Source: Planctomycetota bacterium
GTDB lineage: Bacteria > Planctomycetota > Phycisphaerae > Sedimentisphaerales > Anaerohalosphaeraceae
NCBI GenBank assembly: GCA_019456225.1
Contig: VRUI01000012.1
Span: 1-64,000 of the forward strand
Reading direction: 5' to 3'
DNA length: 64,000 bases
Shown here: positions 1-64,000 of the stretch, in pieces
Numbering within the stretch: the stretch's first letter is position 1
Layout: the number at the start of each line of letters is the position of its first letter
Position numbers and translations under genes: made by a program
The notes under the pieces: generated by a model
What the model saw: the letters and a program-made list of their open reading frames with translations, nothing else
The model's database searches: none
Told to the model about the DNA's origin: nothing

Positions 1-77
1 GTTTGGCCATAGTAAGTACCTTTCAATAATAGGTTAACAAATCTATGACCATTTACACAGTTTATTTCACACCCTCC
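1..77 (-). mobile_element. Probable left end of an IS256-like insertion sequence (partial)
   Basis: Read on the minus strand, response-regulator homology stops abruptly near position 77 and is replaced by sequence starting GGGTGTGAAATAAACTGTG. A TGTGTAAATGG word in this style is common in the terminal repeats of IS256/mutator-family elements. An AAAGG ribosome-binding site follows, with an ATG at 10-8 starting Met-Ala-Lys. This would be the first codons of a transposase running off the window. The breakpoint and the start codon are seen in the sequence; the family name is inference from the look of the end. The other end and any target duplication lie outside the window. Confidence 0.42.
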
Positions 78-233
78 AGGCAATAGCTCAGAAACAAGCT
101 TCATACCCACACCACCGGTAGACGCTTCGCCAACAACTTCAATTTCGCTTGCGCGTTTGAATAAGACCTTAATACCAGAACGCAAAAGTTCATGGTCATC
201 AACAATTATAACTCTGATTTTCCCGTTATCCAT
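78..233 (-). pseudogene. NarL-type response regulator, receiver domain truncated by insertion
   Basis: The reading frame from the ATG at 233 encodes a typical receiver N-terminus: IRVIIVDDHELLRSGI with the acidic pair, then IEVVGEAS and a KLVSELLP helix. Homology ends exactly where the conserved PD(I/V)VLMD strand with the phosphoacceptor Asp should begin. The frame stays open into the adjacent IS-like sequence, but the resulting protein would have no phosphorylation site and no HTH. It is a paralogue of the intact regulator at 400-1056 and presumably became non-functional on insertion. The remainder of the gene may lie beyond the element, outside the window. Confidence 0.6.
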
Positions 234-399
234 ACAGGTTTCCCCTATTTGAATCATAGCAAAACGATATCCTTAATCTATCACAGCAATAATAATTAAA
301 TTTATGCCTGTGGCAAGAACAATTATCGCAATTTGTTCAAACTTTCAAAAAAAGTCTGCAACCATTCCCAAATGACCGGATCAACTGATTCTGTAGAAT

Positions 400-1056
400 C
401 TAGAACTCAAGGCTCGTCAGGCCCTCGCGGATAGCAAACTTGGTAAGTTCAGCCATACTGTTTATGCCCAACTTATTCATAGTCTCACGACGTCTTGCAT
501 CTGTCGTCTTAACACTGACGTGCAAAAGCTTGGCGGCCGCTTTCGCAGAGATACCCTCGGCAAGAAGCTGAAGCAATTCACGCTCTTTCGCCGTGAGAAT
601 ATCAAGCGGCGAACCGTTGACAAATGTCTTGCTGTTCTGCTTATAATCCTCGATAACAAGACTTGCCGCTTTGGGGCAAAGATAATTGTCGCCGGCTGCA
701 ACACTGAAAATCGCGCGAACGAGTTCTTCGCTTGCACTGTCCTTGAGGATGTAACCCGAAACACCGATCTTAAGCATCTCGGTTATAAATCGCTTGTTGG
801 AATACGCAGATAGGGCCAGAACCTTAACTTCGCTGCCTTCAGTCAATATCTGCCTGGCAGCCTCAATACCATTGAGACCGGGCATACTGACATCCATCAA
901 AACAATATCAGGCTTAACTTCGGCGACTATCGCTACAGCTTTACGACCATCTTCTGCCTCACCGACCAGTTCCAATTCTGCGTGCTGATCGATTAATAAA
1001 CGAAGACCTTCGCGAAGCACACCGTGATCATCCACTACTACTACTTTAATTGCCAT
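400..1056 (-). CDS. NarL/FixJ-family response regulator
   Basis: This is a 218-residue two-domain DNA-binding response regulator. The receiver domain (about 3-120) has the acidic pair D9/D10, the phosphoacceptor D55 in the strand DIVLMD, and the conserved Lys in LKDS. A LuxR-type helix-turn-helix covers about 150-212 (LTAKERELLQLLAEG...SVKTTDARR). The start chosen is the ATG at 1056, giving MAIKVVVVDD. A longer frame from 1083 would add residues that are really the tail of the upstream kinase remnant. The kinase remnant's stop overlaps this start by 11 bases, the usual translational coupling of a kinase-regulator operon. Because its kinase is broken, the regulator may now be an orphan or answer to another kinase. 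The regulated genes are unknown. Confidence 0.9.
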   Translation of the reverse strand: MAIKVVVVDDHGVLREGLRLLIDQHAELELVGEAEDGRKAVAIVAEVKPDIVLMDVSMPGLNGIEAARQILTEGSEVKVLALSAYSNKRFITEMLKIGVSGYILKDSASEELVRAIFSVAAGDNYLCPKAASLVIEDYKQNSKTFVNGSPLDILTAKERELLQLLAEGISAKAAAKLLHVSVKTTDARRRETMNKLGINSMAELTKFAIREGLTSLEF

Positions 1057-1620
1057 AGACTCTACTTTCTTCGACCACCTCACCTTTTTGCAAAGGCGCC
1101 TTTAATATTAACTTACTTCCGTCTCCCGGGCTTGATATTATCTCAAGACTCCCTTGAAATAACTGAGCCTCTCCCGAATACTGAAAAGCCCGAAACCGGA
1201 ATCCTTACTTATCAGTGAAAGCCTTTCGCCGGCATCAAAACCTATACCGTCATCTTCCACAATGATTACAATTATATCATTTTCTCTGGAAACATCAACA
1301 CTAACATTTCCAGCTTTTGCGCGCTTTTCAATATTTACTGATAATTCCCGAACCTATTCAAACAAAAAAGACCGCAAATCACAAACCAAAAGCCTAATCT
1401 GACCATCACAAAAAAGGATGTTTTCAGTGTCGCCTTTGTCCGTAAACTCTCCAGTAAGCCACTCATCGATCGCTGTCTCAAGACCCAATTAATACAGTAT
1501 GGGGTAACTCAAGTCAAATGTAAAGTCTCGAGTAATTTTTATAAGGTCGGCAATAATCTTCCTCATACCGTCAAGGTCCTATTTTTGTTCAGAGAAATTT
1601 ATTATTTGCCGGAGAATCAA
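1046..1620 (-). pseudogene. NarL/DegS-type sensor histidine kinase remnant
   Basis: The minus strand encodes the C-terminal part of a HisKA_3/HATPase kinase in broken form. One frame gives DFTFDLSYPILY-stop-LGLE, FLFE-stop-VRELSVNIEKRAKAGNV and DDGIGFDAGE...GFGLFSIRERL. These match the linker, N box and G boxes of the family. In-frame stops lie at 1579-1581 (TAG), 1489-1491 (TAA) and 1354-1356 (TAG), all in the same frame. Near 1157 the frame shifts and the last part (GSLEIISSPGDGSKLILKAP) continues in another frame to a TAA at 1046-1048. That stop overlaps the start of the intact regulator. No phosphoacceptor H-box region is found upstream, so the gene is also 5' truncated. Confidence 0.85.
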
Positions 1621-1689
1621 GTTTTATACGCAAAAAGATCAAAGGCTGGATCAGATTCTTCAAACAAGAATACATAAACAAGCCCTGTC

Positions 1690-2013
1690 TCAAGACTTAC
1701 GAAGACTACGAACCAAATGACCGATCGCCCTGACCGGATGGCGGAGGGCCATTCGCCGGCCGGAATAACGCATCACAATACGGATCTTTTCACGCATTTC
1801 CAGCTTATAGCAATGCACGCTGCATTTCGAGCAAACAGGCTTTTCACCGCCAAACTTACAACTGTCAAGCCGGGCAAAAGCATAATCAACCAAACCCTGA
1901 CAATCCGCACACAATTCCCCACCACCCTGCAGGTGATGCCCGGAGCAATAAATACGAACCATCGCTAAAATAGTCCCCTTTTCCCTGCCAGGAGCATCTT
2001 TTCCACTAACCAT
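1690..2013 (-). CDS. ygbA: YgbA-family (nitrous-oxide-stimulated promoter) cysteine-rich protein
   Basis: This 107-residue cytoplasmic protein matches the YgbA_NO family. It has the IYC..HH motif (C23, H26, H27), CxxC at C35/C38, the phrase LDSCKFGGEKPVC, CSKCSVHCY, then EMREKIRIVMRYSGRRM and HP. Seven cysteines (23, 35, 38, 52, 61, 64, 68) and nearby histidines look like metal or Fe-S ligands; that role is inference. In enterobacteria ygbA is under NsrR control and linked to nitrosative stress. The start is the ATG at 2013, three bases after the stop of the DUF1080 gene, so the two are very probably cotranscribed and coupled. The family call is confident; the biochemical function is unknown. 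Confidence 0.85.
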   Translation of the reverse strand: MVSGKDAPGREKGTILAMVRIYCSGHHLQGGGELCADCQGLVDYAFARLDSCKFGGEKPVCSKCSVHCYKLEMREKIRIVMRYSGRRMALRHPVRAIGHLVRSLRKS

Positions 2014-2016
2014 AGC

Positions 2017-2892
2017 TTATCGATTATCTTTAATCGGTCTGATCCAAACATTTCTAAAGCAGACCGGGTTGCCGTGATCCTGAAATTTGATCGGTAGTTT
2101 GTCGTCGTGGTAGCGATAGTTTGAAATCGAATGCGGGCCTCGCCAGCCGGTTCCGCCGATAAGCTCTTCAAACTGGATCAGCACGCCGTTTTGATACACG
2201 ATAAAGATCGCTTTTTTATCGATCTTACCATCTTTGAAGATCGGTCGGTAAAATGTAATATCATAACTTTGCCACTTACCGGGTTTGCGGCATACGTTTA
2301 CTTCTGGTTTTTTACGTCCGTAGAGTGCTCCGGCCAGTCCGTCTGGATAGGTTGGATTGTCATAGATTGCTTTGCCCTGCTCATTGAGTTTGTCATCTAT
2401 TTGATAACTGTCGAGTATCTGAACTTCGTACTGGCCCATCAGGAAGACTCCGCTGTTGCCGCGGCCCTGGCCACGGCCACGGATATTTGCGGGGGTTCTA
2501 AACTCAACATGAAGCTGACATGAGCCGAACGATTTTTCCGACTGGATATAGCCGGAATGTTTTGTGGGCTGCATGACTCCGTCTTTGATAATCCACTTGG
2601 TATTTTTGCCCCTGACATCAGTCCAGTTATTCTTAAACGACTCTTCGCTGCCGTCAAAAAGGACGAACGCGTCGGAAGGGGCATCGCCGCATTTTTCGCC
2701 GGGCCTGACGACCAGAGGATAAGGCTGCTTCGCCGGGTCCTTCTCATGAACCATGACCCCGTCGATAGTCATGTAATAGACTGGCTTTTCGTCGACGATC
2801 TTACTCCATTCCTTGATTACAGGTCCGTCATTATTGACTGCACCGCAGCAGAGAGCGATTACAACGATTAGAAAAGCGATCCAGTTTTTCAT
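2017..2892 (-). CDS. Secreted DUF1080 (3-keto-disaccharide hydrolase-like) protein
   Basis: The protein is about 291 residues with a hydrophobic N-terminal signal (KNWIAFLIVVIALCCG). A single DUF1080 domain follows from about residue 75: FVLFDGS, SF..NWTDVRG, WIIKDGVMQP, a QLHVEFRTP strand, GNSGVFLMGQYEVQILDSY and W.SYDI.F. DUF1080 is a concanavalin-like fold and is highly expanded in Planctomycetota. Some members cleave 3-keto-glycosides, so a periplasmic carbohydrate-active role is likely; the substrate cannot be read. Two ATGs occur in tandem at 2895 and 2892. AAGGGA lies 6 bases before the second, so 2892 is preferred. It is the first gene of a pair with ygbA. Confidence 0.85.
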   Translation of the reverse strand: MKNWIAFLIVVIALCCGAVNNDGPVIKEWSKIVDEKPVYYMTIDGVMVHEKDPAKQPYPLVVRPGEKCGDAPSDAFVLFDGSEESFKNNWTDVRGKNTKWIIKDGVMQPTKHSGYIQSEKSFGSCQLHVEFRTPANIRGRGQGRGNSGVFLMGQYEVQILDSYQIDDKLNEQGKAIYDNPTYPDGLAGALYGRKKPEVNVCRKPGKWQSYDITFYRPIFKDGKIDKKAIFIVYQNGVLIQFEELIGGTGWRGPHSISNYRYHDDKLPIKFQDHGNPVCFRNVWIRPIKDNR

Positions 2893-2910
2893 CATATTTC
2901 CCTTAAATAA

Positions 2911-2940
2911 TTGACAAAGTTAACATTCACCTGATATTAT
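2911..2940 (+). promoter_or_regulatory. Sigma70-type promoter for the 3074 lipoprotein gene
   Basis: A perfect -35 box TTGACA (2911-2916), an 18-base spacer and a -10 box TATTAT (2935-2940) read toward the lipoprotein gene, with a leader of about 125 bases. The site sits between divergently transcribed genes. Confidence 0.6.
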
Positions 2941-3073
2941 AAGGGATACTGATCAAAAAAAAAAGACAAAACCATGCCGCCAACGTAGAAATAAGTTGAA
3001 AACTGACGATAATCATGTAACATGTGATTTATAAACCTGAAATCTGAATCTGAAATCTAACAGGAGCCAAACA

Positions 3074-3466
3074 ATGAAACTAACAAAAATCACATCAGCA
3101 GCAATAATAGTGATAATGGCAATGCTGCTAACCGGCTGTCAGGACGAGCAATTAGCCAACTGCCAGCAGAAAAACACAGAATTACAGGCACAGGTAGAAG
3201 CTCAAAAGGAAACTATCACTAAAAAAGAGACTATTGAGAAGAATTCGCTGACAATGATCACACTGATCCTTAATGAAAATGTTAAATTAAGAAGTCAAAT
3301 CGCGGAACTGAAAAAAGCCCAGCAACCAAAACCAGATCCAAAAAAGCCTGCAAAGAAGCCTGAAATGACTCCAGAGAAAAAGGCCGAAATGAAAAAGGCC
3401 TTGCAAAAATTATTCGATCTGCAAAAAAAATCTGCTGAAAAAATGAAGAAGGAAGCCAATAAGTAG
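3074..3466 (+). CDS. Small coiled-coil lipoprotein
   Basis: This 130-residue protein starts with a lipoprotein signal peptide (MKLTKITSAAIIVIMAMLLT-GC). The lipobox LTGC puts the lipidated cysteine at about residue 22. The rest is a charged coiled coil: a Q/E-rich heptad stretch (NTELQAQVEAQKETITKKET), a KLRSQIAELKK segment, a Pro/Lys linker (KPDPKKPAKKP) and a final Lys-rich helix. No catalytic domain is visible. It is probably a membrane-anchored periplasmic structural or peptidoglycan-proximal protein; that role is inference from composition. AGGAG precedes the ATG by about 8 bases. It is not in an evident operon. Confidence 0.8.
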   Translation: MKLTKITSAAIIVIMAMLLTGCQDEQLANCQQKNTELQAQVEAQKETITKKETIEKNSLTMITLILNENVKLRSQIAELKKAQQPKPDPKKPAKKPEMTPEKKAEMKKALQKLFDLQKKSAEKMKKEANK

Positions 3467-3817
3467 TTGTGATATTCCTGGATTTGCCAAATCCATTGTT
3501 TGATTATAGGACTTGCCGCTTGCCAACAGGCCGATCTCTCAATATCGAACACTGTAAATAACTCAAACTGACCAAAAACGGCCGGGAAAACGACATAAAC
3601 CTTTACACTTAAAGAATTTGCATAGCGCCTGTTTTTAAATAAAAATGCCTCGGCCAAAGGCCGAATCCTAAAATAATCAATTATAAATAATAAATAATCA
3701 ATCTCAAACTGACCAATCGGTCAGTTTGAGTAAATAAGTCACTCCATAAAACAGCCGATAAACAACTGTGTAAGTTTACGTCCGCAGACAAATGATAATG
3801 TGCTTATAATACGGAAA
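3467..3817. other. Intergenic region with two perfect hairpins
   Basis: There is no gene in these 351 bases. Two perfect inverted repeats are present: TCGGCC-AAA-GGCCGA at 3650-3664 and a 12-bp stem with an AATC loop at 3703-3730 (arms CTCAAACTGACC and GGTCAGTTTGAG). The second is bordered by AT-rich sequence on both sides and could end transcription in either direction, or it could be an operator. The left arm occurs once more, alone, near 3562. Smaller hairpins of the first type recur between V-ATPase genes. Confidence 0.6.
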
Positions 3818-4330
3818 ATGATGAAAACAAACAAAGCATTCACACTCATAGAGATCCTGATCGTTGTATGCATACTGGGAATAATTGCCGCAATAATTGC
3901 ACCCCACTTCACAAAATCAGCTACAATGGCAAAAGAAGCTGCTGCGAAAGAAACGCTGCAGATGATGCGTGAGCAGCTCGAGATCTATAAAATTCACCAC
4001 AATGAAACACGCGCAGGATATGTTTATGGAGAAATTGGCGTGGGGGGTACGTTTATTCGCCAGCTAATCTATTGTACGGACATTAACGGAGACTTTTCAC
4101 CCACAAAAACCCCATGGGGAAACTATATCTACGGGCCGTATTTACATGATTTTCCCAAAAATCCATTTAATAACTCCTTTTTTGTTAAGAATTACCCGGA
4201 CGGTACTGAAATAGCCGACCAAGCCACCGGAAGTAAAACCAATGGATGGTTATACAAAGCAGAGACCGGAGAACTGAGAATCGATTGGCCGGGCACAGAT
4301 ACAGAAGGTGTATCGCACTACGAGTATTAA
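3818..4330 (+). CDS. Type IV pilin-like / type II secretion pseudopilin (GspG-like)
   Basis: This protein of about 170 residues has a class III signal: a short basic leader (MMKTNK), then A-FTLIEILIVV with the conserved Glu at +5 of the mature protein, and a single hydrophobic helix. The residue before the cleavage site is Ala instead of the usual Gly. The C-terminal half (about 90-165) has Gly/Pro/Asn-rich loops (YGPYLHDFPKNPF, TNGWLYKAETGELRIDWPG) typical of major pseudopilins in planctomycetes. It stands alone, with no secretion ATPase or secretin nearby, so it probably joins a machine encoded elsewhere. A GTG at 3800 is in frame, but the ATGs at 3818/3821 give a normal leader. Confidence 0.8.
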   Translation: MMKTNKAFTLIEILIVVCILGIIAAIIAPHFTKSATMAKEAAAKETLQMMREQLEIYKIHHNETRAGYVYGEIGVGGTFIRQLIYCTDINGDFSPTKTPWGNYIYGPYLHDFPKNPFNNSFFVKNYPDGTEIADQATGSKTNGWLYKAETGELRIDWPGTDTEGVSHYEY

Positions 4331-4338
4331 TAAAAAAA

Positions 4339-4361
4339 GCAGGCCCGAAGACCTGCCTTTT
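4339..4361. terminator. Bidirectional terminator between convergent genes
   Basis: GCAGG (4339-4343) and CCTGC (4352-4356) form a stem with a CCCGAAGA loop. It is followed by CTTTT on the plus strand and by a long T run on the minus strand (AAAAAAA at 4332-4338). The pseudopilin gene and a PEP-CTERM gene converge here. Confidence 0.6.
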
Positions 4362-4385
4362 AAAATTAAATACAGATAAATCGTC

Positions 4386-4853
4386 CTATTTACGACGACG
4401 AATGAACAAACCGCCAAGGCCCAACAAAGCCATAGTCATTGGCTCTGGAACAACATTGACAGTGCTAATAACAGCACCATTGTTAGCTTCATCAATCATC
4501 GTCAAAGTTCCCACACCGGAAATACCGATGCCGGTGATGAGCTGACCACCAACAGGGTCGCCAAAGAACTGAGAACCACTGATGCGAACAGCAGTTGCGG
4601 TTTCATCAACGATCAATGATTCAAAATCGAAAACAGCAATAGCCGTGAAACCAGATGTATCGAAAACAACTGTACCGCCAGCAATTAGACTGACATCATA
4701 AGCAGGGGTAGTAGCATCTTCATTAATACCGAGAATGCCTGGAAGAATATTTGAACCATCAAGAGCCACACCACCATCTATAGTAAAGTTCAATCCAGCC
4801 ATCGACAATGAAGCCATTCCAAAAACCATTGCTAAAACTAATACCTTTTTCAT
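4386..4853 (-). CDS. PEP-CTERM sorting-domain protein
   Basis: This secreted protein of about 155 residues has the signal peptide MKKVLVLAMVFGMASLSMAG. A beta-rich body follows, with YDVSLIAGGTVVFDTSGFTA and TAVRISGSQFFG motifs. The C-terminus is PEP-CTERM: VPEPMTMALLGLGGLF plus RRRK. PEP-CTERM tails are processed by exosortases and mark export to the cell surface or matrix; no exosortase gene is in this window. The start is the ATG at 4853, preceded by AAAGGGGA; a longer upstream frame lacks this. It is a close paralogue of the gene at 5364-5834: both share the IDEANNGAV and PVGGQLI phrases. The function of the body is unknown. Confidence 0.85.
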   Translation of the reverse strand: MKKVLVLAMVFGMASLSMAGLNFTIDGGVALDGSNILPGILGINEDATTPAYDVSLIAGGTVVFDTSGFTAIAVFDFESLIVDETATAVRISGSQFFGDPVGGQLITGIGISGVGTLTMIDEANNGAVISTVNVVPEPMTMALLGLGGLFIRRRK

Positions 4854-5051
4854 AACAAAATCCCCTTTCAGTGACTTTAGCACCACCATCAACTTACGTA
4901 AGCCATACAGCAGCAACTAGAAATTTCTATACCAAAATATAACACTACTACAACAAATTTAATTTTACTAGATGAGACAATAGAATGCAAGAAAAAAATG
5001 AAAAACTTTGCATTTTATTAATAAATTATTAAAGCCAATAGCCGACACACC

Positions 5052-5258
5052 TTATCGCCTTGCCGGCCGTAACCCAAAATAACAGAGAAATCCTCGATAG
5101 ACGGACAATAAAGCCTGTTTACGGCGACGAATAAACAAACCCCCAAAACCCGGCAAAGCCTTTGTCATTGGCTCAGGAGTTAATGTAATATTTGAAACAA
5201 TCTCTGGCTGATCAGGAAGTTTTTCAGTAATACCATGCACGCCATCAATCCCATGCAC
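5052..5258 (-). pseudogene. Decayed PEP-CTERM paralogue fragment
   Basis: Between the two intact PEP-CTERM paralogues lies a short frame. Its end reads NITLTPEPMTKALPGFGGLF then IRRRK, clearly the same tail as its neighbours, but it runs on for about 20 more residues past the normal end. Only about 30 residues of unrelated sequence precede the tail, and there is no signal peptide. It is best read as the remnant of a third tandem copy that lost its body and its stop codon. Confidence 0.7.
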
Positions 5259-5300
5259 CTTACAACCGCTAAATACTATAGTACTAGCTAATATGCGCGC

Positions 5301-5331
5301 AAAAAAAGAGGCGAGCCAAACGGCTCGCCTC
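5301..5331 (-). terminator. Rho-independent terminator after the 5364-5834 gene
   Basis: A perfect 10-bp stem, GAGGCGAGCC/GGCTCGCCTC (5308-5317 and 5322-5331), with a four-base loop is followed on the minus strand by seven Ts (5301-5307). It lies 33 bases past the stop codon of the PEP-CTERM gene. Confidence 0.9.
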
Positions 5332-5363
5332 GTAATGCTTAAGCATTTCCTGCAAATCGTAAA

Positions 5364-5834
5364 TTATTTACGACGACGCAGGAACAAACCACCAAGACCC
5401 AACAAAGCCATTGTCATTGGTTCTGGTGTAACATTGACAATACCAAGAACTGCACCATTATTAGCTTCGTCAATCATTGTTATGGTTCCAAGGCCGGAAA
5501 CACCAATGCCATTAATGAGCTGGCCGCCAACAGGGCCGCCAAAGAACTGAGAACCACTGATACGAACAGCTGTTGTGGTTTCATCAATGATCACTGAAGC
5601 AAAATCAAAAGTAGCAACAGCCGTGAAACCAGATGTATCTACAGCAACTGTACCACCAAGAACTAAACTGACATCGTAAGCAGAGGTAGTAGCACTTTCA
5701 GAAATACCCAGTGTAAACGGAGCAGGGGCATCGGAACCACTACCAACAGCGCTACCGTCAACGGTTAATTGCAGTCCTGCGGTTGCGATTGACGCAACGC
5801 ACAATACTACAGCCAAAATAAATAACTTCTTCAT
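5364..5834 (-). CDS. PEP-CTERM sorting-domain protein
   Basis: This 156-residue secreted protein has the signal MKKLFILAVVLCVASIATAG, a short beta-rich body and the tail TPEPMTMALLGLGGLF plus LRRRK. It is a paralogue of the 4386-4853 protein, sharing YDVSL..GGTV..DTSGFTAVA, TAVRISGSQFFGGPVGGQLI and IDEANNGAV. The two are products of tandem duplication with a decayed third copy between them. AAGGAGA precedes the ATG by 7 bases and a strong terminator follows, so it is a single-gene unit. The body fits no family I can name. Surface or matrix localisation follows from the PEP-CTERM tail. Confidence 0.87.
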   Translation of the reverse strand: MKKLFILAVVLCVASIATAGLQLTVDGSAVGSGSDAPAPFTLGISESATTSAYDVSLVLGGTVAVDTSGFTAVATFDFASVIIDETTTAVRISGSQFFGGPVGGQLINGIGVSGLGTITMIDEANNGAVLGIVNVTPEPMTMALLGLGGLFLRRRK

Positions 5835-5955
5835 CGTAGATCTCCTTCATAATAATTACTGCACTCAGCCCATCTTCAACACAAAGACAAATCAAAGAGT
5901 ACACTTTACATAACATTAGCTAATTAAAAAACAAATTTAAACATACAACTTTAAA

Positions 5956-6669
5956 TTACGGACAAGGTGATCCCCAGCTTGCGAGAAGAACCTGTACGTC
6001 CTGAGAGGTAATAAAACCATCCTGATTAAAGTCAACACATTCTTCATAAGGCTGACCCCAAGCTGCTAACAGAGCCTGAACATCCTGAGAGGTAATAAAA
6101 CCATCGCCATTGGCATCACCCATTGTGAAACAAGAATGGTTCCAACATGCACATGCAGGACCACCAGGACCGATAGGGCCACCTGCGATTGTAGCTGCAT
6201 CAAGGTCGTCGCCTACGATACCGCCGCGAAGTGCGTCAGCTGTGATTGCAACTGTAGCAGCACCTGTTGTGATTGTACCAACCACATAAGTACCGGCACC
6301 AGCACCGCCCTGTCCGGCATCAAGGATACCCATACAAAGAGAAATCTTTGCTGCAGGCAGAGCCAATTCACCAGCTGCATCAGGATCAGCGACAGGAGTA
6401 CCATCACCAAGACTGTAGCTGCCGGGAGTTGCTGTTTCAGCTGTGTAAGCAGCATCCATAAATACGTTGAAGATTGCGTCGGTTCCTGCAACAGCAGTAA
6501 CGTCAACGTCTGCATCAACAACGATTGCCAACCCGCGTACAACTTCGATACCCGTTACAGTCAGCACGATCGTGCCAGTACCGTCGCCATTGTCAACGAG
6601 ACTGATATCCGCGGCCATTGCCGGGATTGCTAGTGCTACGACTAGCAATGTTAATACCAACTTTTTCAT
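5956..6669 (-). CDS. Secreted dockerin-repeat protein with cohesin-like body
   Basis: This 237-residue protein has the signal peptide MKKLVLTLLVVALAIPAMAA. Its beta-sandwich-like body (about 20-165) has strands such as GTGTIVLTVTGIE and RGLAIVVDADVDV and could be cohesin- or bacterial Ig-like. Two calcium-binding dockerin repeats close the chain: DANGDGFITSQDVQALLAAW and DFNQDGFITSQDVQVLLASW, each with Asp/Asn ligands in an EF-hand-like loop. The final residues are GSPCP. Such tails are common on planctomycete secreted proteins and may mediate assembly on the surface. The start at 6669 has AAAGG about 9 bases upstream. The body function is not recognised. Confidence 0.82.
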   Translation of the reverse strand: MKKLVLTLLVVALAIPAMAADISLVDNGDGTGTIVLTVTGIEVVRGLAIVVDADVDVTAVAGTDAIFNVFMDAAYTAETATPGSYSLGDGTPVADPDAAGELALPAAKISLCMGILDAGQGGAGAGTYVVGTITTGAATVAITADALRGGIVGDDLDAATIAGGPIGPGGPACACWNHSCFTMGDANGDGFITSQDVQALLAAWGQPYEECVDFNQDGFITSQDVQVLLASWGSPCP

Positions 6670-7011
6670 AAAACACCTTTCCTTTCTTAAATACTCTAAC
6701 TAACTCTCTATACTTTACCTGCCGGCAACGCACCGAAACAGGTCTCTCTCATGTTTACAACCCCAATACACGTAATCCCTGTCAATACTGGTATCAGAGT
6801 CTTGCCTAACTACCACATATTACCACTTTTAACTATTCCGTACAAGAAAAAAATCCAAAAAAAGCAAAGAAACTTACGAACAGCCGAAAATAATCGCAAT
6901 ATCAGTGTTTTTAAGCAATAAACGACACATCAATACCCGCCTTTGTAAAAAAAAATCCCAATTTGCCAAATATTTATTTCCCAGCACAGATATTCCTTGT
7001 ATTATAGGCGT
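6670..7011. other. Divergent intergenic region upstream of rodA
   Basis: There is no gene in these 342 bases. The only motif worth naming is TATTAT at 7000-7005, six bases before the rodA ATG, with at best a weak -35 (TTTCCC, 6977-6982). It has the spacing expected for a leaderless transcript. Nothing else was recognised. Confidence 0.4.
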
Positions 7012-8268
7012 ATGTTGAGCATATTTCAAGGACGTCTCATAATTGTAAGGATTACACTGCTGATCGCAATGCTTTTACTCATAAGTATCGGCATAGCAAG
7101 CATTTACGCCTCCGGAAACCCCGCAGATGCCGACGAACCCATGGGCGGATCGTCCCTCTGGAAGAAACAGATGATCTTCGCTTGTGCCGGGTTATTCGCA
7201 TTTTTCCTTCTAAACCTCATTGATTACCGCTGGATGGGCCCTCCGAGCTTCTGGATGTATGCGGCGTGCCTTGGCGTGCTTGCATTTATACTATTTTGTA
7301 AGTATACCGGTCTTTTTCCTTCTATTGTCCCGGAGATTAACTTCGCTTTCCGCTGGATACGAGTAGGAGTAGGCGGCATCTCCCAACAGATACAACCCTC
7401 CGAGCTTTGCAAGCTGCTATATATTTTAGCTTTGGCATGGTATCTGCGTTTTCGCAAGAATTACCGCCATTTTCGCGGTCTTGTCGGCCCGTTCGCGCTG
7501 ACCGTCCTGGCGATGGGGCTTATCGTACTGGAACCGGACCTGGGAACAACGCTGCTGCTGATGCCGATACTCTTCGCTATGCTCTTTGTCGCCGGGGCTA
7601 AAGTAAAGCACCTGCTCATCATCATATTAATAGGGGCAGCCATAAGCCCGATGTTATGGGGGCGGATGAATATGTACCAGCGGTCCCGAATAAGCAGTTT
7701 TCTGCTCCAGAGCGATAATATCCGCGAAAAAGCCAAAGATAACAAAAAATTCTCAAAGGTGCTCACAGGCAGAGAATACTTCAACGAAACACGCTGGCGA
7801 CGCTGGGAGGGATACCACCTGATCCACAGCAAAAGAGCTATTGCCTCCGGAGGGCTTACAGGATACGGTTTTCGCAAGGGACCCTACATAAAGTACCCCC
7901 AGCTGCCCGAACGCCACAACGACTTCATATTCGCCATAATAGCCCACCAGTGGGGCCTCGTCGGCTGCGCGGTGGTATTCCTGCTATACGCGGTGATCGT
8001 CGCCTGCGGCATGGAGATAGCCTGGAACAACACAGACCCCTTCGCCAGGCTAATCGCCGTTGGAATAATAACAATGCTAATGGTACAGGTGATCGTAAAT
8101 ACATCCATGACGGTCGGCCTGATGCCGATAACAGGAATCACCCTCCCGCTGATAAGCTATGGCGGATCGTCGCTGGTAGTAAACATAATGGCGATAGGAA
8201 TTCTAAACAACATAGGACGCGCAAGACCATTCTCTGTAGCCGGAAAAGGATTCGAATCCAGCCAATAA
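7012..8268 (+). CDS. rodA: SEDS peptidoglycan polymerase RodA (FtsW/RodA/SpoVE family)
   Basis: RodA polymerises lipid II glycan strands for side-wall growth with a partner class B PBP. The protein of about 418 residues has around ten membrane helices. Family signatures include QPSELCKLLYILALA, the LEPDLGT motif, the long extracytoplasmic loop with GLTGYGFRKGPYIKYPQLPERHNDFIFAI, and the end ITLPLISYGGSSLVVN...GILNN. The phrase LPERHNDFIFA favours RodA over FtsW. The start is the ATG at 7012 (MLSIFQGRL). There is no clear Shine-Dalgarno, and a TATTAT box ends six bases before it, suggesting a leaderless mRNA. It stands alone, without mreBCD or a PBP gene nearby. Confidence 0.88.
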   Translation: MLSIFQGRLIIVRITLLIAMLLLISIGIASIYASGNPADADEPMGGSSLWKKQMIFACAGLFAFFLLNLIDYRWMGPPSFWMYAACLGVLAFILFCKYTGLFPSIVPEINFAFRWIRVGVGGISQQIQPSELCKLLYILALAWYLRFRKNYRHFRGLVGPFALTVLAMGLIVLEPDLGTTLLLMPILFAMLFVAGAKVKHLLIIILIGAAISPMLWGRMNMYQRSRISSFLLQSDNIREKAKDNKKFSKVLTGREYFNETRWRRWEGYHLIHSKRAIASGGLTGYGFRKGPYIKYPQLPERHNDFIFAIIAHQWGLVGCAVVFLLYAVIVACGMEIAWNNTDPFARLIAVGIITMLMVQVIVNTSMTVGLMPITGITLPLISYGGSSLVVNIMAIGILNNIGRARPFSVAGKGFESSQ

Positions 8269-8290
8269 GCCTACCGTATTTTTTATTGGT

Positions 8291-8334
8291 TATTCCTTGT
8301 TGGATGTCGAAGATCCGGCAGCAGTGACGGATTG
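8291..8334 (+). repeat. 44-bp dispersed repeat, copy 1
   Basis: This 44-base sequence, from TATTCCTTGTTGGATGTCG to GCAGCAGTGACGGATTG, is repeated in inverted orientation at 31313-31356 with one mismatch. It lies between the rodA stop and a strong hairpin. It encodes nothing recognisable. Confidence 0.85.
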
Positions 8335-8348
8335 CATATTAAGAAACT

Positions 8349-8390
8349 AGGGGCAGTCACCTATTTATTATTTTATAGGTGACTGCCCCT
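8349..8390 (+). terminator. Strong hairpin terminator after rodA
   Basis: A perfect 16-bp stem (AGGGGCAGTCACCTAT, 8349-8364, pairing with 8375-8390) has an AT-only 10-base loop and is followed by TTTCTATT. It ends rodA transcription. The minus strand lacks a good T run toward the gene at 8457-10250, which converges here. Confidence 0.75.
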
Positions 8391-8456
8391 TTCTATTCGC
8401 CTACTACACAAAAACGGCGATTTCAAATTTAAAGGTATCTGACCATTTTGTTTCCT

Positions 8457-10250
8457 CTAAGGACAAAGCGGGTCAGTGCAGAGTAACCATTGCTCGGCAA
8501 ACAAAGCGAAATCGACGATATTGACGATACAGTCTCCATTTAGGCTAGCCAGAGGAATTGGATGGTTCGCATCGCCGCATTCCGGTGGCAAAATAGCGCC
8601 AATAGCTTCCGGATCGAGAATGATTATATTATTGTCCTCATTATCACTGTCACTTTCAAAAATGTTGTTCTTATCCGGATCTGGAATGCCTGATGGGTCT
8701 GGAGCGAGCATTATCAGAGTCATAATGGCATCTGCATCGCCGGTTTTTTGATCGCCCTGACCATCAATAATTCCAGGTATGCGATACCCGCCGAATTCTC
8801 CCAGAGTCGGATCGAAAGGACAGCCGTTTACACCGCAGGATGATTTAAAGCTAAAAGGAACACCCTCCATGTCGGACTGTATGAACACATCCCTCAGATT
8901 GGCAGGTATCACCGTAGCCGGTTCACCAATGATTGGATAAAGGTCTTGTTGCTCTTTAGCTACAAAAGGCGGAACAATGACCTTTGGATCGATTTGGGTA
9001 TTTGGGAGAAATCTCGCATATCCTAATCCCGAACGTTTACCCCCATCAAAGCCAAGATCGAAAGCTGCACGCAAAGCCAAAAATTCATTTTCATTCGCTG
9101 GCCATTGGATTGAATCTGGCGATGGAAGACTTGCGGAATCATCGAACGCGCCATCAAAATGAGGTATATCGGGTATTTGATATGGAAAGAACCATCCTAA
9201 TCTAAACATTCTGATAGGGCGTAATCTGAGTATCAAAAACTGTCTATTCCAGCCAATAAAATCAAATGCATGCATGTCTTTTGTTTTGATCGTATGCCGT
9301 ATACCTCTGCCAAGTGTTGGATCCATAAGCAGCCCCTGGTCATCACGCCAATGGCTGGCTTGGCAGCTGCCAGTAACACTATCACACGCCGGATCTGAAG
9401 AGTCTGCCGAACCGTACGAAAACGGCACCTTATCCGATGGCGACAAATCAGAATACTCTGCTGGTCCGGCAAGTGTTCGCCGGCGATCGGTAGCCATAGC
9501 ATGACCGAAAGGAAAGCCGAGATCGAAAAACCTGTAAAAGTCCAAAACGCTCGGATGGAGGACATAGTCAGGATTGGCATCCTGAATGTCTGTGAGACTT
9601 ACAAAGCCTAATGCGTGTCCGATCTCATGTGTCGCAACTCCCACGAAATCAGTCTTACCTGCGTCAATACCGTCGCTAGTGATATAATCAAAAGTACTGG
9701 CAAATGATGTGCTGAATTTCATTTCAGCATCGACCCCTGTTGGTGGATTGGTATAGAGTGTGTCAAGCCCGGTTCCCAATCCCAGTGCCTTAGCGTTAGC
9801 CGTTGTCATAGTGATCAAACTGTCAGACCTGTCTCCGCTGATATCTTTGATAGGAAGTGATGAAATTGGCATTGAGTTAATCGTTGCCTGCTCGGGCGTA
9901 GAGGCATCTGCGATTAATGCGGCCCGTACTGAGGTATATGAGTGTGTCGTTCTGGCCGATCCTGTCGAGCCAAGGACTCCGAAAGGCAGTGAATCAAAAG
10001 CAATATTGATGTGAACCGTTACGGGGTCGGAGAACTTTGCCTCCCATATAGACGCAGCCTCTAGAAATGCTCCAAGTTGATCCGCCGTCATCGGCGAAAC
10101 TCCAACATCTGTCATGGTGATTGTCAGGCCCAGAGCCGTTTGTGTCAACAGCAACACAATGAGCATGACATGGAAACTAAAACCTCCACGCCTACCAAAA
10201 AAAAAAGGTTTGTTTTGTTCCACAACTACAGAATAACTTTGATTCTTCAT
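8457..10250 (-). CDS. Secreted zinc metalloprotease (NF038122-like) with dockerin-like tail
   Basis: This 597-residue exported protein has an N-terminal hydrophobic segment (VMLIVLLLTQTALG, about 29-41) after a basic stretch. The catalytic domain contains the zinc motif H208-E209-IGH212-ALGF. Unlike classic metzincins it has Ser at the place of the third His (HExxHxxGxxS), so the third ligand must lie elsewhere. The later segment LLMDPTLGRGIRH could hold the Met-turn. The end has CGDANH...LNGDC..NIVDFALFAEQW, a dockerin-type calcium loop typical of planctomycete secreted enzymes. The start ATG at 10250 follows AGGAAGG with 7 bases between. Substrate unknown; extracellular protein degradation or matrix processing is likely. 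Confidence 0.82.
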   Translation of the reverse strand: MKNQSYSVVVEQNKPFFFGRRGGFSFHVMLIVLLLTQTALGLTITMTDVGVSPMTADQLGAFLEAASIWEAKFSDPVTVHINIAFDSLPFGVLGSTGSARTTHSYTSVRAALIADASTPEQATINSMPISSLPIKDISGDRSDSLITMTTANAKALGLGTGLDTLYTNPPTGVDAEMKFSTSFASTFDYITSDGIDAGKTDFVGVATHEIGHALGFVSLTDIQDANPDYVLHPSVLDFYRFFDLGFPFGHAMATDRRRTLAGPAEYSDLSPSDKVPFSYGSADSSDPACDSVTGSCQASHWRDDQGLLMDPTLGRGIRHTIKTKDMHAFDFIGWNRQFLILRLRPIRMFRLGWFFPYQIPDIPHFDGAFDDSASLPSPDSIQWPANENEFLALRAAFDLGFDGGKRSGLGYARFLPNTQIDPKVIVPPFVAKEQQDLYPIIGEPATVIPANLRDVFIQSDMEGVPFSFKSSCGVNGCPFDPTLGEFGGYRIPGIIDGQGDQKTGDADAIMTLIMLAPDPSGIPDPDKNNIFESDSDNEDNNIIILDPEAIGAILPPECGDANHPIPLASLNGDCIVNIVDFALFAEQWLLCTDPLCP

Positions 10251-10556
10251 TTTGCACCCTTCCTAAATAAATATCCTAAATTTTCAATTGACGGACGAAA
10301 AAGACGATACTGAGACCCAAACCGCACTTGTCGCGACATAGTAATTTACCAATTCTTCACCGCTCCAAAGGGGCTGGTTTTAGCCCGACGCTCGCCTGCG
10401 TGTTGCCCAACCCCGTAGTGTAGGCTTCCAGCCTACATCATTGTACTTAACGCCGCAGAATTGACTTTAGAGTGGGCCGCGGACGCACAGTTTTATGCGA
10501 TATTGTAATTAGGCAACAGCCCCTCGCGCTTAGGGCTGCTGTGTGGCGTTTATTTC
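10251..10556. repeat. Intergenic patch of dispersed repeats
   Basis: There is no gene here. The segment 10376-10430 (GGTTTTAGCCC ... TGTTGCCCAACCCCGTAGTG ... GGCTTCCA) matches 17092-17136 downstream of clpB. The segment 10510-10540 (GCAACAGCCC...CTTAGGGCTGCTGT) matches 16965-16994. The latter forms a CAGCCC/GGGCTG hairpin 20-50 bases past the metalloprotease stop at 10557 and may act as its terminator. Both matches sit on the same two islands, so they look like pieces of one mosaic repeat. Confidence 0.65.
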
Positions 10557-11708
10557 TTAAGGGATAATCTCAATTGGAATGTATGCGGCATTATTGTGCT
10601 CGTCAAATTCCTGGATGCTCCCGGTATAGTCGATAATTACCCCGAGCCAGTAACCATGAGTTACAGTCAAGTTCGAGGGGATCGTTAAGGTTAATTTTTT
10701 GGTATAAGGTCTGTTTCTTGTGAGGTTCATGGTGCGGGTTGCGAAACGCTCATCGAGAGTGGTTATATTGCGGTTTTTGGAAATATAAAATCCTATGTTT
10801 ACTCCGTTCTGGGTATAATAGCCATTGTTTTCATACGTGAACTGTACGTGATAGGTGGTGCCCTTCTTGACCCTATATCGCTTTACTCCTTCATACCACT
10901 TTGAATAAACAGGGTTGCCGGTGGAGATATGATATATCTTGGTAAAAATATGCTGGCTGTACTCGTTATCTGTTCCGCCGGCCTTCCAGAATTTCCAATG
11001 GCTTACTGAGAGGTCGTTCTTTAATATGGTGTCTGTTCTGCCATACAGATAAACTTCTCCGTTGCCGGCGTCTTCTCCGACATAGGCACGTATCCTCTTG
11101 TTGTTAGCATGAAGATGAGAGGTGTCTGAGCCCATGATGTTGAGACGTCGGTTTTCATGTTGGAGTCCCATGGCATGGCCCATCTCATGCAGCGCTGTCG
11201 TGACAAAGGTCCGGCGGTTTCCACCATAGGCTTTGCCCTGATAGGATTCGACTTCGCTTCCGGCGACATCTTTATTGGACTGGATTGTGGAAGTTGACCA
11301 GGGTACATCGACGTCAAGGGCGATGTCGGCTTCTTTTATTGTAGCTTTGCCCCATCTCCACTTCAACCATGTATAGCAGGTAGCAGAACCCGAGCCAAGA
11401 GTGTCACTGAACCATATTTCCGTCTGTTTATTCTTTCTTTCAATATTGGTATCGCCCCAGGTGACAGATTTAAAATGAAATTCACCCGGCGCCTGGTTCC
11501 ATCTGCTGATCGCTCTGTTCAGGGCGGTTCGATAGGAAGAGCCGCCCGGAAAGGAGTTACTTGCCGCTCTCCATCTTATATTCTCACCTTCCCATTTGAT
11601 CTTTGTGCCGTTACCTTTCCTGTAGCCATACCCGGGCGCATTTTCGACAAATGTAAGCGAGGCAATTATTACCAGTACCATTAAACAGCTATTTATTCGC
11701 ATATTCAT
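10557..11708 (-). CDS. Secreted matrixin-like zinc metalloprotease
   Basis: This protein of about 383 residues has a signal peptide (INSCLMVLVIIASLTFVENA). A metzincin catalytic domain contains the full zinc motif H174-E-MGH178-AMGLQH184, followed by the Met-turn NIMGS (M192). A C-terminal beta-sandwich region (about 235-383, with YRVKKGTTYHVQFTYENNG and YWLGVIIDYTGSIQEFDEHNN) resembles a CARDB/Ig-like domain that may bind substrate or surface. The start ATG at 11708 has AAGGAGA 7 bases upstream. It follows the 11723-12919 gene by 14 bases, so both are in one operon. The protease class is confident; the substrate is unknown. Confidence 0.87.
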   Translation of the reverse strand: MNMRINSCLMVLVIIASLTFVENAPGYGYRKGNGTKIKWEGENIRWRAASNSFPGGSSYRTALNRAISRWNQAPGEFHFKSVTWGDTNIERKNKQTEIWFSDTLGSGSATCYTWLKWRWGKATIKEADIALDVDVPWSTSTIQSNKDVAGSEVESYQGKAYGGNRRTFVTTALHEMGHAMGLQHENRRLNIMGSDTSHLHANNKRIRAYVGEDAGNGEVYLYGRTDTILKNDLSVSHWKFWKAGGTDNEYSQHIFTKIYHISTGNPVYSKWYEGVKRYRVKKGTTYHVQFTYENNGYYTQNGVNIGFYISKNRNITTLDERFATRTMNLTRNRPYTKKLTLTIPSNLTVTHGYWLGVIIDYTGSIQEFDEHNNAAYIPIEIIP

Positions 11709-11722
11709 AATAAATCTCCTTT

Positions 11723-12919
11723 TCAATTGAAACAACTCACATCTTCCGGATGGTTACACTCAAGCCAGATTCCGGCCATTGCCGCTATATCAAACAGATC
11801 CACATAGCAGTCAGGTTTGCCTTGCGGCCCGGAGACGTCGCCAATTAAGCGTCCTTCATAGAATATCTGGAGTTCGCAGGGCGTCTCAGGCAACACGGGG
11901 TTGCCGGTGAACAATTCAGCTTCAATTCGTTCCTGTTCCAATATCTCCGCCAACTCACTCGGATCAATACCATCGAGCCAGGGGCGGGTATAAACCATCT
12001 CGGTTTCAGGCAAATCGTTAGGCTCGACCGCCCTTAACTCTATTCCATAAAAAGGCGCGTTCGGGTCATGGCTGACCAACTCAACGCCGCAATCTTTGGG
12101 GGGAACGCCGGTTCCACACTCTTCAAGAACAACCCGAGTTATGAACGCCCCAAATTCACTTTCGGTGGCATGTACGCCAGGCAGGATTGGTATGTCCGGG
12201 TCCACTTCTTCAACTCCATCATTAACAAAAACATTACTCAGTTCCATTGACCCCATGGTGTGCGTTAGAACATCTGGAATATTCTGAACATCGCCCATAA
12301 CGATCCCATTGGGATCGCCGCCGAGTTCGGATGTCAACCGCACCTGCTGGCCGTATTCGTTGTAGATCACGTTGATCGAAGCCGGCACGTTGGGATCATC
12401 CAGAATCCGAAACCGTCCGCGAGCCCAGCGGTAAAGAAAGCATGGAGTTGGGGTGTTGCCTTTAACAAAAAGAAAGTCCCGGTCATTTACATCGAAAAGA
12501 GGAACGCCCGAGACCAAGAAAAAGTCATTGTATACCGGTTCGCCTGCCGGTCCAACTTCATTGGAGTCAGGCACGTCAGATTGCCCCCCCTCAAAACGCA
12601 AAACCACTTCCGGAACCCGGGTAGCAAGTGATCCCTTATAGATTTGCTCGACATCAAAAGTAACAAAGGTGTGCGGAAGGTTGGAACCATCGACATATAC
12701 AGGGTTACCATTTTCATACACCTGCGTGCCTGTAGAATCCAGCAAAGGGACAGGTTCCGAGTTCTTGTACTCTACTTTCGTGACTCGGCCCTTAAAAATA
12801 AGTCCTGAGTTCCTGACATATTCACCCATATCAATGCCGGAAGTTACATCGCCCAGTACAGGTGATGGTGCAAGGAAAATCAGCGACAAAAGTAAAATCG
12901 TAACAATCGTCCTGGACAT
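11723..12919 (-). CDS. Secreted protein of unknown function with dockerin-like tail
   Basis: This protein of about 398 residues has the signal peptide MSRTIVTILLLSLIFLAPSPVLG. The first half carries a module seen in other secreted proteins of unknown role: SGLIFKGRVTKVEY, then FVTFDVEQIYKGSL and VVLRFEGG. These resemble an OB-fold/TIMP-like segment that reports on cost or binding in peptidase clusters. The tail (GKPDCYVDLFDIAAMAGIWLECN) is half of a dockerin-type repeat. It is the first gene of a pair with the matrixin protease, so an inhibitor, chaperone or co-substrate role is possible, but this is inference. The ATG at 12919 is preceded by AAAGGAG at 8 bases; a GTG two codons earlier is less well placed. 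Confidence 0.75.
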   Translation of the reverse strand: MSRTIVTILLLSLIFLAPSPVLGDVTSGIDMGEYVRNSGLIFKGRVTKVEYKNSEPVPLLDSTGTQVYENGNPVYVDGSNLPHTFVTFDVEQIYKGSLATRVPEVVLRFEGGQSDVPDSNEVGPAGEPVYNDFFLVSGVPLFDVNDRDFLFVKGNTPTPCFLYRWARGRFRILDDPNVPASINVIYNEYGQQVRLTSELGGDPNGIVMGDVQNIPDVLTHTMGSMELSNVFVNDGVEEVDPDIPILPGVHATESEFGAFITRVVLEECGTGVPPKDCGVELVSHDPNAPFYGIELRAVEPNDLPETEMVYTRPWLDGIDPSELAEILEQERIEAELFTGNPVLPETPCELQIFYEGRLIGDVSGPQGKPDCYVDLFDIAAMAGIWLECNHPEDVSCFN

Positions 12920-13214
12920 TATCACATCTCCTTTCCAAAAAACAGTTTCAACTTTTATTTCATCTGAGAGTTGATGCAGTTCGTTGGTGTCAAAGCTTAC
13001 CGATATATTGCTTTTCGTGCTTTAACTTTGTAGTATTTCATCTACTCCCACCGTCAGTTCCAAGCAAATACGACATTTACTTAATATAAGACTACATTAA
13101 TCCTACATTCATAAATTGTCAAGGAAAAAATAATTTTTTAATAAAAATGTTAACTAAAGGCTCTGTTAACTAAAGGCTCCGGGAGCCGTTTTCGGGGGTT
13201 TAGGTAAGATAGTC

Positions 13215-13500
13215 TCATTTGGAACCCTCGGGATATTTTCTTGGTCTTCCCGGTTTTCTCAGGGTTGACTCGAGATTCAATAGTTTTGCCGTTTCGTTTA
13301 CCCAATCCTTTTCGCCGTAGGGAATGCCCCTTTTAATGCCGTTTGCAAAATTTTCGGTTTCCTTTTCACCTGGACGTCGTTTGACGATCCGGGGCCAATC
13401 GGCGGGCAGAGGGAAAATAAAGGGGTCCGGTACTTTTTTGAAGCAAACCGCTGTTTTTACTGACTTAAACGCAGGTTTTCGAGCTATCCAAAAAACTAAC
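13215..13500 (-). pseudogene. C-terminal remnant of a REP-associated tyrosine transposase (RAYT, Y1_Tnp)
   Basis: On the minus strand a frame ending at a TGA (13217-13215) reads DWPRIVKRRPGEKETENF, then IKRGIPYGEKDWVNETAKLL and LESTLRKPGRPRK. This is the conserved end of IS200-like RAYT proteins (W..VN.P..E.., RG.P(Y/F)G...W...T...L.LE.TLR..GRP+K). The catalytic N-terminal half with the HUH motif is missing, and the upstream frame turns into unrelated sequence near 13450. The remnant lies beside the repeat-rich region that follows. Confidence 0.75.
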
Positions 13501-13714
13501 TATTAACTCAGGCGCTTATTTTAGTTTGTAACTCCCATTAACAATCTCTCGTTTTCCCTCGTTTTCCGCAGATAACAACACGCTGCGGCCAAAAATCGCA
13601 AACCATCCAAAACCAACTATAATCCGGCAAAATCAAAAGTAAAGAAAAAAACCAAAACCACACCAACGTAAGCAAGCATATTCTGGGTCAACGTGCTGTC
13701 GGCGGGATGCACAC

Positions 13715-13982
13715 TTTTCACACCTTTCACACCTTTCAAACCTTTCACACCTTTCACACCTTTCACACCTTTCACACCTTTCAAACCTTTCTCACCTTTC
13801 TCACCTTTCACACCTTTCACACCTTTCAAACCTTTCAAACCTTTCTCACCTTTCACACCTTTCTCACCTTTCACACTTTCACACCTTTCACACCTTTCAA
13901 ACCTTTCTCACCTTTCACACCTTTCTCACCTTTCACACCTTTCTCACCTTTCACACCTTTCTCACCTTTCACACTTTCACAC
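13715..13982. repeat. 9-bp tandem array, about 30 units
   Basis: Units are TTTCACACC, TTTCAAACC and TTTCTCACC in irregular order; a few units are one base short. Because the period is a multiple of three, several frames stay open, but the products are simple repeats (His-Thr-Phe, Thr-Pro-Phe, Lys-Gly-Val) without proper starts or ends. The array is directly followed by a 60-bp element that also borders the 7-bp array at 17191-17512. Confidence 0.95.
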
Positions 13983-13993
13983 CTGTAACCACC

Positions 13994-14054
13994 AAAGGCG
14001 CGCTATGTCTGCGAGTGACATTCCGGGTCAACATATACTATTGGCCCCCTAAGT
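13994..14054 (+). repeat. Shared array-flanking element, copy 1
   Basis: The stretch CTATGTCT..GAGTG.CATT..GGGTC.ACATATACTAT.GGCC...TA.GTA is shared with 17535-17591. In both places it begins 10-25 bases after a tandem array. The block reads AAAGGCGCGCTATGTC at its start. A related GGGTCAAC segment also lies on the left side of the 9-bp array at 13678-13695. Confidence 0.8.
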
Positions 14055-14285
14055 AAATAACATTCCTTCCACCTCCGCATTTTCCAGAAAAACATTATGC
14101 CGGCAAGCATTATGTCAAAAGATGCAAAACTGCCAATTTGACAGCCTTTCCGACAAACAGCCAATCAACACAAACCCTTCTATACGCTAGAGTTACAGTT
14201 GTATGCGATTTCCGGCACGCTTTTTGCTTATTAATATCTATGGACAATGCTCCGATACACTGATTTCTGGAAAGGATATTTTGGT

Positions 14286-16874
14286 ATGAAATTTGAAAAG
14301 TTTACAATGAAGGCCCAGGAGGCACTGGCCAGTGCTCAGCAGCTCGCCATGGCCCAGTCGAATATTACCGTTTCGCCGCTGCATCTGTTGAGCATTCTGC
14401 TCGACGATGACGAAGGCGTTGTAATAATGATACTCAAAAAGATCGGCACAAATATTTCGCGTCTGAAAGAGATGACCAAAAGCGAAATCTCCCGCCTTCC
14501 CACCGGCTCGGCTACCGGACAGATGATGATGCCGGATCCCGTCTTCGGGCAGGTCGTTCTCGACGCCCAGAACCGCGCCGACAAAATGGGCGACGAATAC
14601 CTTAGCCTCGAACATCTGTTCATCTCGCTAGCCGAGATGCAAAGCGACGCCAAAGAGATACTCAGCGTAAATTCCATAACCGGCAAGAAGATCGAAACGG
14701 CTATCGAACAAATCCGCGGCGGCGAAAAGATCACAGACGCCAACCCTGAAGACAAATACAAGGTCCTTCAGCGCTACGGCATAGACCTGCTGGAAATGGC
14801 CCGCAAGGGCAAACTCGACCCTGTCATCGGCAGGGAAGACGAGATACGAAGATGCATGCAGGTCCTAAACCGCCGGACAAAAAACAACCCCGTACTGATC
14901 GGCGAACCGGGTGTCGGCAAGACCGCCATCGCAGAAGGACTCGCCCAGCGGATAGTCGCCGGTGACGTCCCTACCGGGCTTATGAACAAGCGTATTATCG
15001 CCCTGGATATGGGTGCAATGATCGCCGGAACGAAATTTCGCGGCGAATTTGAGGACCGTTTCAAGGCCGTTCTGAAGGCTGTAACCTCATCCGGCGGCGA
15101 AATAATCCTCTTTATCGACGAACTCCACACAATAGTAGGTGCAGGCAAAGCCGAAGGATCCGTCGATGCGGGCAACCTCTTAAAACCATCGCTTGCCCGC
15201 GGCGACCTCCGCTGCATAGGCGCCACTACCATCGACGAATACCGCAAATACATAGAAACCGACGCCGCACTGGAAAGACGCTTCCAGCCCATCACCATCG
15301 ACCCGCCCACCGTCGAAGAGACCGTCGCCATACTTCGCGGCCTTAAGGACCGCTACGACACCCACCACGGCGTAAGGATAACCGATTCGGCTCTGGTAGC
15401 CGCGGCAACGCTTTCGGACCGCTATATCTCCGACAGGTGGCTGCCCGACAAAGCGATAGACCTCATCGACGAAGCGGCAAGCAAGCTCCGGATAGAAAAT
15501 GACACTTTGCCTGCCGAACTGGACAACATACGCAGAAAGATCATGCAGCTGCAGATCGAGTTGGAAGCACTCAAAAAAGAGACAGACGAAGACAGTGCCA
15601 AACAGATCAAAAAGACAAAGAAAACCCTTGCCGACCTCGAAGAGCAAAACCTAAAGCTTACAGCTGAATGGGAAAGCGAAAAAAGCGGGATCGACAAGGT
15701 TAAAGAGATAAAAGAAAAGATCGCCACAGCCCAGACAGAATTTGAAGAAGCCCAGAGAAAAGGCGACCTTGAACAGGCGGCCAGGCTTAAATACGGCACA
15801 ATAGCTGACCTTGCAAAAGAGCTTGTCGCTGCCGAAAAGATACTCGACGACTCAGCAGCCGACTCGAGGATGATACAGAACGAAGTCACCTCCGAGCAGA
15901 TCGCGGAGGTCGTCGGCAAGTGGACCGGCATCCCCGTTGTGCGGCTATTGAGCGGCGAACGCGAAAAACTTATCAACATGGAAAAGCTTATCGCAGAGCG
16001 CGTAATCGGCCAGGCCGAAGCAACGTCAGCCGTTTGCAACGCGGTAAGACGCAACCGCGCAGGCCTCGGCGATATGTCCAGACCAATCGGTGTATTCCTT
16101 TTCCTAGGCCCCACAGGCGTCGGCAAAACAGAGATGGCCAAATCGCTCGCCGACTTCCTGTTCAACGACCCGTCCAGCATGATCCGCATCGACATGAGCG
16201 AGTTCATGGAGGGCCACTCCGTCGCCAGACTGATCGGTGCACCTCCCGGATACGTCGGCTGGGACCAGGGCGGAAAACTCACCGAAGCGGTCCGCCGAAA
16301 ACCTTATAGCGTCATTTTGCTCGACGAGATCGAAAAGGCCGACATCGACGTATTCAACGTGCTGCTGCAGGTTTTCGACGACGGAAGACTGACCGATGGT
16401 AAAGGAAGAACCGTTGATTTTAAAAATACGATAATAATCATGACCAGCAATTTCGCCGGAGAACAGATACAGGAGATGACAGAGGACCAGGGAGCCGACT
16501 GGGAGATCGAAGCACATGTAAAGGATGCCCTAAAGCAGTTCCTAAGCCCGGAGTTCCTCAACCGCATCGACGAGACCATTGTATTCCACATGCTCAACAA
16601 GGACGATCTGGAAAAGATCGTAAACCTGCAATTGGACCAGCTAGCCGAAAGACTAAAGGCCAGAAACCTGCAAGTGGAATTCACCGAAAACGCACGCAAA
16701 CAGATACTCGAAGAAGGCTACGACCCCGCGTTCGGAGCAAGGCCGCTAAAGAGAGCAATACAGCAAAAGCTCGAAAACCGATTAGCCGCCGACCTGGTCG
16801 CGGGGAAATTTTCAGACGGAGACAATATCAAAATAGACGCCGACGCCCACAAATTCATTATCGAAAAAACATAA
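14286..16874 (+). CDS. clpB: ATP-dependent disaggregase ClpB (Hsp100)
   Basis: ClpB is the cytoplasmic AAA+ disaggregase that works with DnaK. The protein of about 862 residues has the expected layout: Clp N domain (1-145, FTMKAQEAL...HLLSILL), NBD1 with Walker A GEPGVGKT (206-213) and Walker [10 protein letters not shown], the ClpB-specific coiled-coil middle domain (about 400-525), and NBD2 with GPTGVGKT, the [10 protein letters not shown] segment, Walker [12 protein letters not shown] and sensor FLNRIDE. The end lacks a ClpP-binding loop, as expected for ClpB. The start ATG at 14286 (MKFEKFTMK) has AAAGGA upstream. It is a single-gene unit between two repeat islands. No clear CIRCE or heat-shock promoter was seen. 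Confidence 0.97.
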
Positions 16875-16902
16875 AAGCCCGAAGCGCCAGCGCAGGGATA
16901 AA
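16873..16902 (+). repeat. REP-like 30-bp repeat, copy 1
   Basis: This copy reads AAAAGCCCGAAGCG, then CCAGCGCAGGGATAAA. Other copies are at 25767-25797, 32757-32806 (interrupted), 37397-37427 and 54278-54308. It overlaps the clpB stop codon. Confidence 0.85.
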
Positions 16903-16907
16903 CCCGT

Positions 16908-16996
16908 GCTGTCGGCATCTTGCCGACAGCTTCTGCGGGCAGGATGCCCGCAGAACGGAGTTGAGCAACAAGCCCTGTCGCTTAGGGCTGCTGTTT
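16908..16996 (+). terminator. Cluster of three hairpins after clpB
   Basis: Three hairpins follow the clpB stop: GCTGTCGGCA/TGCCGACAGC (16908-16930), TTCTGCGGGC/GCCCGCAGAA (16931-16955) and AGCCCT/AGGGCT (about 16971-16990). The last is followed by a weak T-rich stretch. The first stem (GTCGGCA...TGCCGAC) recurs between V-ATPase genes at 50929-50945. Confidence 0.6.
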
Positions 16997-17091
16997 GAGT
17001 TTTCGTATTACTAAAAACAGCAGCGCCGAGTGCAAGCGACATGCTAATCGACTGACTTTAGGTTCTCGACTGTTCTTTAGAGGTTTTAGCC

Positions 17092-17185
17092 CAGCGCCGG
17101 CGGGCATGTTGCCCAATCCCGTAATGTAGGCTTCCATCATGCTTGACGGCCTGGAATCGTCGTAAGGTAGGCCGTACCCACACTG
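17092..17185 (+). repeat. Mosaic dispersed repeat, second copies
   Basis: 17092-17136 matches 10376-10430 with gaps (GGTTTTAGCCC, TGTTGCCCAA, CCCGTA.TGTAGGCTTCCA). 17161-17185 matches 59553-59577 at 21 of 25 positions (CGTA.GGT.GGCCGT.CCCAC.CTG), and all four differences are G-to-A. No gene is present. Confidence 0.65.
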
Positions 17186-17190
17186 TTTAC

Positions 17191-17512
17191 TGATCGCAAA
17201 TCGCAAATCACAAATCACAAATCGCAAATCACAAATCGCAAATCACAAATCGCAAATCACAAATCGCAAATCACTAATCACAAATCACAAATCGCAAATC
17301 ACAAATCACTAATCACTAATCACAAATCACAAATCGCTAATCACAAATCACAAATCGCTAATCACAAATCACAAATCGCTAATCACAAATTGCTAATCAC
17401 AAATCACAAATCGCTAATCGCAAATCACAAATCACAAATCGCTAATCACAAATCGCTAATCACAAATCACAAATCGCTAATCACAAATCGCTAATCACAA
17501 ATCACAAATCGC
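17191..17512. repeat. 7-bp tandem array, 46 units
   Basis: The array has units (A/T)AATC(A/G)C, beginning with the variant TGATCGC and ending with AAATCGC. The 322 bases are exactly 46 in-phase heptamers. The mix of AAATCGC, AAATCAC and TAATCAC units is irregular. It is not a CRISPR: the period is too short and there are no spacers. It is followed after about 20 bases by the same element that follows the 9-bp array. Confidence 0.97.
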
Positions 17513-17534
17513 AAAAAACTCTATCCAAAACAAA

Positions 17535-17591
17535 AAGGCCTATGTCTCTGAGTGGCATTTTGGGTCTACATATACTATAGGCCTCTTAGGT
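17535..17591 (+). repeat. Shared array-flanking element, copy 2
   Basis: This copy matches 13994-14054. It is bounded by perfect 8-bp inverted ends AGGCCTAT (17536-17543) and ATAGGCCT (17577-17584), so it could fold on itself or be the end-to-end form of a small mobile element. In copy 1 the ends are degenerate. Confidence 0.78.
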
Positions 17592-17713
17592 ATTATTACA
17601 AACGCCCATTTATACGGATTGTGAAAAATACTCGTGCTTAAATGCGTGGGTAAAGTCTTTTGTTACTGTGACTTATAAACTTTGCCACGCGTGAGTAATT
17701 ATACCAATTGGTA

Positions 17714-18364
17714 TTACTCCGTATTTTCCGATTGAACCGGTTTTCTGCGGCGGAGGAAAAGCCCTCCCAGGCCAAGTATTGCTATCGTAGACGGTTCTGG
17801 GACCCTGGCGATATGTCCGGCGGCAATACTATCCTTTGCCTCCATATTCAGCCCCGTCGCACTGCCTGGGATACCGGTGACATTGGCGTAATACGTGCTG
17901 CCGTCGTCGGCTGCCCAAAAGTGTATCTCCTCACGGACGGCCAAATCAAACTCAGGCAGAAAAATATCTATGGCACCTCTTTCAAAATAAATGGTGAGAA
18001 CAGTCTCAACAAAAAGACGATCTGCGCCGGAATTATTGATGTACTTGACAGCAAGGTCGCCGCTGGCCAGACCAACCTCAAAGAAAGTAAAACCACCATT
18101 AGCTAGAGTAGCAAATCCAAGAAGGTTTTGCTTTACTGTCCCTGCAAGAGTCGGAGTATAGTCTTCAACTGTATAGGGAACAATAGAAGCAGTATTACCA
18201 GGACCGGGCGAAACCCATGGAACTGGGTCAAAGATCAATTCCTCGGCGCTTATATCAAATTTATTGTTAGGCTCAGCGTGGACAGGAACAGGCGTTGCAA
18301 AACCAAAAGATGAAAAAAACGTGACCACAAGCAAAGTGAAAAAAAACGCTTTCAGGCAAGTCAT
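17714..18364 (-). CDS. PEP-CTERM sorting-domain protein
   Basis: This 216-residue secreted protein has the signal peptide LKAFFFTLLVVTFFSSFGFA. A beta-rich body of about 160 residues (LLGFATLANGGFTFFEVGLA, FFEVGLASGDLAVKYINNSG) follows. The tail is VPEPSTIAILGLGGLF, RRRK and then nine extra residues. The body resembles that of other PEP-CTERM proteins of planctomycetes that lack a named domain. The start ATG at 18364 has GGGG upstream at about 8 bases. It is a single-gene unit beside the 7-bp array. Surface or matrix localisation via an exosortase is inferred from the tail. Confidence 0.85.
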   Translation of the reverse strand: MTCLKAFFFTLLVVTFFSSFGFATPVPVHAEPNNKFDISAEELIFDPVPWVSPGPGNTASIVPYTVEDYTPTLAGTVKQNLLGFATLANGGFTFFEVGLASGDLAVKYINNSGADRLFVETVLTIYFERGAIDIFLPEFDLAVREEIHFWAADDGSTYYANVTGIPGSATGLNMEAKDSIAAGHIARVPEPSTIAILGLGGLFLRRRKPVQSENTE

Positions 18365-19023
18365 AATAAAACCCCATATAAAGTGTTAAATAACAAATTC
18401 TATTGTATAATATTACGCCGGAAATGTCAAGGTCACACAAGAAACAACGCCTCTAAAACACCCGGAAATGCCGGTTTTTCGGGCAATATCGACGATTATT
18501 TGGCTCTCGGCGTCCAAAATAAAAAAAGGGAGCAACTACAATAAAATCGTAAATGCACCAAGCCGGAGACAAGGTTATTACACGCAAACTGCATGACCCT
18601 GGTGATCTGCCCAACAATCGTCCGGTTCAGTTGATGTCTATAACAAATCGGGGTGATTATTGGGTCCGATAAATCAGAACGCTGAATAAAGAACCAAAGC
18701 CATAGAGACAGAGACACAGGAACAGAAAGCAATAAGTCTTGCTGTTACAAGAAGTTATGTTGCTTGAGTTTGACATTAGGATAAGCTTCCAAAATGAGTC
18801 TTTTACGCCTAAAGCAACTCTCAATTATTACCGATAAACATTCGCCCAAAGTAGTGACGGTAAGTATTTGTTACAAAAGCCATCTCAGGCGAATTCGGCG
18901 TGCGCTGAAAAACAGTTGATACTGTTTACTTATGTATTGTGCGTTGGTGATAAAGCTTATTCTTGAACAATTCATGAAGGCGAAAGAGTTTAGACAATTG
19001 ATGTTCATCTGAAAGATCATACT
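18365..19023. other. Intergenic region without recognisable gene
   Basis: These 659 bases between divergently transcribed genes hold only short open frames without ribosome-binding sites or family resemblance. No repeat, hairpin or RNA gene was recognised. The last 50 bases probably contain the promoter of the kinase at 19024 (a weak TAGACA box at 18991-18996). Confidence 0.5.
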
Positions 19024-20934
19024 ATGGATTTGAAAAGAAAAATCATCCTGATACTGCTTGTCTCTTCGATCACCCCTGTCCTGATTATAGGACTGATCGG
19101 AACAACTAAGGCTCAACATGCCCTTGCCCAGCAGGTCGGCGTCGACTCATTGGAATTGGCTCGCCTCACTTTAGAGAGGATCAGCGAATACCTGCATTTG
19201 GAATTTGAAGATGTGCGGAGCTGGCCCCATTTAATTAGCCCGGAGAATACTACAGACGAAGGTCACTATGGACGTTTATCAGAGAGCCTGACCCACGTAC
19301 AGAAGGTCCACGATGAATACTACAACATTGTCATGTCGGACAAAGAAGGCAAAATAGTTGCCTCCTCTGACACAAAATTGATCGGCAGCAATTTATCCCA
19401 GGAGACCGGGTTTCAGGAAGCTATCGCGGGCAAGCCGAATATTCAGGATGTCGCCTTCAATGCAGCAGCCGGCGGATGGGCCATTGTATTTTCGGTTCCG
19501 GTTATGGAATCACATGAAAGCTTACAGGTTAAGGGCGTCCTTTCAGCGGTGCTGAAATGGGACACGATAAACGCAATGATTACAGACTTACAGTTTGCCG
19601 GTCGGCGGCAGAGAGAGTCCGACCATTTTATGCTGTTTAATTCCGAAGGCACCGTTATTTCCTGTTTCGACCCAGCAGAACTTTTCACGGAAAATCTCAT
19701 CGAGGTTGGAATGGACTCGGCAAAACTTGCATCAGAAAAAAAAGAAGGTTTTTTCTTTGAAAAGGAAACCGAACATGGTCTTGAGTCTTATTCATCGTTC
19801 ACCTACCTCAAGAAATACAAAGACCTGCCTGATTTTGGATGGGGATTAGTCTTACTCCAGGACCCGGATCGTGTTTTTGCCTCGGTCAATTTGCTGAAAA
19901 ACACTACAAAGTTTACTGTGGCGGTCTTCGTGCTTATTCTTTCTGTCGTTTCACTGGTCTTTGCCCACCGAATTACCAAACCGATCCTGGCAATTGCCGC
20001 CGCTGCCGTCAATCTTGGCAAAGGTCAGCTCAGCACAAGAGTAAATATTAATTCAAAAGACGAGTTGGGAACTCTTGCCTCCTCGTTTAATACAATGGCC
20101 TCGGAACTGGAGCAGTCGGACACAAGGCTCCGTGGAGTTATCGAAAAACGCATGCAGGCTGAGGAATCACTGGAAGTTTCGAACTATGATCTGAATAAGA
20201 CCGTAGGCAAGCTGGAAGAAGCAAACAAAGAACTCAAAGATTTTGTTTATATTGCCTCCCATGACCTGCGGGAACCGCTGCGTAAAATAAGTTCCTTTGG
20301 TTCTCTTCTGGAAGATTCTCTGACAGGAAAGCTTTCTAACGATGAAGAGGAAAACCTGCAGTTTATGATCGATGGCGCTGAAAGAATGACACAGATGATA
20401 GAGGGACTATTACTGTATTCGCGAACGACCAGACAAGAGGTGCCCTTTGAAAGGGTTGACCTGAATGAAATCGTCGACCAATTGCAGCAGCTCGAACTCG
20501 CCGAACTGCTGGATGAGACAAACGGTGTCATCGAGGTTCCGCAGTCTCTGCCAACGGTTATGGCCAATCCTTCGTCCATCAGGCAAGTGCTGCAGAACCT
20601 TATTACCAACAGCATCATATATCGCAAAGATGACGAGACACCGCGAATTATTATAACTGCAAAACAGACAGACGACAATAAGATTAGAATTGATGTTCAG
20701 GACAATGGAATTGGAATCAAGCAGGATTATTATGGCGAAGTCTTCAAAATGTTCAAACGGCTTCATTCACGGCAAAAATATCGTGGCACCGGCATTGGTC
20801 TGGCTGTGTGTAAAAAAATAGTCGAAAGGCATAACGGTCAAATTGGAGTTGAATCTGAACTTGGTACAGGAACCACATTCTACTTCACACTTTCACCGGC
20901 AGAGGAGCCGGCAGCGGTATTGCAGCAAGCGTAA
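19024..20934 (+). CDS. Membrane sensor histidine kinase (Cache-HAMP-HisKA-HATPase)
   Basis: This 636-residue sensor has an N-terminal membrane helix (IILILLVSSITPVLIIGLIG). A periplasmic double-Cache-like sensor covers about 30-295 (YYNIVMSDKEGKIVASSD, GWAIVFSVPVMES, DFGWGLVLLQDPDRVFASV), then a second helix (about 300-320), HAMP (ITKPILAIAAAAVNLGKG), a coiled linker and the kinase core. The H box is FVYIASHDLREPLRKISSFG, of the phytochrome-like type. N, G1 and G2 boxes are NLITNSIIY, DNGIGI and GTGIGLAVCKKI. It is the first gene of a three-gene phosphorelay with a CheY-like regulator and a hybrid kinase directly downstream. The stimulus is unknown; Cache domains usually bind small molecules. 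Confidence 0.92.
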   Translation: MDLKRKIILILLVSSITPVLIIGLIGTTKAQHALAQQVGVDSLELARLTLERISEYLHLEFEDVRSWPHLISPENTTDEGHYGRLSESLTHVQKVHDEYYNIVMSDKEGKIVASSDTKLIGSNLSQETGFQEAIAGKPNIQDVAFNAAAGGWAIVFSVPVMESHESLQVKGVLSAVLKWDTINAMITDLQFAGRRQRESDHFMLFNSEGTVISCFDPAELFTENLIEVGMDSAKLASEKKEGFFFEKETEHGLESYSSFTYLKKYKDLPDFGWGLVLLQDPDRVFASVNLLKNTTKFTVAVFVLILSVVSLVFAHRITKPILAIAAAAVNLGKGQLSTRVNINSKDELGTLASSFNTMASELEQSDTRLRGVIEKRMQAEESLEVSNYDLNKTVGKLEEANKELKDFVYIASHDLREPLRKISSFGSLLEDSLTGKLSNDEEENLQFMIDGAERMTQMIEGLLLYSRTTRQEVPFERVDLNEIVDQLQQLELAELLDETNGVIEVPQSLPTVMANPSSIRQVLQNLITNSIIYRKDDETPRIIITAKQTDDNKIRIDVQDNGIGIKQDYYGEVFKMFKRLHSRQKYRGTGIGLAVCKKIVERHNGQIGVESELGTGTTFYFTLSPAEEPAAVLQQA

Positions 20935-20972
20935 TTGAAAAAATAATGAATATAACGGAAAGGAACCAGAAA

Positions 20973-21437
20973 ATGGAAAACGTCAAAGAAGTACACATAC
21001 TCTTAGTAGAAGATGACCCCGGCGATCAGAAGCTAATTAGGAACTCACTTGCGAAACAGAAGATAAGTAACGAGCTTTCTATTGCGGAAAATGGCGAAGA
21101 TGCCCTTGATTACCTGTCTCGAAGCATTAATGGCGATAGTGATTGCCTCTTTCCGGATTTAATTCTGCTCGATCTGAATATGCCCGGAATGGGAGGTAAG
21201 GAGTTTCTAAAACGAATCAAAGCCGACAGTCAACTCGATACTATTCCCGTTGTGATCCTGACAACTTCTGATTCTGACCAGGACATTCTTGATACCTACA
21301 AACTCCATTCCGCCGGATATATCAAAAAGCCTGTAAGCTTGCAGGGTTTTCAGGAAATTATGAGTCAGCTTGAAAATTACTGGTTCACTATCTGTAGGAG
21401 GGTCTCGGTAGATCAATTGACATGCTCAACAACTTAA
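20973..21437 (+). CDS. Single-domain response regulator (Rcp1/CheY-like)
   Basis: This protein of about 154 residues is a lone receiver domain. It has the acidic site in [13 protein letters not shown], the phosphoacceptor Asp in [15 protein letters not shown], the Thr of ILTTS and the Lys of YIKKPV. This is the Rcp1-type pattern often paired with phytochrome-like kinases, which fits the H-box type of the kinase just upstream. The ATG at 20973 is preceded by AAAGGA at 8 bases; an earlier ATG at 20946 has none. Its last 16 bases overlap the start of the hybrid kinase, showing translational coupling. It probably shuttles phosphate between the two kinases or acts as a phosphate sink. Confidence 0.9.
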
Positions 21438-23032
21438 CCAACATCCTGATTATAGACGATGATCCCGGTGATTGCAGACTTGTACAGTTAATTCTGTCCA
21501 GACCAGGGTCACAGACAAACAAGTTCAAAGTTGAATCTGCGCTGACTCTTTCCGATGGTTTAAAAATGCTCAAAGACCGCTGTTTTGATTTGGTCTTGCT
21601 CGACCTGGGACTTCCCGACAGTGCTGGAATCGATACGGTCCAAAAAACAAGGCAAGCCGACCCGCATATCCCCGTCGTTGTACTGACCGGTCTGGATGAT
21701 GAGGAAGTCGGTCTAAAAGCAATTAGAAACGGCGCCGAAGACTTCCTTGTAAAGGGAACTTCACTGCAGTACACACTCGTTCGCGCCATCAGACACGCAA
21801 TTGAGCGAAGGCTGATTCAGGAAAATTTAAGAACCGCAAAGCAGGCCGCTGAAACTGCAAACCTGGCCAAAAGCCAGTTCCTCGCAAACATGAGCCACGA
21901 GATCCGTACGCCGATGAACGCTATTATAGGTTTCAGCGATTTGCTGGCAGATGAAGATCTCACCGACGAGCAAAGGGAAAGTGTTAATCTCATCCGTCAA
22001 TCCAGCTATAACCTTCTCACGCTCATAAACGACATCCTGGATTTCTCCAAGATCGAGGCCGGCCAACTAAATACCGAGATAATTGATTGCTCATTAGCAA
22101 AGTTACTTAATTCTGTAGCATCGTTGATGAGACCCAAGGCGAAAGAAAAGGGACTTGAATTTGAAATTGTAGAAACCAATAGCCTGCCCGCACAAATTCG
22201 CAGTGACCCCACTCGTTTGCATCAATGTTTAATCAATCTAATAGATAATGCAGTCAAATTTACAGAAAAAGGTCACGTGCATTTGACCGTTTCCCTGCAA
22301 GAGTCTGACGGTAAACCGTTTATCCGTTTCGATGTTGAAGACACCGGAATTGGTATCGCACCTGATAAACAGAATTTGGTGTTTGAGTCGTTCACTCAGG
22401 CAGAGGGACATACTTCTCGAAAATATGGCGGTACAGGGTTGGGTTTGACCATCACAAAACAACTGGCAGAACTTCTTGGGGGCCAGTTTGCTCTAACCAG
22501 CGAAGTTGGGAAAGGCTCGGTGTTCTCGCTTGTAATACCAGCTAATGTGGACGTAGCAAAACAACCGTTACTGGACATACAGAATATTACCGGCAACACA
22601 GACACAAGCCAGTCGCAACCGGCAGAGCATCAGTATACAGGCCGAGTACTCGTTGCCGAAGATTCTCAGACAAACCAGATACTTATTAAGTTACTGCTCG
22701 AACGATTGGGTTTGCAGGTAACGATTGCAAAAGACGGAAACGAGGCACTACAGAAAGTGCTGACAGGTCAATTTGACCTGATATTTATGGACATAATGAT
22801 GCCTTACATGAATGGATACGAGGTGACAATGGCACTACGAAAAAAAGGAGTGGAAACGCCCGTAGTTGCCTTGACCGCCAACGCGATGAAAGGTGATGAC
22901 AATAAATGCATCAAAGCAGGATGCGATCATTATGTAGCCAAACCAATCGACCGCAGAGAACTATTAAAAACAATTGACAAATATTTACCATTAAAAAAAC
23001 CGGCTTTAACCGGAACGCCTGACTGTCAATAA
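21422..23032 (+). CDS. Hybrid histidine kinase (REC-HisKA-HATPase-REC), cytoplasmic
   Basis: This 536-residue soluble protein has a receiver (about 6-120; [27 protein letters not shown]), a short coiled linker, HisKA with the H box [19 protein letters not shown], HATPase ([28 protein letters not shown]) and a C-terminal receiver ([38 protein letters not shown]). It has no membrane segment, so it probably takes its signal through the N-terminal receiver. There is no HPt or DNA-binding output in the cluster. The final target must be elsewhere. Confidence 0.93.
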
Positions 23033-23303
23033 TAAAAACCTTCACATCTCACCGGGCGACGGACGTGTGCTTTCGTTTACCAAAAATAAATATAAACTGG
23101 GTATTCTATCTTTGTTGAATTTAGTTATCCTCTGAATAAAGGCTAAAAAAACCTTCAAAAACGCACGCTTTTACTCAAAATAATTCAAAATATCTCAATT
23201 TATCGCGATATATTTCAATTAATTTCAAAAAATGTCAAAAAAAAACGCCCAAAACCATAGGTGGGAAATGTCGACAATGTCCAGTATGCCCAAAATCCAC
23301 CCG

Positions 23304-24341
23304 CTAAAAACTGGCACCTACACCGAATATGTATTTAACATCCGTTTTTTCGCGGTTTGACGCCGGTGTTGTGTCATAATCGTACAGAACCTTGAAATTG
23401 GTGAACATTCGGGTATTGATCTTAGCGCGAAGCTCAGCCGAAATCGTCAAGTAGTAGTCGCTGGTATCGGCAGTGTTCGGGAAGAATGACGTGTCGTGTA
23501 TTAATGAAAAAACATTATTAAATTTTCTGTCATAGTGGTATCCGGAAATAGCGGAGAATTTTGAAGTGCTGGGCGTTTCGTTGTTGAATTCCTCAAATAC
23601 GTTTGACAGACCTGCCTCTATCGAAAAGTTCTGTGTGTCGGATTTAATCCACTGGTAACCGAAACCGCCGCCGGTTATGACTCGTCTGTCCAGCAGAGCT
23701 ATCTTGTCCTGTTCATAGCGTCCCTCGCCGAAAAGATAAAGTCTTTTCGTATAGAAGTAGTCGTACTTACCCCGCAGTTTCCACCAGTCTTCGGTGGTGA
23801 CTTTGTCGGACGAATTGGGGGTCTCAACTTGCTTTTTGTACAGATCGGCTCCGAAAGTTATCCTGTCTTTATCGGTTTCTTTGGAAAGAGCGCCGCTGAA
23901 AGCAAGTGTCTCGTTATTGGTATTGCCGGAGGTATAGGTCATTCCGAGGCTAACGCTGCCCTTCCAGCGTGGTTTTTCGGGCAAAGGAGGATTGATTAGC
24001 TTCAGGTCGGCGATAGCTATTTCCTGGGAATCTATGGTTCCATCGCCGACGATCCTGACCCTGCCAACTGCAGCGGATATAACGACGGGCTTTTTAACGA
24101 CAGTGCCGTTATTAAAGTGCATTTCGAGCTCTTCGTCGCTGTCGAGTGTCTTGATGTTTTTCAGCGGGATCTCGATGGTGCCTGCCATTTCGCTTTCAAG
24201 AGTCAGCTTGCCGCCGGCCATCTTGACTATCTTGCCGGTCAGACGGTCGCCGTTGGTGAGATGAACACTGCCGGCAAAAGCCGAAAACGAAAAGCATAAA
24301 ACCAATATACAGACGCCGATGGCTGCTAAATGTCTAGACAT
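23304..24341 (-). CDS. DUF481 outer-membrane beta-barrel protein
   Basis: This exported protein of about 345 residues has the signal peptide ICILVLCFSFSAFAG region near 8-23. An N-terminal segment (SVHLTNGDRLTGKIVKMAGGKLTLE...IPLKNIKTL) is common before DUF481 barrels in planctomycetes and proteobacteria. The C-terminal DUF481 region (about 130-345) has alternating amphipathic strands: SVSLGMTYTSGNTNNET, KRLYLFGEGRYEQDKI, and an aromatic terminal Phe (GVGASF) as expected for BAM insertion. The start ATG at 24341 follows GGAG at 5 bases. It is probably a structural or transport barrel; the specific function is unknown. Confidence 0.85.
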   Translation of the reverse strand: MSRHLAAIGVCILVLCFSFSAFAGSVHLTNGDRLTGKIVKMAGGKLTLESEMAGTIEIPLKNIKTLDSDEELEMHFNNGTVVKKPVVISAAVGRVRIVGDGTIDSQEIAIADLKLINPPLPEKPRWKGSVSLGMTYTSGNTNNETLAFSGALSKETDKDRITFGADLYKKQVETPNSSDKVTTEDWWKLRGKYDYFYTKRLYLFGEGRYEQDKIALLDRRVITGGGFGYQWIKSDTQNFSIEAGLSNVFEEFNNETPSTSKFSAISGYHYDRKFNNVFSLIHDTSFFPNTADTSDYYLTISAELRAKINTRMFTNFKVLYDYDTTPASNREKTDVKYIFGVGASF

Positions 24342-24428
24342 AGGTACTCCATAAAACAAATAAATGATAAATTTGTATGATCAAAAAACGATAGCCAAAA
24401 CAAAGTCAAAAGTCAAGCAAAAACAGGT

Positions 24429-25526
24429 TTAATTGATACAGAGCAAACCAGTTGTTCTTTTGTCGCCTTCTATTTCTTTTGATTTTACTTCGGTCAGGTT
24501 GTTTTGGATGGCATTTTCCATTTGCCCGGTTATTGGGGCTGCGCCCTGGTCGGCTAGTGTTTTTGGGGCTTTGTAGATTCTTACTGCGTCTGCGAGGTTT
24601 TCGGTTAGGAAGGCGTCGAGTACTTTTGGGCCTCCTTCTACTAATAGCTGCTGGATGTTTCTTTTGCCTAGTTCTTTGAGCAGTTCATTGAGGTCGCATT
24701 TGGTGTTGGTTTCTTTTACTGTTAGAACCTGCGGACCCTCTGCTTCTATTTCAGTTATCTTATCGGGGCTTGCTTTTTCTGTTGTTACTATTAGAGTATC
24801 GGCTATGTCGGTATTTAGGATCTTTGAGTCCATTGGAATCGTTAGTTTGCTGTCGAGGACTACTCGCAGCGGTTGGCGGTCGCTGGCCGGGCGGATGGTT
24901 AGCATTGGGTCGTCGCGCTTTACAGTGTTTATTCCTACGAGTATTGCCTGTACTGAGCGTCGGTGGAAGTTTGCGTCTTTTCGGCTGGCCTGGTTTGAAA
25001 TCCACTGGCCGTGTTTGGCGGTGTCTTTGTATGCCATGTATCCGTCTGCGCTCTGTGCCCATTTCAGAATGACCCATGGTGTTTGGGTTTCTGCTAATTT
25101 GTAAAAGCCCGGGTTAATCGCCCTTGCCTGTTTTTCGCAGACTCCGGTTCTTACCGTGATACCAGCATTGCGAATCAGTTCGATGCCTTTTCCGGCGACT
25201 TTTTCGGTTGCGTCGACGGCGGCGATGACTACCTCGGAAACTTTGCTTTTAACAACCGCATCTGCACAGGGGGGAGTTTTGCCGTGGTGGCTGCATGGTT
25301 CGAGGGTGACATACATCGTAGCGCCTGCGGGGTCGTTACCGCTACGTTTGCAATCAGCAAGAGCGTTAATCTCGGCGTGGGGGGCGCCGAACTTTTCATG
25401 GCAGCCGCTGCCGATGACTTTGCCCTCTTTGACGATAACGCAGCCGACCATGGGGTTTGGCTCTACGCAGCCTTTGCCTTTAGCGGCTAGGGCCAATGCG
25501 GTCTGCATGTATTTGATGTCGTCCAT
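24429..25526 (-). CDS. ribD: Bifunctional riboflavin biosynthesis protein RibD
   Basis: RibD deaminates the pyrimidine and reduces the ribosyl chain in riboflavin synthesis. The protein of about 365 residues has an N-terminal cytidine-deaminase-like domain with the zinc motif H50-A-E52 and PC(78)SHHGKTPPC(87), and a C-terminal reductase domain (from about 150; WVILKWAQSADGYMA, DDPMLTIR, LLVEGGPKVLDAFL). The start ATG at 25526 (MDDIKYMQ) has AAAGGA upstream; a frame 18 codons longer lacks it. It stands alone; ribE, ribBA and ribH are not nearby, and no FMN riboswitch was recognised upstream. Confidence 0.95.
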   Translation of the reverse strand: MDDIKYMQTALALAAKGKGCVEPNPMVGCVIVKEGKVIGSGCHEKFGAPHAEINALADCKRSGNDPAGATMYVTLEPCSHHGKTPPCADAVVKSKVSEVVIAAVDATEKVAGKGIELIRNAGITVRTGVCEKQARAINPGFYKLAETQTPWVILKWAQSADGYMAYKDTAKHGQWISNQASRKDANFHRRSVQAILVGINTVKRDDPMLTIRPASDRQPLRVVLDSKLTIPMDSKILNTDIADTLIVTTEKASPDKITEIEAEGPQVLTVKETNTKCDLNELLKELGKRNIQQLLVEGGPKVLDAFLTENLADAVRIYKAPKTLADQGAAPITGQMENAIQNNLTEVKSKEIEGDKRTTGLLCIN

Positions 25527-25860
25527 TTGTTTTCCTTTTAAGCTTGGGAATATTAAACCACGGATTTCACGGATTATCACGGATTATTTTTAAATAAAAA
25601 AAATGGATTGGTGTTTTGTTGGGTTTTGCTTGCGACTTTTGTGATCTACTCATGCTTTGTTGGGTTTTTATCGGGCAGCTTGCGCTGCCGCGCTTTTAAT
25701 GACTGCGTAAGTCGCAAGTCGGGGTTTTGCTTGCAACTTTAATTGGTTTATTTTGGATTGTTGGGGTTTTATCCCTGCGCTTGCGCTTCGGGCTTTTAGG
25801 TTGCTTTACTTTTTGTTTTGTTTATAATTGGCGGGAAACTGGGACAGGGAAAGGTTTTTT
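25527..25860. repeat. Intergenic region with several short repeats
   Basis: These 334 bases hold three kinds of repeat: CACGGATT units at 25558-25588 (three in a row), CGTAAGT/CGCAAGT heptamers at 25706-25719, and a REP-like copy at 25767-25797 (ATCCCTGCGCTTGCGCTTCG then GGCTTTT). A phrase like GGGTTTTGCTTGC(G/A)ACTTT is also present twice (about 25619 and 25722). There is no gene. Confidence 0.75.
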
Positions 25861-26859
25861 ATGATTAAATATATTGCTATGCTTCTGTGTGTATTGCTTG
25901 CGGGGTGCTCGCCTTATTCCCGGAAACTGATCGAGTGGAATATGCTCAGGCCGACTCCCTATTACGATTGCCTGGAAAAACCCGAGCCGGGACAATGGAG
26001 TGACGACGAAGTGACTGTCAGCTGGCTGGGACATGCGACTGTGCTGATAAACTTTCAGGGTACGACCATCATTACCGATCCGATGCTGAGCAAACGCATG
26101 GGGCCCAAAACGCTGTTCGGCAATAACATCGGTATCAGACGGATCACTAAAACACCGTTGGATTTCAAGGAACTTGGCGCCATTGATATTGTTCTGCTGT
26201 CGCATGCGCATTGCGATCACTGGGATATCCCGACTTTGAAAAAGTTCGACAAAACGACCGAAGCAATTATCCCGGTCGGCAACAGCGATATCACGCCGAA
26301 AGGTTTTGGGAAAACGACCGAGCTTAGCTGGGGTAAAAGCGTCAACATAAACGATATTACTATTACCGCTTTTGAGGTTGAGCATTGGGGGTACCGAACG
26401 GGTTCTCCTAATACGCCGCGCGGGTTTAACGGATATGTTATCGAAAACAAAAACTGCCGCATCGCTTTCTTCGGCGACAGTTCGTATATCGACAAAGACG
26501 CGACTTACTTAAATCACATGCATCATAATCCTCCTGCCCAAATTCCTTCTTTTGACATAAGTAAAGCTGAGCTAATACCGGCTTACTGGCAAAATCGTCT
26601 GAAGGAACCATACTACGATCTTTGCATTTTACCCATCGGCGATTATTACTACCGGTTTAACCATATGAATCCGGAGGAAGCCTGGACTCTTTTCAACCTG
26701 GTCAACGGACGGAAAATACTGCCCATCCATTGGCGCACATTTATTCTAAGCCCTGTCCCGATCAATGAGCCTATCGAAAGACTAAGAAAAGCAGCTGGGG
26801 CGGAGCAATCGAAGATAATCTGCGATATGCCGGGAAAATCTGCAGTTCTAAAAAAATAA
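25861..26859 (+). CDS. Lipoprotein metallo-beta-lactamase-fold hydrolase (NAPE-PLD-like)
   Basis: This protein of about 332 residues has a lipoprotein signal (MIKYIAMLLCVLLAGC, lipidated C16) and one metallo-beta-lactamase fold. Zinc motif residues are H115, H117, D119 and H120 in LLSHAHCDHWD, then the later VEHWG, FFGDSSY and ILPIHWRTF. The arrangement VSWLGHATVLI...TDP(M/V)LS matches the UlaG/NAPE-PLD branch, whose members act on phosphodiesters or lipids. The start ATG at 25861 follows GGGAAAGG. It has its own terminator. A role in periplasmic phospholipid turnover is possible given lipid genes further on, but the substrate is not known. Confidence 0.87.
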   Translation: MIKYIAMLLCVLLAGCSPYSRKLIEWNMLRPTPYYDCLEKPEPGQWSDDEVTVSWLGHATVLINFQGTTIITDPMLSKRMGPKTLFGNNIGIRRITKTPLDFKELGAIDIVLLSHAHCDHWDIPTLKKFDKTTEAIIPVGNSDITPKGFGKTTELSWGKSVNINDITITAFEVEHWGYRTGSPNTPRGFNGYVIENKNCRIAFFGDSSYIDKDATYLNHMHHNPPAQIPSFDISKAELIPAYWQNRLKEPYYDLCILPIGDYYYRFNHMNPEEAWTLFNLVNGRKILPIHWRTFILSPVPINEPIERLRKAAGAEQSKIICDMPGKSAVLKK

Positions 26860-26865
26860 CCATAA

Positions 26866-26902
26866 AAAAAGGTGCCTGGCGTTTTTGCTCAGGCACCTTT
26901 TT
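26866..26902 (+). terminator. Rho-independent terminator between convergent genes
   Basis: AAAAAGGTGCCTG and CAGGCACCTTTTT form a stem with a 13-base loop, with T runs on both strands. It serves both the MBL gene and the PEP-CTERM gene at 26925-27539. Confidence 0.85.
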
Positions 26903-26924
26903 GAGAACATTTAAACCGGTTATC

Positions 26925-27539
26925 TTATCTTCGGCAATTTCGCATGAACAAACTTCCGAAAGCGAGGATAACAATTGTTGCCGGCTCCGGTATCGCAGAA
27001 GAAGTAAACGAAGCGGTTGCATTGTACGAATCGCCGTTGTATACGATATTTGTAAAAGCAAAACTAAAATGCTCCGCAGAAAGCTCTCCGAAATCGACGC
27101 CGCTTATTGTTACATCATCGCCGTAGAAGTCCTGTGCGTCAAGTCCCGACGTTCTGCTTTTGATCCAGGCTTTTTTATATTCTATCGTCAAGACCTCTGT
27201 TGCTCCATCGAAGAAATGAATGCCGTAAGGACCGACTGACGTATCATAACCGGAACCTGCCGAACCGCCCGAAACAAAAGTTATGTCATCAATTGTAAAA
27301 GTCGCATTCTCATAGGTGACATCGGCAATCGGGATTTCCAAGGTAAGGCCGGTACCGGACCAGCCGCCACTCAGCGTTCCCGCATCATAATCAATTGTAA
27401 AAAGGAATTCAGCTGACCCGTCGGAAGGGTCCGCGAACGTCGCAACTGTCACCGGTGCCAAAGACGCGAACGCCGGCACGGTCATTGCCATAACTAACAA
27501 CGCTGAACAAATTAATGGTTTTCTTTCGATCTTGATCAT
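26925..27539 (-). CDS. PEP-CTERM-like secreted protein with atypical tail
   Basis: This 204-residue protein has the signal peptide PLICSALLVMAMTVPAFA. A beta-rich body (about 25-175) has SFAFTNIVYNGDSYNATASF. The tail is IPEPATIVILAFGSLF followed by MRNCRR instead of the usual RRRK. The PEP-plus-hydrophobic-plus-basic order is kept, so it should still be an exosortase substrate, but the hydrophobic run is shorter in Gly and the basic end contains a Cys. The start ATG at 27539 has GGAG 8 bases upstream. Body function unknown. Confidence 0.78.
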   Translation of the reverse strand: MIKIERKPLICSALLVMAMTVPAFASLAPVTVATFADPSDGSAEFLFTIDYDAGTLSGGWSGTGLTLEIPIADVTYENATFTIDDITFVSGGSAGSGYDTSVGPYGIHFFDGATEVLTIEYKKAWIKSRTSGLDAQDFYGDDVTISGVDFGELSAEHFSFAFTNIVYNGDSYNATASFTSSAIPEPATIVILAFGSLFMRNCRR

Positions 27540-28095
27540 GTCCCAATCTCCAAAAAATCAAATTGTTTACAAATTCCAGACGTACACTCTATACAAACAG
27601 ATACTTCTATACATCAAATGTGCTTGTAAAAAAAACAATACTCGCCTCCTGAAAACACCCGGTTATTCAGGAAACCCCCATAAAGAAATTGTAGCCAGAT
27701 ATATACATAACAGCGACCTTAGGAAACTATTTTTGCCACTTAGAGGCCTTAGTAATAAACTGAAATTATCGGCTTGTTACTAAGGTTTATTTTACCATAT
27801 TTGGCCTTGAAATGCAAAGAAAATTGGGGGCAAACTGTATTTTGGACGGCAAAAAATGCCCTCTGGCAGGATGGCGGTATGGTCCCATAAAGCCTTTATA
27901 CAAAGAGTGTTACACGCATAAATGGGGCGACGGGCGGCAGTGATTCCGGTATGACTTTTGGGGTAAATACAAACGGCTGATTTTTTTTTGGAAAAGAAAA
28001 GGCCCCTTTCGAGAATGTATTCGAAAAGGGCCTTTTCCTGGTTTTTTCTATATGGCGTTTTTGTCTGGACGCGATGGCAATGTTGTCAAATTCGA
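27540..28095. other. Intergenic region with two hairpins
   Basis: There is no gene. A 9-bp inverted repeat CCTTAGTAA/TTACTAAGG (27747-27755 and 27777-27785) is followed by TTTATTTTA. At 27996-28037 a 17-bp stem with one mismatch (GAAAAGGCCCCTTTCGA against 28021-28037) and an 8-base loop is likely the terminator of the methyltransferase gene ending at 28096. A GGGTGTT-type homology to other genes was not seen. Confidence 0.6.
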
Positions 28096-28914
28096 TCAGT
28101 TCATTTGCGGAACAAACTCAAGATGGACGATCTTCATTATCTTCCGCAAAGCCGGGATAAATCGCAAGAATCTCATCCAACCCCATCTTTTGGGATGTCT
28201 GTCTATATAGTGGAAGTCCTTGATGAAATGGATTCCCGCGTTCCACTTTTCCATTGTTCTTCCGGTCCCTACGAACCACTTAAACATTGAGAATGCGTTT
28301 CTTACCTGCGGGTTTTTGTTCCATGATTTTGTGATGAGTTTTGAGTACGCCTCAAAGACAAGCTCGGAATTCGGGAAATTCTCCCTGATAGCATTTACGA
28401 TACTCTTTACATCTTCTTCACAGAAATAATTGAAAAGCCCCTCAGCAATAAACAGCGCTTTTCGGTCCTTGGGGATGTCGTCGACCCATGAGAAATCGAG
28501 TACTGACTTTGCGATAAATTTGATCCTGTCGGTCTCCTGGAAAAACTTCTCCCTGATCTCGATGCATTCGGACAGGTCAAGCTCGTACCAGAGTACCTGG
28601 CCGTTGTCTACGCGGTGTACCCTTGTGTCTAGACCGCAGCCGAGATTTACTACTACCGACTCGGGATTTTCGTGGAGGAACTTTCGTGTAACTTCATCGA
28701 GTATCTCTGTTCGGGCAGCCATTACGATCTGTCCGTCCCATGGGAGTTCTTCGGTAAACTCGTGGTCGAGATTCTCGACAATTTCAACCGATTTGGGGTC
28801 GTTGATTATACCGTCAGATCTTTTAGTTTCGAGGTATCTGCCGCGTAAAGGGATTAGAAGTGTTTCGGGAACACCCTGGATTTTGTCTATAGAGACTTTC
28901 TCGTTCATACTCAT
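28096..28914 (-). CDS. Class I SAM-dependent methyltransferase (leucine carboxyl / TcmP-like)
   Basis: This 272-residue cytoplasmic enzyme has the LCM/TcmP-like fold. Motif I is SVVVNLGCGLDTR, the acidic ribose-binding residue is in WYELDLSE, motif II is near KALFIAEGLFNYF, and a PVR-type start is replaced by GVPETLLIPLRGRYLET, as in O-methyltransferases of polyketide clusters. Cognate substrate unknown: it is a single gene with its own terminator. Two ATGs (28914 and 28908) are possible. AAGG lies close to the first and at a better distance from the second, so the true start may be the second (MNEK). Confidence 0.82.
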   Translation of the reverse strand: MSMNEKVSIDKIQGVPETLLIPLRGRYLETKRSDGIINDPKSVEIVENLDHEFTEELPWDGQIVMAARTEILDEVTRKFLHENPESVVVNLGCGLDTRVHRVDNGQVLWYELDLSECIEIREKFFQETDRIKFIAKSVLDFSWVDDIPKDRKALFIAEGLFNYFCEEDVKSIVNAIRENFPNSELVFEAYSKLITKSWNKNPQVRNAFSMFKWFVGTGRTMEKWNAGIHFIKDFHYIDRHPKRWGWMRFLRFIPALRKIMKIVHLEFVPQMN

Positions 28915-29080
28915 ACCTTGCTAATAAAAAGGGGTAAATAAAGTTAGACAATGGTAGGCCTCCCCAACCTGATTTTATATGCCAACCAAAAGCCACAAAT
29001 GTTTCGTTATTAGTTTTACCCGAATTGACAGCCTTTGTTCGTACTATTTAAAAAATTATTATCACTCTTGTCCCGGAGTG

Positions 29081-29136
29081 CGTAAGTTGTAAGTCGCCGG
29101 TAGTAAGTGGCCAGTGGTAAGTCGTAAGTCGTAGTA
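29081..29136. repeat. Degenerate 7-bp tandem array, 8 units
   Basis: In-phase units are CGTAAGT, TGTAAGT, CGCCGGT, AGTAAGT, GGCCAGT, GGTAAGT, CGTAAGT and CGTAGTA. The same CGTAAGT unit recurs at 25706, 42261 and 43601. No gene overlaps. Confidence 0.8.
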
Positions 29137-29168
29137 TTGCCTGTTTTTAATTGTTTTGTTATCGCTTG

Positions 29169-29196
29169 TTGCAAAATCTTATACCGGGTGTATAAT
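29169..29196 (+). promoter_or_regulatory. Sigma70-type promoter for the 29400 gene
   Basis: TTGCAA (29169-29174), a 16-base spacer and a perfect TATAAT (29191-29196) read toward the fusion protein gene, giving a leader of about 195 bases that contains a possible short reading frame. Confidence 0.6.
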
Positions 29197-29234
29197 GCTA
29201 AAGGCGTTACGAAGCTTGTTATTGAAAGGTTTAG

Positions 29235-29306
29235 ATGATGCGATTTTTTTTGCAGCTTTTCTTCCTGGAATTTGCGGGTGCGTTGGCGAGGGTGTCGATT
29301 ATATAG
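29235..29306 (+). CDS. Possible short leader reading frame
   Basis: A 23-codon frame (MMRFFLQLFF, then LEFAGALARVSII) lies in the long leader of the gene at 29400. It has AAAGG five bases before the ATG and ends at a TAG. The product would be hydrophobic. This could be a leader peptide or a small membrane protein, but a chance frame is nearly as likely. A second frame on the same stretch lacks a ribosome-binding site. Confidence 0.3.
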   Translation: MMRFFLQLFFLEFAGALARVSII

Positions 29307-29399
29307 AAAGTATGGGTGTTAGCGATAACAGATGCCCACAGAGATTTTACATTTATGACATAAATAAAGAGTAATTATTAAAGTATTTGGAGAGTTACT

Positions 29400-31253
29400 A
29401 TGCTTTTACCCAGGCCACTTAAGAAGATGATCGCTGTTTTTCGCGGGGGGCTTTCTCCTCAGATCATTACCCTTTCAATCGCGCTTGGATTTACGTTCGG
29501 GCTTATCCCGGGCTGGTCGGGGGTGCATACTTTTATCGTTCTGGTTTTTGTTTTGATGAATGTCCATACGGGGTTGTTTCTGCTTTCTGCGGGGCTTGGT
29601 AAATCGCTTTGCCTGGCGGCGGCACCGGTGCTGTATCACCTTGGCGGCGGGGTGCAGGATTATTTGCAGTGGGTGCTGATTTTTCTGGGTAACATCCCGA
29701 TCATCGGACTTACCGATTTTAGCAGGTATGCGGTTTGCGGAGCACTGATCGCCGGGCCTGTTATTGGTGTAATCGCTGGTTTGCTCTTCGCTAAGCTGGT
29801 TTTAAAGTTTCGTTCAGCGTGGGTTAAGCTGGAAGAAGGCAGCGAGGCATATCAGAAATGGAACTCAAAGAAGTGGGTGCGGATCATTGATCGTATCCTG
29901 GTCGGGAAAAAAACCAAAGATGTTCGGGCGGTTATCGAAAGCAAAAGCCCGATGTTTAGAAAAGCCGGGCTGGTGCTTGTGGGTATTCCTCTTTTGCTCA
30001 TGTTGGGCGTCGGGCTGTTCGGCCAAGGCTCGATGCTGGGCAATTATGCCGCGGAAACACTTGAGAAAGTAAACGGGGCAGAAGTCAATATCGCTTCGTT
30101 GGGGATATCGCCTTTGTCGGGGTCGCTTACTGTCAGTGACGTGCAGGTAACCGATCCGGCAAAACCGAAGCTTAACCAGATCGCCATTGAGAAGTTTGCC
30201 GCTGACGTGGGAGTGTTTAACCTGCTGAGAGGCAAGGTTGTGATCGAAGATGTAACGGTGAAAAATCTTACATTTAATACTCCTCGTGAAAAGGCCGGTG
30301 AAGTTTTTAAGAGTGAAAAGAGTGCCGAAGAAACCGAGAAGTTCGATCCGTCGTCTGTTGATATCGATGCGGCTGATATTGCTAAGATGCAAAAGTATTT
30401 CAAGAATGCTCAAAAACTCAAGGAAACGCTTGCGAAGATCCGGCGGTTTTTGCCATCCGGTAAAAAAGACGCCGGCGAGAAGAATACTGTTCCGGAAAGT
30501 TATCTTGGGTATTTGAAGGCGAAGGCGCCTGTCGCCTCTGTCGCGAAGTTTATCGTTAAGAATATTTCGCTTGAAAAGGTCGCCCTGCCGAGTGAGCAGT
30601 TTGGCCTCAGCAATATTAAGATCACCAACCTTAGCGATGCTCCGCTTGCGTTTGGCAAGCCTGTCGGTATCGAGGTTACGTCCGTTGACAGCGATAAGGC
30701 TTTGGATATGGAGATCGATTTTGAGCCGGACGGGACGGGTAAGATCACGGGGACTTTTGCCAATTTTGACCTTGCAATTTTCCAATCGCAGATGAGCGAT
30801 GACAACGGTATGCTGTTTGACAAGGGGACGGCTAACGGGAAATTTGGCGGGACGATCTCGAAGGATTTTATTGATATAACAATTGATCTTAACCTGAAGG
30901 ATTTGCAGGCCAAATCAAGCGGCAAGGGATTGTTTGGGCTTGATGCCAAGATGACTTCGCAAGTTTTTGGTGTGATGGATAATCTTCAGACGCAGCTGCG
31001 TATTGTCGGGCCTATGACGGGGCTTTCGGTTGCGTTTGATGTTAAAGGGCTTGGCGAGCAGTTTAAGGGGGCCCTTGCTGACGCGGGTATGAAACTGGCT
31101 GAGGACGAAGGCAAAAAACTGATCAAGAAAGTTCTCGATGATGAAGATCTTGGCGGTAAGATTCCAAAGGAGATCAAGGACATTATTGGCGATCCGAAAG
31201 ATATTATTGACGGGATTGGCGGATTGTTTGATCGAAAGAAAAAGAAGAAGTGA
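29400..31253 (+). CDS. Membrane fusion protein: TIGR03546-like domain joined to TIGR03545/AsmA-like domain
   Basis: This 617-residue protein combines two modules. Residues 1-150 hold several membrane helices of the TIGR03546/DUF2062 type (LSIALGFTFGLIPGWSGVHTFI...LLSAGLGKSLCLAAAPVLYHLG). After a helix at about 195-210, residues 215-617 form a long beta-helical AsmA/TIGR03545-type domain with repeating strands (ISPLSGSLTVSDVQVTDPAKP, IVKNISLEKVALPSEQFGLS). The end is a Lys-rich tail (DRKKKKK). In gammaproteobacteria the two families are separate neighbouring genes, so this is a natural fusion. AsmA-like proteins carry lipid between membranes, so an intermembrane lipid role is plausible. GGAG precedes the ATG at 29400 by 8 bases. 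Confidence 0.78.
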   Translation: MLLPRPLKKMIAVFRGGLSPQIITLSIALGFTFGLIPGWSGVHTFIVLVFVLMNVHTGLFLLSAGLGKSLCLAAAPVLYHLGGGVQDYLQWVLIFLGNIPIIGLTDFSRYAVCGALIAGPVIGVIAGLLFAKLVLKFRSAWVKLEEGSEAYQKWNSKKWVRIIDRILVGKKTKDVRAVIESKSPMFRKAGLVLVGIPLLLMLGVGLFGQGSMLGNYAAETLEKVNGAEVNIASLGISPLSGSLTVSDVQVTDPAKPKLNQIAIEKFAADVGVFNLLRGKVVIEDVTVKNLTFNTPREKAGEVFKSEKSAEETEKFDPSSVDIDAADIAKMQKYFKNAQKLKETLAKIRRFLPSGKKDAGEKNTVPESYLGYLKAKAPVASVAKFIVKNISLEKVALPSEQFGLSNIKITNLSDAPLAFGKPVGIEVTSVDSDKALDMEIDFEPDGTGKITGTFANFDLAIFQSQMSDDNGMLFDKGTANGKFGGTISKDFIDITIDLNLKDLQAKSSGKGLFGLDAKMTSQVFGVMDNLQTQLRIVGPMTGLSVAFDVKGLGEQFKGALADAGMKLAEDEGKKLIKKVLDDEDLGGKIPKEIKDIIGDPKDIIDGIGGLFDRKKKKK

Positions 31254-31312
31254 TTGCGGGCAGCGTTTAAGGAGCGTTGGCCAAATACATCAGTTGGAAT
31301 GAATTGAATATC

Positions 31313-31402
31313 CAATCCGTCACTGCTGCCGGATCTTCGACATCGAACAAGGAATATCGAATGTCCAAGTAATTGGGCACCCACAAGGGGCGGGCCTACG
31401 GT
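31313..31402 (-). repeat. 44-bp dispersed repeat copy 2, plus GGGCACC repeat
   Basis: 31313-31356 is the inverted second copy of 8291-8334 (43 of 44 identical). 31374-31402 (TGGGCACCCACAAG...CCTACGGT) matches 37369-37397, which forms a GGGCACC/GGTGCCC hairpin. Both lie between the fusion gene and a convergent hydrolase gene. Confidence 0.8.
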
Positions 31403-31409
31403 ACTTGTT

Positions 31410-32492
31410 TTATTTGAACCAGGTTGAGATGTCCAGGATGTTGGCTTTTTTCTTTTTTGGTTTTTGGATCACTATTGCTTTGTTTGCTTTTTTCAATTTC
31501 AGGCTTTTTTTGAAGTTTTCCGGCGATGACTGAAGGCTTCTTTTGTAGCCGTATTCTGTGTCTTTGTATTTTGTCACGATCTTCTTGTCCATTACGCGAT
31601 CTTTTTTTCTGAATTTTCCGGTTATTGTCGCGCCATACCACTTATAGGGGTACTCGTGGGTTTTTATCAGCTGGTCGACTTTTGTCAGGTCTACGTTGTG
31701 GGCGGCGGGCAGGTCTGTCTGGGTTACGTCGAGAGTAATGTCTTTTGAGTAGTAGTGCTCGACATACGCCGGTTTATCTGCCTTTATCCTGCCCAGTTTT
31801 TTCTTGTCCCATTTTGACGGCAGGTAAGCGTCGAGCAGTGTCAGGTGGATCTGTGCTCCGGTTTTGTCGGATATGATCTGGGCGGCTGTGGTTATTGCCC
31901 AGGTCCCTGCCGAGTGGGCCACGAGGTGGACGTGGTTTAGTTTCTGCGATTCTGGCAGCAGTGACAGAAAAGCTTTGGCAAGCCTCGGGCCGGCGACGTC
32001 ACTGGAGTATTTGACCGCGTCTATGGGGTTTGCGACGGCTGCTCCGTTTTTCCAGTCGAAATAAAGGGTCATCCATTCGTGAGGTTTTGTTTTGCCCGCG
32101 AAGGCATTTGCCATGTCGGCGGGCCAGTCGCCGGCGCCTTTGTCGATCCAGCCGTGGGTGACGATGACGGCTTTGTCGCAGGTTTTTGGGATGCGTATTT
32201 TCAGCTGACGAGTGACGTTGGGATCGGTTACGTCTTTATTTTTCGGGGTGAGGATGATGTATTGGTAGAAAAAGCTGCCGGGATCGGTAATCCGCAAGAC
32301 GCCGGAGGGATCCTGTGTGATCCTGACGGGATCTTTAAGCTTATAGCCGAGGTCGTTCTTTTTCATGAATTTAATAATCGCTTTACGAGCCTTATTCTCG
32401 GAATACTCGGCATAGGCGCTAAGAGTAACCGACATGAAAAACAACGCCGCGGCGATTATCATTTTTTTGTTTATTGAGTTTTTTTCGAGCAT
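31410..32492 (-). CDS. Exported alpha/beta hydrolase (lipase-like)
   Basis: This 360-residue protein has a signal peptide (MIIAAALFFMSVTLSAYA). An alpha/beta hydrolase domain (about 95-290) has the oxyanion region VIVTHGWIDKG and the nucleophile elbow VHLVAHSAGTWA (AHSAG, a GxSxG variant). A Lys-rich C-terminus follows. The layout resembles pancreatic-lipase-like enzymes of PF00151 (TH-GW, AHSAG and a later LLDAYLP loop). The catalytic Asp is probably the D of LTLLDAYLP; the His is likely in the C-terminal third. The gene ends close to the convergent fusion gene and has GATATT rather than a good ribosome-binding site at 32492. Periplasmic lipid or ester hydrolysis is likely. Confidence 0.78.
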   Translation of the reverse strand: MLEKNSINKKMIIAAALFFMSVTLSAYAEYSENKARKAIIKFMKKNDLGYKLKDPVRITQDPSGVLRITDPGSFFYQYIILTPKNKDVTDPNVTRQLKIRIPKTCDKAVIVTHGWIDKGAGDWPADMANAFAGKTKPHEWMTLYFDWKNGAAVANPIDAVKYSSDVAGPRLAKAFLSLLPESQKLNHVHLVAHSAGTWAITTAAQIISDKTGAQIHLTLLDAYLPSKWDKKKLGRIKADKPAYVEHYYSKDITLDVTQTDLPAAHNVDLTKVDQLIKTHEYPYKWYGATITGKFRKKDRVMDKKIVTKYKDTEYGYKRSLQSSPENFKKSLKLKKANKAIVIQKPKKKKANILDISTWFK

Positions 32493-32816
32493 TGAATATC
32501 CCTTATTCTTCCTCAGATATTATAGCAGGTGCGGTGAGATTTTCAAAGAAATTCTTTTTCTTGAGGAACTAGTTAGTGTTATTGGGCTGATAATCCATAA
32601 GATAAACATTTTCTTGCTCCTTAATTTTTACTGTCTGGATTTTCGTCTATTTTTAAACAATTTGAAGTTTTGTTTAATTGTTATGTCTGATCGGTTCCGC
32701 CTTCTGCGGATTTCGCTTTGCTCAAGGCTCTCCCGCGCTTTTAGGGCCTGTCTGGGTTTATCCCTGCGCTTGCGGTGTTACCGCTTTTTGTGAGCTTCGG
32801 GTTTTTGCTTGCCTGT
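32493..32816. repeat. Intergenic region with an interrupted REP-like repeat
   Basis: There is no gene in these 324 bases. At 32757-32806 the REP-like repeat is present as two pieces, TTTATCCCTGCGCTTGCG and GCTTCGGGTTTTT, separated by about 19 bases of other sequence. The rest is AT-rich without recognised features. Confidence 0.65.
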
Positions 32817-35800
32817 TTATTCCAGGGTGCTGTTTTTTTCCGCGGCTTCTATTGCTGTTTTTCTTAGTTTTATTATGTCGATTTTTCCCGAGCCTAGTAT
32901 TGGCATTTCATTTAATTTGAAGTAATTTGTTTTTTTAGGTTTCCACATGTTCGGCAGATCGCTTTTGTCGGCGATTTGCCGGAGTGTATCGGGGTCGGCG
33001 AATTCTTCGATGTACATAACCACCAGCTGCTCTCCCTTTTTCTGGTCGGGTATGCTGGTTACGGCGAGGACGTGTTCGTGGGTCAGGATTCCCTCGAGGA
33101 GTACTTCTTCTATCGCCAGGTGCGGCACCATCTCTCCGCCTATTTTGCTGAAGCGTGAGAGGCGGTCCGTGATGGTGATGAAACCCTCTGCGTCAATGCT
33201 TGCTATGTCGCCTGTGTCGTACCAGTCGTCGACAAGTTTAGCTTTGGTTTCTTCTTCCATGCCGAGGTAGCCGAGCATGACGTTGGGGCCCTTGATCATT
33301 AACAGTCCGGGTTTATCGGGGCCGAGCATCTCGCCGGTTTCCGTGTCGACTATTTTTGTCGCTATCCCCGGCAGCGGGTGACCGGCAGTGCCGGGTTTGC
33401 TGCCGGGCTGGAAGACTCCGCCGACATCGGCATCGGGAATATTGAGGGTAGCGACAGGTGACAGTTCGGTTGCGCCGTATCCTTCGAGGAGCTTTTTGCC
33501 GAATTTCTTCATAAAGGCGTCGGTGAGTTTTTGCTTTAGTTTTTCCGCACCGACCATAGCTTCGCGAAGTGAGGCGAAGTCTTCGGGTTTGCCTCTTCTT
33601 ATATAGCTCAGGAAAAAAGTCGGCGGTGCAAACAGGATCGTAGAATTGTTCCTTTTGATGGATTCGCCTACGAGTTTTGCGTCGAGTGGGTTTGGTATGT
33701 AACTTGCCGAAACGCCGGATATGATCGGCAGCCAGAGCGAACAGGTGTATCCGAACGAGTGGAAGAACGGCAGGACTCCGCAGAGGTCGTCGTCGAGCTT
33801 GATCTTGAATACCAGACGCATTGTTTCGATGTTCGACAGAATATTGTGGTGGCTGAGCATTACGCCTTTGGGCTGTCCGGTCGAACCTGACGAGAAGATG
33901 ATCGTCGCTACGTCGTCGGCTGTCTTGCCGTATGAATGGGACAGGATCCGGCGAGGAACTAAGAAGGCCTTGACGGCGGCTTTGAATTTGTCCGCTGACG
34001 TTATGGATTTGACGAAATCTTCTATGTAGATGACGCCGGGGAGGTCCTCTTTTATCTCGGCTTTTCTCAGGAACAGTTTGGAAGTTATTACTGTTTTAAT
34101 GCCGCACTGGGCGATTGCCGAGGCTCTTACCTCCGGTGAGGTTACATAGCTGAGATTTACGGGGATTTTCCCGAGCATTGTTACCGCGATATTGGACAGT
34201 GCTCCGGTGACAGACGGCGGCATGATTATTCCGATGCGGTCCTGATGAGCTATCGTTTTTTTGAGTTTGTCGGCCAGGGAGACGGCGGTGATGAGGGTCT
34301 GGAGGTAGTTCAGGTTTTTGCCTGTAGTGTCTGCCAGGCATTTGCGGAAGCGTTTTCTTCGGGCGATCCGTACGAATGTTTCGCCGAGGGTTTTGCGGGT
34401 TGATTTGAGATTGCCGAAATAGTCGCAGGACAGTTCCATGACCTTCTGACGGATTACCGTCGGGGTGGAATTAGAGGGCAAAGGGTCGCCGAAGTGTATG
34501 GAGATGGGGTATGGAAATTTGCTTGGCAGTGATGAGAGGAGTTTGCCCTTGTAGTAACTGAATATGCTTCCCCACGCCCCGCCGATGTATGCCGGTACTA
34601 TTTTGTAATCGGAATTTTTGATTATCTTTTTATACCCGCTTTTAAATTCACGGAGCATTCCAGTACGTGTGATCGTGCCCTCTGCAAAGATGCAGACTAT
34701 CTCACCATCGTCCATAGCTGCACGTGCCTGCCTTAATGATTCTACAATTTTTTTTGGCGGATCTGTCGCGGAGATCGGGATAACCCGCATTAGTTTAAAG
34801 ATCGGGTGCAGCCATTTTGATTCGTATTTCGCGCGATCCATGACGAAGCGGATACGGCGTGTCTGGGCGGCCGACAGCAGTACCGCGTCGATCCAGGAAA
34901 CGTGGTTTGAAACGATCATGACTCCGCCCTGGGCAGGGACTTTTTCTTCGTCGACAACCTTTATGCGGTAGCAGATACGGGCGATAAAAAGGGTAAGAAA
35001 CCGCACCAGAAAATCCGGCAGTTTTATTATCGTCACTACCGTCAGTATCAGAGTCAGCAAACTTATCACTACAAAAACTTGCGAAGCCGACAGTTTCAGC
35101 CATTCGGAAAATACATACAGCATCCCCGCTGACAGGAGTACCCCGATCCAGCCGATAAAGCTCGACGCGGCGAGTACCTGGCCTCGTTTGGCTTTGGGGC
35201 TTTTAATCTGAACAAATGAGTGGATGGGTACAACATACAGACCGCCGCTAACGCCGAGCAGAACAAGCAAAGCAAATACGACCCACATATTGGAAGCCCC
35301 GGCAAGCAAAAACATCGAAAGCGAAAGACCAAGCGCGCCAATGGGAACTATGCCTAATTCGACATGCCTGCCGGAAAGCCGGCCCGCCCAGAATGAACCT
35401 GCGCCTATACCGATAGCACAGAAGAAAAACAGGTATCCGCTATTGATAGAGTCAAAATCAAGAACCTCCCTGCCGTAGGCGAACAGGTTCATCTGTATAA
35501 AAGCGCCGATCATCAAAAAGTACGCCGACGCAAGAACAGCCATCAAAAGATTCTTATCGTGGCGAATTTCAAGAATAGTACGCAATATATCCCGGATAAA
35601 GAACACCGAAGGCTTTGCATCCTTGTTGGCCGGAGGCGTCTTCCTGATCGGAAACGTAAAACTACAGCCGATGATCGCGAACAGCACGCAAAAGGCCGCC
35701 GCAAACCCAAAATCTTCACCGGTGATCTTTTTCAGGATAAACGACGCACCCACCGTACCGAATATGATCGCCAGGTACGTCATCGCTTCTATGTAACTGT

Positions 35801-36236
35801 TGGCACGGGACACCTGGTCGGCTTCAACAAGTTCCGGGATTATACCGTACTTGGCCGGCGAGAAGAACGTGCTCTGCGTTGCCATCAAAAATAAAGTGAA
35901 GTAAAGTGCCATCGGACTCTGAAAGTAAAAGGCCAAAAAACCGACAACCATTATGAAAGCCTCGCTTACTTTTGCAACGACCACTATATTGCGTTTGCTG
36001 AACCGGTCGGCGAATTTTCCGGCAATGGGCAGAAAAAGCAGAAAAGGCATAACAAAAACAGCAGCGACCGCCGTGGTAACGGTATTGGTCTTTTCAACAG
36101 GATACTGGTCGATAAGGTACATCGTCATCAGGAACTTGAAGAGGTTGTCATTCAACGCTCCGCTGAACTGAGTAAGGTTAAGAAAAGCAAACGATCTGTC
36201 CATTTTTGTTTTAGTTTTCATAGTTCCATCAATCAT
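32817..36236 (-). CDS. Trifunctional phospholipid remodelling protein: LplT-like MFS, PlsC acyltransferase and acyl-ACP/CoA ligase
   Basis: This 1139-residue fusion has three modules. Residues 1-410 are a 12-helix MFS transporter related to lysophospholipid transporter LplT (FLNLTQFSGALNDNLFKF). Residues 430-620 are a PlsC acyltransferase with the catalytic HX4D motif NHVSWID and the glycerol-phosphate-binding FAEGTITRTG. Residues 650-1139 are an AMP-dependent acyl ligase with IIFSSGSTGQPKGVMLSHHN, the GYGATELSP region and YDTGDIASID. E. coli carries LplT and Aas as separate proteins; here they are one polypeptide that could flip, re-acylate and activate fatty acids for lysophosphatidylethanolamine recycling. 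Two ATGs are possible (36236 and 36221). Confidence 0.9.
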   Translation of the reverse strand: MIDGTMKTKTKMDRSFAFLNLTQFSGALNDNLFKFLMTMYLIDQYPVEKTNTVTTAVAAVFVMPFLLFLPIAGKFADRFSKRNIVVVAKVSEAFIMVVGFLAFYFQSPMALYFTLFLMATQSTFFSPAKYGIIPELVEADQVSRANSYIEAMTYLAIIFGTVGASFILKKITGEDFGFAAAFCVLFAIIGCSFTFPIRKTPPANKDAKPSVFFIRDILRTILEIRHDKNLLMAVLASAYFLMIGAFIQMNLFAYGREVLDFDSINSGYLFFFCAIGIGAGSFWAGRLSGRHVELGIVPIGALGLSLSMFLLAGASNMWVVFALLVLLGVSGGLYVVPIHSFVQIKSPKAKRGQVLAASSFIGWIGVLLSAGMLYVFSEWLKLSASQVFVVISLLTLILTVVTIIKLPDFLVRFLTLFIARICYRIKVVDEEKVPAQGGVMIVSNHVSWIDAVLLSAAQTRRIRFVMDRAKYESKWLHPIFKLMRVIPISATDPPKKIVESLRQARAAMDDGEIVCIFAEGTITRTGMLREFKSGYKKIIKNSDYKIVPAYIGGAWGSIFSYYKGKLLSSLPSKFPYPISIHFGDPLPSNSTPTVIRQKVMELSCDYFGNLKSTRKTLGETFVRIARRKRFRKCLADTTGKNLNYLQTLITAVSLADKLKKTIAHQDRIGIIMPPSVTGALSNIAVTMLGKIPVNLSYVTSPEVRASAIAQCGIKTVITSKLFLRKAEIKEDLPGVIYIEDFVKSITSADKFKAAVKAFLVPRRILSHSYGKTADDVATIIFSSGSTGQPKGVMLSHHNILSNIETMRLVFKIKLDDDLCGVLPFFHSFGYTCSLWLPIISGVSASYIPNPLDAKLVGESIKRNNSTILFAPPTFFLSYIRRGKPEDFASLREAMVGAEKLKQKLTDAFMKKFGKKLLEGYGATELSPVATLNIPDADVGGVFQPGSKPGTAGHPLPGIATKIVDTETGEMLGPDKPGLLMIKGPNVMLGYLGMEEETKAKLVDDWYDTGDIASIDAEGFITITDRLSRFSKIGGEMVPHLAIEEVLLEGILTHEHVLAVTSIPDQKKGEQLVVMYIEEFADPDTLRQIADKSDLPNMWKPKKTNYFKLNEMPILGSGKIDIIKLRKTAIEAAEKNSTLE

Positions 36237-36252
36237 TAAGTAAGTTAGAGTG

Positions 36253-37296
36253 TTATTTAGTGCTGTCTTTAAGGTAATTGTTTATTTCATTGAATACTTT
36301 GATTTTCATTTCTTTTGTTTCGTTGAACAGTTCGTGTTTTGCTTTTTTTAGTATTATTTCTTTGGTATTGAATTTTTCTGCGAGGAATTTTGTGTTGTAT
36401 TTCCAGTCGACCGTGTAGTCTTTTTCGCCTTGTATTATCAGGAGCTTGTTTTCGGTTGGGTCAAGGGCGGCTACTTTGCTGTTCCATTTTTCCAGTGCTC
36501 TTACCCACATCAGGGGCACTCTTCGCTTATGCAGGAAGTCGCGGGATTTGTTGAATTTCATGAAATCCGGGTCCGAGGTGTTTTTGCGGGCTATTCGCGG
36601 GACGGAATCCCTGAAGGGCCAGTAGAGGCGATACGTGATCTGGGCATGCCTCCACCCGACCGGGTGGATCAGGGGTGCTACCAGGATTGTTTTTTCGAAG
36701 AAGTTTTCTTTGCCCTCCAGAAGTGTCTGGATCACCGCACAGGCGCCTTGACTAAAAGCCATGACATTGTACGGCGCCGGGCAGCGAGCCGCGACGATCG
36801 GTTTGAAGTCCTGCATTACTTTTACGTATCTGTCGAAGCTGTCTATCCATGCGTCTTTGCCGGTAGAGAGGCCGTGGCCGGGCATGTCGTATGCACAAAC
36901 GGCGTAACCGCTTTCGAGCAGATGGCGGATGGCGTATTTGAGCTGACCGCAGTGGTTCAGGTAGCCGTGCATTATTACGACTGTTCCTTTGGCGTTTGCA
37001 GGCAGATATATGTGGGCGGCGATGGTGAATCCGGCTGACTGGAACGTGCCGAACGAATGGGCGACGCCTTCGACATGCTTTTGGGGGGCTAATCCGAAAT
37101 AGTCAAAGTAGTAGCTGATACTTTCGGAAGATGCCGCCGGCTTTGAGTTTAGCGGGCTCATCTCGCCACGGATACGATCTATACTGTATTTTGGTTCAGC
37201 CATGTGTCTATTCCTGTTACAACCTAAGTTGCCAAATACTCCGGACAGGAGTATTGTAAGCGTTAGTATATGTTTTGTCTTTTGTTTTTTCGACAT
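36253..37296 (-). CDS. Exported alpha/beta hydrolase (monoacylglycerol/lysophospholipase-like)
   Basis: This protein of about 347 residues has an N-terminal hydrophobic segment (HILTLTILLSGVFGNLGC), a possible but imperfect lipobox. The alpha/beta hydrolase core has VVIMHGYLNHCGQL (oxyanion region), YDMPGHGLSTG, and the nucleophile elbow NVMAFSQGACAV (FSQG, S as nucleophile). Likely Asp and His are in LLIIQGEKDYTVD and KKAKHELFNE. This is the lysophospholipase/monoglyceride lipase branch. It ends 17 bases before the LplT-PlsC-ligase gene, so it very likely produces lysolipids in the same recycling route. The start at 37296 has AGGA close by; a longer frame from 37332 has none. Confidence 0.85.
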   Translation of the reverse strand: MSKKQKTKHILTLTILLSGVFGNLGCNRNRHMAEPKYSIDRIRGEMSPLNSKPAASSESISYYFDYFGLAPQKHVEGVAHSFGTFQSAGFTIAAHIYLPANAKGTVVIMHGYLNHCGQLKYAIRHLLESGYAVCAYDMPGHGLSTGKDAWIDSFDRYVKVMQDFKPIVAARCPAPYNVMAFSQGACAVIQTLLEGKENFFEKTILVAPLIHPVGWRHAQITYRLYWPFRDSVPRIARKNTSDPDFMKFNKSRDFLHKRRVPLMWVRALEKWNSKVAALDPTENKLLIIQGEKDYTVDWKYNTKFLAEKFNTKEIILKKAKHELFNETKEMKIKVFNEINNYLKDSTK

Positions 37297-37368
37297 TTTC
37301 CTGTAGTGATTATGACTATTTTTCTTTGGCATTTTGCTAGAATGTTTTTTTTAATTCGTACTTTATTT

Positions 37369-37427
37369 TGGGCACCCACAAGTGGTGCCCCTACGGTTTT
37401 ATCCCTGCGCTTGCGCTTCGGGCTTTT
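37369..37427. repeat. GGGCACC hairpin repeat joined to a REP-like copy
   Basis: 37369-37397 (TGGGCACCCACAAGTGGTG, then CCCCTACGGT) has a perfect 7-bp hairpin GGGCACC/GGTGCCC. It is fused to a REP-like copy (ATCCCTGCGCTTGCGCTTCG then GGCTTTT) at 37397-37427. Partners are at 31374-31402 and at the REP sites listed elsewhere. Confidence 0.8.
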
Positions 37428-37544
37428 ATTATGGTATACTGTAAAGCAATTGCTATGCCAGCAGACACAGAATCATTGCAAGTGCTTTGCAGATAATGAC
37501 TTAGATCTACCAATCTGCATATTAACTGTTTTCTGGGAGTTCGG

Positions 37545-38174
37545 CTATGCGGCATTTATTGCGCCGGCAATGTGCATTTTTTGTACATTACTGCCGATTG
37601 CGTATACCAGGGCAAAGGCTATCAGGCCGCCTGCTGCTCCGCCTATGTGGGATACGGCGACGGGCGAGCCCATCATGTTGAAGTGGAGCAGCTCCAGGAA
37701 CATGTGGCCGGCGGCGGCTTCGTATATGGATTTGGCGGCTACGAGGAATAGGGAGACCGCGCCGGCGATTTTGACGGTTTTGCCGCTGCCTTTGGCCGTC
37801 AGCATTTCCAGGGCGCAGATGGTCATCAAACCGTGGTCGATTCCGGACAAGCCGCAATAACCGACCGAATCTACGTACGGCAAGACGACAGCGGCGGCTA
37901 ACATGCTGCCGATAGAGGCGGCGGCGACATAGAATGTTCTGACGGCGAGAGATTTCGAGGCCAACTGACAGTAGAGCATTAGAAACGCCGCACCGTCGAG
38001 CAGAAGGTGGTACCAGCTGACATGGACAAAGGCATGTGTAATGAGACGCCAGAACTGACCGGCCATGATCTTCTCCGGATAGAAAAGCAAAAAGTCAGGT
38101 ACAGTACCGGCAAAAATGCCGAGATTGAAGACGGCAATGAAGACTATATAAATTTTTAATTCTTTGTGTTTCAT
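37545..38174 (-). CDS. rrtA: Rhombosortase-like rhomboid intramembrane serine protease
   Basis: This 209-residue protein with about six membrane helices has the rhomboid catalytic dyad. Serine 110 lies in GYCGLSGIDHGLM and His 176 in AVSHIGGAAGGL; the HAFVHVSWYHLLLDG segment (H51, H56) fits the L1/H2 region. The short single-domain form and the GLSG(I/V).HGL phrase place it with rhombosortase rather than housekeeping GlpG-type rhomboids. Rhombosortases cleave GlyGly-CTERM tails and thereby sort proteins. The gene is 95 bases past a VIT/VWA gene whose C-terminus has a Gly-rich segment, a short membrane helix and a basic tail, a plausible substrate. Both are in the same orientation as the sigma54 promoter at 40662-40676. 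Confidence 0.78.
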   Translation of the reverse strand: MKHKELKIYIVFIAVFNLGIFAGTVPDFLLFYPEKIMAGQFWRLITHAFVHVSWYHLLLDGAAFLMLYCQLASKSLAVRTFYVAAASIGSMLAAAVVLPYVDSVGYCGLSGIDHGLMTICALEMLTAKGSGKTVKIAGAVSLFLVAAKSIYEAAAGHMFLELLHFNMMGSPVAVSHIGGAAGGLIAFALVYAIGSNVQKMHIAGAINAA

Positions 38175-38221
38175 TGTTTTAATAGAATTAGCGATCAGAA
38201 ATATTTGCCCAAGCCTCCATT

Positions 38222-38253
38222 GCCGGTCGGCTTATTGGGCCGACCGGCTTTTT
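38222..38253 (+). terminator. GC-rich hairpin in the gap between VIT/VWA and rhombosortase genes
   Basis: A perfect 10-bp stem GCCGGTCGGC/GCCGACCGGC (38222-38231, 38239-38248) has TTTTT only on the plus strand. In the direction of the two minus-strand genes there is no T run, so it should not stop their transcription efficiently. It may instead lower or stabilise the downstream part of the mRNA, or end antisense transcription. Confidence 0.55.
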
Positions 38254-38269
38254 GGGTTTCAGTTTTCCT

Positions 38270-40318
38270 CTAACTTTTTTTCTTTGCTGCTTTTTTTCGT
38301 TTTTTCAGCCATATAACAAGACCAATGAACAATGGACCGACCGGGCCTGAGCCAGTTCCAAAGCCTGGTGAGCGGCGTTTCTTGAATGTGTTTTTGTTTG
38401 CGTCCTGGTTTCTTTTGCTGTTGTCTACGCGGTAGCTTTTTACCGGCTGTGACTGTCTTTGCTGCTGTGCCTTGCGTTCGTTGGTTACGCGGTCTCGGTT
38501 TTTGCGTTCTATGTTTCTGCGTTTGAAGCTTTGCTCTGTTATTACGAGCATCGAGGTGTAATCGGTTACCAGCGAATAGTCGATGCCGAGCTTGATCACT
38601 TCCCTGCGGAAGACATCCGTTTCGCCTTCGTCGCGGATCACGTCCATTACGTCTTCTATGCTTGACAATGCCCACAGGCGTTCCAGCTCGGGGTTGTCGG
38701 TGTCGACTTTGGGCAGGTCTGCGAAACAGGAGTATGTTTTTTCCTTGCCGGATACCCAGGCCTTCATCTCGACCTCTACTTCGCCGGGCTTGTCGTACTG
38801 GCCGAACATTACCAGCTGCTGGCCATAGAATAGCGAACCGATGACCTGCGGGGTTAGCTCGCTGACTTTTTCGCCTTTGATCTTGAGAGTAACGTTTTTC
38901 ATGTTGTCGTAGACGAGATGGTTCTGGGCCTGTAATATCCTTCCGGTGATGTCGTCGCTGTCGGAGATGCTCATCGCGAAACCGCCGGAGTCCTTGGCAA
39001 GACGTTCCATTAGTTTGCGGTCGCCGCCGTTGCCGATGACGAATGAGAAGAGGCGAACGTCGTACTCTTCCAGCATGGAGAGGAATTTCGTGTACTTGCC
39101 CGATTCGATCTCTGTCACTCCGTCGGTTACTATTATAACACCGGTCGGACGTTTTTTATCGATGCCTTTGCAGGCGGTTATCAGGCCGGCATAAAGCTCG
39201 GTTCCGCCGCCGCCTTTTATTGAACGTACCTTTTTGAGGGCTTTTTCGATGTTTTCCGGCGTTGCCTGCACGTAGCCTTTTGTAATGTCTCTTGCCGTGG
39301 AGCTAAAGGCGATCACGCGGAAACGGTCATCGCCGGTTAGTTTATTGATAGACTTTGAAACGCCGTCGATCAGGGTGTTCAGTCGCGTCCCCCGCATACT
39401 GCCGGACGAGTCGAGCACGAAAACCCAGTCGCTGCCGCCTTCGATCTTTTTCAGGTCGGCGGCGGGAGTTACAACAACCATAAAAGTCCCTTTAGAAGAC
39501 TTATCCCTGCGATACGGGACAAGCTCAACCCTCGCCGGGGCAGTCTCGTCAAGGCGATAATAAAAGATAATATCCTTGTTAAGAGTGACAGCTTGCTCGG
39601 AGTTGAGGCTTGCGCGAAACACACTTGTCTGACCGCCTTGTCCTTTGGTTATGTTTTCTATTGTCGCGGCGTCCTGAAAACCGGGCATCCGAACATCCTT
39701 GACGGGGAATGCGCTCTTTAGCGTCAGGTCAAAACTGAACTGTCCTTTTACTTCCTCGTCGATCGACCAGAAGGCGGACTGTTCCGCGTCCGAACCGCCG
39801 CCGGCGAGCGGGTAGACGTATCTGCCGATGTTCAGGTCTATCTTGATGGGCTGATAATAAACGAAACGCATGCGTGTGTCGCCGCCGGCTATTACGGGGA
39901 ATACTGTTATGTCGAATGTTTTGCTGCCGTTTTTTTCGGCGAGAGCCGGGTCTATGCGTTTGCTGGTTTCCTGTCTGTATATCTGGCGGGCCTGTTTGCG
40001 CTCGAGCACCTCGCCGATGACCTCCTTGCCGTCTATCCACAGGCTAAGCTCGGAGAGGCTGGCGTTTTCCGGGATCGGGAAAGAGTAGACCGCCTCAAGG
40101 TCGCGGGCATTTTTATTACCAAATACCTGGTCGACCTCCGTGCGAGCGAAACCGTTGTTGATGGTAACGCTGACCTTGTGGGATTTGAGAAAAACATCCG
40201 AGGGGTTTCCGTTTACGGGTTTAAGTATTCCGGCTGCAAAACATGGCGAAAGACTACATGTCACCATAACCGTAAATACTAACGCTCCTACTAAAAATCG
40301 CTGTCCATAATCCTTCAT
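38270..40318 (-). CDS. Secreted VIT and von Willebrand factor A domain protein with C-terminal anchor
   Basis: This 682-residue exported protein has a signal peptide (about 1-29, VGALVFTVMVTCSLSPCFAA). A VIT domain covers about 35-165 (VSVTINNGFARTEVDQVF, YSFPIPENASLSEL). A vWA domain has the full MIDAS motif D303-SSGS307 in WVFVLDSSGSMRG, plus FSSTA and IVTDGV. A beta-rich region and a basic, Gln-rich linker follow. The final 30 residues are Gly-rich (GFGTGSGP), then a short membrane segment (VGPLFIGLVIWL) and KKRKK, like sorting tails. A similar layout with an LPXTG-type tail occurs in marine-proteobacterial sortase targets; here the neighbouring rhombosortase is the candidate processor. 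The start is preceded by AAAGGA. Confidence 0.87.
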   Translation of the reverse strand: MKDYGQRFLVGALVFTVMVTCSLSPCFAAGILKPVNGNPSDVFLKSHKVSVTINNGFARTEVDQVFGNKNARDLEAVYSFPIPENASLSELSLWIDGKEVIGEVLERKQARQIYRQETSKRIDPALAEKNGSKTFDITVFPVIAGGDTRMRFVYYQPIKIDLNIGRYVYPLAGGGSDAEQSAFWSIDEEVKGQFSFDLTLKSAFPVKDVRMPGFQDAATIENITKGQGGQTSVFRASLNSEQAVTLNKDIIFYYRLDETAPARVELVPYRRDKSSKGTFMVVVTPAADLKKIEGGSDWVFVLDSSGSMRGTRLNTLIDGVSKSINKLTGDDRFRVIAFSSTARDITKGYVQATPENIEKALKKVRSIKGGGGTELYAGLITACKGIDKKRPTGVIIVTDGVTEIESGKYTKFLSMLEEYDVRLFSFVIGNGGDRKLMERLAKDSGGFAMSISDSDDITGRILQAQNHLVYDNMKNVTLKIKGEKVSELTPQVIGSLFYGQQLVMFGQYDKPGEVEVEMKAWVSGKEKTYSCFADLPKVDTDNPELERLWALSSIEDVMDVIRDEGETDVFRREVIKLGIDYSLVTDYTSMLVITEQSFKRRNIERKNRDRVTNERKAQQQRQSQPVKSYRVDNSKRNQDANKNTFKKRRSPGFGTGSGPVGPLFIGLVIWLKKRKKAAKKKS

Positions 40319-40383
40319 TTTTCCGTCCTTTCTAAATTAATTCTCGTTTTCCATAAAAACATTCCGTTATAAAGCTTTACGAC

Positions 40384-40605
40384 CTACAAGAGGCTCGTTA
40401 TCGCGCTGGTGATGTGTTGTATCGCCTTGCCGATTGTGTCTGTTTTTGGGGGGGCGTCGCAGCTCGTTGAGCCGGTGCTTGCTTGTGGATTAAATCCAAA
40501 GAGCAGGAATCCTAATACGCACAGAATGATCAGCCCGCTGAGTTTGAATGATGGCGGTTTTTGTTGATCCGCCAAATTACTTACTTTGTTTTTCTGTCGT
40601 GACAT
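40384..40605 (-). CDS. Small single-pass membrane protein of unknown function
   Basis: This 73-residue protein has a basic cytoplasmic N-terminus (MSRQKNKVSNLADQQKPP), one membrane helix (about 22-38, LSGLIILCVLGFLLFGF) and a short exported part with one Cys (STSCDAPP). The start has a good AAGGAGA at 7 bases, and it lies between a sigma54-type promoter and the VIT/VWA gene 65 bases downstream. It is therefore very probably a real, co-regulated first gene of that unit. No family was recognised. It could be an assembly partner of the VIT/VWA protein. Confidence 0.72.
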   Translation of the reverse strand: MSRQKNKVSNLADQQKPPSFKLSGLIILCVLGFLLFGFNPQASTGSTSCDAPPKTDTIGKAIQHITSAITSLL

Positions 40606-40661
40606 CTGCGTTCTCCTTAAATTTTTATTCCGATTTCCAACTAACCACGCTTATTCTTATC

Positions 40662-40676
40662 GCAAGTGCCGTGCCA
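40662..40676 (-). promoter_or_regulatory. Sigma54 (-24/-12) promoter of the VIT/VWA-rhombosortase unit
   Basis: On the minus strand the sequence TGGCACGGCACTTGC matches the RpoN consensus TGGCAC-N5-TTGC at every conserved base, including the GG and GC pairs. Transcription would start about 12 bases on, near 40650, leaving about 45 bases of leader with a good ribosome-binding site before the 40605 start. The divergent gene at 40798 encodes a sigma54-dependent activator, so regulation is likely direct; activator binding sites upstream were not defined. Confidence 0.8.
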
Positions 40677-40761
40677 GAAAGCCATATAAGCCGTAAATCT
40701 TTATCTGGAAAAGACTTACAGAGAACTGCAAATATTTATTTTTCCGCAAGCAGAAAACCAC

Positions 40762-40791
40762 TTGACATTCTGTGCCTGCCGCATGTACATT
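40762..40791 (+). promoter_or_regulatory. Sigma70 promoter for a leaderless sigma54-activator mRNA
   Basis: TTGACA (40762-40767), an 18-base spacer and TACATT (40786-40791). Only six bases (GAGTGT) separate the -10 box from the ATG at 40798, and there is no ribosome-binding site, so the mRNA probably starts at or next to the initiation codon. Confidence 0.7.
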
Positions 40792-40797
40792 GAGTGT

Positions 40798-42267
40798 ATG
40801 GCAAAGATAAAAATAAGTGCATCGGACAGGGAATTTTTCCATCTGGTATCGCGGGCCGGGTTTACTAATCCGTTCAGTGACCAGCGGCTGGAAATCGACA
40901 GAGCGATATCACGCAACGAATCGGGGACTACGTGGTCGGAGGTTCGGCCTGAGGCGATCAGTGAGGTTAGCAAGCGCATCGCCGAGCTTGACGGGGGCAA
41001 GACTGTCTGCATCGATGATTTCCAGAGTACTGACCGGCAGCTTATCGAGCATTTGTTTTTGTTTGATGTTTATCATCAGTTCAACGACCACTTCGATAAG
41101 CTTATTGACGAACAGGCCGCCGCCGGCGAGAAACTGCTTAAGGCTGCATTTGCCGGCGAGGCGATTTCCAAACTCAAAGCACGCGGATTTTCGGCGAACC
41201 GGGCGAGGCATTATTTCTCACTTTTCTATCAGGTCCGGCGGGCGTTCTATTATATTGAGCGGGGACTTGTCGGCAGATGCGAATCGATGAAGAAGCTGCG
41301 GATGGATCTTTGGAACAATATTTTCACACATGACATCCTTCATTACGAAAGTTTGCTGTGGGATAAGATGGAGGATTTTTCTACGCTTTTGCTTGGGCCT
41401 ACCGGGTGCGGTAAGGGTGCGGCAGCGGCAGCTATCGGGCGAAGCGGGTTTATCCCGTTCGACGAAAGCAAGCAGACTTTCGCCGAAAGCTTTACCGAGA
41501 TGTTCGTGCCGATAAATCTTTCTCAGTATGTAGAATCGCTGCTGGAGTCCGAATTGTTCGGGCACAAAAAAGGCGCATTTACCGGTGCGGTCGCTTCGCA
41601 TGATGGTTTGTTTGCTTTATGCGGACAGCATGGTTCGATATTTCTTGACGAGATCGGCGAGGTGAGCACGCAAATACAGATCAAGCTTTTGCAGGTTTTG
41701 CAGGAGCGGATATTTTCGCCAGTCGGCAGCCACCAAAAGCTAAGCTTCCACGGGCGGGTTATCGCGGCGACGAACAGGTCGATAGATCAGCTTCGTATCG
41801 ACGGCAAGTTCAGGGACGATTTTTATTATCGCCTTTGCTCGGATTGCATCTATGTACCCGGTTTGCAGCAGCGTATCCAGGAAGACGCCGGCGAACTTGA
41901 CGATATGATCGCCGTGACCATCAAACGCATTGCCGGGCATGAATCCGGCGAACTGGTCGAAACCGTTAAGGAAGTTATTAATAAGCGGCTTGGCAGTGAT
42001 TATCACTGGCCGGGCAATGTTCGCGAACTTGCCCAGTGCATCAGGCGGGTAATCATCAAGCGGGATTACGAAGGCGATACGGTTTACAAAATGTCCGGCA
42101 GCAATGAATTCATCAAAGACATCGAAGCGGGCACCCTGGACGGCCAGAGCCTCCTTGCCGGGTATTGCAGCAGTCTATATAAAAAGCATAAAACCTACGA
42201 AGAAGTCGCCCGGATAACCAAGCTGGATCGCAGGACGGTTAAAAAGTATATTCAGCATGAGTCGTAA
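40798..42267 (+). CDS. Sigma54-interacting transcriptional activator (AAA+) with unknown sensor domain
   Basis: This protein of about 489 residues has three parts. Residues 1-190 are a helical region that fits no receiver, GAF or PAS domain I recognise and is presumably the sensor. Residues 195-415 are the sigma54 AAA+ core: Walker A GPTGCGKG (200-207), in which the last residue is Gly instead of the usual Thr/Ser; the sigma54-contact loop ESELFGHKKGAFTGA (GAFTGA at 259-264); and Walker B SIFLDEIGEV. The C-terminal region (about 440-489) has a Fis-like HTH (YEEVARITKLDRRTVKKYI). The start is the ATG at 40798; earlier frames lie inside the promoter. It faces the sigma54 promoter of the VIT/VWA unit. 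Confidence 0.88.
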   Translation: MAKIKISASDREFFHLVSRAGFTNPFSDQRLEIDRAISRNESGTTWSEVRPEAISEVSKRIAELDGGKTVCIDDFQSTDRQLIEHLFLFDVYHQFNDHFDKLIDEQAAAGEKLLKAAFAGEAISKLKARGFSANRARHYFSLFYQVRRAFYYIERGLVGRCESMKKLRMDLWNNIFTHDILHYESLLWDKMEDFSTLLLGPTGCGKGAAAAAIGRSGFIPFDESKQTFAESFTEMFVPINLSQYVESLLESELFGHKKGAFTGAVASHDGLFALCGQHGSIFLDEIGEVSTQIQIKLLQVLQERIFSPVGSHQKLSFHGRVIAATNRSIDQLRIDGKFRDDFYYRLCSDCIYVPGLQQRIQEDAGELDDMIAVTIKRIAGHESGELVETVKEVINKRLGSDYHWPGNVRELAQCIRRVIIKRDYEGDTVYKMSGSNEFIKDIEAGTLDGQSLLAGYCSSLYKKHKTYEEVARITKLDRRTVKKYIQHES

Positions 42268-42288
42268 GTGGTGAGTCGTAAGACGTGA
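42261..42288. repeat. 7-bp tandem array, 4 units
   Basis: Units are GTCGTAA, GTGGTGA, GTCGTAA and GACGTGA. The first unit contains the TAA stop of the sigma54-activator gene. Confidence 0.7.
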
Positions 42289-42299
42289 AAGGATAATCT

Positions 42300-42734
42300 A
42301 TGGCTGTGCAGGGTGAATATGTTTATGACTGGCCTCGGCCTATGGTTACTGCCGATGCTCTTGTTTTTGCGGTTTGCAGCGGGCGCAAAAGTGTCCTGCT
42401 GATCAAACGCGGCAACGAGCCGTTCAAGGGGCAGTGGGCCGTGCCGGGCGGGTTTATTGAGATGGACGAAGAACTTGAGACAGCAGCGGCAAGAGAGCTA
42501 TACGAAGAGACGGGCATCGAAGGAATAGAACTTAAGCAACTGCACACTTTCGGAACGGTCGGCCGCGACCCGAGGGGCAGGCAGATCACAATAGTTTTCA
42601 CAGGCACAGTCGATAAAGAAATCCAGCCAACAGCAGGCGATGACGCTGAAATAGCTAACTGGTTCGACATAGAAGATCTGCCCAAACTGGCATTCGACCA
42701 CGACAAGGTCATAGCGATGGGGATAAAAAATTGA
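42300..42734 (+). CDS. NUDIX hydrolase
   Basis: This 144-residue cytoplasmic NUDIX enzyme has the box GGFIEMDEELETAAARELYE followed by ETGIEG, with all GX5EX7REUXEEXGU positions filled. The flanking W.VPGG and the FTGTV strand fit the ADP-ribose/8-oxo-dGTP-like sub-branches. The substrate cannot be read; many such short forms act on nucleotide sugars or oxidised nucleotides. AAAGGA precedes the ATG at 42300 by about 8 bases. The stop of the gene upstream is 32 bases away across the small 7-bp array, so it may be partly cotranscribed with the sigma54 activator. Confidence 0.92.
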   Translation: MAVQGEYVYDWPRPMVTADALVFAVCSGRKSVLLIKRGNEPFKGQWAVPGGFIEMDEELETAAARELYEETGIEGIELKQLHTFGTVGRDPRGRQITIVFTGTVDKEIQPTAGDDAEIANWFDIEDLPKLAFDHDKVIAMGIKN

Positions 42735-42838
42735 TATCTCATAAGATTTTGCATTGGCAATCTCGTATTGTATTTGTTAATTTAATAGAAAATTAAAGCT
42801 TAACTTAGAATATAACCTTATTTTTGGAGGCCGCTAAA

Positions 42839-43591
42839 ATGATGCGTACCGCTAATCCCGCTTTTCGTGGTGGAATATTTGACATAACCGCCACCGACGA
42901 AAAAACAATGACCATCAACGGCACAGTAGGCAAAACCGCCATCCTGCTGGCATTTATCGCAGCATCGGGCTATTGGACCTGGAACATTTTTTCAAATGAG
43001 GCGGACCCGGCTATAGGTGCTCAAAAAGTGATGCCGATGCTTATTGGCGGCCTTATCGGCGGTCTTATTTTCGGTATTATAACCCATTTCAAACTTACCT
43101 GGGCACCTGTAACAGCACCGTTATACGCATTATGTGAGGGGTTGCTGCTTGGAGCTATTTCAGCGATGTTCAACAAACAGTATCCGGGTATCGCACTCCA
43201 GGCGATTGTTTTGACTATGGGAACGTTGGCTGTGCTGCTAGTTGCTTATAGATCCGGGCTTATAAAAGCGACCGAAAACTTTAAACTCGGTGTTGTCGCG
43301 GCTACGGGCGGGATCTTCATACTTTATTTCATAAGCTTCATTGTCAATATTTTCGGCGGTACGGTACCATTTATAAGCGGCAACGGACCTCTGAGCATCG
43401 GACTCAGCGTTGTAATAGTAATCATAGCAGCCCTTAACCTCGTGCTTGATTTTGATTTCATAGAACATGCCGCCGAAACAAACACTCCTAAATATATGGA
43501 ATGGTACGGTGCGTTTGCATTGACGGTTACACTTGTCTGGCTTTACCTGGAGATACTGAGGCTGCTGGCTAAACTTCAAAGCAGAAAATAA
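42839..43591 (+). CDS. Bax inhibitor-1/YccA-family membrane protein
   Basis: This protein of about 250 residues has seven predicted membrane helices: TAILLAFIAASGYWTW, VMPMLIGGLIGGLIFGIIT, APLYALCEGLLLGAIS, IALQAIVLTMGTLAVLLVA and others. The conserved late acidic pair of BI-1 proteins is seen in LVLDFDFIEHAAE. The N-terminus MMRTANPAF is typical of bacterial YccA-like members. BI-1 proteins are pH-sensitive calcium leak channels; the physiological role in bacteria is uncertain. The start ATG at 42839 follows GGAGG at 8 bases. It is probably a single-gene unit, separated from the next gene by a CGTGAGT/CGTAAGT repeat. Confidence 0.9.
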   Translation: MMRTANPAFRGGIFDITATDEKTMTINGTVGKTAILLAFIAASGYWTWNIFSNEADPAIGAQKVMPMLIGGLIGGLIFGIITHFKLTWAPVTAPLYALCEGLLLGAISAMFNKQYPGIALQAIVLTMGTLAVLLVAYRSGLIKATENFKLGVVAATGGIFILYFISFIVNIFGGTVPFISGNGPLSIGLSVVIVIIAALNLVLDFDFIEHAAETNTPKYMEWYGAFALTVTLVWLYLEILRLLAKLQSRK

Positions 43592-43600
43592 TTTGAATGC

Positions 43601-43621
43601 CGTGAGTCGTAAGTCGGTGTG
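43601..43621. repeat. 7-bp tandem array, 3 units
   Basis: Units CGTGAGT, CGTAAGT and CGGTGTG start 9 bases after the stop of the BI-1-like gene. They belong to the same unit family as 29081-29136 and 42261-42288. Confidence 0.6.
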
Positions 43622-43656
43622 TTACCCCGGCAATTCCGGTTTGAAAGGATCTTTTC

Positions 43657-44610
43657 ATGGATGAAGGATTATCGGTTATAAATGACATATGCTGGGGTAA
43701 TCGTCAGAGCCGTGTTTTGGAGCTTGCCTGCCGTATAGGGCTGTTTGGAGCACTTAAAGGCCCGGATGCAGGCATTGATCAAATTTGCGCCGCTTGCGGC
43801 ACTAAGCCGGAGCATACGGAAAAACTTCTTATCGCCTGCTGCGCAATAGGGCTTGTTAATCGCCGCGGCGAGCTTTTCAACAATACGGAAATATCCGCCA
43901 AATACCTGGTCCCATCGAGCAAATACTACCAGGGGGACATCATCCTTCACTCAGCAAATGTCCGGCAGCGTTTCGATGACTTTGCCGAAAGCATCTTCGC
44001 CGAGCCGAAAGAAAAAGAAACCGACGCCGAGCAGTGGGATCATTTCATTCGCGGCATGGATAACATCGCGTCAACCGGACGGGCGGAGATATTTCTTTCC
44101 AGTGTCGACCTTACAGGCAAAAAGAAAATGCTTGACGTCGGCGGCGGACCGGGGAGCTATAGCATTGCCGCTTGCAAAAAATATAACGATCTTCAAGCGG
44201 TAGTCTGGGATCTGCCGGAAACTGTCGCTATCGCAAAAGAATACATCGCCAAAGCCGGACTCGAAAACCAAGTAACCGTCCAGCAAGGCGACTGGAATAA
44301 TGACAACTTCGGGAAAGGTTATGATGTTGTGGTAATGTCAAATATCCTGCACGGGGCCGAATGGGATTGCCGGATGAAACTGTCGAAGGCTTTCGATGCG
44401 TTAACCGACGGGGGAACGCTCGCCGTTCAGGAGTTTTTGCTTAATGACGAAAAGGACGGGCCTCTTATCCCTGCATTGTTTAATGTAATGGTAGGAGCAT
44501 ACTGCAAAGCGGAGTTACTGGCTGTCATAAAAGAAGCAGGATTTAGCGACATAAAGATCACCGGTGAAAACGAAGCCCTCGGAAGCTGCTGGGTTACGGC
44601 AGCGAAATAA
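43657..44610 (+). CDS. SAM-dependent O-methyltransferase (plant OMT / family 2 type)
   Basis: This 317-residue protein has an N-terminal winged-helix dimerisation domain (about 1-95, LELACRIGLFGALKGPDAGI...YFNNTEIS-like). The C-terminal Rossmann SAM-binding domain has motif I MLDVGGGPGSYSIAACKKY, the following VVWDLPETV, the DWNNDNFGKGYDVVVMSNIL segment and late GGTLAVQEFLLND. This is the O-methyltransferase family 2 found in pigment, antibiotic and hydroxyneurosporene pathways. The acceptor is unknown. A repeat block lies upstream and a heptamer array starts one base past its stop codon. No biosynthetic genes are adjacent. Confidence 0.87.
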   Translation: MDEGLSVINDICWGNRQSRVLELACRIGLFGALKGPDAGIDQICAACGTKPEHTEKLLIACCAIGLVNRRGELFNNTEISAKYLVPSSKYYQGDIILHSANVRQRFDDFAESIFAEPKEKETDAEQWDHFIRGMDNIASTGRAEIFLSSVDLTGKKKMLDVGGGPGSYSIAACKKYNDLQAVVWDLPETVAIAKEYIAKAGLENQVTVQQGDWNNDNFGKGYDVVVMSNILHGAEWDCRMKLSKAFDALTDGGTLAVQEFLLNDEKDGPLIPALFNVMVGAYCKAELLAVIKEAGFSDIKITGENEALGSCWVTAAK

Positions 44611-44611
44611 A

Positions 44612-44646
44612 TGTATAATGTCTATTGTATAATGTATAATGTATAA
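44612..44646. repeat. 7-bp tandem array, 5 units
   Basis: Units are TGTATAA, TGTCTAT, TGTATAA, TGTATAA and TGTATAA. The array begins one base after the stop of the O-methyltransferase gene. The unit is unrelated in sequence to the other heptamer families, but the period is the same. Confidence 0.85.
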
Positions 44647-44838
44647 TTGAAGAAACCACCTTCGGCGGAAGCTATTGTATTAAAAAAATAAGCTTATGTT
44701 AAACTAGGGTATTTAGCTGCTAACAGTACCGTAAATAGTGTTTTTTTCCTGAAGAAATTATTGACTTTACTGCTAGCTGTGGTTATTTTCACTATATAAG
44801 TTTGAACGCTGAAACCTGAGACAAAAAGGATTGAATCT

Positions 44839-45525
44839 GTGGCTAAACCGACGTTGTCATCTTATATTCGGGAAAACCTCGATAACATGGAGGGTAAAAA
44901 GGATCCGGGTCCGTTTATAACCATCTCGCGTCAGTTCGGATGTGATGGGTATAAACTTGGTGAGATTCTGCTCGAAAAGCTTGAGGGTCGCCCGGATGAG
45001 GAAGGTTGGCGACTTTACAAAAAGGAAATCCTAAAGCAACTCGCCCAAGACAGCGGACTTACTGAGGAAGTCATCGAGAAGGAAAGAAAAGCAAAGCCAA
45101 GCCTTTTAAAGGATTTTTTCCGTGGCGTACGCCGCAAAAACCTGCCTGGCGGATATGAAATTCGCAATAAAATCACTCTTATGGTGCGTACGGTGGCATT
45201 TGAAGGACATGCGATCATTATCGGCCAGGGCGGTACGGCGGCAACGGCAGACCTCGATGGCGGTATCAGTGTCAGGATCGAGGCCCCTAAGGATTGGCGG
45301 ATTATCCGGGTAAGCAGGCGAGATAATATGCTTAAGGAAGAGGCATCTGCCAAACTTAAAAAGATCGAAAAGGAAAGAGCACACCTGAGAGACATCTACG
45401 AAGAGAAAAATCCGCGTAAACCAGCCTTCAATCTTATAATAGACAACTCCAGATTCACCCTTGATGAGGCTGCCGACCTGATTATATACGCGATGGAACA
45501 GAAGGGACTTTTAAAAGCACCGTAA
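44839..45525 (+). CDS. Cytidylate kinase-like family protein
   Basis: This 228-residue protein of the Cytidylate_kin-2 family (PF13189) has the opening ITISRQFGCDGYKLGEILLEKL, in which the loop is GCDGYKLG rather than a classical GxxGxGKS. Later motifs are AIIIGQGG, VRIEAPKDWRI and the lid-like RRDNMLKEEA. Family members are widespread, but their role, if any, in CMP phosphorylation is not established. The start is GTG at 44839 with AAGGA 8 bases upstream. It lies just before the V-ATPase operon, separated by about 240 bases, and is probably transcribed on its own. Confidence 0.85.
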   Translation: MAKPTLSSYIRENLDNMEGKKDPGPFITISRQFGCDGYKLGEILLEKLEGRPDEEGWRLYKKEILKQLAQDSGLTEEVIEKERKAKPSLLKDFFRGVRRKNLPGGYEIRNKITLMVRTVAFEGHAIIIGQGGTAATADLDGGISVRIEAPKDWRIIRVSRRDNMLKEEASAKLKKIEKERAHLRDIYEEKNPRKPAFNLIIDNSRFTLDEAADLIIYAMEQKGLLKAP

Positions 45526-45767
45526 AATAAGTGACCGGCAAGAGAGTAAGTTCAGTAAATTTGTCACGCACGCCGTAAATTTCACCCCTTTTTTTTTAAT
45601 TTTCAAAAAGATGGTTGATTTTTCCGGCAAGGTTGTATATCTTCGTTCTCTTTACTTGATTTAATCAGGTAAATAGTACTGTTATTGCGGTGTGAAAGTG
45701 TTGCTAACACACAAGAATCAGATAAAATTTGCTTAAGTATTACGTTTTTTTGCGGGACTATAATAAT

Positions 45768-46070
45768 ATGGAATTGATCAAGAAAATCAAAGAAGCAGAA
45801 GCACAAGCCAGGGAACTCATCGAAAAGGCCCATAGCGATGCTGGACGTATCGCCGAGGAGTCTGCCGCCGACCGTAACAGCAAACTCGAAGAAGCAGACG
45901 ATCAACGCCGCGAGGCTATCGAAAAAGCTGTTGCTGATGCTGAAAATGCAGGTCAGAGCGAAGTTGATGCACTTTCTAACAGCGAAGCTAAAAAAAAGCA
46001 GGCTCTCGTAGATAATGCAAGGCAGAAAATAGATGCTGCAGTAAACAAAATTGTCGCGGCCATAAACTAA
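45768..46070 (+). CDS. ntpF: V-type ATPase peripheral-stalk subunit (H/G-like)
   Basis: This protein of about 100 residues is a single long coiled coil (MELIKKIKEAEAQARELIEK...RQKIDAAVNKIVAA), matching the small stalk subunit that begins V/A-ATPase operons (NtpF of Enterococcus hirae). It pairs with subunit E. The start ATG at 45768 has no good ribosome-binding site and TATAAT lies at 45759-45764, three bases before the ATG; a TTG at 45729 is a possible alternative start. It is the first gene of the operon. Confidence 0.82.
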   Translation: MELIKKIKEAEAQARELIEKAHSDAGRIAEESAADRNSKLEEADDQRREAIEKAVADAENAGQSEVDALSNSEAKKKQALVDNARQKIDAAVNKIVAAIN

Positions 46071-46152
46071 GTAGCAATACTTAGTCTGTAATTAGCGATT
46101 TTGCTTTAATATAGAGTCGGCAAGATGCCGGCGGTACTAAACAGGGATTTAT

Positions 46153-48132
46153 ATGGCTATAGCCCAGATGAAAAAATTTATGATCGCCAGCCACCGTAGT
46201 GAGGCTTCGGCAGTACTGGAAGCTTTGCAGCGAGCCGGCATCGTGCAGATACTTGATGCCGAACGGGCGATGGTCAGTAAACAATGGCCTGAACTTGAGG
46301 TTAAGTCGGCCAGACCGAAATATCTGGAAGATATTGTTTCCAGGCTTGACAAGAGCATTACATTTCTTGAAAGTCATGCTGTTGAAGAAAGCCCTAAGAG
46401 TCTTTTTAAGCCTCTTATCCCTGTTAATGAAGCTAGTTATACTGAAATCATCGATGGAACTGAAGGGACTAATCTGCTGGAAGATGCTGAAGCATCCTCT
46501 AATAAAATAGAGTTTCTTCTTACTGAAAAAGAAAATATATGCGGGCATCTTGAGATGCTTTTGCCCTGGGCAGGTTTACCTACACCTGTTGAGGAATTTG
46601 AGGATCTTGAGTCGGTTTGTTGTCTTATCGGGCTTTTACCCAACCAGAGTCTTGAAGAAACAAAGGGAATACTTGAAGAGTTTTCGGCGATAGTCGAAGT
46701 TGTCGGCGAGAGAAACGGTTTAAACTCTTGTCTTGTCCTTTGTATGAATGATAAGGTTTCGGATGTTCATAAGTCTCTTCGCAGCGGTGATTTTGAGTCT
46801 GTCAGTTTTGAAGGACTCAGCGGTACTGTTGATGAGCTTATCGCCGATAGCAGGGTTGAACTTGGTTCTATCGAAGAAAAGCTTGGCGAAGCTAAAGATA
46901 CTGCAGTGAAGATTGCTTCCGGTCTTTTGAAACTTCAGATGCTTTTTGATCATAATAGCAACCTGCTTGAAAGAGAAGAGGCCGGGGCTAGCTGCCCTGC
47001 TACCGAAAATACGGTGCTTTTTGAGGGGTGGGTCAGAAAGAATGACTATAAGAGGCTGGAAAAGCTTGTAGGCGCATACGGTTGTTCAAGTCTTAATGAG
47101 ATGGAAATTGGCGAAGATGAAGTTGCTCCTGTTGAGATCGATAACGGGCGGGTAATGAGGCCTTTTGAGACTATTACTCGACTTTATGGAATGCCGAATC
47201 CGAAAGATGTCGACCCTACAATGTTCCTTGCCCCGTTTTTCGCGATTTTCTTCGGGCTTTGTCTTACAGATGCCGGTTATGGGCTTCTCCTGATCGCTCT
47301 GCTTTGGTGGGCTCTCAAGAAGTTTCAGGGTGACAAGGGCGTACTGTGGATGTTTATGGGATGCTCTATCGTAACCGTTTTTGCAGGTGCTCTTACAGGC
47401 GGTTGGTTTGGGGATTCGATTACCTCATTGGTTGGTGAGGGGACATGGCTGGACAACATTCGTGTGAAAATGATGCTGTTTGATCCTATGTCGGACCCAA
47501 TGCCGTTTTTTATAATCTCACTTTGCCTGGGGTATATACAAATAATTTTTGGAATTTCTATTGCATTCTTCAATAATCTCAAGCATAAAAACTATATGAC
47601 CGCGTTCTTTGAGAATCTAACGTGGCTGATATTCCTGAACGCTCTGATATTAATCGGGCTTGGCAAAGGCGGAATGGTTCCGGAAATAATTGGAAAGATT
47701 GCCGGCTGGGCCGCGATTTCTCAGGCGGTTTTGATTTTCCTGTTTACAGAGCGAAATTCCGGTCTTGCAGGCAGGCTTGGCGGCGGATTCTATGCACTCT
47801 TTAGTTCAGTTTTCTACTTTGGTGATTTATTGAGTTATGTCAGGCTAATGGCTCTTGGTATGGTGACAGCCGGTCTTGGTATGGCAGTTAATTTACTTGT
47901 CGATCTTATGATGGACGTTCCTTATGTTGGTTATTTGCTGGCGGCAATAATGTTTGTTGTCGGGCACACGGTGAACTTGTTATTGTCAGTTCTAAGTTCA
48001 TTCGTTCATAGCTTAAGGCTTCAGTTCGTGGAATTTTTTCCGAAGTTTCTTGTCGGTGGCGGTACGGATTTCGTACCCCTTAAAAAGAGCTTTCAATATG
48101 TGATTATTGAGGCATCAGAAGACAGTAAATGA
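46153..48132 (+). CDS. ntpI: V-type ATPase subunit I (a subunit)
   Basis: This 659-residue stator protein has a hydrophilic N-terminal half (about 1-330) with coiled coils that binds the peripheral stalks, and a C-terminal half with about seven helices that forms the ion half-channels (PTMFLAPFFAIFFGLCLTDAGYG, YVRLMALGMVTAGLGMAVN, VGHTVNLLLSVLSSFVHSLRLQFVEFF). The VHSLRLQFVEFF region contains the conserved Arg/Glu helix of the family. GGGA lies before the ATG at 46153. It is the second gene of the operon. Confidence 0.95.
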   Translation: MAIAQMKKFMIASHRSEASAVLEALQRAGIVQILDAERAMVSKQWPELEVKSARPKYLEDIVSRLDKSITFLESHAVEESPKSLFKPLIPVNEASYTEIIDGTEGTNLLEDAEASSNKIEFLLTEKENICGHLEMLLPWAGLPTPVEEFEDLESVCCLIGLLPNQSLEETKGILEEFSAIVEVVGERNGLNSCLVLCMNDKVSDVHKSLRSGDFESVSFEGLSGTVDELIADSRVELGSIEEKLGEAKDTAVKIASGLLKLQMLFDHNSNLLEREEAGASCPATENTVLFEGWVRKNDYKRLEKLVGAYGCSSLNEMEIGEDEVAPVEIDNGRVMRPFETITRLYGMPNPKDVDPTMFLAPFFAIFFGLCLTDAGYGLLLIALLWWALKKFQGDKGVLWMFMGCSIVTVFAGALTGGWFGDSITSLVGEGTWLDNIRVKMMLFDPMSDPMPFFIISLCLGYIQIIFGISIAFFNNLKHKNYMTAFFENLTWLIFLNALILIGLGKGGMVPEIIGKIAGWAAISQAVLIFLFTERNSGLAGRLGGGFYALFSSVFYFGDLLSYVRLMALGMVTAGLGMAVNLLVDLMMDVPYVGYLLAAIMFVVGHTVNLLLSVLSSFVHSLRLQFVEFFPKFLVGGGTDFVPLKKSFQYVIIEASEDSK

Positions 48133-48212
48133 TCGGCCCCAGTGCCGTTATAAATTATTATTTGGTTATTAAATAAAGAAATTAACACGCGTTTGAATGA
48201 AAGGTTAGTAAA

Positions 48213-48701
48213 ATGGGTTATGGTTATGCAATCGCTTTGGCAGGAGCAGCAATAGCAACCTTTATGAGTGGTATCGGTTCTTCAATAGGACTTGGTATTG
48301 CCGGTAGAGCCGCTACAGGTGTTCTGAGCGAAAAACCTCAGAGGTATGGACTGTTGACAATTCTGGTTGTTCTTCCGAGTACGCAGGGTATCTACGGGTT
48401 CGTTATTGCCCTGTTCGTAATGCTTAAGCTCAATGTGTTCGGCGGTGGACTTGATTATGTAATGACCGTTTCTACCGGTATAGCCCTACTGGCTGCTTGC
48501 CTTCCTGTTGGTATCGCAGGTTTGTTCAGCGGTATTCACCAGGGCAAAACATGTGCCAGTGGCATCCTTATGACAGCCAAGCGTCCAGACATGTGCGTTA
48601 AAGCCGGTGTTGTATATGCAGCCCTGGTCGAGTTCTACGCGATTCTTGGTTTCCTTGTTTCATTTTTGTCTGTCTTTATCGGCCTCAAGGACGCTGTCTA
48701 G
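48213..48701 (+). CDS. ntpK: V-type ATPase proteolipid (rotor ring) subunit K
   Basis: This 162-residue duplicated proteolipid with four helices carries one essential carboxylate, E140 (AALVEFYAILGF). The Na+-binding residues mapped in E. hirae NtpK appear conserved: L54, T57 and Q58 (VVLPSTQGIYG), Q110 (FSGIHQGK) and E140. The first hairpin has no acidic residue, as in Na+ types. AAAGG precedes the ATG at 48213. This is the strongest sequence hint that the enzyme may move Na+ instead of H+. Confidence 0.94.
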   Translation: MGYGYAIALAGAAIATFMSGIGSSIGLGIAGRAATGVLSEKPQRYGLLTILVVLPSTQGIYGFVIALFVMLKLNVFGGGLDYVMTVSTGIALLAACLPVGIAGLFSGIHQGKTCASGILMTAKRPDMCVKAGVVYAALVEFYAILGFLVSFLSVFIGLKDAV

Positions 48702-48752
48702 TCGAACAGAATAATCCGATAAGTTTATTAACACCATACAGGCAGGATTGCT

Positions 48753-49343
48753 ATGAATGCTGAAGAGGTAGTAAAAAAAATAAATGCCGACGCTAACGCC
48801 GAAGCTGATGTTATCCGCTCTAATGCCCAGAGTGAGGCCGAGGCAGAAAACGCTTCGCTTGAGGCGAAGCTTGTCGATTACCGCATTAGAACGGATGAGC
48901 TTGCTAAAGAAGCGGGGGTAGAAAAAATCTCGCGTATGCTGGCTAATGCCAGGATGGAACTTCGCAAGGAGCTGCTCGCAGTAAAGCAGGAAATCCTTAG
49001 TGAGGTTTTCGAGAAAGCCAAATCACGTCTCGTCGGCAGCAGCGATGATGAATATCGCAAGCTGATAGTGGCTCTTCTGACTAAGGCAGTGGAAACGGGA
49101 AGCGAAACGGTTATAGTCGGCAAGGATGAAAAGCTGATCAACGACTCGTTTATCAAGCAGTTCAATCGCAATCTCGGTCCTGGATTTAAAGGTAATCTTT
49201 TAATCGGCAATGAGACCGCAGATATCTGCGGGGGATTTATTCTGCGTCGCGGCAAAGTTCAGACAAACGTCAGTATCGATGTGCTTGTCGATCAGATTTA
49301 TGAAGATATTGGGCCGGAAATCGCGGCGGAATTGTTTGATTGA
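48753..49343 (+). CDS. ntpE: V-type ATPase peripheral-stalk subunit E
   Basis: This 196-residue protein has a long N-terminal coiled coil (EEVVKKINADANAEADVIRS) and a globular C-terminal domain ending in VSIDVLVDQIYEDIGPEIA, as in bacterial subunit E. It pairs with the small stalk subunit and clamps the A3B3 head. AGGA is placed before the ATG. It is followed by small hairpins. Confidence 0.92.
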   Translation: MNAEEVVKKINADANAEADVIRSNAQSEAEAENASLEAKLVDYRIRTDELAKEAGVEKISRMLANARMELRKELLAVKQEILSEVFEKAKSRLVGSSDDEYRKLIVALLTKAVETGSETVIVGKDEKLINDSFIKQFNRNLGPGFKGNLLIGNETADICGGFILRRGKVQTNVSIDVLVDQIYEDIGPEIAAELFD

Positions 49344-49402
49344 CCAATCTGATCGATTGGCTAACCTGAAAATGTCTAATGAAGGACGCGGCCTTATGGC
49401 CG
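49344..49402 (+). promoter_or_regulatory. Two intercistronic mini-hairpins (ntpE-ntpC gap)
   Basis: CCAATC/GATTGG (49344-49360) directly follows the ntpE stop, and CGGCC-TTAT-GGCCG (49389-49402) ends just before the ribosome-binding site of ntpC. Neither has a T run, so they are more likely mRNA-processing or stability elements than terminators. Confidence 0.6.
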
Positions 49403-49415
49403 AGGCAAATTATAT

Positions 49416-50456
49416 ATGTATGAAGTTGAAGAACAGAAAGTAATCGAGTTTGATCCGCAGAGGTCACTTGAAGCAGAAGACTGGGATTATGCTTTTGCGG
49501 CTGCGCGTGTCAGAGTGCTTGAGAGCATGATGCTGACTCATGCTACTCTTGTCGATATGGCAAATGCTGAAAGCTTTGATAGCGCGGTCGAACTTCTCAG
49601 CGGTAGCGAATATGCCATGAGCGGCGGGGTAGAAAGCCTTGACGATATTGAGGCGATGCTTCTTGAAAAACGCCGAGAGGTTAGAGAGCTTTTTGTAAAG
49701 CTGATAGATAATGAAACGATCATGACGCTTTTGCGTGCTCGTGAAGACTTTGCTAATATGCGTCTTGCGGTCAGGCGTGTTGTTACAGACCGCCCTATCG
49801 GTCGCGATTACAGCAACGATGGAAGTATTTCCGCGGAAGAATTCGAAGAGATATTCGAACAGGAAAATTACGGGATGTTTCCGGAGTATCTTCAGGAAGC
49901 AGTAGAAAAGGCTGTGCTGGGTTACTATGATTCAAAGGATATCCGCCAGATAGATTACGGTATCGATCGGGTTCAGGCAGCTTATAAGCTTTATGAGGCA
50001 GAAAATATCGGCAGTGAGTTTCTTTCGACTCTTTTTAGAATGCAGATCGATCTATTTAATATTAAAACGATGCTTCGTTTGAAGCTTGCTGATCGTCTTG
50101 ACAAGAACCTGTTCTTTGAAGGTGGTTATGTCGGCAATGATATCGCGGCACACGGGCTTGATCTTGATCTTGACGCTATTATTCCGCTGTATGCTGCAAC
50201 GCCTTATCATGACGTTGTCGATGGCGGAGTAAGGTATCTGATTTCTGATAATTCGTTCCTTGTATTTGAAAGGCTTTGTGAAGAGCATAAAGCTGATTTT
50301 TTGCGAAGCTCTTTTGTAGTTGCAAGCGGGCCGCAGCCGGTAATCGCATACTTCCTGCTTAAAGAAATGGAAATTCGCACAGTTCGGATGATCCTTTCGT
50401 GTAAGAAGAACGGTCTTGATGCCAAGGTTATTCTTGACAGGATCAGTTTGACATAA
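49416..50456 (+). CDS. ntpC: V-type ATPase subunit C (d-like, V0 rotor cap)
   Basis: This 346-residue helical protein belongs to the vATP-synt_AC39 family (YAFAAARVRVLESMML, TLFRMQIDLFNIKTMLRLK, EMEIRTVRMILSCKKNGL). It sits on the membrane ring and carries the central stalk. GAGG lies 8 bases before the ATG. It is the fifth gene of the operon. Confidence 0.92.
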   Translation: MYEVEEQKVIEFDPQRSLEAEDWDYAFAAARVRVLESMMLTHATLVDMANAESFDSAVELLSGSEYAMSGGVESLDDIEAMLLEKRREVRELFVKLIDNETIMTLLRAREDFANMRLAVRRVVTDRPIGRDYSNDGSISAEEFEEIFEQENYGMFPEYLQEAVEKAVLGYYDSKDIRQIDYGIDRVQAAYKLYEAENIGSEFLSTLFRMQIDLFNIKTMLRLKLADRLDKNLFFEGGYVGNDIAAHGLDLDLDAIIPLYAATPYHDVVDGGVRYLISDNSFLVFERLCEEHKADFLRSSFVVASGPQPVIAYFLLKEMEIRTVRMILSCKKNGLDAKVILDRISLT

Positions 50457-50500
50457 CTTAAGCGCCAATACTCCGGCATTGGACGTCATAGAAATAGGAT

Positions 50501-50516
50501 TCGGCCTTGCGGCCGA
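50501..50516 (+). promoter_or_regulatory. Intercistronic mini-hairpin (ntpC-ntpG gap)
   Basis: A perfect TCGGCC-TTGC-GGCCGA stem-loop lies 25 bases before the next start, upstream of its GAGG site. It is of the same type as the hairpins in the ntpE-ntpC and ntpG-ntpA gaps. Confidence 0.6.
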
Positions 50517-50541
50517 TGCAGTTTTTAATTTTGAGGCAAAT

Positions 50542-50862
50542 ATGGAAAGTAAGGTTGCAGTTTTAGGCGGGTCTGATTTTGTGATGGCGTTTTCAGCTTT
50601 GGGGCTGGACGGCTTTGCGGTAGAACCGAAGGCCGAAATAGTTGCCGAAAAAGCAGAAGAGATTCTCAAGCAGCAGTACGGCCTTGTCGTCGTAGCCGAA
50701 AACGTCGCGACGATGGCAGACGTTGTTTTCAGCAGGACGCAGAAGGACGCGACGCCATGTGTCGTTGTGGTACCTTTCATGAAAGAATCGGAAGGTTTTG
50801 CGATCAAATTACTTGGCAGGCAGCTTAAGCTTGCCACAGGAATTGATATTTTAGCTAGTTAG
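50542..50862 (+). CDS. ntpG: V-type ATPase subunit F (central stalk)
   Basis: This protein of about 106 residues has the Rossmann-like subunit F fold (KVAVLGGSDFVMAFSALGLD, VVVAENVATMADVV, PCVVVVPF). It binds the D subunit in the central stalk and is called NtpG in E. hirae. The start ATG at 50542 (MESKVAVLGG) has GAGG upstream; a longer frame from 50479 includes the mini-hairpin and is unlikely. The TAG stop forms part of the first unit of a 7-bp array. Confidence 0.9.
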   Translation: MESKVAVLGGSDFVMAFSALGLDGFAVEPKAEIVAEKAEEILKQQYGLVVVAENVATMADVVFSRTQKDATPCVVVVPFMKESEGFAIKLLGRQLKLATGIDILAS

Positions 50863-50945
50863 CGATTAGCGATTAGCAATTAGCAATTAGCTTTTTGGTT
50901 CGGCCTGCGGCCGGGCTGATTTAATTATGTCGGCAGGATGCCGAC
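50859..50945 (+). repeat. 7-bp array and two mini-hairpins (ntpG-ntpA gap)
   Basis: Five in-phase heptamers, TTAGCGA (two), TTAGCAA (two) and TTAGCTT, cover 50859-50893 and contain the ntpG stop codon. They are followed by CGGCC-TGC-GGCCG (50901-50913) and GTCGGCA-GGA-TGCCGAC (50929-50945). The second stem matches one after clpB. Confidence 0.8.
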
Positions 50946-51011
50946 ACTACGGTAACAATGCCGGTATGATGCCGGTGGTTTAATATAGTTCGTTTTTGAA
51001 GGTCTTTTGAT

Positions 51012-52775
51012 ATGAGCGAAAATGGTAATGGCAGTATAATCAAAGTAGCCGGCCCGGTAGTAGTGGCAGAGGGCATGATGGGCGCGAGGATGTACGACGT
51101 TGTCCGGGTAGGTGAGGAAAACCTCATCGGCGAGATCGTCGAACTTCACGGCGAAACGGCGAGTATTCAGGTTTATGAAGATACGGTCGGAATCGGCCCG
51201 GGCGAAAGGGTTGTAAACACCGGCGATCCTTTGAGTGTTGAGCTTGGACCTGGTTTGATCTCGAGTATTTACGACGGGATCCAGCGTCCGCTCGACCAGC
51301 TTTATGAACTGCAGGGCAGCTTCATTAAGAGAGGTAGTACTATGCCCGGTCTTAAACGTGAAACCAAGTGGGCGTTTAAGCCTCTTATAGAAAACGGAAC
51401 CAAGGTTACAGGCGGTGACATCGTTGGTGAGGTTCAGGAATCGACGCTTTTGCTTCATAAGATCATGGTTCCACCAAGATGCAGCGGAACAGTCGAAGGC
51501 ATCAAAGAAGGTGAATTCACTGTTGACGAAGTTATCGGGACAGTAACCGGCGAAAACGGCGAAAAGACCGAACTTAAACTTATGCAGAAGTGGCCCGTTC
51601 GTACTCCAAGACGCAGCAAACAGCGTCTTGCACCGAACGAAGTGCTCATTACCGGCCAGCGTGTTATCGATGCGTTCTTCCCGATCGCCAAGGGCGGCAC
51701 GGCGTGTGTTCCAGGTCCGTTTGGAACAGGTAAAACTGTTGTACAGCATCAGCTCGCTAAGTGGGTTAACGCTGACGTGGTTGTTTATGTCGGCTGCGGC
51801 GAACGCGGTAACGAGATGACAGACGTTCTGAGAGAATTTCCGGAACTGGTCGACCCGCATAGCGGCGAACCTCTTATGAAGCGTGTTGTGCTGATCGCCA
51901 ATACGTCCGATATGCCGGTGGCGGCTCGTGAGGCATCGGTTTATACCGGTATCACAATCGCCGAATACTTCCGTGACATGGGTTACTCGGTTGCGTTGAT
52001 GGCCGACAGTACCAGCCGATGGGCCGAGGCCATGAGAGAAATTTCCACGCGTCTTGAAGAGATGCCGGCCGAAGAAGGTTACCCGGCGTACCTCGGTGCA
52101 AGGATCGCGACTTTCTATGAGAGAGCAGGCAGGATCAAATGCCTCGGCGCTCCCGAGCGTGAAGGAGCACTGTCTATCATCGGTGCTGTAAGCCCTCCGG
52201 GCGGCGACCTTTCCGACTCGGTTGTTCAGGCAACACTGCACGTTGTTAAGGTATTCTGGTCATTGCAGGGCAAACTCGCCCAGCAGAGGCATTTCCCGGC
52301 TATCGACTGGCTGACAAGTTATTCGTTCTATAAACAGTTCCTCGCTGACGCCTTCGAAGACAAGGCGATGGGCGAAGATATGGCAAAGATGAGCCAGACT
52401 GCGATGGGATTGCTCGAAGACGAAGCGTCTCTCATCGAGATCGTAAGACTTGTAGGTGCCGAATCGATCTCGGCAAAGGACAGGATGGTACTGGAAACTA
52501 CAAGGAGTATTCGCGAGGATTTCCTCCATCAGAACGCGTTCCATAAGGTAGACACTCATACCTCGATCGAAAAGCAGTATGAGATCATGAAGTGTATCCT
52601 GCACCTGCACGAACAGGGACTCGCCGCCATCGAACGCGGTGTGGATATAACAAAAGTTTTCGCCCTTGACGTTCGCGAACAGATCACACGTTCAAGTTAT
52701 GTACCTGAAAAAGAGCTCGATAAGATCAGAAATATTCGCACAACAATAGATGAGCAAATCAGAGCAATAGCTTAA
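51012..52775 (+). CDS. ntpA: V-type ATPase catalytic subunit A
   Basis: This 587-residue catalytic subunit has the P-loop GPFGTGKT with QHQLAKW after it, the long non-homologous insertion typical of V/A enzymes (about 110-180), the catalytic GCGERGNEM segment, and [19 protein letters not shown]. Its C-terminal helical region ends [12 protein letters not shown]. It alternates with B in the A3B3 head. GGTC precedes the ATG at 51012. Confidence 0.97.
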
Positions 52776-52782
52776 CTCAACC

Positions 52783-52840
52783 TGACCTGGCGGTCAGATT
52801 GATAATTACTAATTACTAATTTTGGATTCGCCTTTGGCGA
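52783..52840 (+). promoter_or_regulatory. Hairpins and heptamers in the ntpA-ntpB gap
   Basis: CTGACC-TGGC-GGTCAG (52783-52798) follows the ntpA stop. AATTACT heptamers (52804-52822, nearly three units) come next, then TCGCC-TTT-GGCGA (52828-52840). None has a T run, so they are probably not terminators inside the operon. Confidence 0.6.
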
Positions 52841-52880
52841 GACCACTTATTTATTTTGAAAAACATAACGGGAGTTTGCG

Positions 52881-54272
52881 ATGCTTAAAGAGTATCAAAC
52901 AGTTAGTGAGATTTATGGTCCTTTGATGCTTGTCGAAGGTGTTGACGGAGCCAAGTACGGTGAGATCGTGGATATCGAGATCGCTGACGGTTCAGTTCGC
53001 CACGGACAGATCCTCCAGGTCGACAGAGACAAGGTGCTTGTGCAGGTGTTTGAAGGTACCGCGGGTATCGACGTTTCACGCAGTACGGTTCGCTTCCTTG
53101 GCAAACCGATGGAACTTGGTCTGTCGCCTGAGATACTAGGCCGTGTATTTAACGGCACGGGTAATCCAAAAGATGATGGCCCTGCGATCCTTCCAGAGAA
53201 ACGTATGAACATCAACGGTAACCCGATCAATCCTTATGCAAGGGATTTCCCGAACCAGTTCATTCAGACGGGTATATCAACTATCGACGGTCTAAACCCG
53301 CTTGTTCGCGGACAGAAGCTTCCGATCTTCTCCGGTGCCGGTCTTCCGCATGACGAAATTACCGCTCAGCTTTGCCGCCAGGCAACCGTTCGCGGCGAAG
53401 GCGAAAACTTTGCGGTAGTATTTGCGGCGATGGGTATCACCTTCGAGGCCGCCCAGTTCTTCATCAACGACCTGACCAACACCGGTGCTATCGAACGTGC
53501 CGTTATGTTCATAAATCTCGCAGATGACCCGGCTATCGAGCGTATTGCGACACCGCGTTGTGCTCTGACCGCTGCCGAATACCTGGCATTTGAAGAAGAT
53601 ATGCAGGTTCTCGTTGTTCTTAACGACATGACAAACTACTGCGAAGCTCTCCGTGAGATCAGTGCGGCAAGAAAAGAAGTACCAGGCCGCCGCGGTTATC
53701 CCGGTTATCTCTATACCGACCTTGCAACGGTCTACGAACGTGCAGGCAGGATCAAAGGCAAAAAGGGATCGATCACAATGGTACCTGTCCTGACAATGCC
53801 GGAAGATGACAAGACTCACCCGGTACCTGACCTTACCGGTTATATCACCGAAGGCCAGATCATCATGTCTCGCCCGCTTCACCGCAGATCGATCTCTCCG
53901 CCGGTTGACTGTTTGCCGAGTCTTTCCCGTCTAAAGGATAAGGGTATCGGTGAAGGCAAAACACGTGAGGACCATGCTGACCTTTACAACCAGCTTTACG
54001 CGGCATACGCACGCGGTAAAGAGGCACAGGAACTCGCGACAATTCTCGGTGAAGCTGCCCTCTCGGAAGAGGACCAGCTGTACATGAAATTCGCCAACGA
54101 ATTCGAAGGCCGTTACATCTCGCAGGGTTACTACGAAAACCGTACAGTGGAACAAACCCTCGACCTCGGTTGGGAACTGCTGAGCATGTTCGACGATACA
54201 CAGCTAAAACGTATCGACGTAGAACTCATAGAAAAGTATATGCCTGCAGCCCGTGAAAGAGCCAATAAGTAA
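52881..54272 (+). CDS. ntpB: V-type ATPase regulatory subunit B
   Basis: This 463-residue nucleotide-binding but non-catalytic head subunit carries [15 protein letters not shown] in place of a P-loop and has [13 protein letters not shown] and [15 protein letters not shown]. The C-terminal region ends [21 protein letters not shown] is placed 8 bases before the ATG at 52881. The sequence is close to bacterial V-type B subunits over its full length. Confidence 0.97.
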
Positions 54273-54277
54273 ATATA

Positions 54278-54308
54278 GAAGCCCGAAGCGCAAGCGCAGG
54301 GATAAAAC
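54278..54308 (+). repeat. REP-like 30-bp repeat in the ntpB-ntpD gap
   Basis: AGAAGCCCGAAGCGCAAGCG then CAGGGATAAAA is a copy of the repeat after clpB (16873-16902) and of the inverted copies at 25767, 32757 and 37397. It lies inside the operon, so it must be transcribed. Confidence 0.85.
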
Positions 54309-54372
54309 TATGAAGATTTAAGTCGAATCCGTAGATGACTAAAATCTTACTAAATATTAAGAGTATTGAACT

Positions 54373-54990
54373 ATGCTTGAAAATGTAAATGCCACCAGGA
54401 TGGAACAGCTTCAGCTGCGAAAGCGAGTAGCGCTTGCTTCACGCGGTCACAGGCTGCTCAGCCAGAAACGCGACGAGATAAGCAGACGACTTGTCAAGAT
54501 CGCATCTACTATCAAGCCGCTTAGAGATAAAGTAGAAAAAGAGCTCCTCGAGACAACAAGGCGTTTTATGATGGCAAGGGCAACGATGGAGCCGGAAGAT
54601 ATGCGGGCCGCTCTCGATGTGCCGACGAAAAAGTTTTCGCTCGTTATTAAATTAGTGAGTATTATGAGCGTAGCCGTTCCGCAGTTGACCAAAGAGATCG
54701 AAGGCGAAATTATGTGTTACGGGTTTGCGACTACCAGCGGCGAACTTGATATTGCACTAAGGGCACTGGAAAGAGCCTTTGACAGCCTTATTGACCTCGC
54801 CGAAAAGGAAAAGCAGGCCCAGTTGCTGGCGACAGAACTTCAGACAACCAGGAGAAGAGTAAACGTTCTCGAACACGTAGTCATACCAGAAATTCAGGAA
54901 ACGATCAAGTACATCGGCAGCAAACTTAGCGATGCCGAGAGAGACAACACCAGCAGACTAATGAAGATCACAGATATTATTCGCGGATAA
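54373..54990 (+). CDS. ntpD: V-type ATPase subunit D (central stalk)
   Basis: This 205-residue protein is a long antiparallel coiled coil, with VNATRMEQLQLRKRVALASR at the start and RRRVNVLEHVVIPEIQETIK near the end. It matches the V/A-type rotor shaft. It is the last recognised subunit gene of the operon. Confidence 0.93.
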   Translation: MLENVNATRMEQLQLRKRVALASRGHRLLSQKRDEISRRLVKIASTIKPLRDKVEKELLETTRRFMMARATMEPEDMRAALDVPTKKFSLVIKLVSIMSVAVPQLTKEIEGEIMCYGFATTSGELDIALRALERAFDSLIDLAEKEKQAQLLATELQTTRRRVNVLEHVVIPEIQETIKYIGSKLSDAERDNTSRLMKITDIIRG

Positions 54991-55057
54991 CCCATCGTTA
55001 GTTTTTAGTCGACAGTCTTCAGTTGTTAATTGCAGTGACCGTTAAAAGACATTCATT

Positions 55058-56926
55058 ATGGCTGACAGGATACAGGACAAACAGACAGGCCCGTCGAAAT
55101 CCTTTATGACCGTCGGGCCGACACTTCACTACAGTCACGCCAACGTCAGGCGCTGCTGGGGCCTCGCTATACTCGTATTTGCAGGCACATGTCTCTTCTG
55201 GTCAAAAATACTTACCGGCGTAGCCTTTTATCTTGACCCGCACCTGCTGATCGAACCGGGCAGATGGGGCCTTAGCCACTTCATCGGAAAACCGATCAGC
55301 ATCTACGAATACCCCTGGCAGATCGCCGTACTCGGACTGCTTATGGGAATAATCAGTTCCAGCGGCGTGATCATTTCCCAGTTGATGAGCTTCCGCTACA
55401 GTATCCCGTTTATTCTTACGATAATATTTATCGCCCGCCTGCCGCTGCTCGGCATTATCGTGCTGATAAGCTGCATTGCCGTCGCTTGCAGACCGCTTCG
55501 TTTTCGTTCGCGTTTTATTGCTATCGCTTTGTGCATGACCCCGCAGCTTGCATACTGGGGAATATTCGGAGGCACAGGCAAAGACCCACTGCTATGGGGT
55601 ATATCATACTCATCATGGATCGGAGCCTGGCTGACCGGTCTTGGAATCGCCGGAATAGTCATCGGTGTGGGACATTTTACGCGTTACCGACCGGGGCTGA
55701 CATGGGTCGTTACGGGAATCTTTCTCTGTGCGGCGTTTTTTATCTTCCAAAGCCAGATCAGTTTTTCAGAGCTTGACTATCAGATCTATATCGCAGGCAA
55801 TGCTCCCGAAGAACTTCCCGAGTTTCGCCCCCATCATCTTTCAGATGTCCTTGACAAATCGATTAATGACCCCGAAACACGGAAAGAAATAACCAGCTTT
55901 TTCTTTCCGACAGAACCAGAACCACTCAAAAAGGAACTCATCAACGATATCGCGTTATATGTTGTCTATAACAAATGGCCCTTCTGGTTCAATGCCCCTG
56001 CTGAGCTTCAGTACCAGAAAAAACGCGAACGCCTGCTTCACCAGTATGACCTTTTCATCAACAAACATCCATCCAGCGTACGTATGCCGATTGCACTTTA
56101 TTATAAAGGGATGCTTGAAGAATTTATCCCCGACGTCAACCTGCTAAAACAAAAAGGGATTCTCAGCTTTTCAAATAATTATCCGCAAAGCCGGGCCCTT
56201 CCGACCTGGCTGGGGCTTTTTTCCGATTTCCCCGAAAGCGACGAATCACTTGAGGCCAGATGGCGAATCGCTATGCACCGTGCCGCAAACATGCAATTTA
56301 CAATAGCTGCCGAACATTGCAGCTTCGCCAAGCTCAGACTCGGCGAAAGAATTAAAGAACTCAAAAAACGGCCAAAAAATGGCGAAGTGGCACTACCTAT
56401 CTTTTCCAAACCTCCGGACTCGGTGATGTCGCCGCGTAAGCTTGACGAACTTTTACAGCGCCTAAACAAACTTGAAATCTTGATCGCCAACGCCGAAAAA
56501 ATGCAATCCGAAGAGGCAAAAAGCCGCCTCGGCCAGTTTATCAGACTAAATCCATGCCAGAACGAGTACGCAAAGAGACTCGATGACCTCCTGGAAAAAA
56601 CTCCGCAAAACGATCCGCTGATAGACAACCTTATTCTTTCCAGGGCAATGCTTCAGGCAAAGGGACCCGTCAGAGCAACAAAACTTCACGAACTCAATAA
56701 TGAATACCCCGGCACCGATGGCGGCATCGAAGCACTGTATAAACTGGGCATACTCAATAAACGCCTGTGGAAATCGCCGGAAATAAAAGAGGAAAACAAG
56801 CCTGCGTACCTCCTTGACGCCAGAAATGTACTGACCAGTTTTATCAAAAAATACCCCGATTCCTACCTGGTACCGGAGGCACAAAAAAATCTTGATGAAC
56901 TTCCCAAGCCCAATAATCGCCCTTAA
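55058..56926 (+). CDS. Large membrane protein with C-terminal repeat domain, unknown function
   Basis: This 622-residue protein begins with about six membrane helices (WGLAILVFAGTCLFW, WQIAVLGLLMGIISSSGVII, YSIPFILTIIFIA, WIGAWLTGLGIAGIVIGVG, LTWVVTGIFLCAAFFIF). A soluble region of about 370 residues follows, rich in helices and TPR-like repeats (SSVRMPIALYYKGMLEEF; TDGGIEALYKLGILNKRLWK; YPDSYLVPEAQKNLDEL) that resemble tol-pal YbgF-type repeats. It starts 67 bases after subunit D in the same direction. A link with the V-ATPase is therefore possible (assembly, anchoring), but it may simply share the transcript. No family was recognised. Confidence 0.7.
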   Translation: MADRIQDKQTGPSKSFMTVGPTLHYSHANVRRCWGLAILVFAGTCLFWSKILTGVAFYLDPHLLIEPGRWGLSHFIGKPISIYEYPWQIAVLGLLMGIISSSGVIISQLMSFRYSIPFILTIIFIARLPLLGIIVLISCIAVACRPLRFRSRFIAIALCMTPQLAYWGIFGGTGKDPLLWGISYSSWIGAWLTGLGIAGIVIGVGHFTRYRPGLTWVVTGIFLCAAFFIFQSQISFSELDYQIYIAGNAPEELPEFRPHHLSDVLDKSINDPETRKEITSFFFPTEPEPLKKELINDIALYVVYNKWPFWFNAPAELQYQKKRERLLHQYDLFINKHPSSVRMPIALYYKGMLEEFIPDVNLLKQKGILSFSNNYPQSRALPTWLGLFSDFPESDESLEARWRIAMHRAANMQFTIAAEHCSFAKLRLGERIKELKKRPKNGEVALPIFSKPPDSVMSPRKLDELLQRLNKLEILIANAEKMQSEEAKSRLGQFIRLNPCQNEYAKRLDDLLEKTPQNDPLIDNLILSRAMLQAKGPVRATKLHELNNEYPGTDGGIEALYKLGILNKRLWKSPEIKEENKPAYLLDARNVLTSFIKKYPDSYLVPEAQKNLDELPKPNNRP

Positions 56927-57013
56927 CTGATTTTATAAAAATTCCAGTTGAGCCTTGATTTCTCTGCAAATAACCTGAAAAACCGGTAGTTATCGCCTGT
57001 TTCCTTATTTATC

Positions 57014-57041
57014 TTGACAAATTTGCCAATTATGGTATGAT
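57014..57041 (+). promoter_or_regulatory. Sigma70 promoter of the diguanylate cyclase gene
   Basis: A perfect TTGACA (57014-57019), a 16-base spacer and TATGAT (57036-57041) read toward the gene at 57148, with a leader of about 100 bases. Confidence 0.7.
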
Positions 57042-57147
57042 ACAGTGTTAAATTAGGTAATTGGCAATTCCAGAGAAATAAACGGTTTTTACAATAAGAC
57101 TTCGCACTGTTTACCTCTCTGGTCGTAATCAAGTTGGTGGTGAAAAC

Positions 57148-58209
57148 ATGGATCAGGATATGCAAACTACAAATCAATATGATGGCCTGAAAAACAAGGC
57201 AGATATGATTCTAATCGTCGGGAATATCGATAAAGCTGTGATCAATACGCGTTGCGTAAATGATTTGCGGGTCAATCAGTGCGAAAGCATGCTGGATGCG
57301 ATCTCTCTTGCGTCAAGAAGGAACTATACGAAGATATTTATAGTCATGTCAGGCTTTGGAAAGAAACTCGATAGTGCCCTTTCTTCGCTGCGGCAGACCT
57401 GCAAAGATACAAAGATCGTTCTCCTTGTCGAGATGTATGAAGAGCCTTTGGCGATGCGTCTGATTCGCTCGCCCAGGAATCCGCAAGCGTCGGCAGACGA
57501 CTATATTATCTGCCCCGTAGAAAATAGTATTTTATGTAACGGTCTGCCCGGCGAACCTGAACATGCTCAATCGCCCGGCTCTGCTCTGCGGGACGAAAAA
57601 CTCGCCGCAAAGATCCGCCACCTCGAACGCCTTGCAACCCAGGACGACCTGACAAACCTCAAAAATAGACGCTATGTACGCGAGTTCCTTAAGCAAATAC
57701 TGGACCGGGCAAAGAAAGAGTATCTGTGTGTCACCCTGCTGATCTTTGACATCGACAACTTCAAGCATTACAACGACTCCTTCGGCCATGCCGTCGGCGA
57801 CAATGTTCTCCGACAGGCATCCGTAATGATGCAGCGCTCCTGTCGCCAGCACGATGTTATCGCGAGGATCGGCGGCGATGAGTTTGCCGTCGTATTCTGG
57901 GACAAACCCCAGGATGATGAGCAGTCAAAACTGCCCGAAGAGGAACGCAGGCAAATCAATTCAAGCACGCAGCACCCTTCCGAGGTGTTCTTTATCACGG
58001 AAAGATTCAGAAACGAGATCAGCACGGCAAACCTTTCTTCTTTAGGAGCCGAAGGCAAAGGCGAACTGACAATCAGCGGCGGACTGGCATCATTCCCACG
58101 CGACGGAAGAACCGTAGAAGAACTATTCGAACAAGCCGACAAAGCAATGCTCAAGGCAAAAAGAAGCGGAAAAAACCAAATATACCTCGTAGGAAACCCT
58201 GGCGAATAA
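57148..58209 (+). CDS. Diguanylate cyclase with GGDEF domain
   Basis: This 353-residue cytoplasmic enzyme makes cyclic di-GMP. The GGDEF domain (about 165-345) has the full signature RIGGDEFAVVF. The inhibitory I-site RxxD (RQHD) lies exactly five residues before GGDEF, so product inhibition should work. Substrate-binding DNFKHYNDSFGH and the late GKGELTISGGLASFP are present. The N-terminal part (about 15-130) looks like a degenerate receiver fold (LIVGNIDKAVINTRC, IFIVMSGFG) without a clear phosphoacceptor. An insertion of about 40 residues with PEEERRQINSS sits between GGDEF and the last part. It has its own promoter. Confidence 0.93.
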   Translation: MDQDMQTTNQYDGLKNKADMILIVGNIDKAVINTRCVNDLRVNQCESMLDAISLASRRNYTKIFIVMSGFGKKLDSALSSLRQTCKDTKIVLLVEMYEEPLAMRLIRSPRNPQASADDYIICPVENSILCNGLPGEPEHAQSPGSALRDEKLAAKIRHLERLATQDDLTNLKNRRYVREFLKQILDRAKKEYLCVTLLIFDIDNFKHYNDSFGHAVGDNVLRQASVMMQRSCRQHDVIARIGGDEFAVVFWDKPQDDEQSKLPEEERRQINSSTQHPSEVFFITERFRNEISTANLSSLGAEGKGELTISGGLASFPRDGRTVEELFEQADKAMLKAKRSGKNQIYLVGNPGE

Positions 58210-58245
58210 TAAATAACCGAGAATACGTAAGATAGCGTATTGCTC

Positions 58246-59457
58246 TCAATCCATCTTCTCGGTCTTTGTCCCGCTGATCATTTTGTAGCGTATCCCTCTC
58301 CATGTTATCGTCCTGCCAAAGGCCGATGATATAATACACCCGAAAAGCACCCACGACCAAACGCAATTGCCAAGGATGTCTACCATCGCTGCCGCCTTCA
58401 TATTATCTGCATCTGCAGGAAGAAGCTTTGCGATCATTTTCTGTCTCAGCACCGACCGGATCAACTGGCCCGCAAAAAACAAAACCGGAATCGAAGCATA
58501 AAACAACGCATTAGGGTGCTCAACAACCGCCGCAAATACTGCCACTGCTGCCGCGGCCCAAAGCCCGGCTAGAGAGTAGAGACTGCAAAATACCGCAAAC
58601 ACCCATACACCCGGCATGGTAACTCGTGTAATAAGAAACTGTCTTCTTGCAAATTCAAAAAGTTTAGGCCAGGTCGTATGCTCGTGCGAGGCCACAAGAC
58701 AAGCGGGAACATACATAATCTTAAGCCCGGCCTTTTTAACGGTGCTGGACAAACAAAGGTCATCGCTTACGGCGGTCGCCCACAACTTGTCCAGGTTCAA
58801 TTCCTTAAACGTTTCAGACCTGATCGCCATCGACCCGCCCCAGGCCTGGTTAAAACCGGTATTGCCGAGCATCTGGGCGATCTTGCCGTTAATCGCCGAA
58901 AGCACGAGCGTAGCGAGGTTATTTTCGCTCGGCACAAACCACCGATACCCCGTCGATGCGCCATGGCGTTTCTTCCGCAGCGGATGAACCAGATGCGCCA
59001 GCCAGTCAGGGTCAAGACAGGCATCGGAGTCGGCAAAAGCAAAAACCTCTGTGTCATCGACAGCATTTGCGCACGAATGCAGCAGGTTGTGAATCTTCTG
59101 GCTTGACGAATCGGCAAGGCCGGCAACAAGGATACGAACGTCGAGAGCTTTGGAAGTCAAGGCAAGCTTTTCTTTCAGCAAATTCAATTTCTCATAAGCG
59201 TCGTCATCGGAGTCTTCGACAACAAAATTCAGATAATAACTATCATAGTCAAGCTTATAGAACGATGTAATATTTTTCTCAAACGCTTTGTCGATCCCTT
59301 TGCAAGGTACGGTAAGAAGAGTTACAGGCTTGTAAGAGTCCCTTCGCCTGGAAGACTTATGCAAGGCGTACCGGTAGTTCTGAATCATCTGAAAAATGAA
59401 CAAAACCTGCGTAGCAACAAACAGCCCGGCAATAACATTATAAATATCCCAAAACAT
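58246..59457 (-). CDS. Ceramide-glucosyltransferase-like glycosyltransferase (GT21/GT2 type)
   Basis: This 403-residue membrane enzyme has an N-terminal helix (VIAGLFVATQVLFIFQMI), a GT-A domain and two to three C-terminal helices (about 285-380, WVFAVFCSLYSLAGLWAAAA; VDILGNCVWSWVLFGC). Catalytic features are the EDSDDD region, FADSDACLDPDWL (DxD-like), the WGGSMAIRSETF acceptor loop, AVSDDLCLS, and the (Q/R)xxRW-like ARRQFLITR. The arrangement fits GT21 glucosylceramide synthases and HpnI-like enzymes. It probably glycosylates a membrane lipid; the lipid is unknown. It is convergent with the cyclase gene and is a single-gene unit. Confidence 0.85.
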   Translation of the reverse strand: MFWDIYNVIAGLFVATQVLFIFQMIQNYRYALHKSSRRRDSYKPVTLLTVPCKGIDKAFEKNITSFYKLDYDSYYLNFVVEDSDDDAYEKLNLLKEKLALTSKALDVRILVAGLADSSSQKIHNLLHSCANAVDDTEVFAFADSDACLDPDWLAHLVHPLRKKRHGASTGYRWFVPSENNLATLVLSAINGKIAQMLGNTGFNQAWGGSMAIRSETFKELNLDKLWATAVSDDLCLSSTVKKAGLKIMYVPACLVASHEHTTWPKLFEFARRQFLITRVTMPGVWVFAVFCSLYSLAGLWAAAAVAVFAAVVEHPNALFYASIPVLFFAGQLIRSVLRQKMIAKLLPADADNMKAAAMVDILGNCVWSWVLFGCIISSAFGRTITWRGIRYKMISGTKTEKMD

Positions 59458-59552
59458 AGAAAAGCCCCTGATTTTTGAAGCAAATTAAAACTAGCTAATA
59501 CCTGATTCAAAGCACATTACCGTAAACACAAAAAAAAAGCCAGTATCTTTTC

Positions 59553-59577
59553 CGTAGGGTGGGCCGTGCCCACGCTG
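59553..59577. repeat. GTAGGGTGGGC dispersed repeat
   Basis: CGTAGGGTGGGCCGTGCCCA then CGCTG matches 17161-17185 at 21 of 25 positions. It sits just past the end of the large HEAT-repeat gene. Confidence 0.6.
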
Positions 59578-59583
59578 CCTCAA

Positions 59584-62500
59584 TCATCTTGAGATCAGAT
59601 TCACTGCGCGTACGGTACGTGTGCGTTCCTCGCCTTCATCGGTGAGCGTGCCCTTGTTCCAGAATTTCGCCCGATAGCTGAATTCGCCGCCGGTTGGCAG
59701 GCAATCAATCGGCGCGGTTTTCGCGGCCTGGGGGAATAGACCGTTTTTCATGTATGCCGTCGCATCGGGTTTTTCGTGGCAGCCGACACACCCGCGCGTC
59801 TCTTCCGGGCGAGCATACATCCAGACCTGCTGATTGCCGACGACCCTTCTGTCGCTGTCGAGAACCTGGAAATGAATCAGCCTGTCGGCGGGAATATTAA
59901 CGAAAAACGAACCGTCGGCTGCTAAAGGAACGGTCCCCAGAACCCTGGCATGTGTGCCTGTGTGATTCTTCCAGGCCGGGCCTGCTTTATTCAGATGCGT
60001 ATGATGGCGGGCTACGACGGGCTGGCCCTCGACAACACGGACAAGCTTGCCTCGCAGGCCTACACGAGACTCTTGCGAGTCAAATACGGATCGACAGAAA
60101 AATTTGCCGGTATAGGCACCGCTTCGCTCCGATGGTCCTGTCGCCAGTGAACGTGGACGCCGGCGCGGCATCAGCGGTCGCGGTTCAAATTCGGCAGTAT
60201 CAGGGTCGTTATAAAGCAGTGTCAGTTTTCCGGTGTCACTGTCCATTACATACAATCCAAGGTCAATATCTTTAAGGTTGAATGTTCGCCTGGAGGAAGC
60301 GCACAATATTCGTCCGTCGCTTAGAGGAAACGGCGAAGTCACAGAACGGGTCTGATCGGCGCGGATGATTCTTTCTTTCAAACGACCCGGCCCGATCAAA
60401 GTCGCGCCTGCGGTAGTCATGCAGATAAGACGCTGGCTGTCAAAATATTGCGGTTGCGTCAGCCGCAGAACACGATGCCTGGGGGCAACCTCGCCCCACC
60501 ATTTTTCCCCGGAATCTTTCGTGACCTGTCGCCAAAAATCCCGGCGTTCCGGGCCATACAGCGTGATGTCTTTGGTTCCGTCGGGAAAAACTGAATGCAA
60601 AGTCAGTTCGGTTTTCATCCTGGAATAAAAAAGCTCCAACCGGCTGAATACGATACGGCCGTCCGGCATAACCGCAGGCTCGTTATCGCGTCCAAAGTTA
60701 AACCCGATGCAGTGAATATCCGTGCCGTCGGAATTCATTACTGTAAGGCCCGTTGCCGGGTAGCCGTGGTATTCGTCACGGACGCCGATACGGCTCGATG
60801 AAAAAATGACCCGGCCGTCACCCATATAAGCAGGCTGAACATCGTGATACGGCCCGTAGGTCAATTGACGCATACCGCTGCCGTCTGCGCCGATCTCGTA
60901 GATATGCCACCACGGATCTGTATCGCCGCCTCGATGAGCGAAGATTATTTTCGAACCGTCCCACGACACCTCGCAGTCTGCGACATAGCCGTCTTTGAAA
61001 TGCGTCAACTGAGTGACTTTGCCCCTGGAGTTTGCCGGCCTAAGCACATACAGATTATTTCCCAGTCTATAAGTCGGACCCGAGTCGGTCGTCGAATAGG
61101 TCATACGCCAAATGTCGATCTGAAAATTATTGGGCATAACGTTGTCGCCCTTGATGAACACTACAGCGGGCGGAAAGACAGGGTAGGATTTAGTGTCCGG
61201 TGCGGTCTTTGGCAAAGGCTTGACGGATCCGGCAGTCGTAGTTGATTGCCGAATGCCGCGGCGCCACAACGCTTCTCTTGCAAACATCTTAATGCTGTGG
61301 AACGGATGATTCGCCTGGGCAGCTTTCAATGCTTCTATGGCAGGCGGTGTCGAGATTCGATCCAGAGACTCGGCGGCGGCATATCTAACTTCCAAAACGT
61401 TGCGATCATCGTTTAGCAGTTCGACAAGCTTCGGCACGCACTGTTTGGCTTTCAATACTCCCAGGGCCTGCACAAACGCCTGACGCCATCGCGGAGGAAC
61501 GTCGTTATATTCGGCATAGCCGAATTTCGGTTTCATGAAAAAGAACTTGCCGTTATAACCGTACTCCGCTTCGGGTTTGGAGGCGGTCAGTATTTCTGTA
61601 ATCGCCGCCAGTGCGCTTTGCTCGTTCATGAACATAAGAGTCTTTGCCGCGTTGATTCGCACCCATCCGTTTTGATGCTTAAGCAACTTTATAAGCTTCG
61701 GGACATACTGCTTATCTCTACATATAACCGGCAGCCAGGTCGCCGCGTTCGGAACATCACCGGGACTGGTTTTCGCCAGTTTGAGCAATGACTGCTCTTC
61801 TTTGCTTAGCCTGCGTTTATTGGAAACACCCAACGTCTGAAATGCTATCTCACTTATCGCATTACGTTTACCCGACAGTTCGATCAAATAGGCATAAATC
61901 TCCTGGTAGGACTGCAATTCATAGATCATTATGCCGTCAAAATCGCTGGGCAGGTTCGCCGTCAGCAGTGGCGCCAGTTCTGTGAGTTGGGCGAGTAGTT
62001 CTTCATCAAAAGAATCCGACATTCGCGCCAGTGCCAACGCGATCGCATAGGGAACTTCATACATTCGGTCGGATGGATCGAGGCCCGGGCGATCGTCTTT
62101 CGGCACAAGTTTGGGATTAGCCCCTTTGATATTTCGTGCGTAATCCGGATACGCCTTAAGCAATGCCCGGCAAGCCTTCCGCCCGCCGATGTCTCCAAGT
62201 GCATCAGCAGCGTACCTGACCCAATAGGGGTTGGCAAGGAATTCTATCAGCATTTCTTCTGCCTGCTGACCTCCCAAACGTCCAAGGCTGCGCAGTCCGG
62301 CTTGCACCATTGCCTTTTGCGAAAAGGTCCTGCCGGTTTGTTTTTTATACGACCATAAAATTTCGATGATCTGCTGAGCCGCACCATCGCCACCCAATGC
62401 CCCCATCGCCCTGAGACCACGCTCAACATGCCACTGCCGCGGCGAAGATTCATACTTATCGGCATTGGCCCGGAGCAAGGCCATTACCTCATCCGGAATT

Positions 62501-62964
62501 TTACCCGGTTTTACGGACGCCCACCAGCTTCTCCATTTCTTTGTCTGCGATTGACGCTTTGCTTTATTGGCAAGCCCATCGAAAGGCCACTGCATCCCTG
62601 TCAGGTTCGTTAGTGCGACCCATGCACCCTGCCGCACAGTCCAGTTTCCATCGTCCAATGCATTTAACAGCGGATCAATCTGCTTTCGCCCGCCGCACCA
62701 TCCCAAAGACAATGCCGCGTCCCGCCGAACTTTTGAAGAGGGATCTTTCAGGGCACGCTCAAGTGCATCGGCTGCTTTACCCGCCCTTAAATACCCAAGC
62801 GATTCGGCGGCGGCGCTTCGAACACTCGCATTATTATCGGCCAGCAGCTTAACCTGCTCATCGATCTGCATGTCGTAAGGATTATCTGCTGCTTTAAGGG
62901 CACCGGCAAAAGCTGCGCAAATCAAAACGCCGCACAACGCAATATTTGTCAACATTGATCTCAT
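59584..62964 (-). CDS. Secreted HEAT-repeat / beta-propeller protein with haem-binding CXXCH (HzsA-like)
   Basis: This 1126-residue exported protein has the signal peptide IALCGVLICAAFAGALKA. Many HEAT repeats span about 30-580 (DNNASVRSAAAESLGYLRAG, WVRINAAKTLMFM, VRYAAAESLDRI). A PD40/TolB-like beta-propeller follows (about 640-900; CEVSWDGSKIIFAHRGGD, VQPAYMGDGRVIFSSS). The C-terminal domain holds one c-type haem motif, CVGCH, near residue 1060. Planctomycete proteins of this build are related to the hydrazine synthase alpha subunit, but HzsA itself has two haems and no HEAT repeats, and no anammox genes are nearby. It is therefore better called an HzsA-related cytochrome of unknown function. 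It starts 34 bases after the phosphoesterase gene. Confidence 0.85.
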   Translation of the reverse strand: MRSMLTNIALCGVLICAAFAGALKAADNPYDMQIDEQVKLLADNNASVRSAAAESLGYLRAGKAADALERALKDPSSKVRRDAALSLGWCGGRKQIDPLLNALDDGNWTVRQGAWVALTNLTGMQWPFDGLANKAKRQSQTKKWRSWWASVKPGKIPDEVMALLRANADKYESSPRQWHVERGLRAMGALGGDGAAQQIIEILWSYKKQTGRTFSQKAMVQAGLRSLGRLGGQQAEEMLIEFLANPYWVRYAADALGDIGGRKACRALLKAYPDYARNIKGANPKLVPKDDRPGLDPSDRMYEVPYAIALALARMSDSFDEELLAQLTELAPLLTANLPSDFDGIMIYELQSYQEIYAYLIELSGKRNAISEIAFQTLGVSNKRRLSKEEQSLLKLAKTSPGDVPNAATWLPVICRDKQYVPKLIKLLKHQNGWVRINAAKTLMFMNEQSALAAITEILTASKPEAEYGYNGKFFFMKPKFGYAEYNDVPPRWRQAFVQALGVLKAKQCVPKLVELLNDDRNVLEVRYAAAESLDRISTPPAIEALKAAQANHPFHSIKMFAREALWRRGIRQSTTTAGSVKPLPKTAPDTKSYPVFPPAVVFIKGDNVMPNNFQIDIWRMTYSTTDSGPTYRLGNNLYVLRPANSRGKVTQLTHFKDGYVADCEVSWDGSKIIFAHRGGDTDPWWHIYEIGADGSGMRQLTYGPYHDVQPAYMGDGRVIFSSSRIGVRDEYHGYPATGLTVMNSDGTDIHCIGFNFGRDNEPAVMPDGRIVFSRLELFYSRMKTELTLHSVFPDGTKDITLYGPERRDFWRQVTKDSGEKWWGEVAPRHRVLRLTQPQYFDSQRLICMTTAGATLIGPGRLKERIIRADQTRSVTSPFPLSDGRILCASSRRTFNLKDIDLGLYVMDSDTGKLTLLYNDPDTAEFEPRPLMPRRRPRSLATGPSERSGAYTGKFFCRSVFDSQESRVGLRGKLVRVVEGQPVVARHHTHLNKAGPAWKNHTGTHARVLGTVPLAADGSFFVNIPADRLIHFQVLDSDRRVVGNQQVWMYARPEETRGCVGCHEKPDATAYMKNGLFPQAAKTAPIDCLPTGGEFSYRAKFWNKGTLTDEGEERTRTVRAVNLISR

Positions 62965-62998
62965 TGGCTTATCATCCCTCTATATCACTTAAACAAAG

Positions 62999-63850
62999 TT
63001 ATACCTCGACAGAAGCAAGCGGCACAATACACTCGATTAGCTCATCGATCGTATAACATCTTGCTATGTCCAAGGCCATCAGGCAGCCGTGGTTGTGTTC
63101 GGAGGTTAGGATTATCAGATTTTCTCCGATCTTACTAAAACCCGTATCTTGTTTCTGGTGGCCAAGAATAAAGATTTTTATGCCAAGGGCTTTTGCGAAC
63201 TCATCCTGCTTTTCCTGACTGTGTCTTCTGCCCCATGTCAGGAGATAGGCGGGCTCGCCGCGAAGAAGATCGTCGGGAAAAAGTTCCCTGTCAAAAACCT
63301 CATGGTCAAAATCACTGATATGTTGATCACCCGGAATAGAATGCGACACCCATATTCCCGAAGTTGTCTTAACAGCAAGCGGCTGCGAGAGAAGATACTC
63401 TTTGATCGTCTCGTTAACTTCCTCGAAATCGTCCTCAAAGCACTGCCGAAGCGAATATTTGAAAGCCTCGTTCATCTCCTTGCCGCCTTTCATCACGTCG
63501 CTATCGGTTACTATCGCCGTGTCGTGGTTTCCCATTACCAGTTGAACCTGCTCAGGAAATTTCAACTTCAGCTTAAGGATGTCAAAGAACAATAGAAACG
63601 ACAGGCACCCGCTATGCGGCTCATCTTTACCGCCATGGAGAATCTCCTGGAAAACCAGGTATGTGTCGGGGTTGTTGGCAAGGTCGGCAAAAGCAGCGAT
63701 CCTCTTGAAATTCTTTCGGTGTCCGTGAAGGTCGCCGGAAACAACCAGCCTGCCCTCTGAAGGCAATTCAATAATATTACCATGGCGGAGCTTATCTGAA
63801 TAATTTAACTCCGCTGCTTTATTGCAAAGGTCGATGGTCTTTTGAGCCAT
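62999..63850 (-). CDS. Calcineurin-like metallophosphoesterase (PPP-type phosphatase)
   Basis: This 283-residue cytoplasmic enzyme has the dimetal motifs VVSGDLHGH (D40, H42), VMGNHD and SHS plus FILGHQ; the segment between the first two motifs reads LVFQEILHGG in place of GDYVDRG. This is close to PPP-type protein phosphatases. The start ATG at 63850 lies only 4 bases after the stop of a Ser/Thr kinase gene. A kinase-phosphatase pair working on the same substrates is the natural reading, but it is not proven. Confidence 0.87.
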   Translation of the reverse strand: MAQKTIDLCNKAAELNYSDKLRHGNIIELPSEGRLVVSGDLHGHRKNFKRIAAFADLANNPDTYLVFQEILHGGKDEPHSGCLSFLLFFDILKLKLKFPEQVQLVMGNHDTAIVTDSDVMKGGKEMNEAFKYSLRQCFEDDFEEVNETIKEYLLSQPLAVKTTSGIWVSHSIPGDQHISDFDHEVFDRELFPDDLLRGEPAYLLTWGRRHSQEKQDEFAKALGIKIFILGHQKQDTGFSKIGENLIILTSEHNHGCLMALDIARCYTIDELIECIVPLASVEV

Positions 63851-63854
63851 TTAT

Positions 63855-64000
63855 TTAGCCTCTTGTGTGAAAAATATCCCTGATAAGCCCGTCAAACGTG
63901 GCGATGATCTCAGACATATTTTCCGGTCTCTTAGCCGGTTTTTCCTCGATACATCTCATCACTATTTCAGAAACCTTTTTGGGAATTTGCTTATAAACCT
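63855..64000 (-). CDS. Ser/Thr protein kinase, C-terminal part (runs off the window)
   Basis: The frame entering the window on the minus strand reads YKQIPKKVSEIVMRCIEEKP, then AKRPENMSEIIATFDGLI and a TAA at 63857-63855. The phrase (I/L)...RC(I/L)EEKPAKRP is subdomain XI of Hanks-type Ser/Thr kinases, and the protein ends about 15 residues later with no transmembrane or PASTA region. The catalytic part lies outside the window. It is the upstream partner of the phosphatase gene at 62999-63850. Confidence 0.82.
   Translation of the reverse strand, partial: VYKQIPKKVSEIVMRCIEEKPAKRPENMSEIIATFDGLIRDIFHTRG

Follow-up and report, generated by a model that had tools for sequence, protein, structure and literature searches.

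VIT/VWA proteins with GlyGly-CTERM tails and adjoining rhombosortases were described in 2011, including a planctomycete pair from Rhodopirellula (PMC3237569). In the Vibrio VesB system, the rhombosortase lays bare a glycine on which glycerophosphoethanolamine, or possibly phosphatidylethanolamine, is then found (PMC6219818). VIT/VWA proteins are also the targets of a dedicated sortase system in marine proteobacteria (TIGR03788 target), and among lipid enzymes, LplT is the flippase and Aas the re-acylating enzyme of lysophospholipids (PMC11416262, PMC13170283), and Ger turns ester bonds into ether bonds (PMC11150832). Transcriptional regulation was not treated in the 2011 rhombosortase description (PMC3237569). 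In the literature we found neither an earlier description of a rhombosortase with sigma54 nor a recurrent regulator of rhombosortases, and sigma54-regulon papers yielded no mention of rhomboid, VWA or acyltransferase targets.

Here we describe a VIT-rhombosortase pair from a Planctomycetota bacterium, an anaerobic planctomycete, in an operon apparently driven by its own sigma54 activator. The window analyzed is a stretch of 64,000 nucleotides, in which the original prediction had placed a compact four-gene set: a 73-residue membrane protein, a VIT/VWA protein and a rhombosortase behind a sigma54 promoter, with a divergent activator. These four ORFs and the promoter were confirmed in the window sequence, with their coordinates. 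The rhomboid intramembrane serine protease (37545-38174, minus strand), which has the GLSG serine and the His, scores 100.7 bits against the rhombosortase model TIGR03902 (cut-off, 84) and is the sole protein above that cut-off in the genome. A catalytic serine in GLSG and the histidine are visible in all nine rhombosortase sequences compared. Its presumed substrate, the secreted VIT/VWA protein (38270-40318, minus strand), has a signal peptide-like start, matches PF08487 at 99 bits and VWA_3 at 58 bits (PF13768/PF00092), and ends in RRSPGFGTGSGPVGPLFIGLVIWLKKRKKAAKKKS. As expected from the initial reading of a Gly-rich, helical and basic end, the alignment revealed a tripartite C-terminal sorting tail, SPGFGTGSGPVGPLFIGLVIWLKKRKKAAKKKS (38273-38371, minus strand), made of a GxGPVGP motif, a membrane helix and a basic end.

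This arrangement resembles the rhombosortase/GlyGly-CTERM system in its protease family, its tripartite tail and its one-target pair encoded side by side (PMC3237569, PMC6219818). Unlike that system, it has a dedicated sigma54 activator and a lipid operon, and its GxGPVGP tail is not matched by the GlyGly-CTERM model (TIGR03501) even at an E value of ≤10; applied to the genome for other targets, the model gave sub-threshold matches only, none of them the VIT tail. With the marine sortase system it shares a VIT/VWA target, a C-terminal tail and an adjoining sorting enzyme, but there the enzyme is a sortase acting with LPXTG, whereas here it is a rhomboid. Assignment of the VIT/VWA protein to TIGR03788 was rejected accordingly (211 bits against a cut-off of 551.65).

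To place the pair in its order, we used a sample of 148 genomes, about 41 of which carry a full or contig-cut activator orthologue (E below 1e-60). A rhombosortase is present in nine of the 148 genomes, all among those with the activator; a hypergeometric count by hand, which ignores relatedness, gives about 5e-6 for this co-occurrence. Neighborhood conservation had been set beforehand as a test, and in 9/9 rhombosortase genomes we found the activator and an orthologous, tailed VIT protein adjoining the rhombosortase. VIT orthologues (51-65% identity) occur only in rhombosortase genomes or, in one case (G067), at a contig end. The tail is present in all nine orthologues with a readable end (the tenth, from G067, is cut by the contig) and in 0/17 paralogous VIT/VWA proteins with readable ends. 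The GxGPVGP motif is invariant in the eight tails that were aligned, including two from Desulfobacterota, and the G048 tail, outside this alignment, reads SGPVGF. Furthermore, a tail-specific model had a single match in the window genome, the VIT protein itself, so that the system looks one-to-one rather than many-to-one. The proposal of a dedicated pair is thus borne out by a sorting tail that appears only where the rhombosortase does, and from this co-occurrence we infer that the rhombosortase cleaves the VIT tail.

The divergent gene (40798-42267, plus strand) encodes a sigma54 enhancer-binding activator with an AAA+ domain (PF00158, 141.5 bits), a GAFTGA loop and a C-terminal HTH; its conserved start is the ATG at 40798, not the TTG at 40762. 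The N-terminal sensor had been reported as unrecognised, in agreement with our finding that no Pfam or NCBIfam family covers residues 1-190. In the structural models (pLDDT 85 and 91), the N-domain (pLDDT 91) is predicted to be all-helical, with about nine helices. Foldseek found no PDB match at E ≤ 0.001 (best VIA Z, 4.2), which is no proof of a new fold. The closest named AAA+ match is RtcR, a sigma54 activator of RNA repair (NF038308), whose model covers just the AAA+ part and reaches 179 bits against a cut-off of 650. We rejected this assignment: unlike RtcR, the activator has a helical N-domain instead of a CARF (Rossmann) domain, and no RNA-repair genes adjoin it. Judging from the genes controlled, its signal is probably the lipid state of the envelope.

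The sigma54 -24/-12 promoter, TGGCACGGCACTTGC (40662-40676, minus strand), matches the RpoN consensus exactly, with a predicted transcription start near 40650. Pattern searches of the 4.45-Mb genome gave 18 matches to the exact consensus and 4 to the reversed control pattern. In 32/38 related loci, and irrespective of the gene behind it, the promoter is found some 120 nt from the activator start and has no more than one mismatch, which puts it well beyond chance. A second exact consensus, TGGCACATGTTTTGC, occurs in the window at 48544-48558 (minus strand), and an identical 15-mer is found at G000:C71:14140.

Upstream of the promoter we identified a candidate activator site (UAS) of 39 bp, CATACACTCAATGTACATGCGGCAGGCACAGAATGTCAA (40762-40800, minus strand), which consists of two degenerate dyads and overlaps the activator start codon. 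Its consensus is CATRCA-N5-TGTA-N11-CAY-N4-TGTCAA, and it lies 123 to 127 bp from the promoter in 31/38 loci. Apart from noise at three mismatches, the element is unique in the window genome. Across 44 genomes, and allowing up to two mismatches, it was found in 28/33 with the activator versus 0/11 without it; the reversed control had one match over all 44. Furthermore, two genomes, G101 and G049, have their VIT-rhombosortase operon on a separate contig without the activator; the element is nevertheless kept there (G101:C83:281 with 0 mismatches, G049:C194:10245 with 2), and so is an exact -24/-12 site. Searching with the element also recovered two further operons away from the activator (L249 and L250), each with a -24/-12 site 127 bp off. 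We consider these copies the strongest evidence for what appears to be a regulatory footprint; together with the promoter, they support the prediction that sigma54 and the divergently encoded activator control the operon. In L250 (3920-5895), the genes behind the two sites encode a small membrane protein and a B12-radical SAM protein. Those in L249 (3688-7872) encode a CBM-type lipoprotein, an S51 peptidase and an amino-acid permease, and thus have no obvious lipid role, which counts against the lipid regulon proposed below. A copy of the element can also be read in Geobacter-type and Nitrospirota loci. For distant planctomycetes, the search gave a weak -24/-12 site or none, which likewise counts against the model.

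The 39-bp element could itself be read differently, as a conserved promoter of the sigma70 type that serves the activator gene, and not as an activator site. It overlaps the start codon, and on the other strand it reads TTGACA-18-TACATT (40762-40791, plus strand), 6 nt before the activator ATG and scoring 10 of 12 in a consensus scan; it is a weak candidate, since the scan total was not above that of shuffles. However, L088, L089 and L250 carry the element at a similar distance from a -24/-12 site with no activator and mostly no divergent gene, and we regard a sigma70 promoter as the sole explanation as very improbable. The element may possibly serve in both capacities, and the overlap hints at a possible autoregulation of the activator. 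From a promoter at this place, the activator mRNA would be leaderless.

Where the original prediction saw a compact four-gene unit, the comparison gave another extent at both ends. The first ORF of the operon (40384-40605, minus strand), preceded by AAGGAG 7 nt upstream of its ATG, encodes a lineage-specific, single-helix membrane protein of 73 amino acids. No homologue of it was found in any other fetched locus, and it was rejected as a component of the system. At the other end, the minus-strand gene series does not stop at the rhombosortase but continues with two lipid genes, and the operon of most relatives is a lipid operon. The first of these genes, 212 bp after the rhombosortase gene, encodes a lipoprotein alpha/beta hydrolase (36253-37332, minus strand; PF12146, 98 bits; lipobox-like LGC), a putative (lyso)phospholipase. 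Its score against the phospholipase BipL (NF052543, 248 bits) is below the cut-off of 450, so that it is called only a BipL-like hydrolase. After a further 16 bp follows a gene for an 1139-aa LplT-Aas fusion (32817-36236, minus strand), which combines a lysophospholipid flippase, an acyltransferase and an acyl-ACP synthetase. It scores 1351 bits against the acyl-[ACP]-phospholipid O-acyltransferase model NF006386 (cut-off, 1221), and the LplT model covers residues 12-400. A further gene may belong to the operon: the product of the next ORF (31410-32492), 360 aa long, weakly matches an alpha/beta hydrolase (DUF900), and its homologues adjoin the LplT-Aas gene in L046 and L050. Between the VIT/VWA and rhombosortase genes lies a GC hairpin with a perfect 12-bp stem (38222-38248). 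Its T-run is on the plus strand only, and thus it is not an operon terminator as read; it may be an mRNA processing element and lead to unequal expression of the two genes.

The lipid genes recall the LplT-Aas recycling of Escherichia coli with PldA, where a flippase and an acyltransferase/acyl-ACP synthetase likewise go with a phospholipase-like protein (PMC11416262, PMC13170283). Unlike in E. coli, they are fused here, under predicted sigma54 control and in the same operon as a protein-anchoring pair. In 37 neighborhoods fetched around activator orthologues of the order, the activator almost invariably points away from an operon of varying content, with B12-radical SAM proteins in 14 loci, an LplT-Aas fusion in 24, and hydrolase homologues adjoining the LplT-Aas gene in 18. 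The operons of relatives also encode Ger/PlsA-type proteins, either as one protein of about 1450 aa or split into 311 + 321 aa. By homology, the large proteins appear to be Ger/PlsA-like, related to enzymes of ether-lipid and plasmalogen synthesis (PMC11150832, PMC9702350): they contain two BcrAD_BadFG stretches, DUF2229 and HGD-D, and are 34% and 32% identical to two Desulfatibacillum alkenivorans proteins whose lengths (1468 and 1401 aa) agree with those of Ger and Ger2. No Ger/PlsA genes were found in the operon of the window genome. In Desulfatibacillum, the UAS was looked for near both large homologues and not found. D. alkenivorans, a known ether-lipid producer, has an activator homologue with an acyl-transferase gene and a ketoacyl-ACP synthase III gene on its divergent side (L193, 5102-9790); these look like fatty-acid synthesis genes. 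The lipid operons repeatedly include a protein family of about 190 aa that matches no Pfam entry (L058, 6605-7216); it is also found between the VIT and rhombosortase genes of a distant planctomycete with the activator (L285, 6884-7444).

The VIT-rhombosortase pair adjoins the activator in only seven of about 36 order loci. In these (the window, L042, L047, L056, L057, L059 and L075) it comes first after the promoter, the pair of the window behind the 73-aa ORF; the L056 contig stops inside the VIT gene. In L057, L059 and L075, a gene of the lipid operon begins less than 20 bp after the rhombosortase gene or overlaps it.

We then asked how far the association extends beyond the order. A phylum sample of 392 genomes gave 29 rhombosortase loci that were viewed, 28 of them evaluable; a VIT protein adjoins the rhombosortase in 24/28, mostly with GGGAxDP-helix-basic tails. 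In 9/16 larger neighborhoods outside the order, an activator homologue (34-48% identity over both domains) is divergent from the VIT gene. Because these loci were chosen by their rhombosortase, the all-VIT clade in the activator tree is partly a product of selection. A wider collection of 80 activator loci across phyla was considered as well, fetched by the N-domain; here LplT/Aas genes lie on the divergent side in 43/80 loci and on the other side in 4/80. The activator family spans Planctomycetota, Desulfobacterota, Nitrospirota and Verrucomicrobiota-type lineages, and the set of activator, VIT protein and rhombosortase was found elsewhere in Planctomycetota and in Desulfobacterota. In four loci from other phyla (L165, L195, L181 and L194), the activator, VIT, rhombosortase and LplT-type genes stand together and the rhombosortases pass the model; the tail differs in L181 and L194 (GGGAMDPVSAL). 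Five rhombosortase homologues adjoining the activator in non-planctomycete records scored 89-103 bits against TIGR03902. One Desulfobacteraceae locus (L151, 9011-9628) combines the activator with a rhombosortase and lacks a VIT gene; a 692-aa HEAT-repeat protein, encoded by the next gene, might be an alternative rhombosortase target.

Taken together, we propose that the activator switches an envelope operon that joins the VIT-rhombosortase anchoring pair to phospholipid recycling, a reading that we hold with a probability of about two in three. The activator, from an as yet unnamed family, would bind the 39-bp upstream site, and its helical N-domain would take the signal, probably the envelope lipid state, upon which it would open the -24/-12 promoter. 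The VIT/VWA protein would be exported through Sec, and its dedicated rhombosortase would cut the GxGPVGP-helix-basic tail and probably transfer the new C terminus to a phosphoethanolamine lipid. From the same operon, the phospholipase-like lipoprotein would be made and the LplT-Aas fusion would flip and re-acylate lysophospholipids, so that the operon would answer an envelope signal by recycling phospholipids and fixing the VIT/VWA protein to lipid. Comparison of genomes supports the promoter/UAS footprint, a co-regulation of the pair and the lipid genes by common sites, and the strict co-occurrence of pair and tail; we infer the cleavage, the lipid attachment, the location and the signal. Display of the VIT/VWA protein at the surface would be conceivable, since secretins of the type II secretion type are encoded in the genome.

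The lipid genes might also be the whole story. Under such an explanation, the regulon would serve membrane-lipid remodelling only (ether-lipid/plasmalogen synthesis and lysophospholipid recycling), and the VIT-rhombosortase pair would be a mobile or incidental passenger with no functional tie to it. Indeed, the pair is patchy on the activator tree, it is present in 7 of about 36 order loci, and it is missing from most loci in which Ger/PlsA or radical SAM genes come first. Most activator loci lack the pair and most pairs elsewhere lack lipid neighbors, and thus the coupling may be a coincidental co-regulation. However, a detached pair keeps its own UAS and promoter, and other planctomycete classes as well as Desulfobacterota show the pairing again beside distant activators, too many cases for a single chance landing. 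We therefore find an incidental passenger unlikely, if still worth bearing in mind.

Conversely, the activator, small membrane protein, VIT/VWA protein and rhombosortase could form a stand-alone inducible cassette for surface display, with the lipid genes as separate transcription units. Most of the distant planctomycete loci carry the activator-VIT-rhombosortase set without lipid genes, and the 212-bp gap before the phospholipase-like gene could hold another promoter. Such a cassette is nonetheless improbable: its small 73-aa member is not conserved, the lipid-operon gene follows closely upon or overlaps the rhombosortase gene in L057, L059 and L075, and most relatives carry lipid genes directly behind the same promoter.

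The VIT-rhombosortase pair itself, part of the four-gene set for which the original prediction gave no earlier description, is already known (PMC3237569). In the literature consulted, we found no description of the activator family, its candidate binding site, the regulon or the connection to lipid genes. The pair appears to be wired, by a recognisable candidate site, into a phospholipid-recycling regulon that in relatives also includes ether-lipid enzymes, and an activator family with an unrecognised sensor domain is defined across several phyla. We further speculate, as a rather doubtful extension of our model, that the rhombosortase joins the VIT/VWA protein to the very phosphoethanolamine lipid remodelled by the same operon, and that the helical domain of the activator senses lysophospholipid or the state of the bilayer. 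If true, this would amount to a regulated, GPI-like protein anchoring tied to lipid remodelling, including that of ether lipids, and common to anaerobes of several phyla. Overall, the locus offers a testable handle on which lipid a rhombosortase attaches to its targets, and on how the making of ether lipids and plasmalogens is turned on in anaerobic bacteria.
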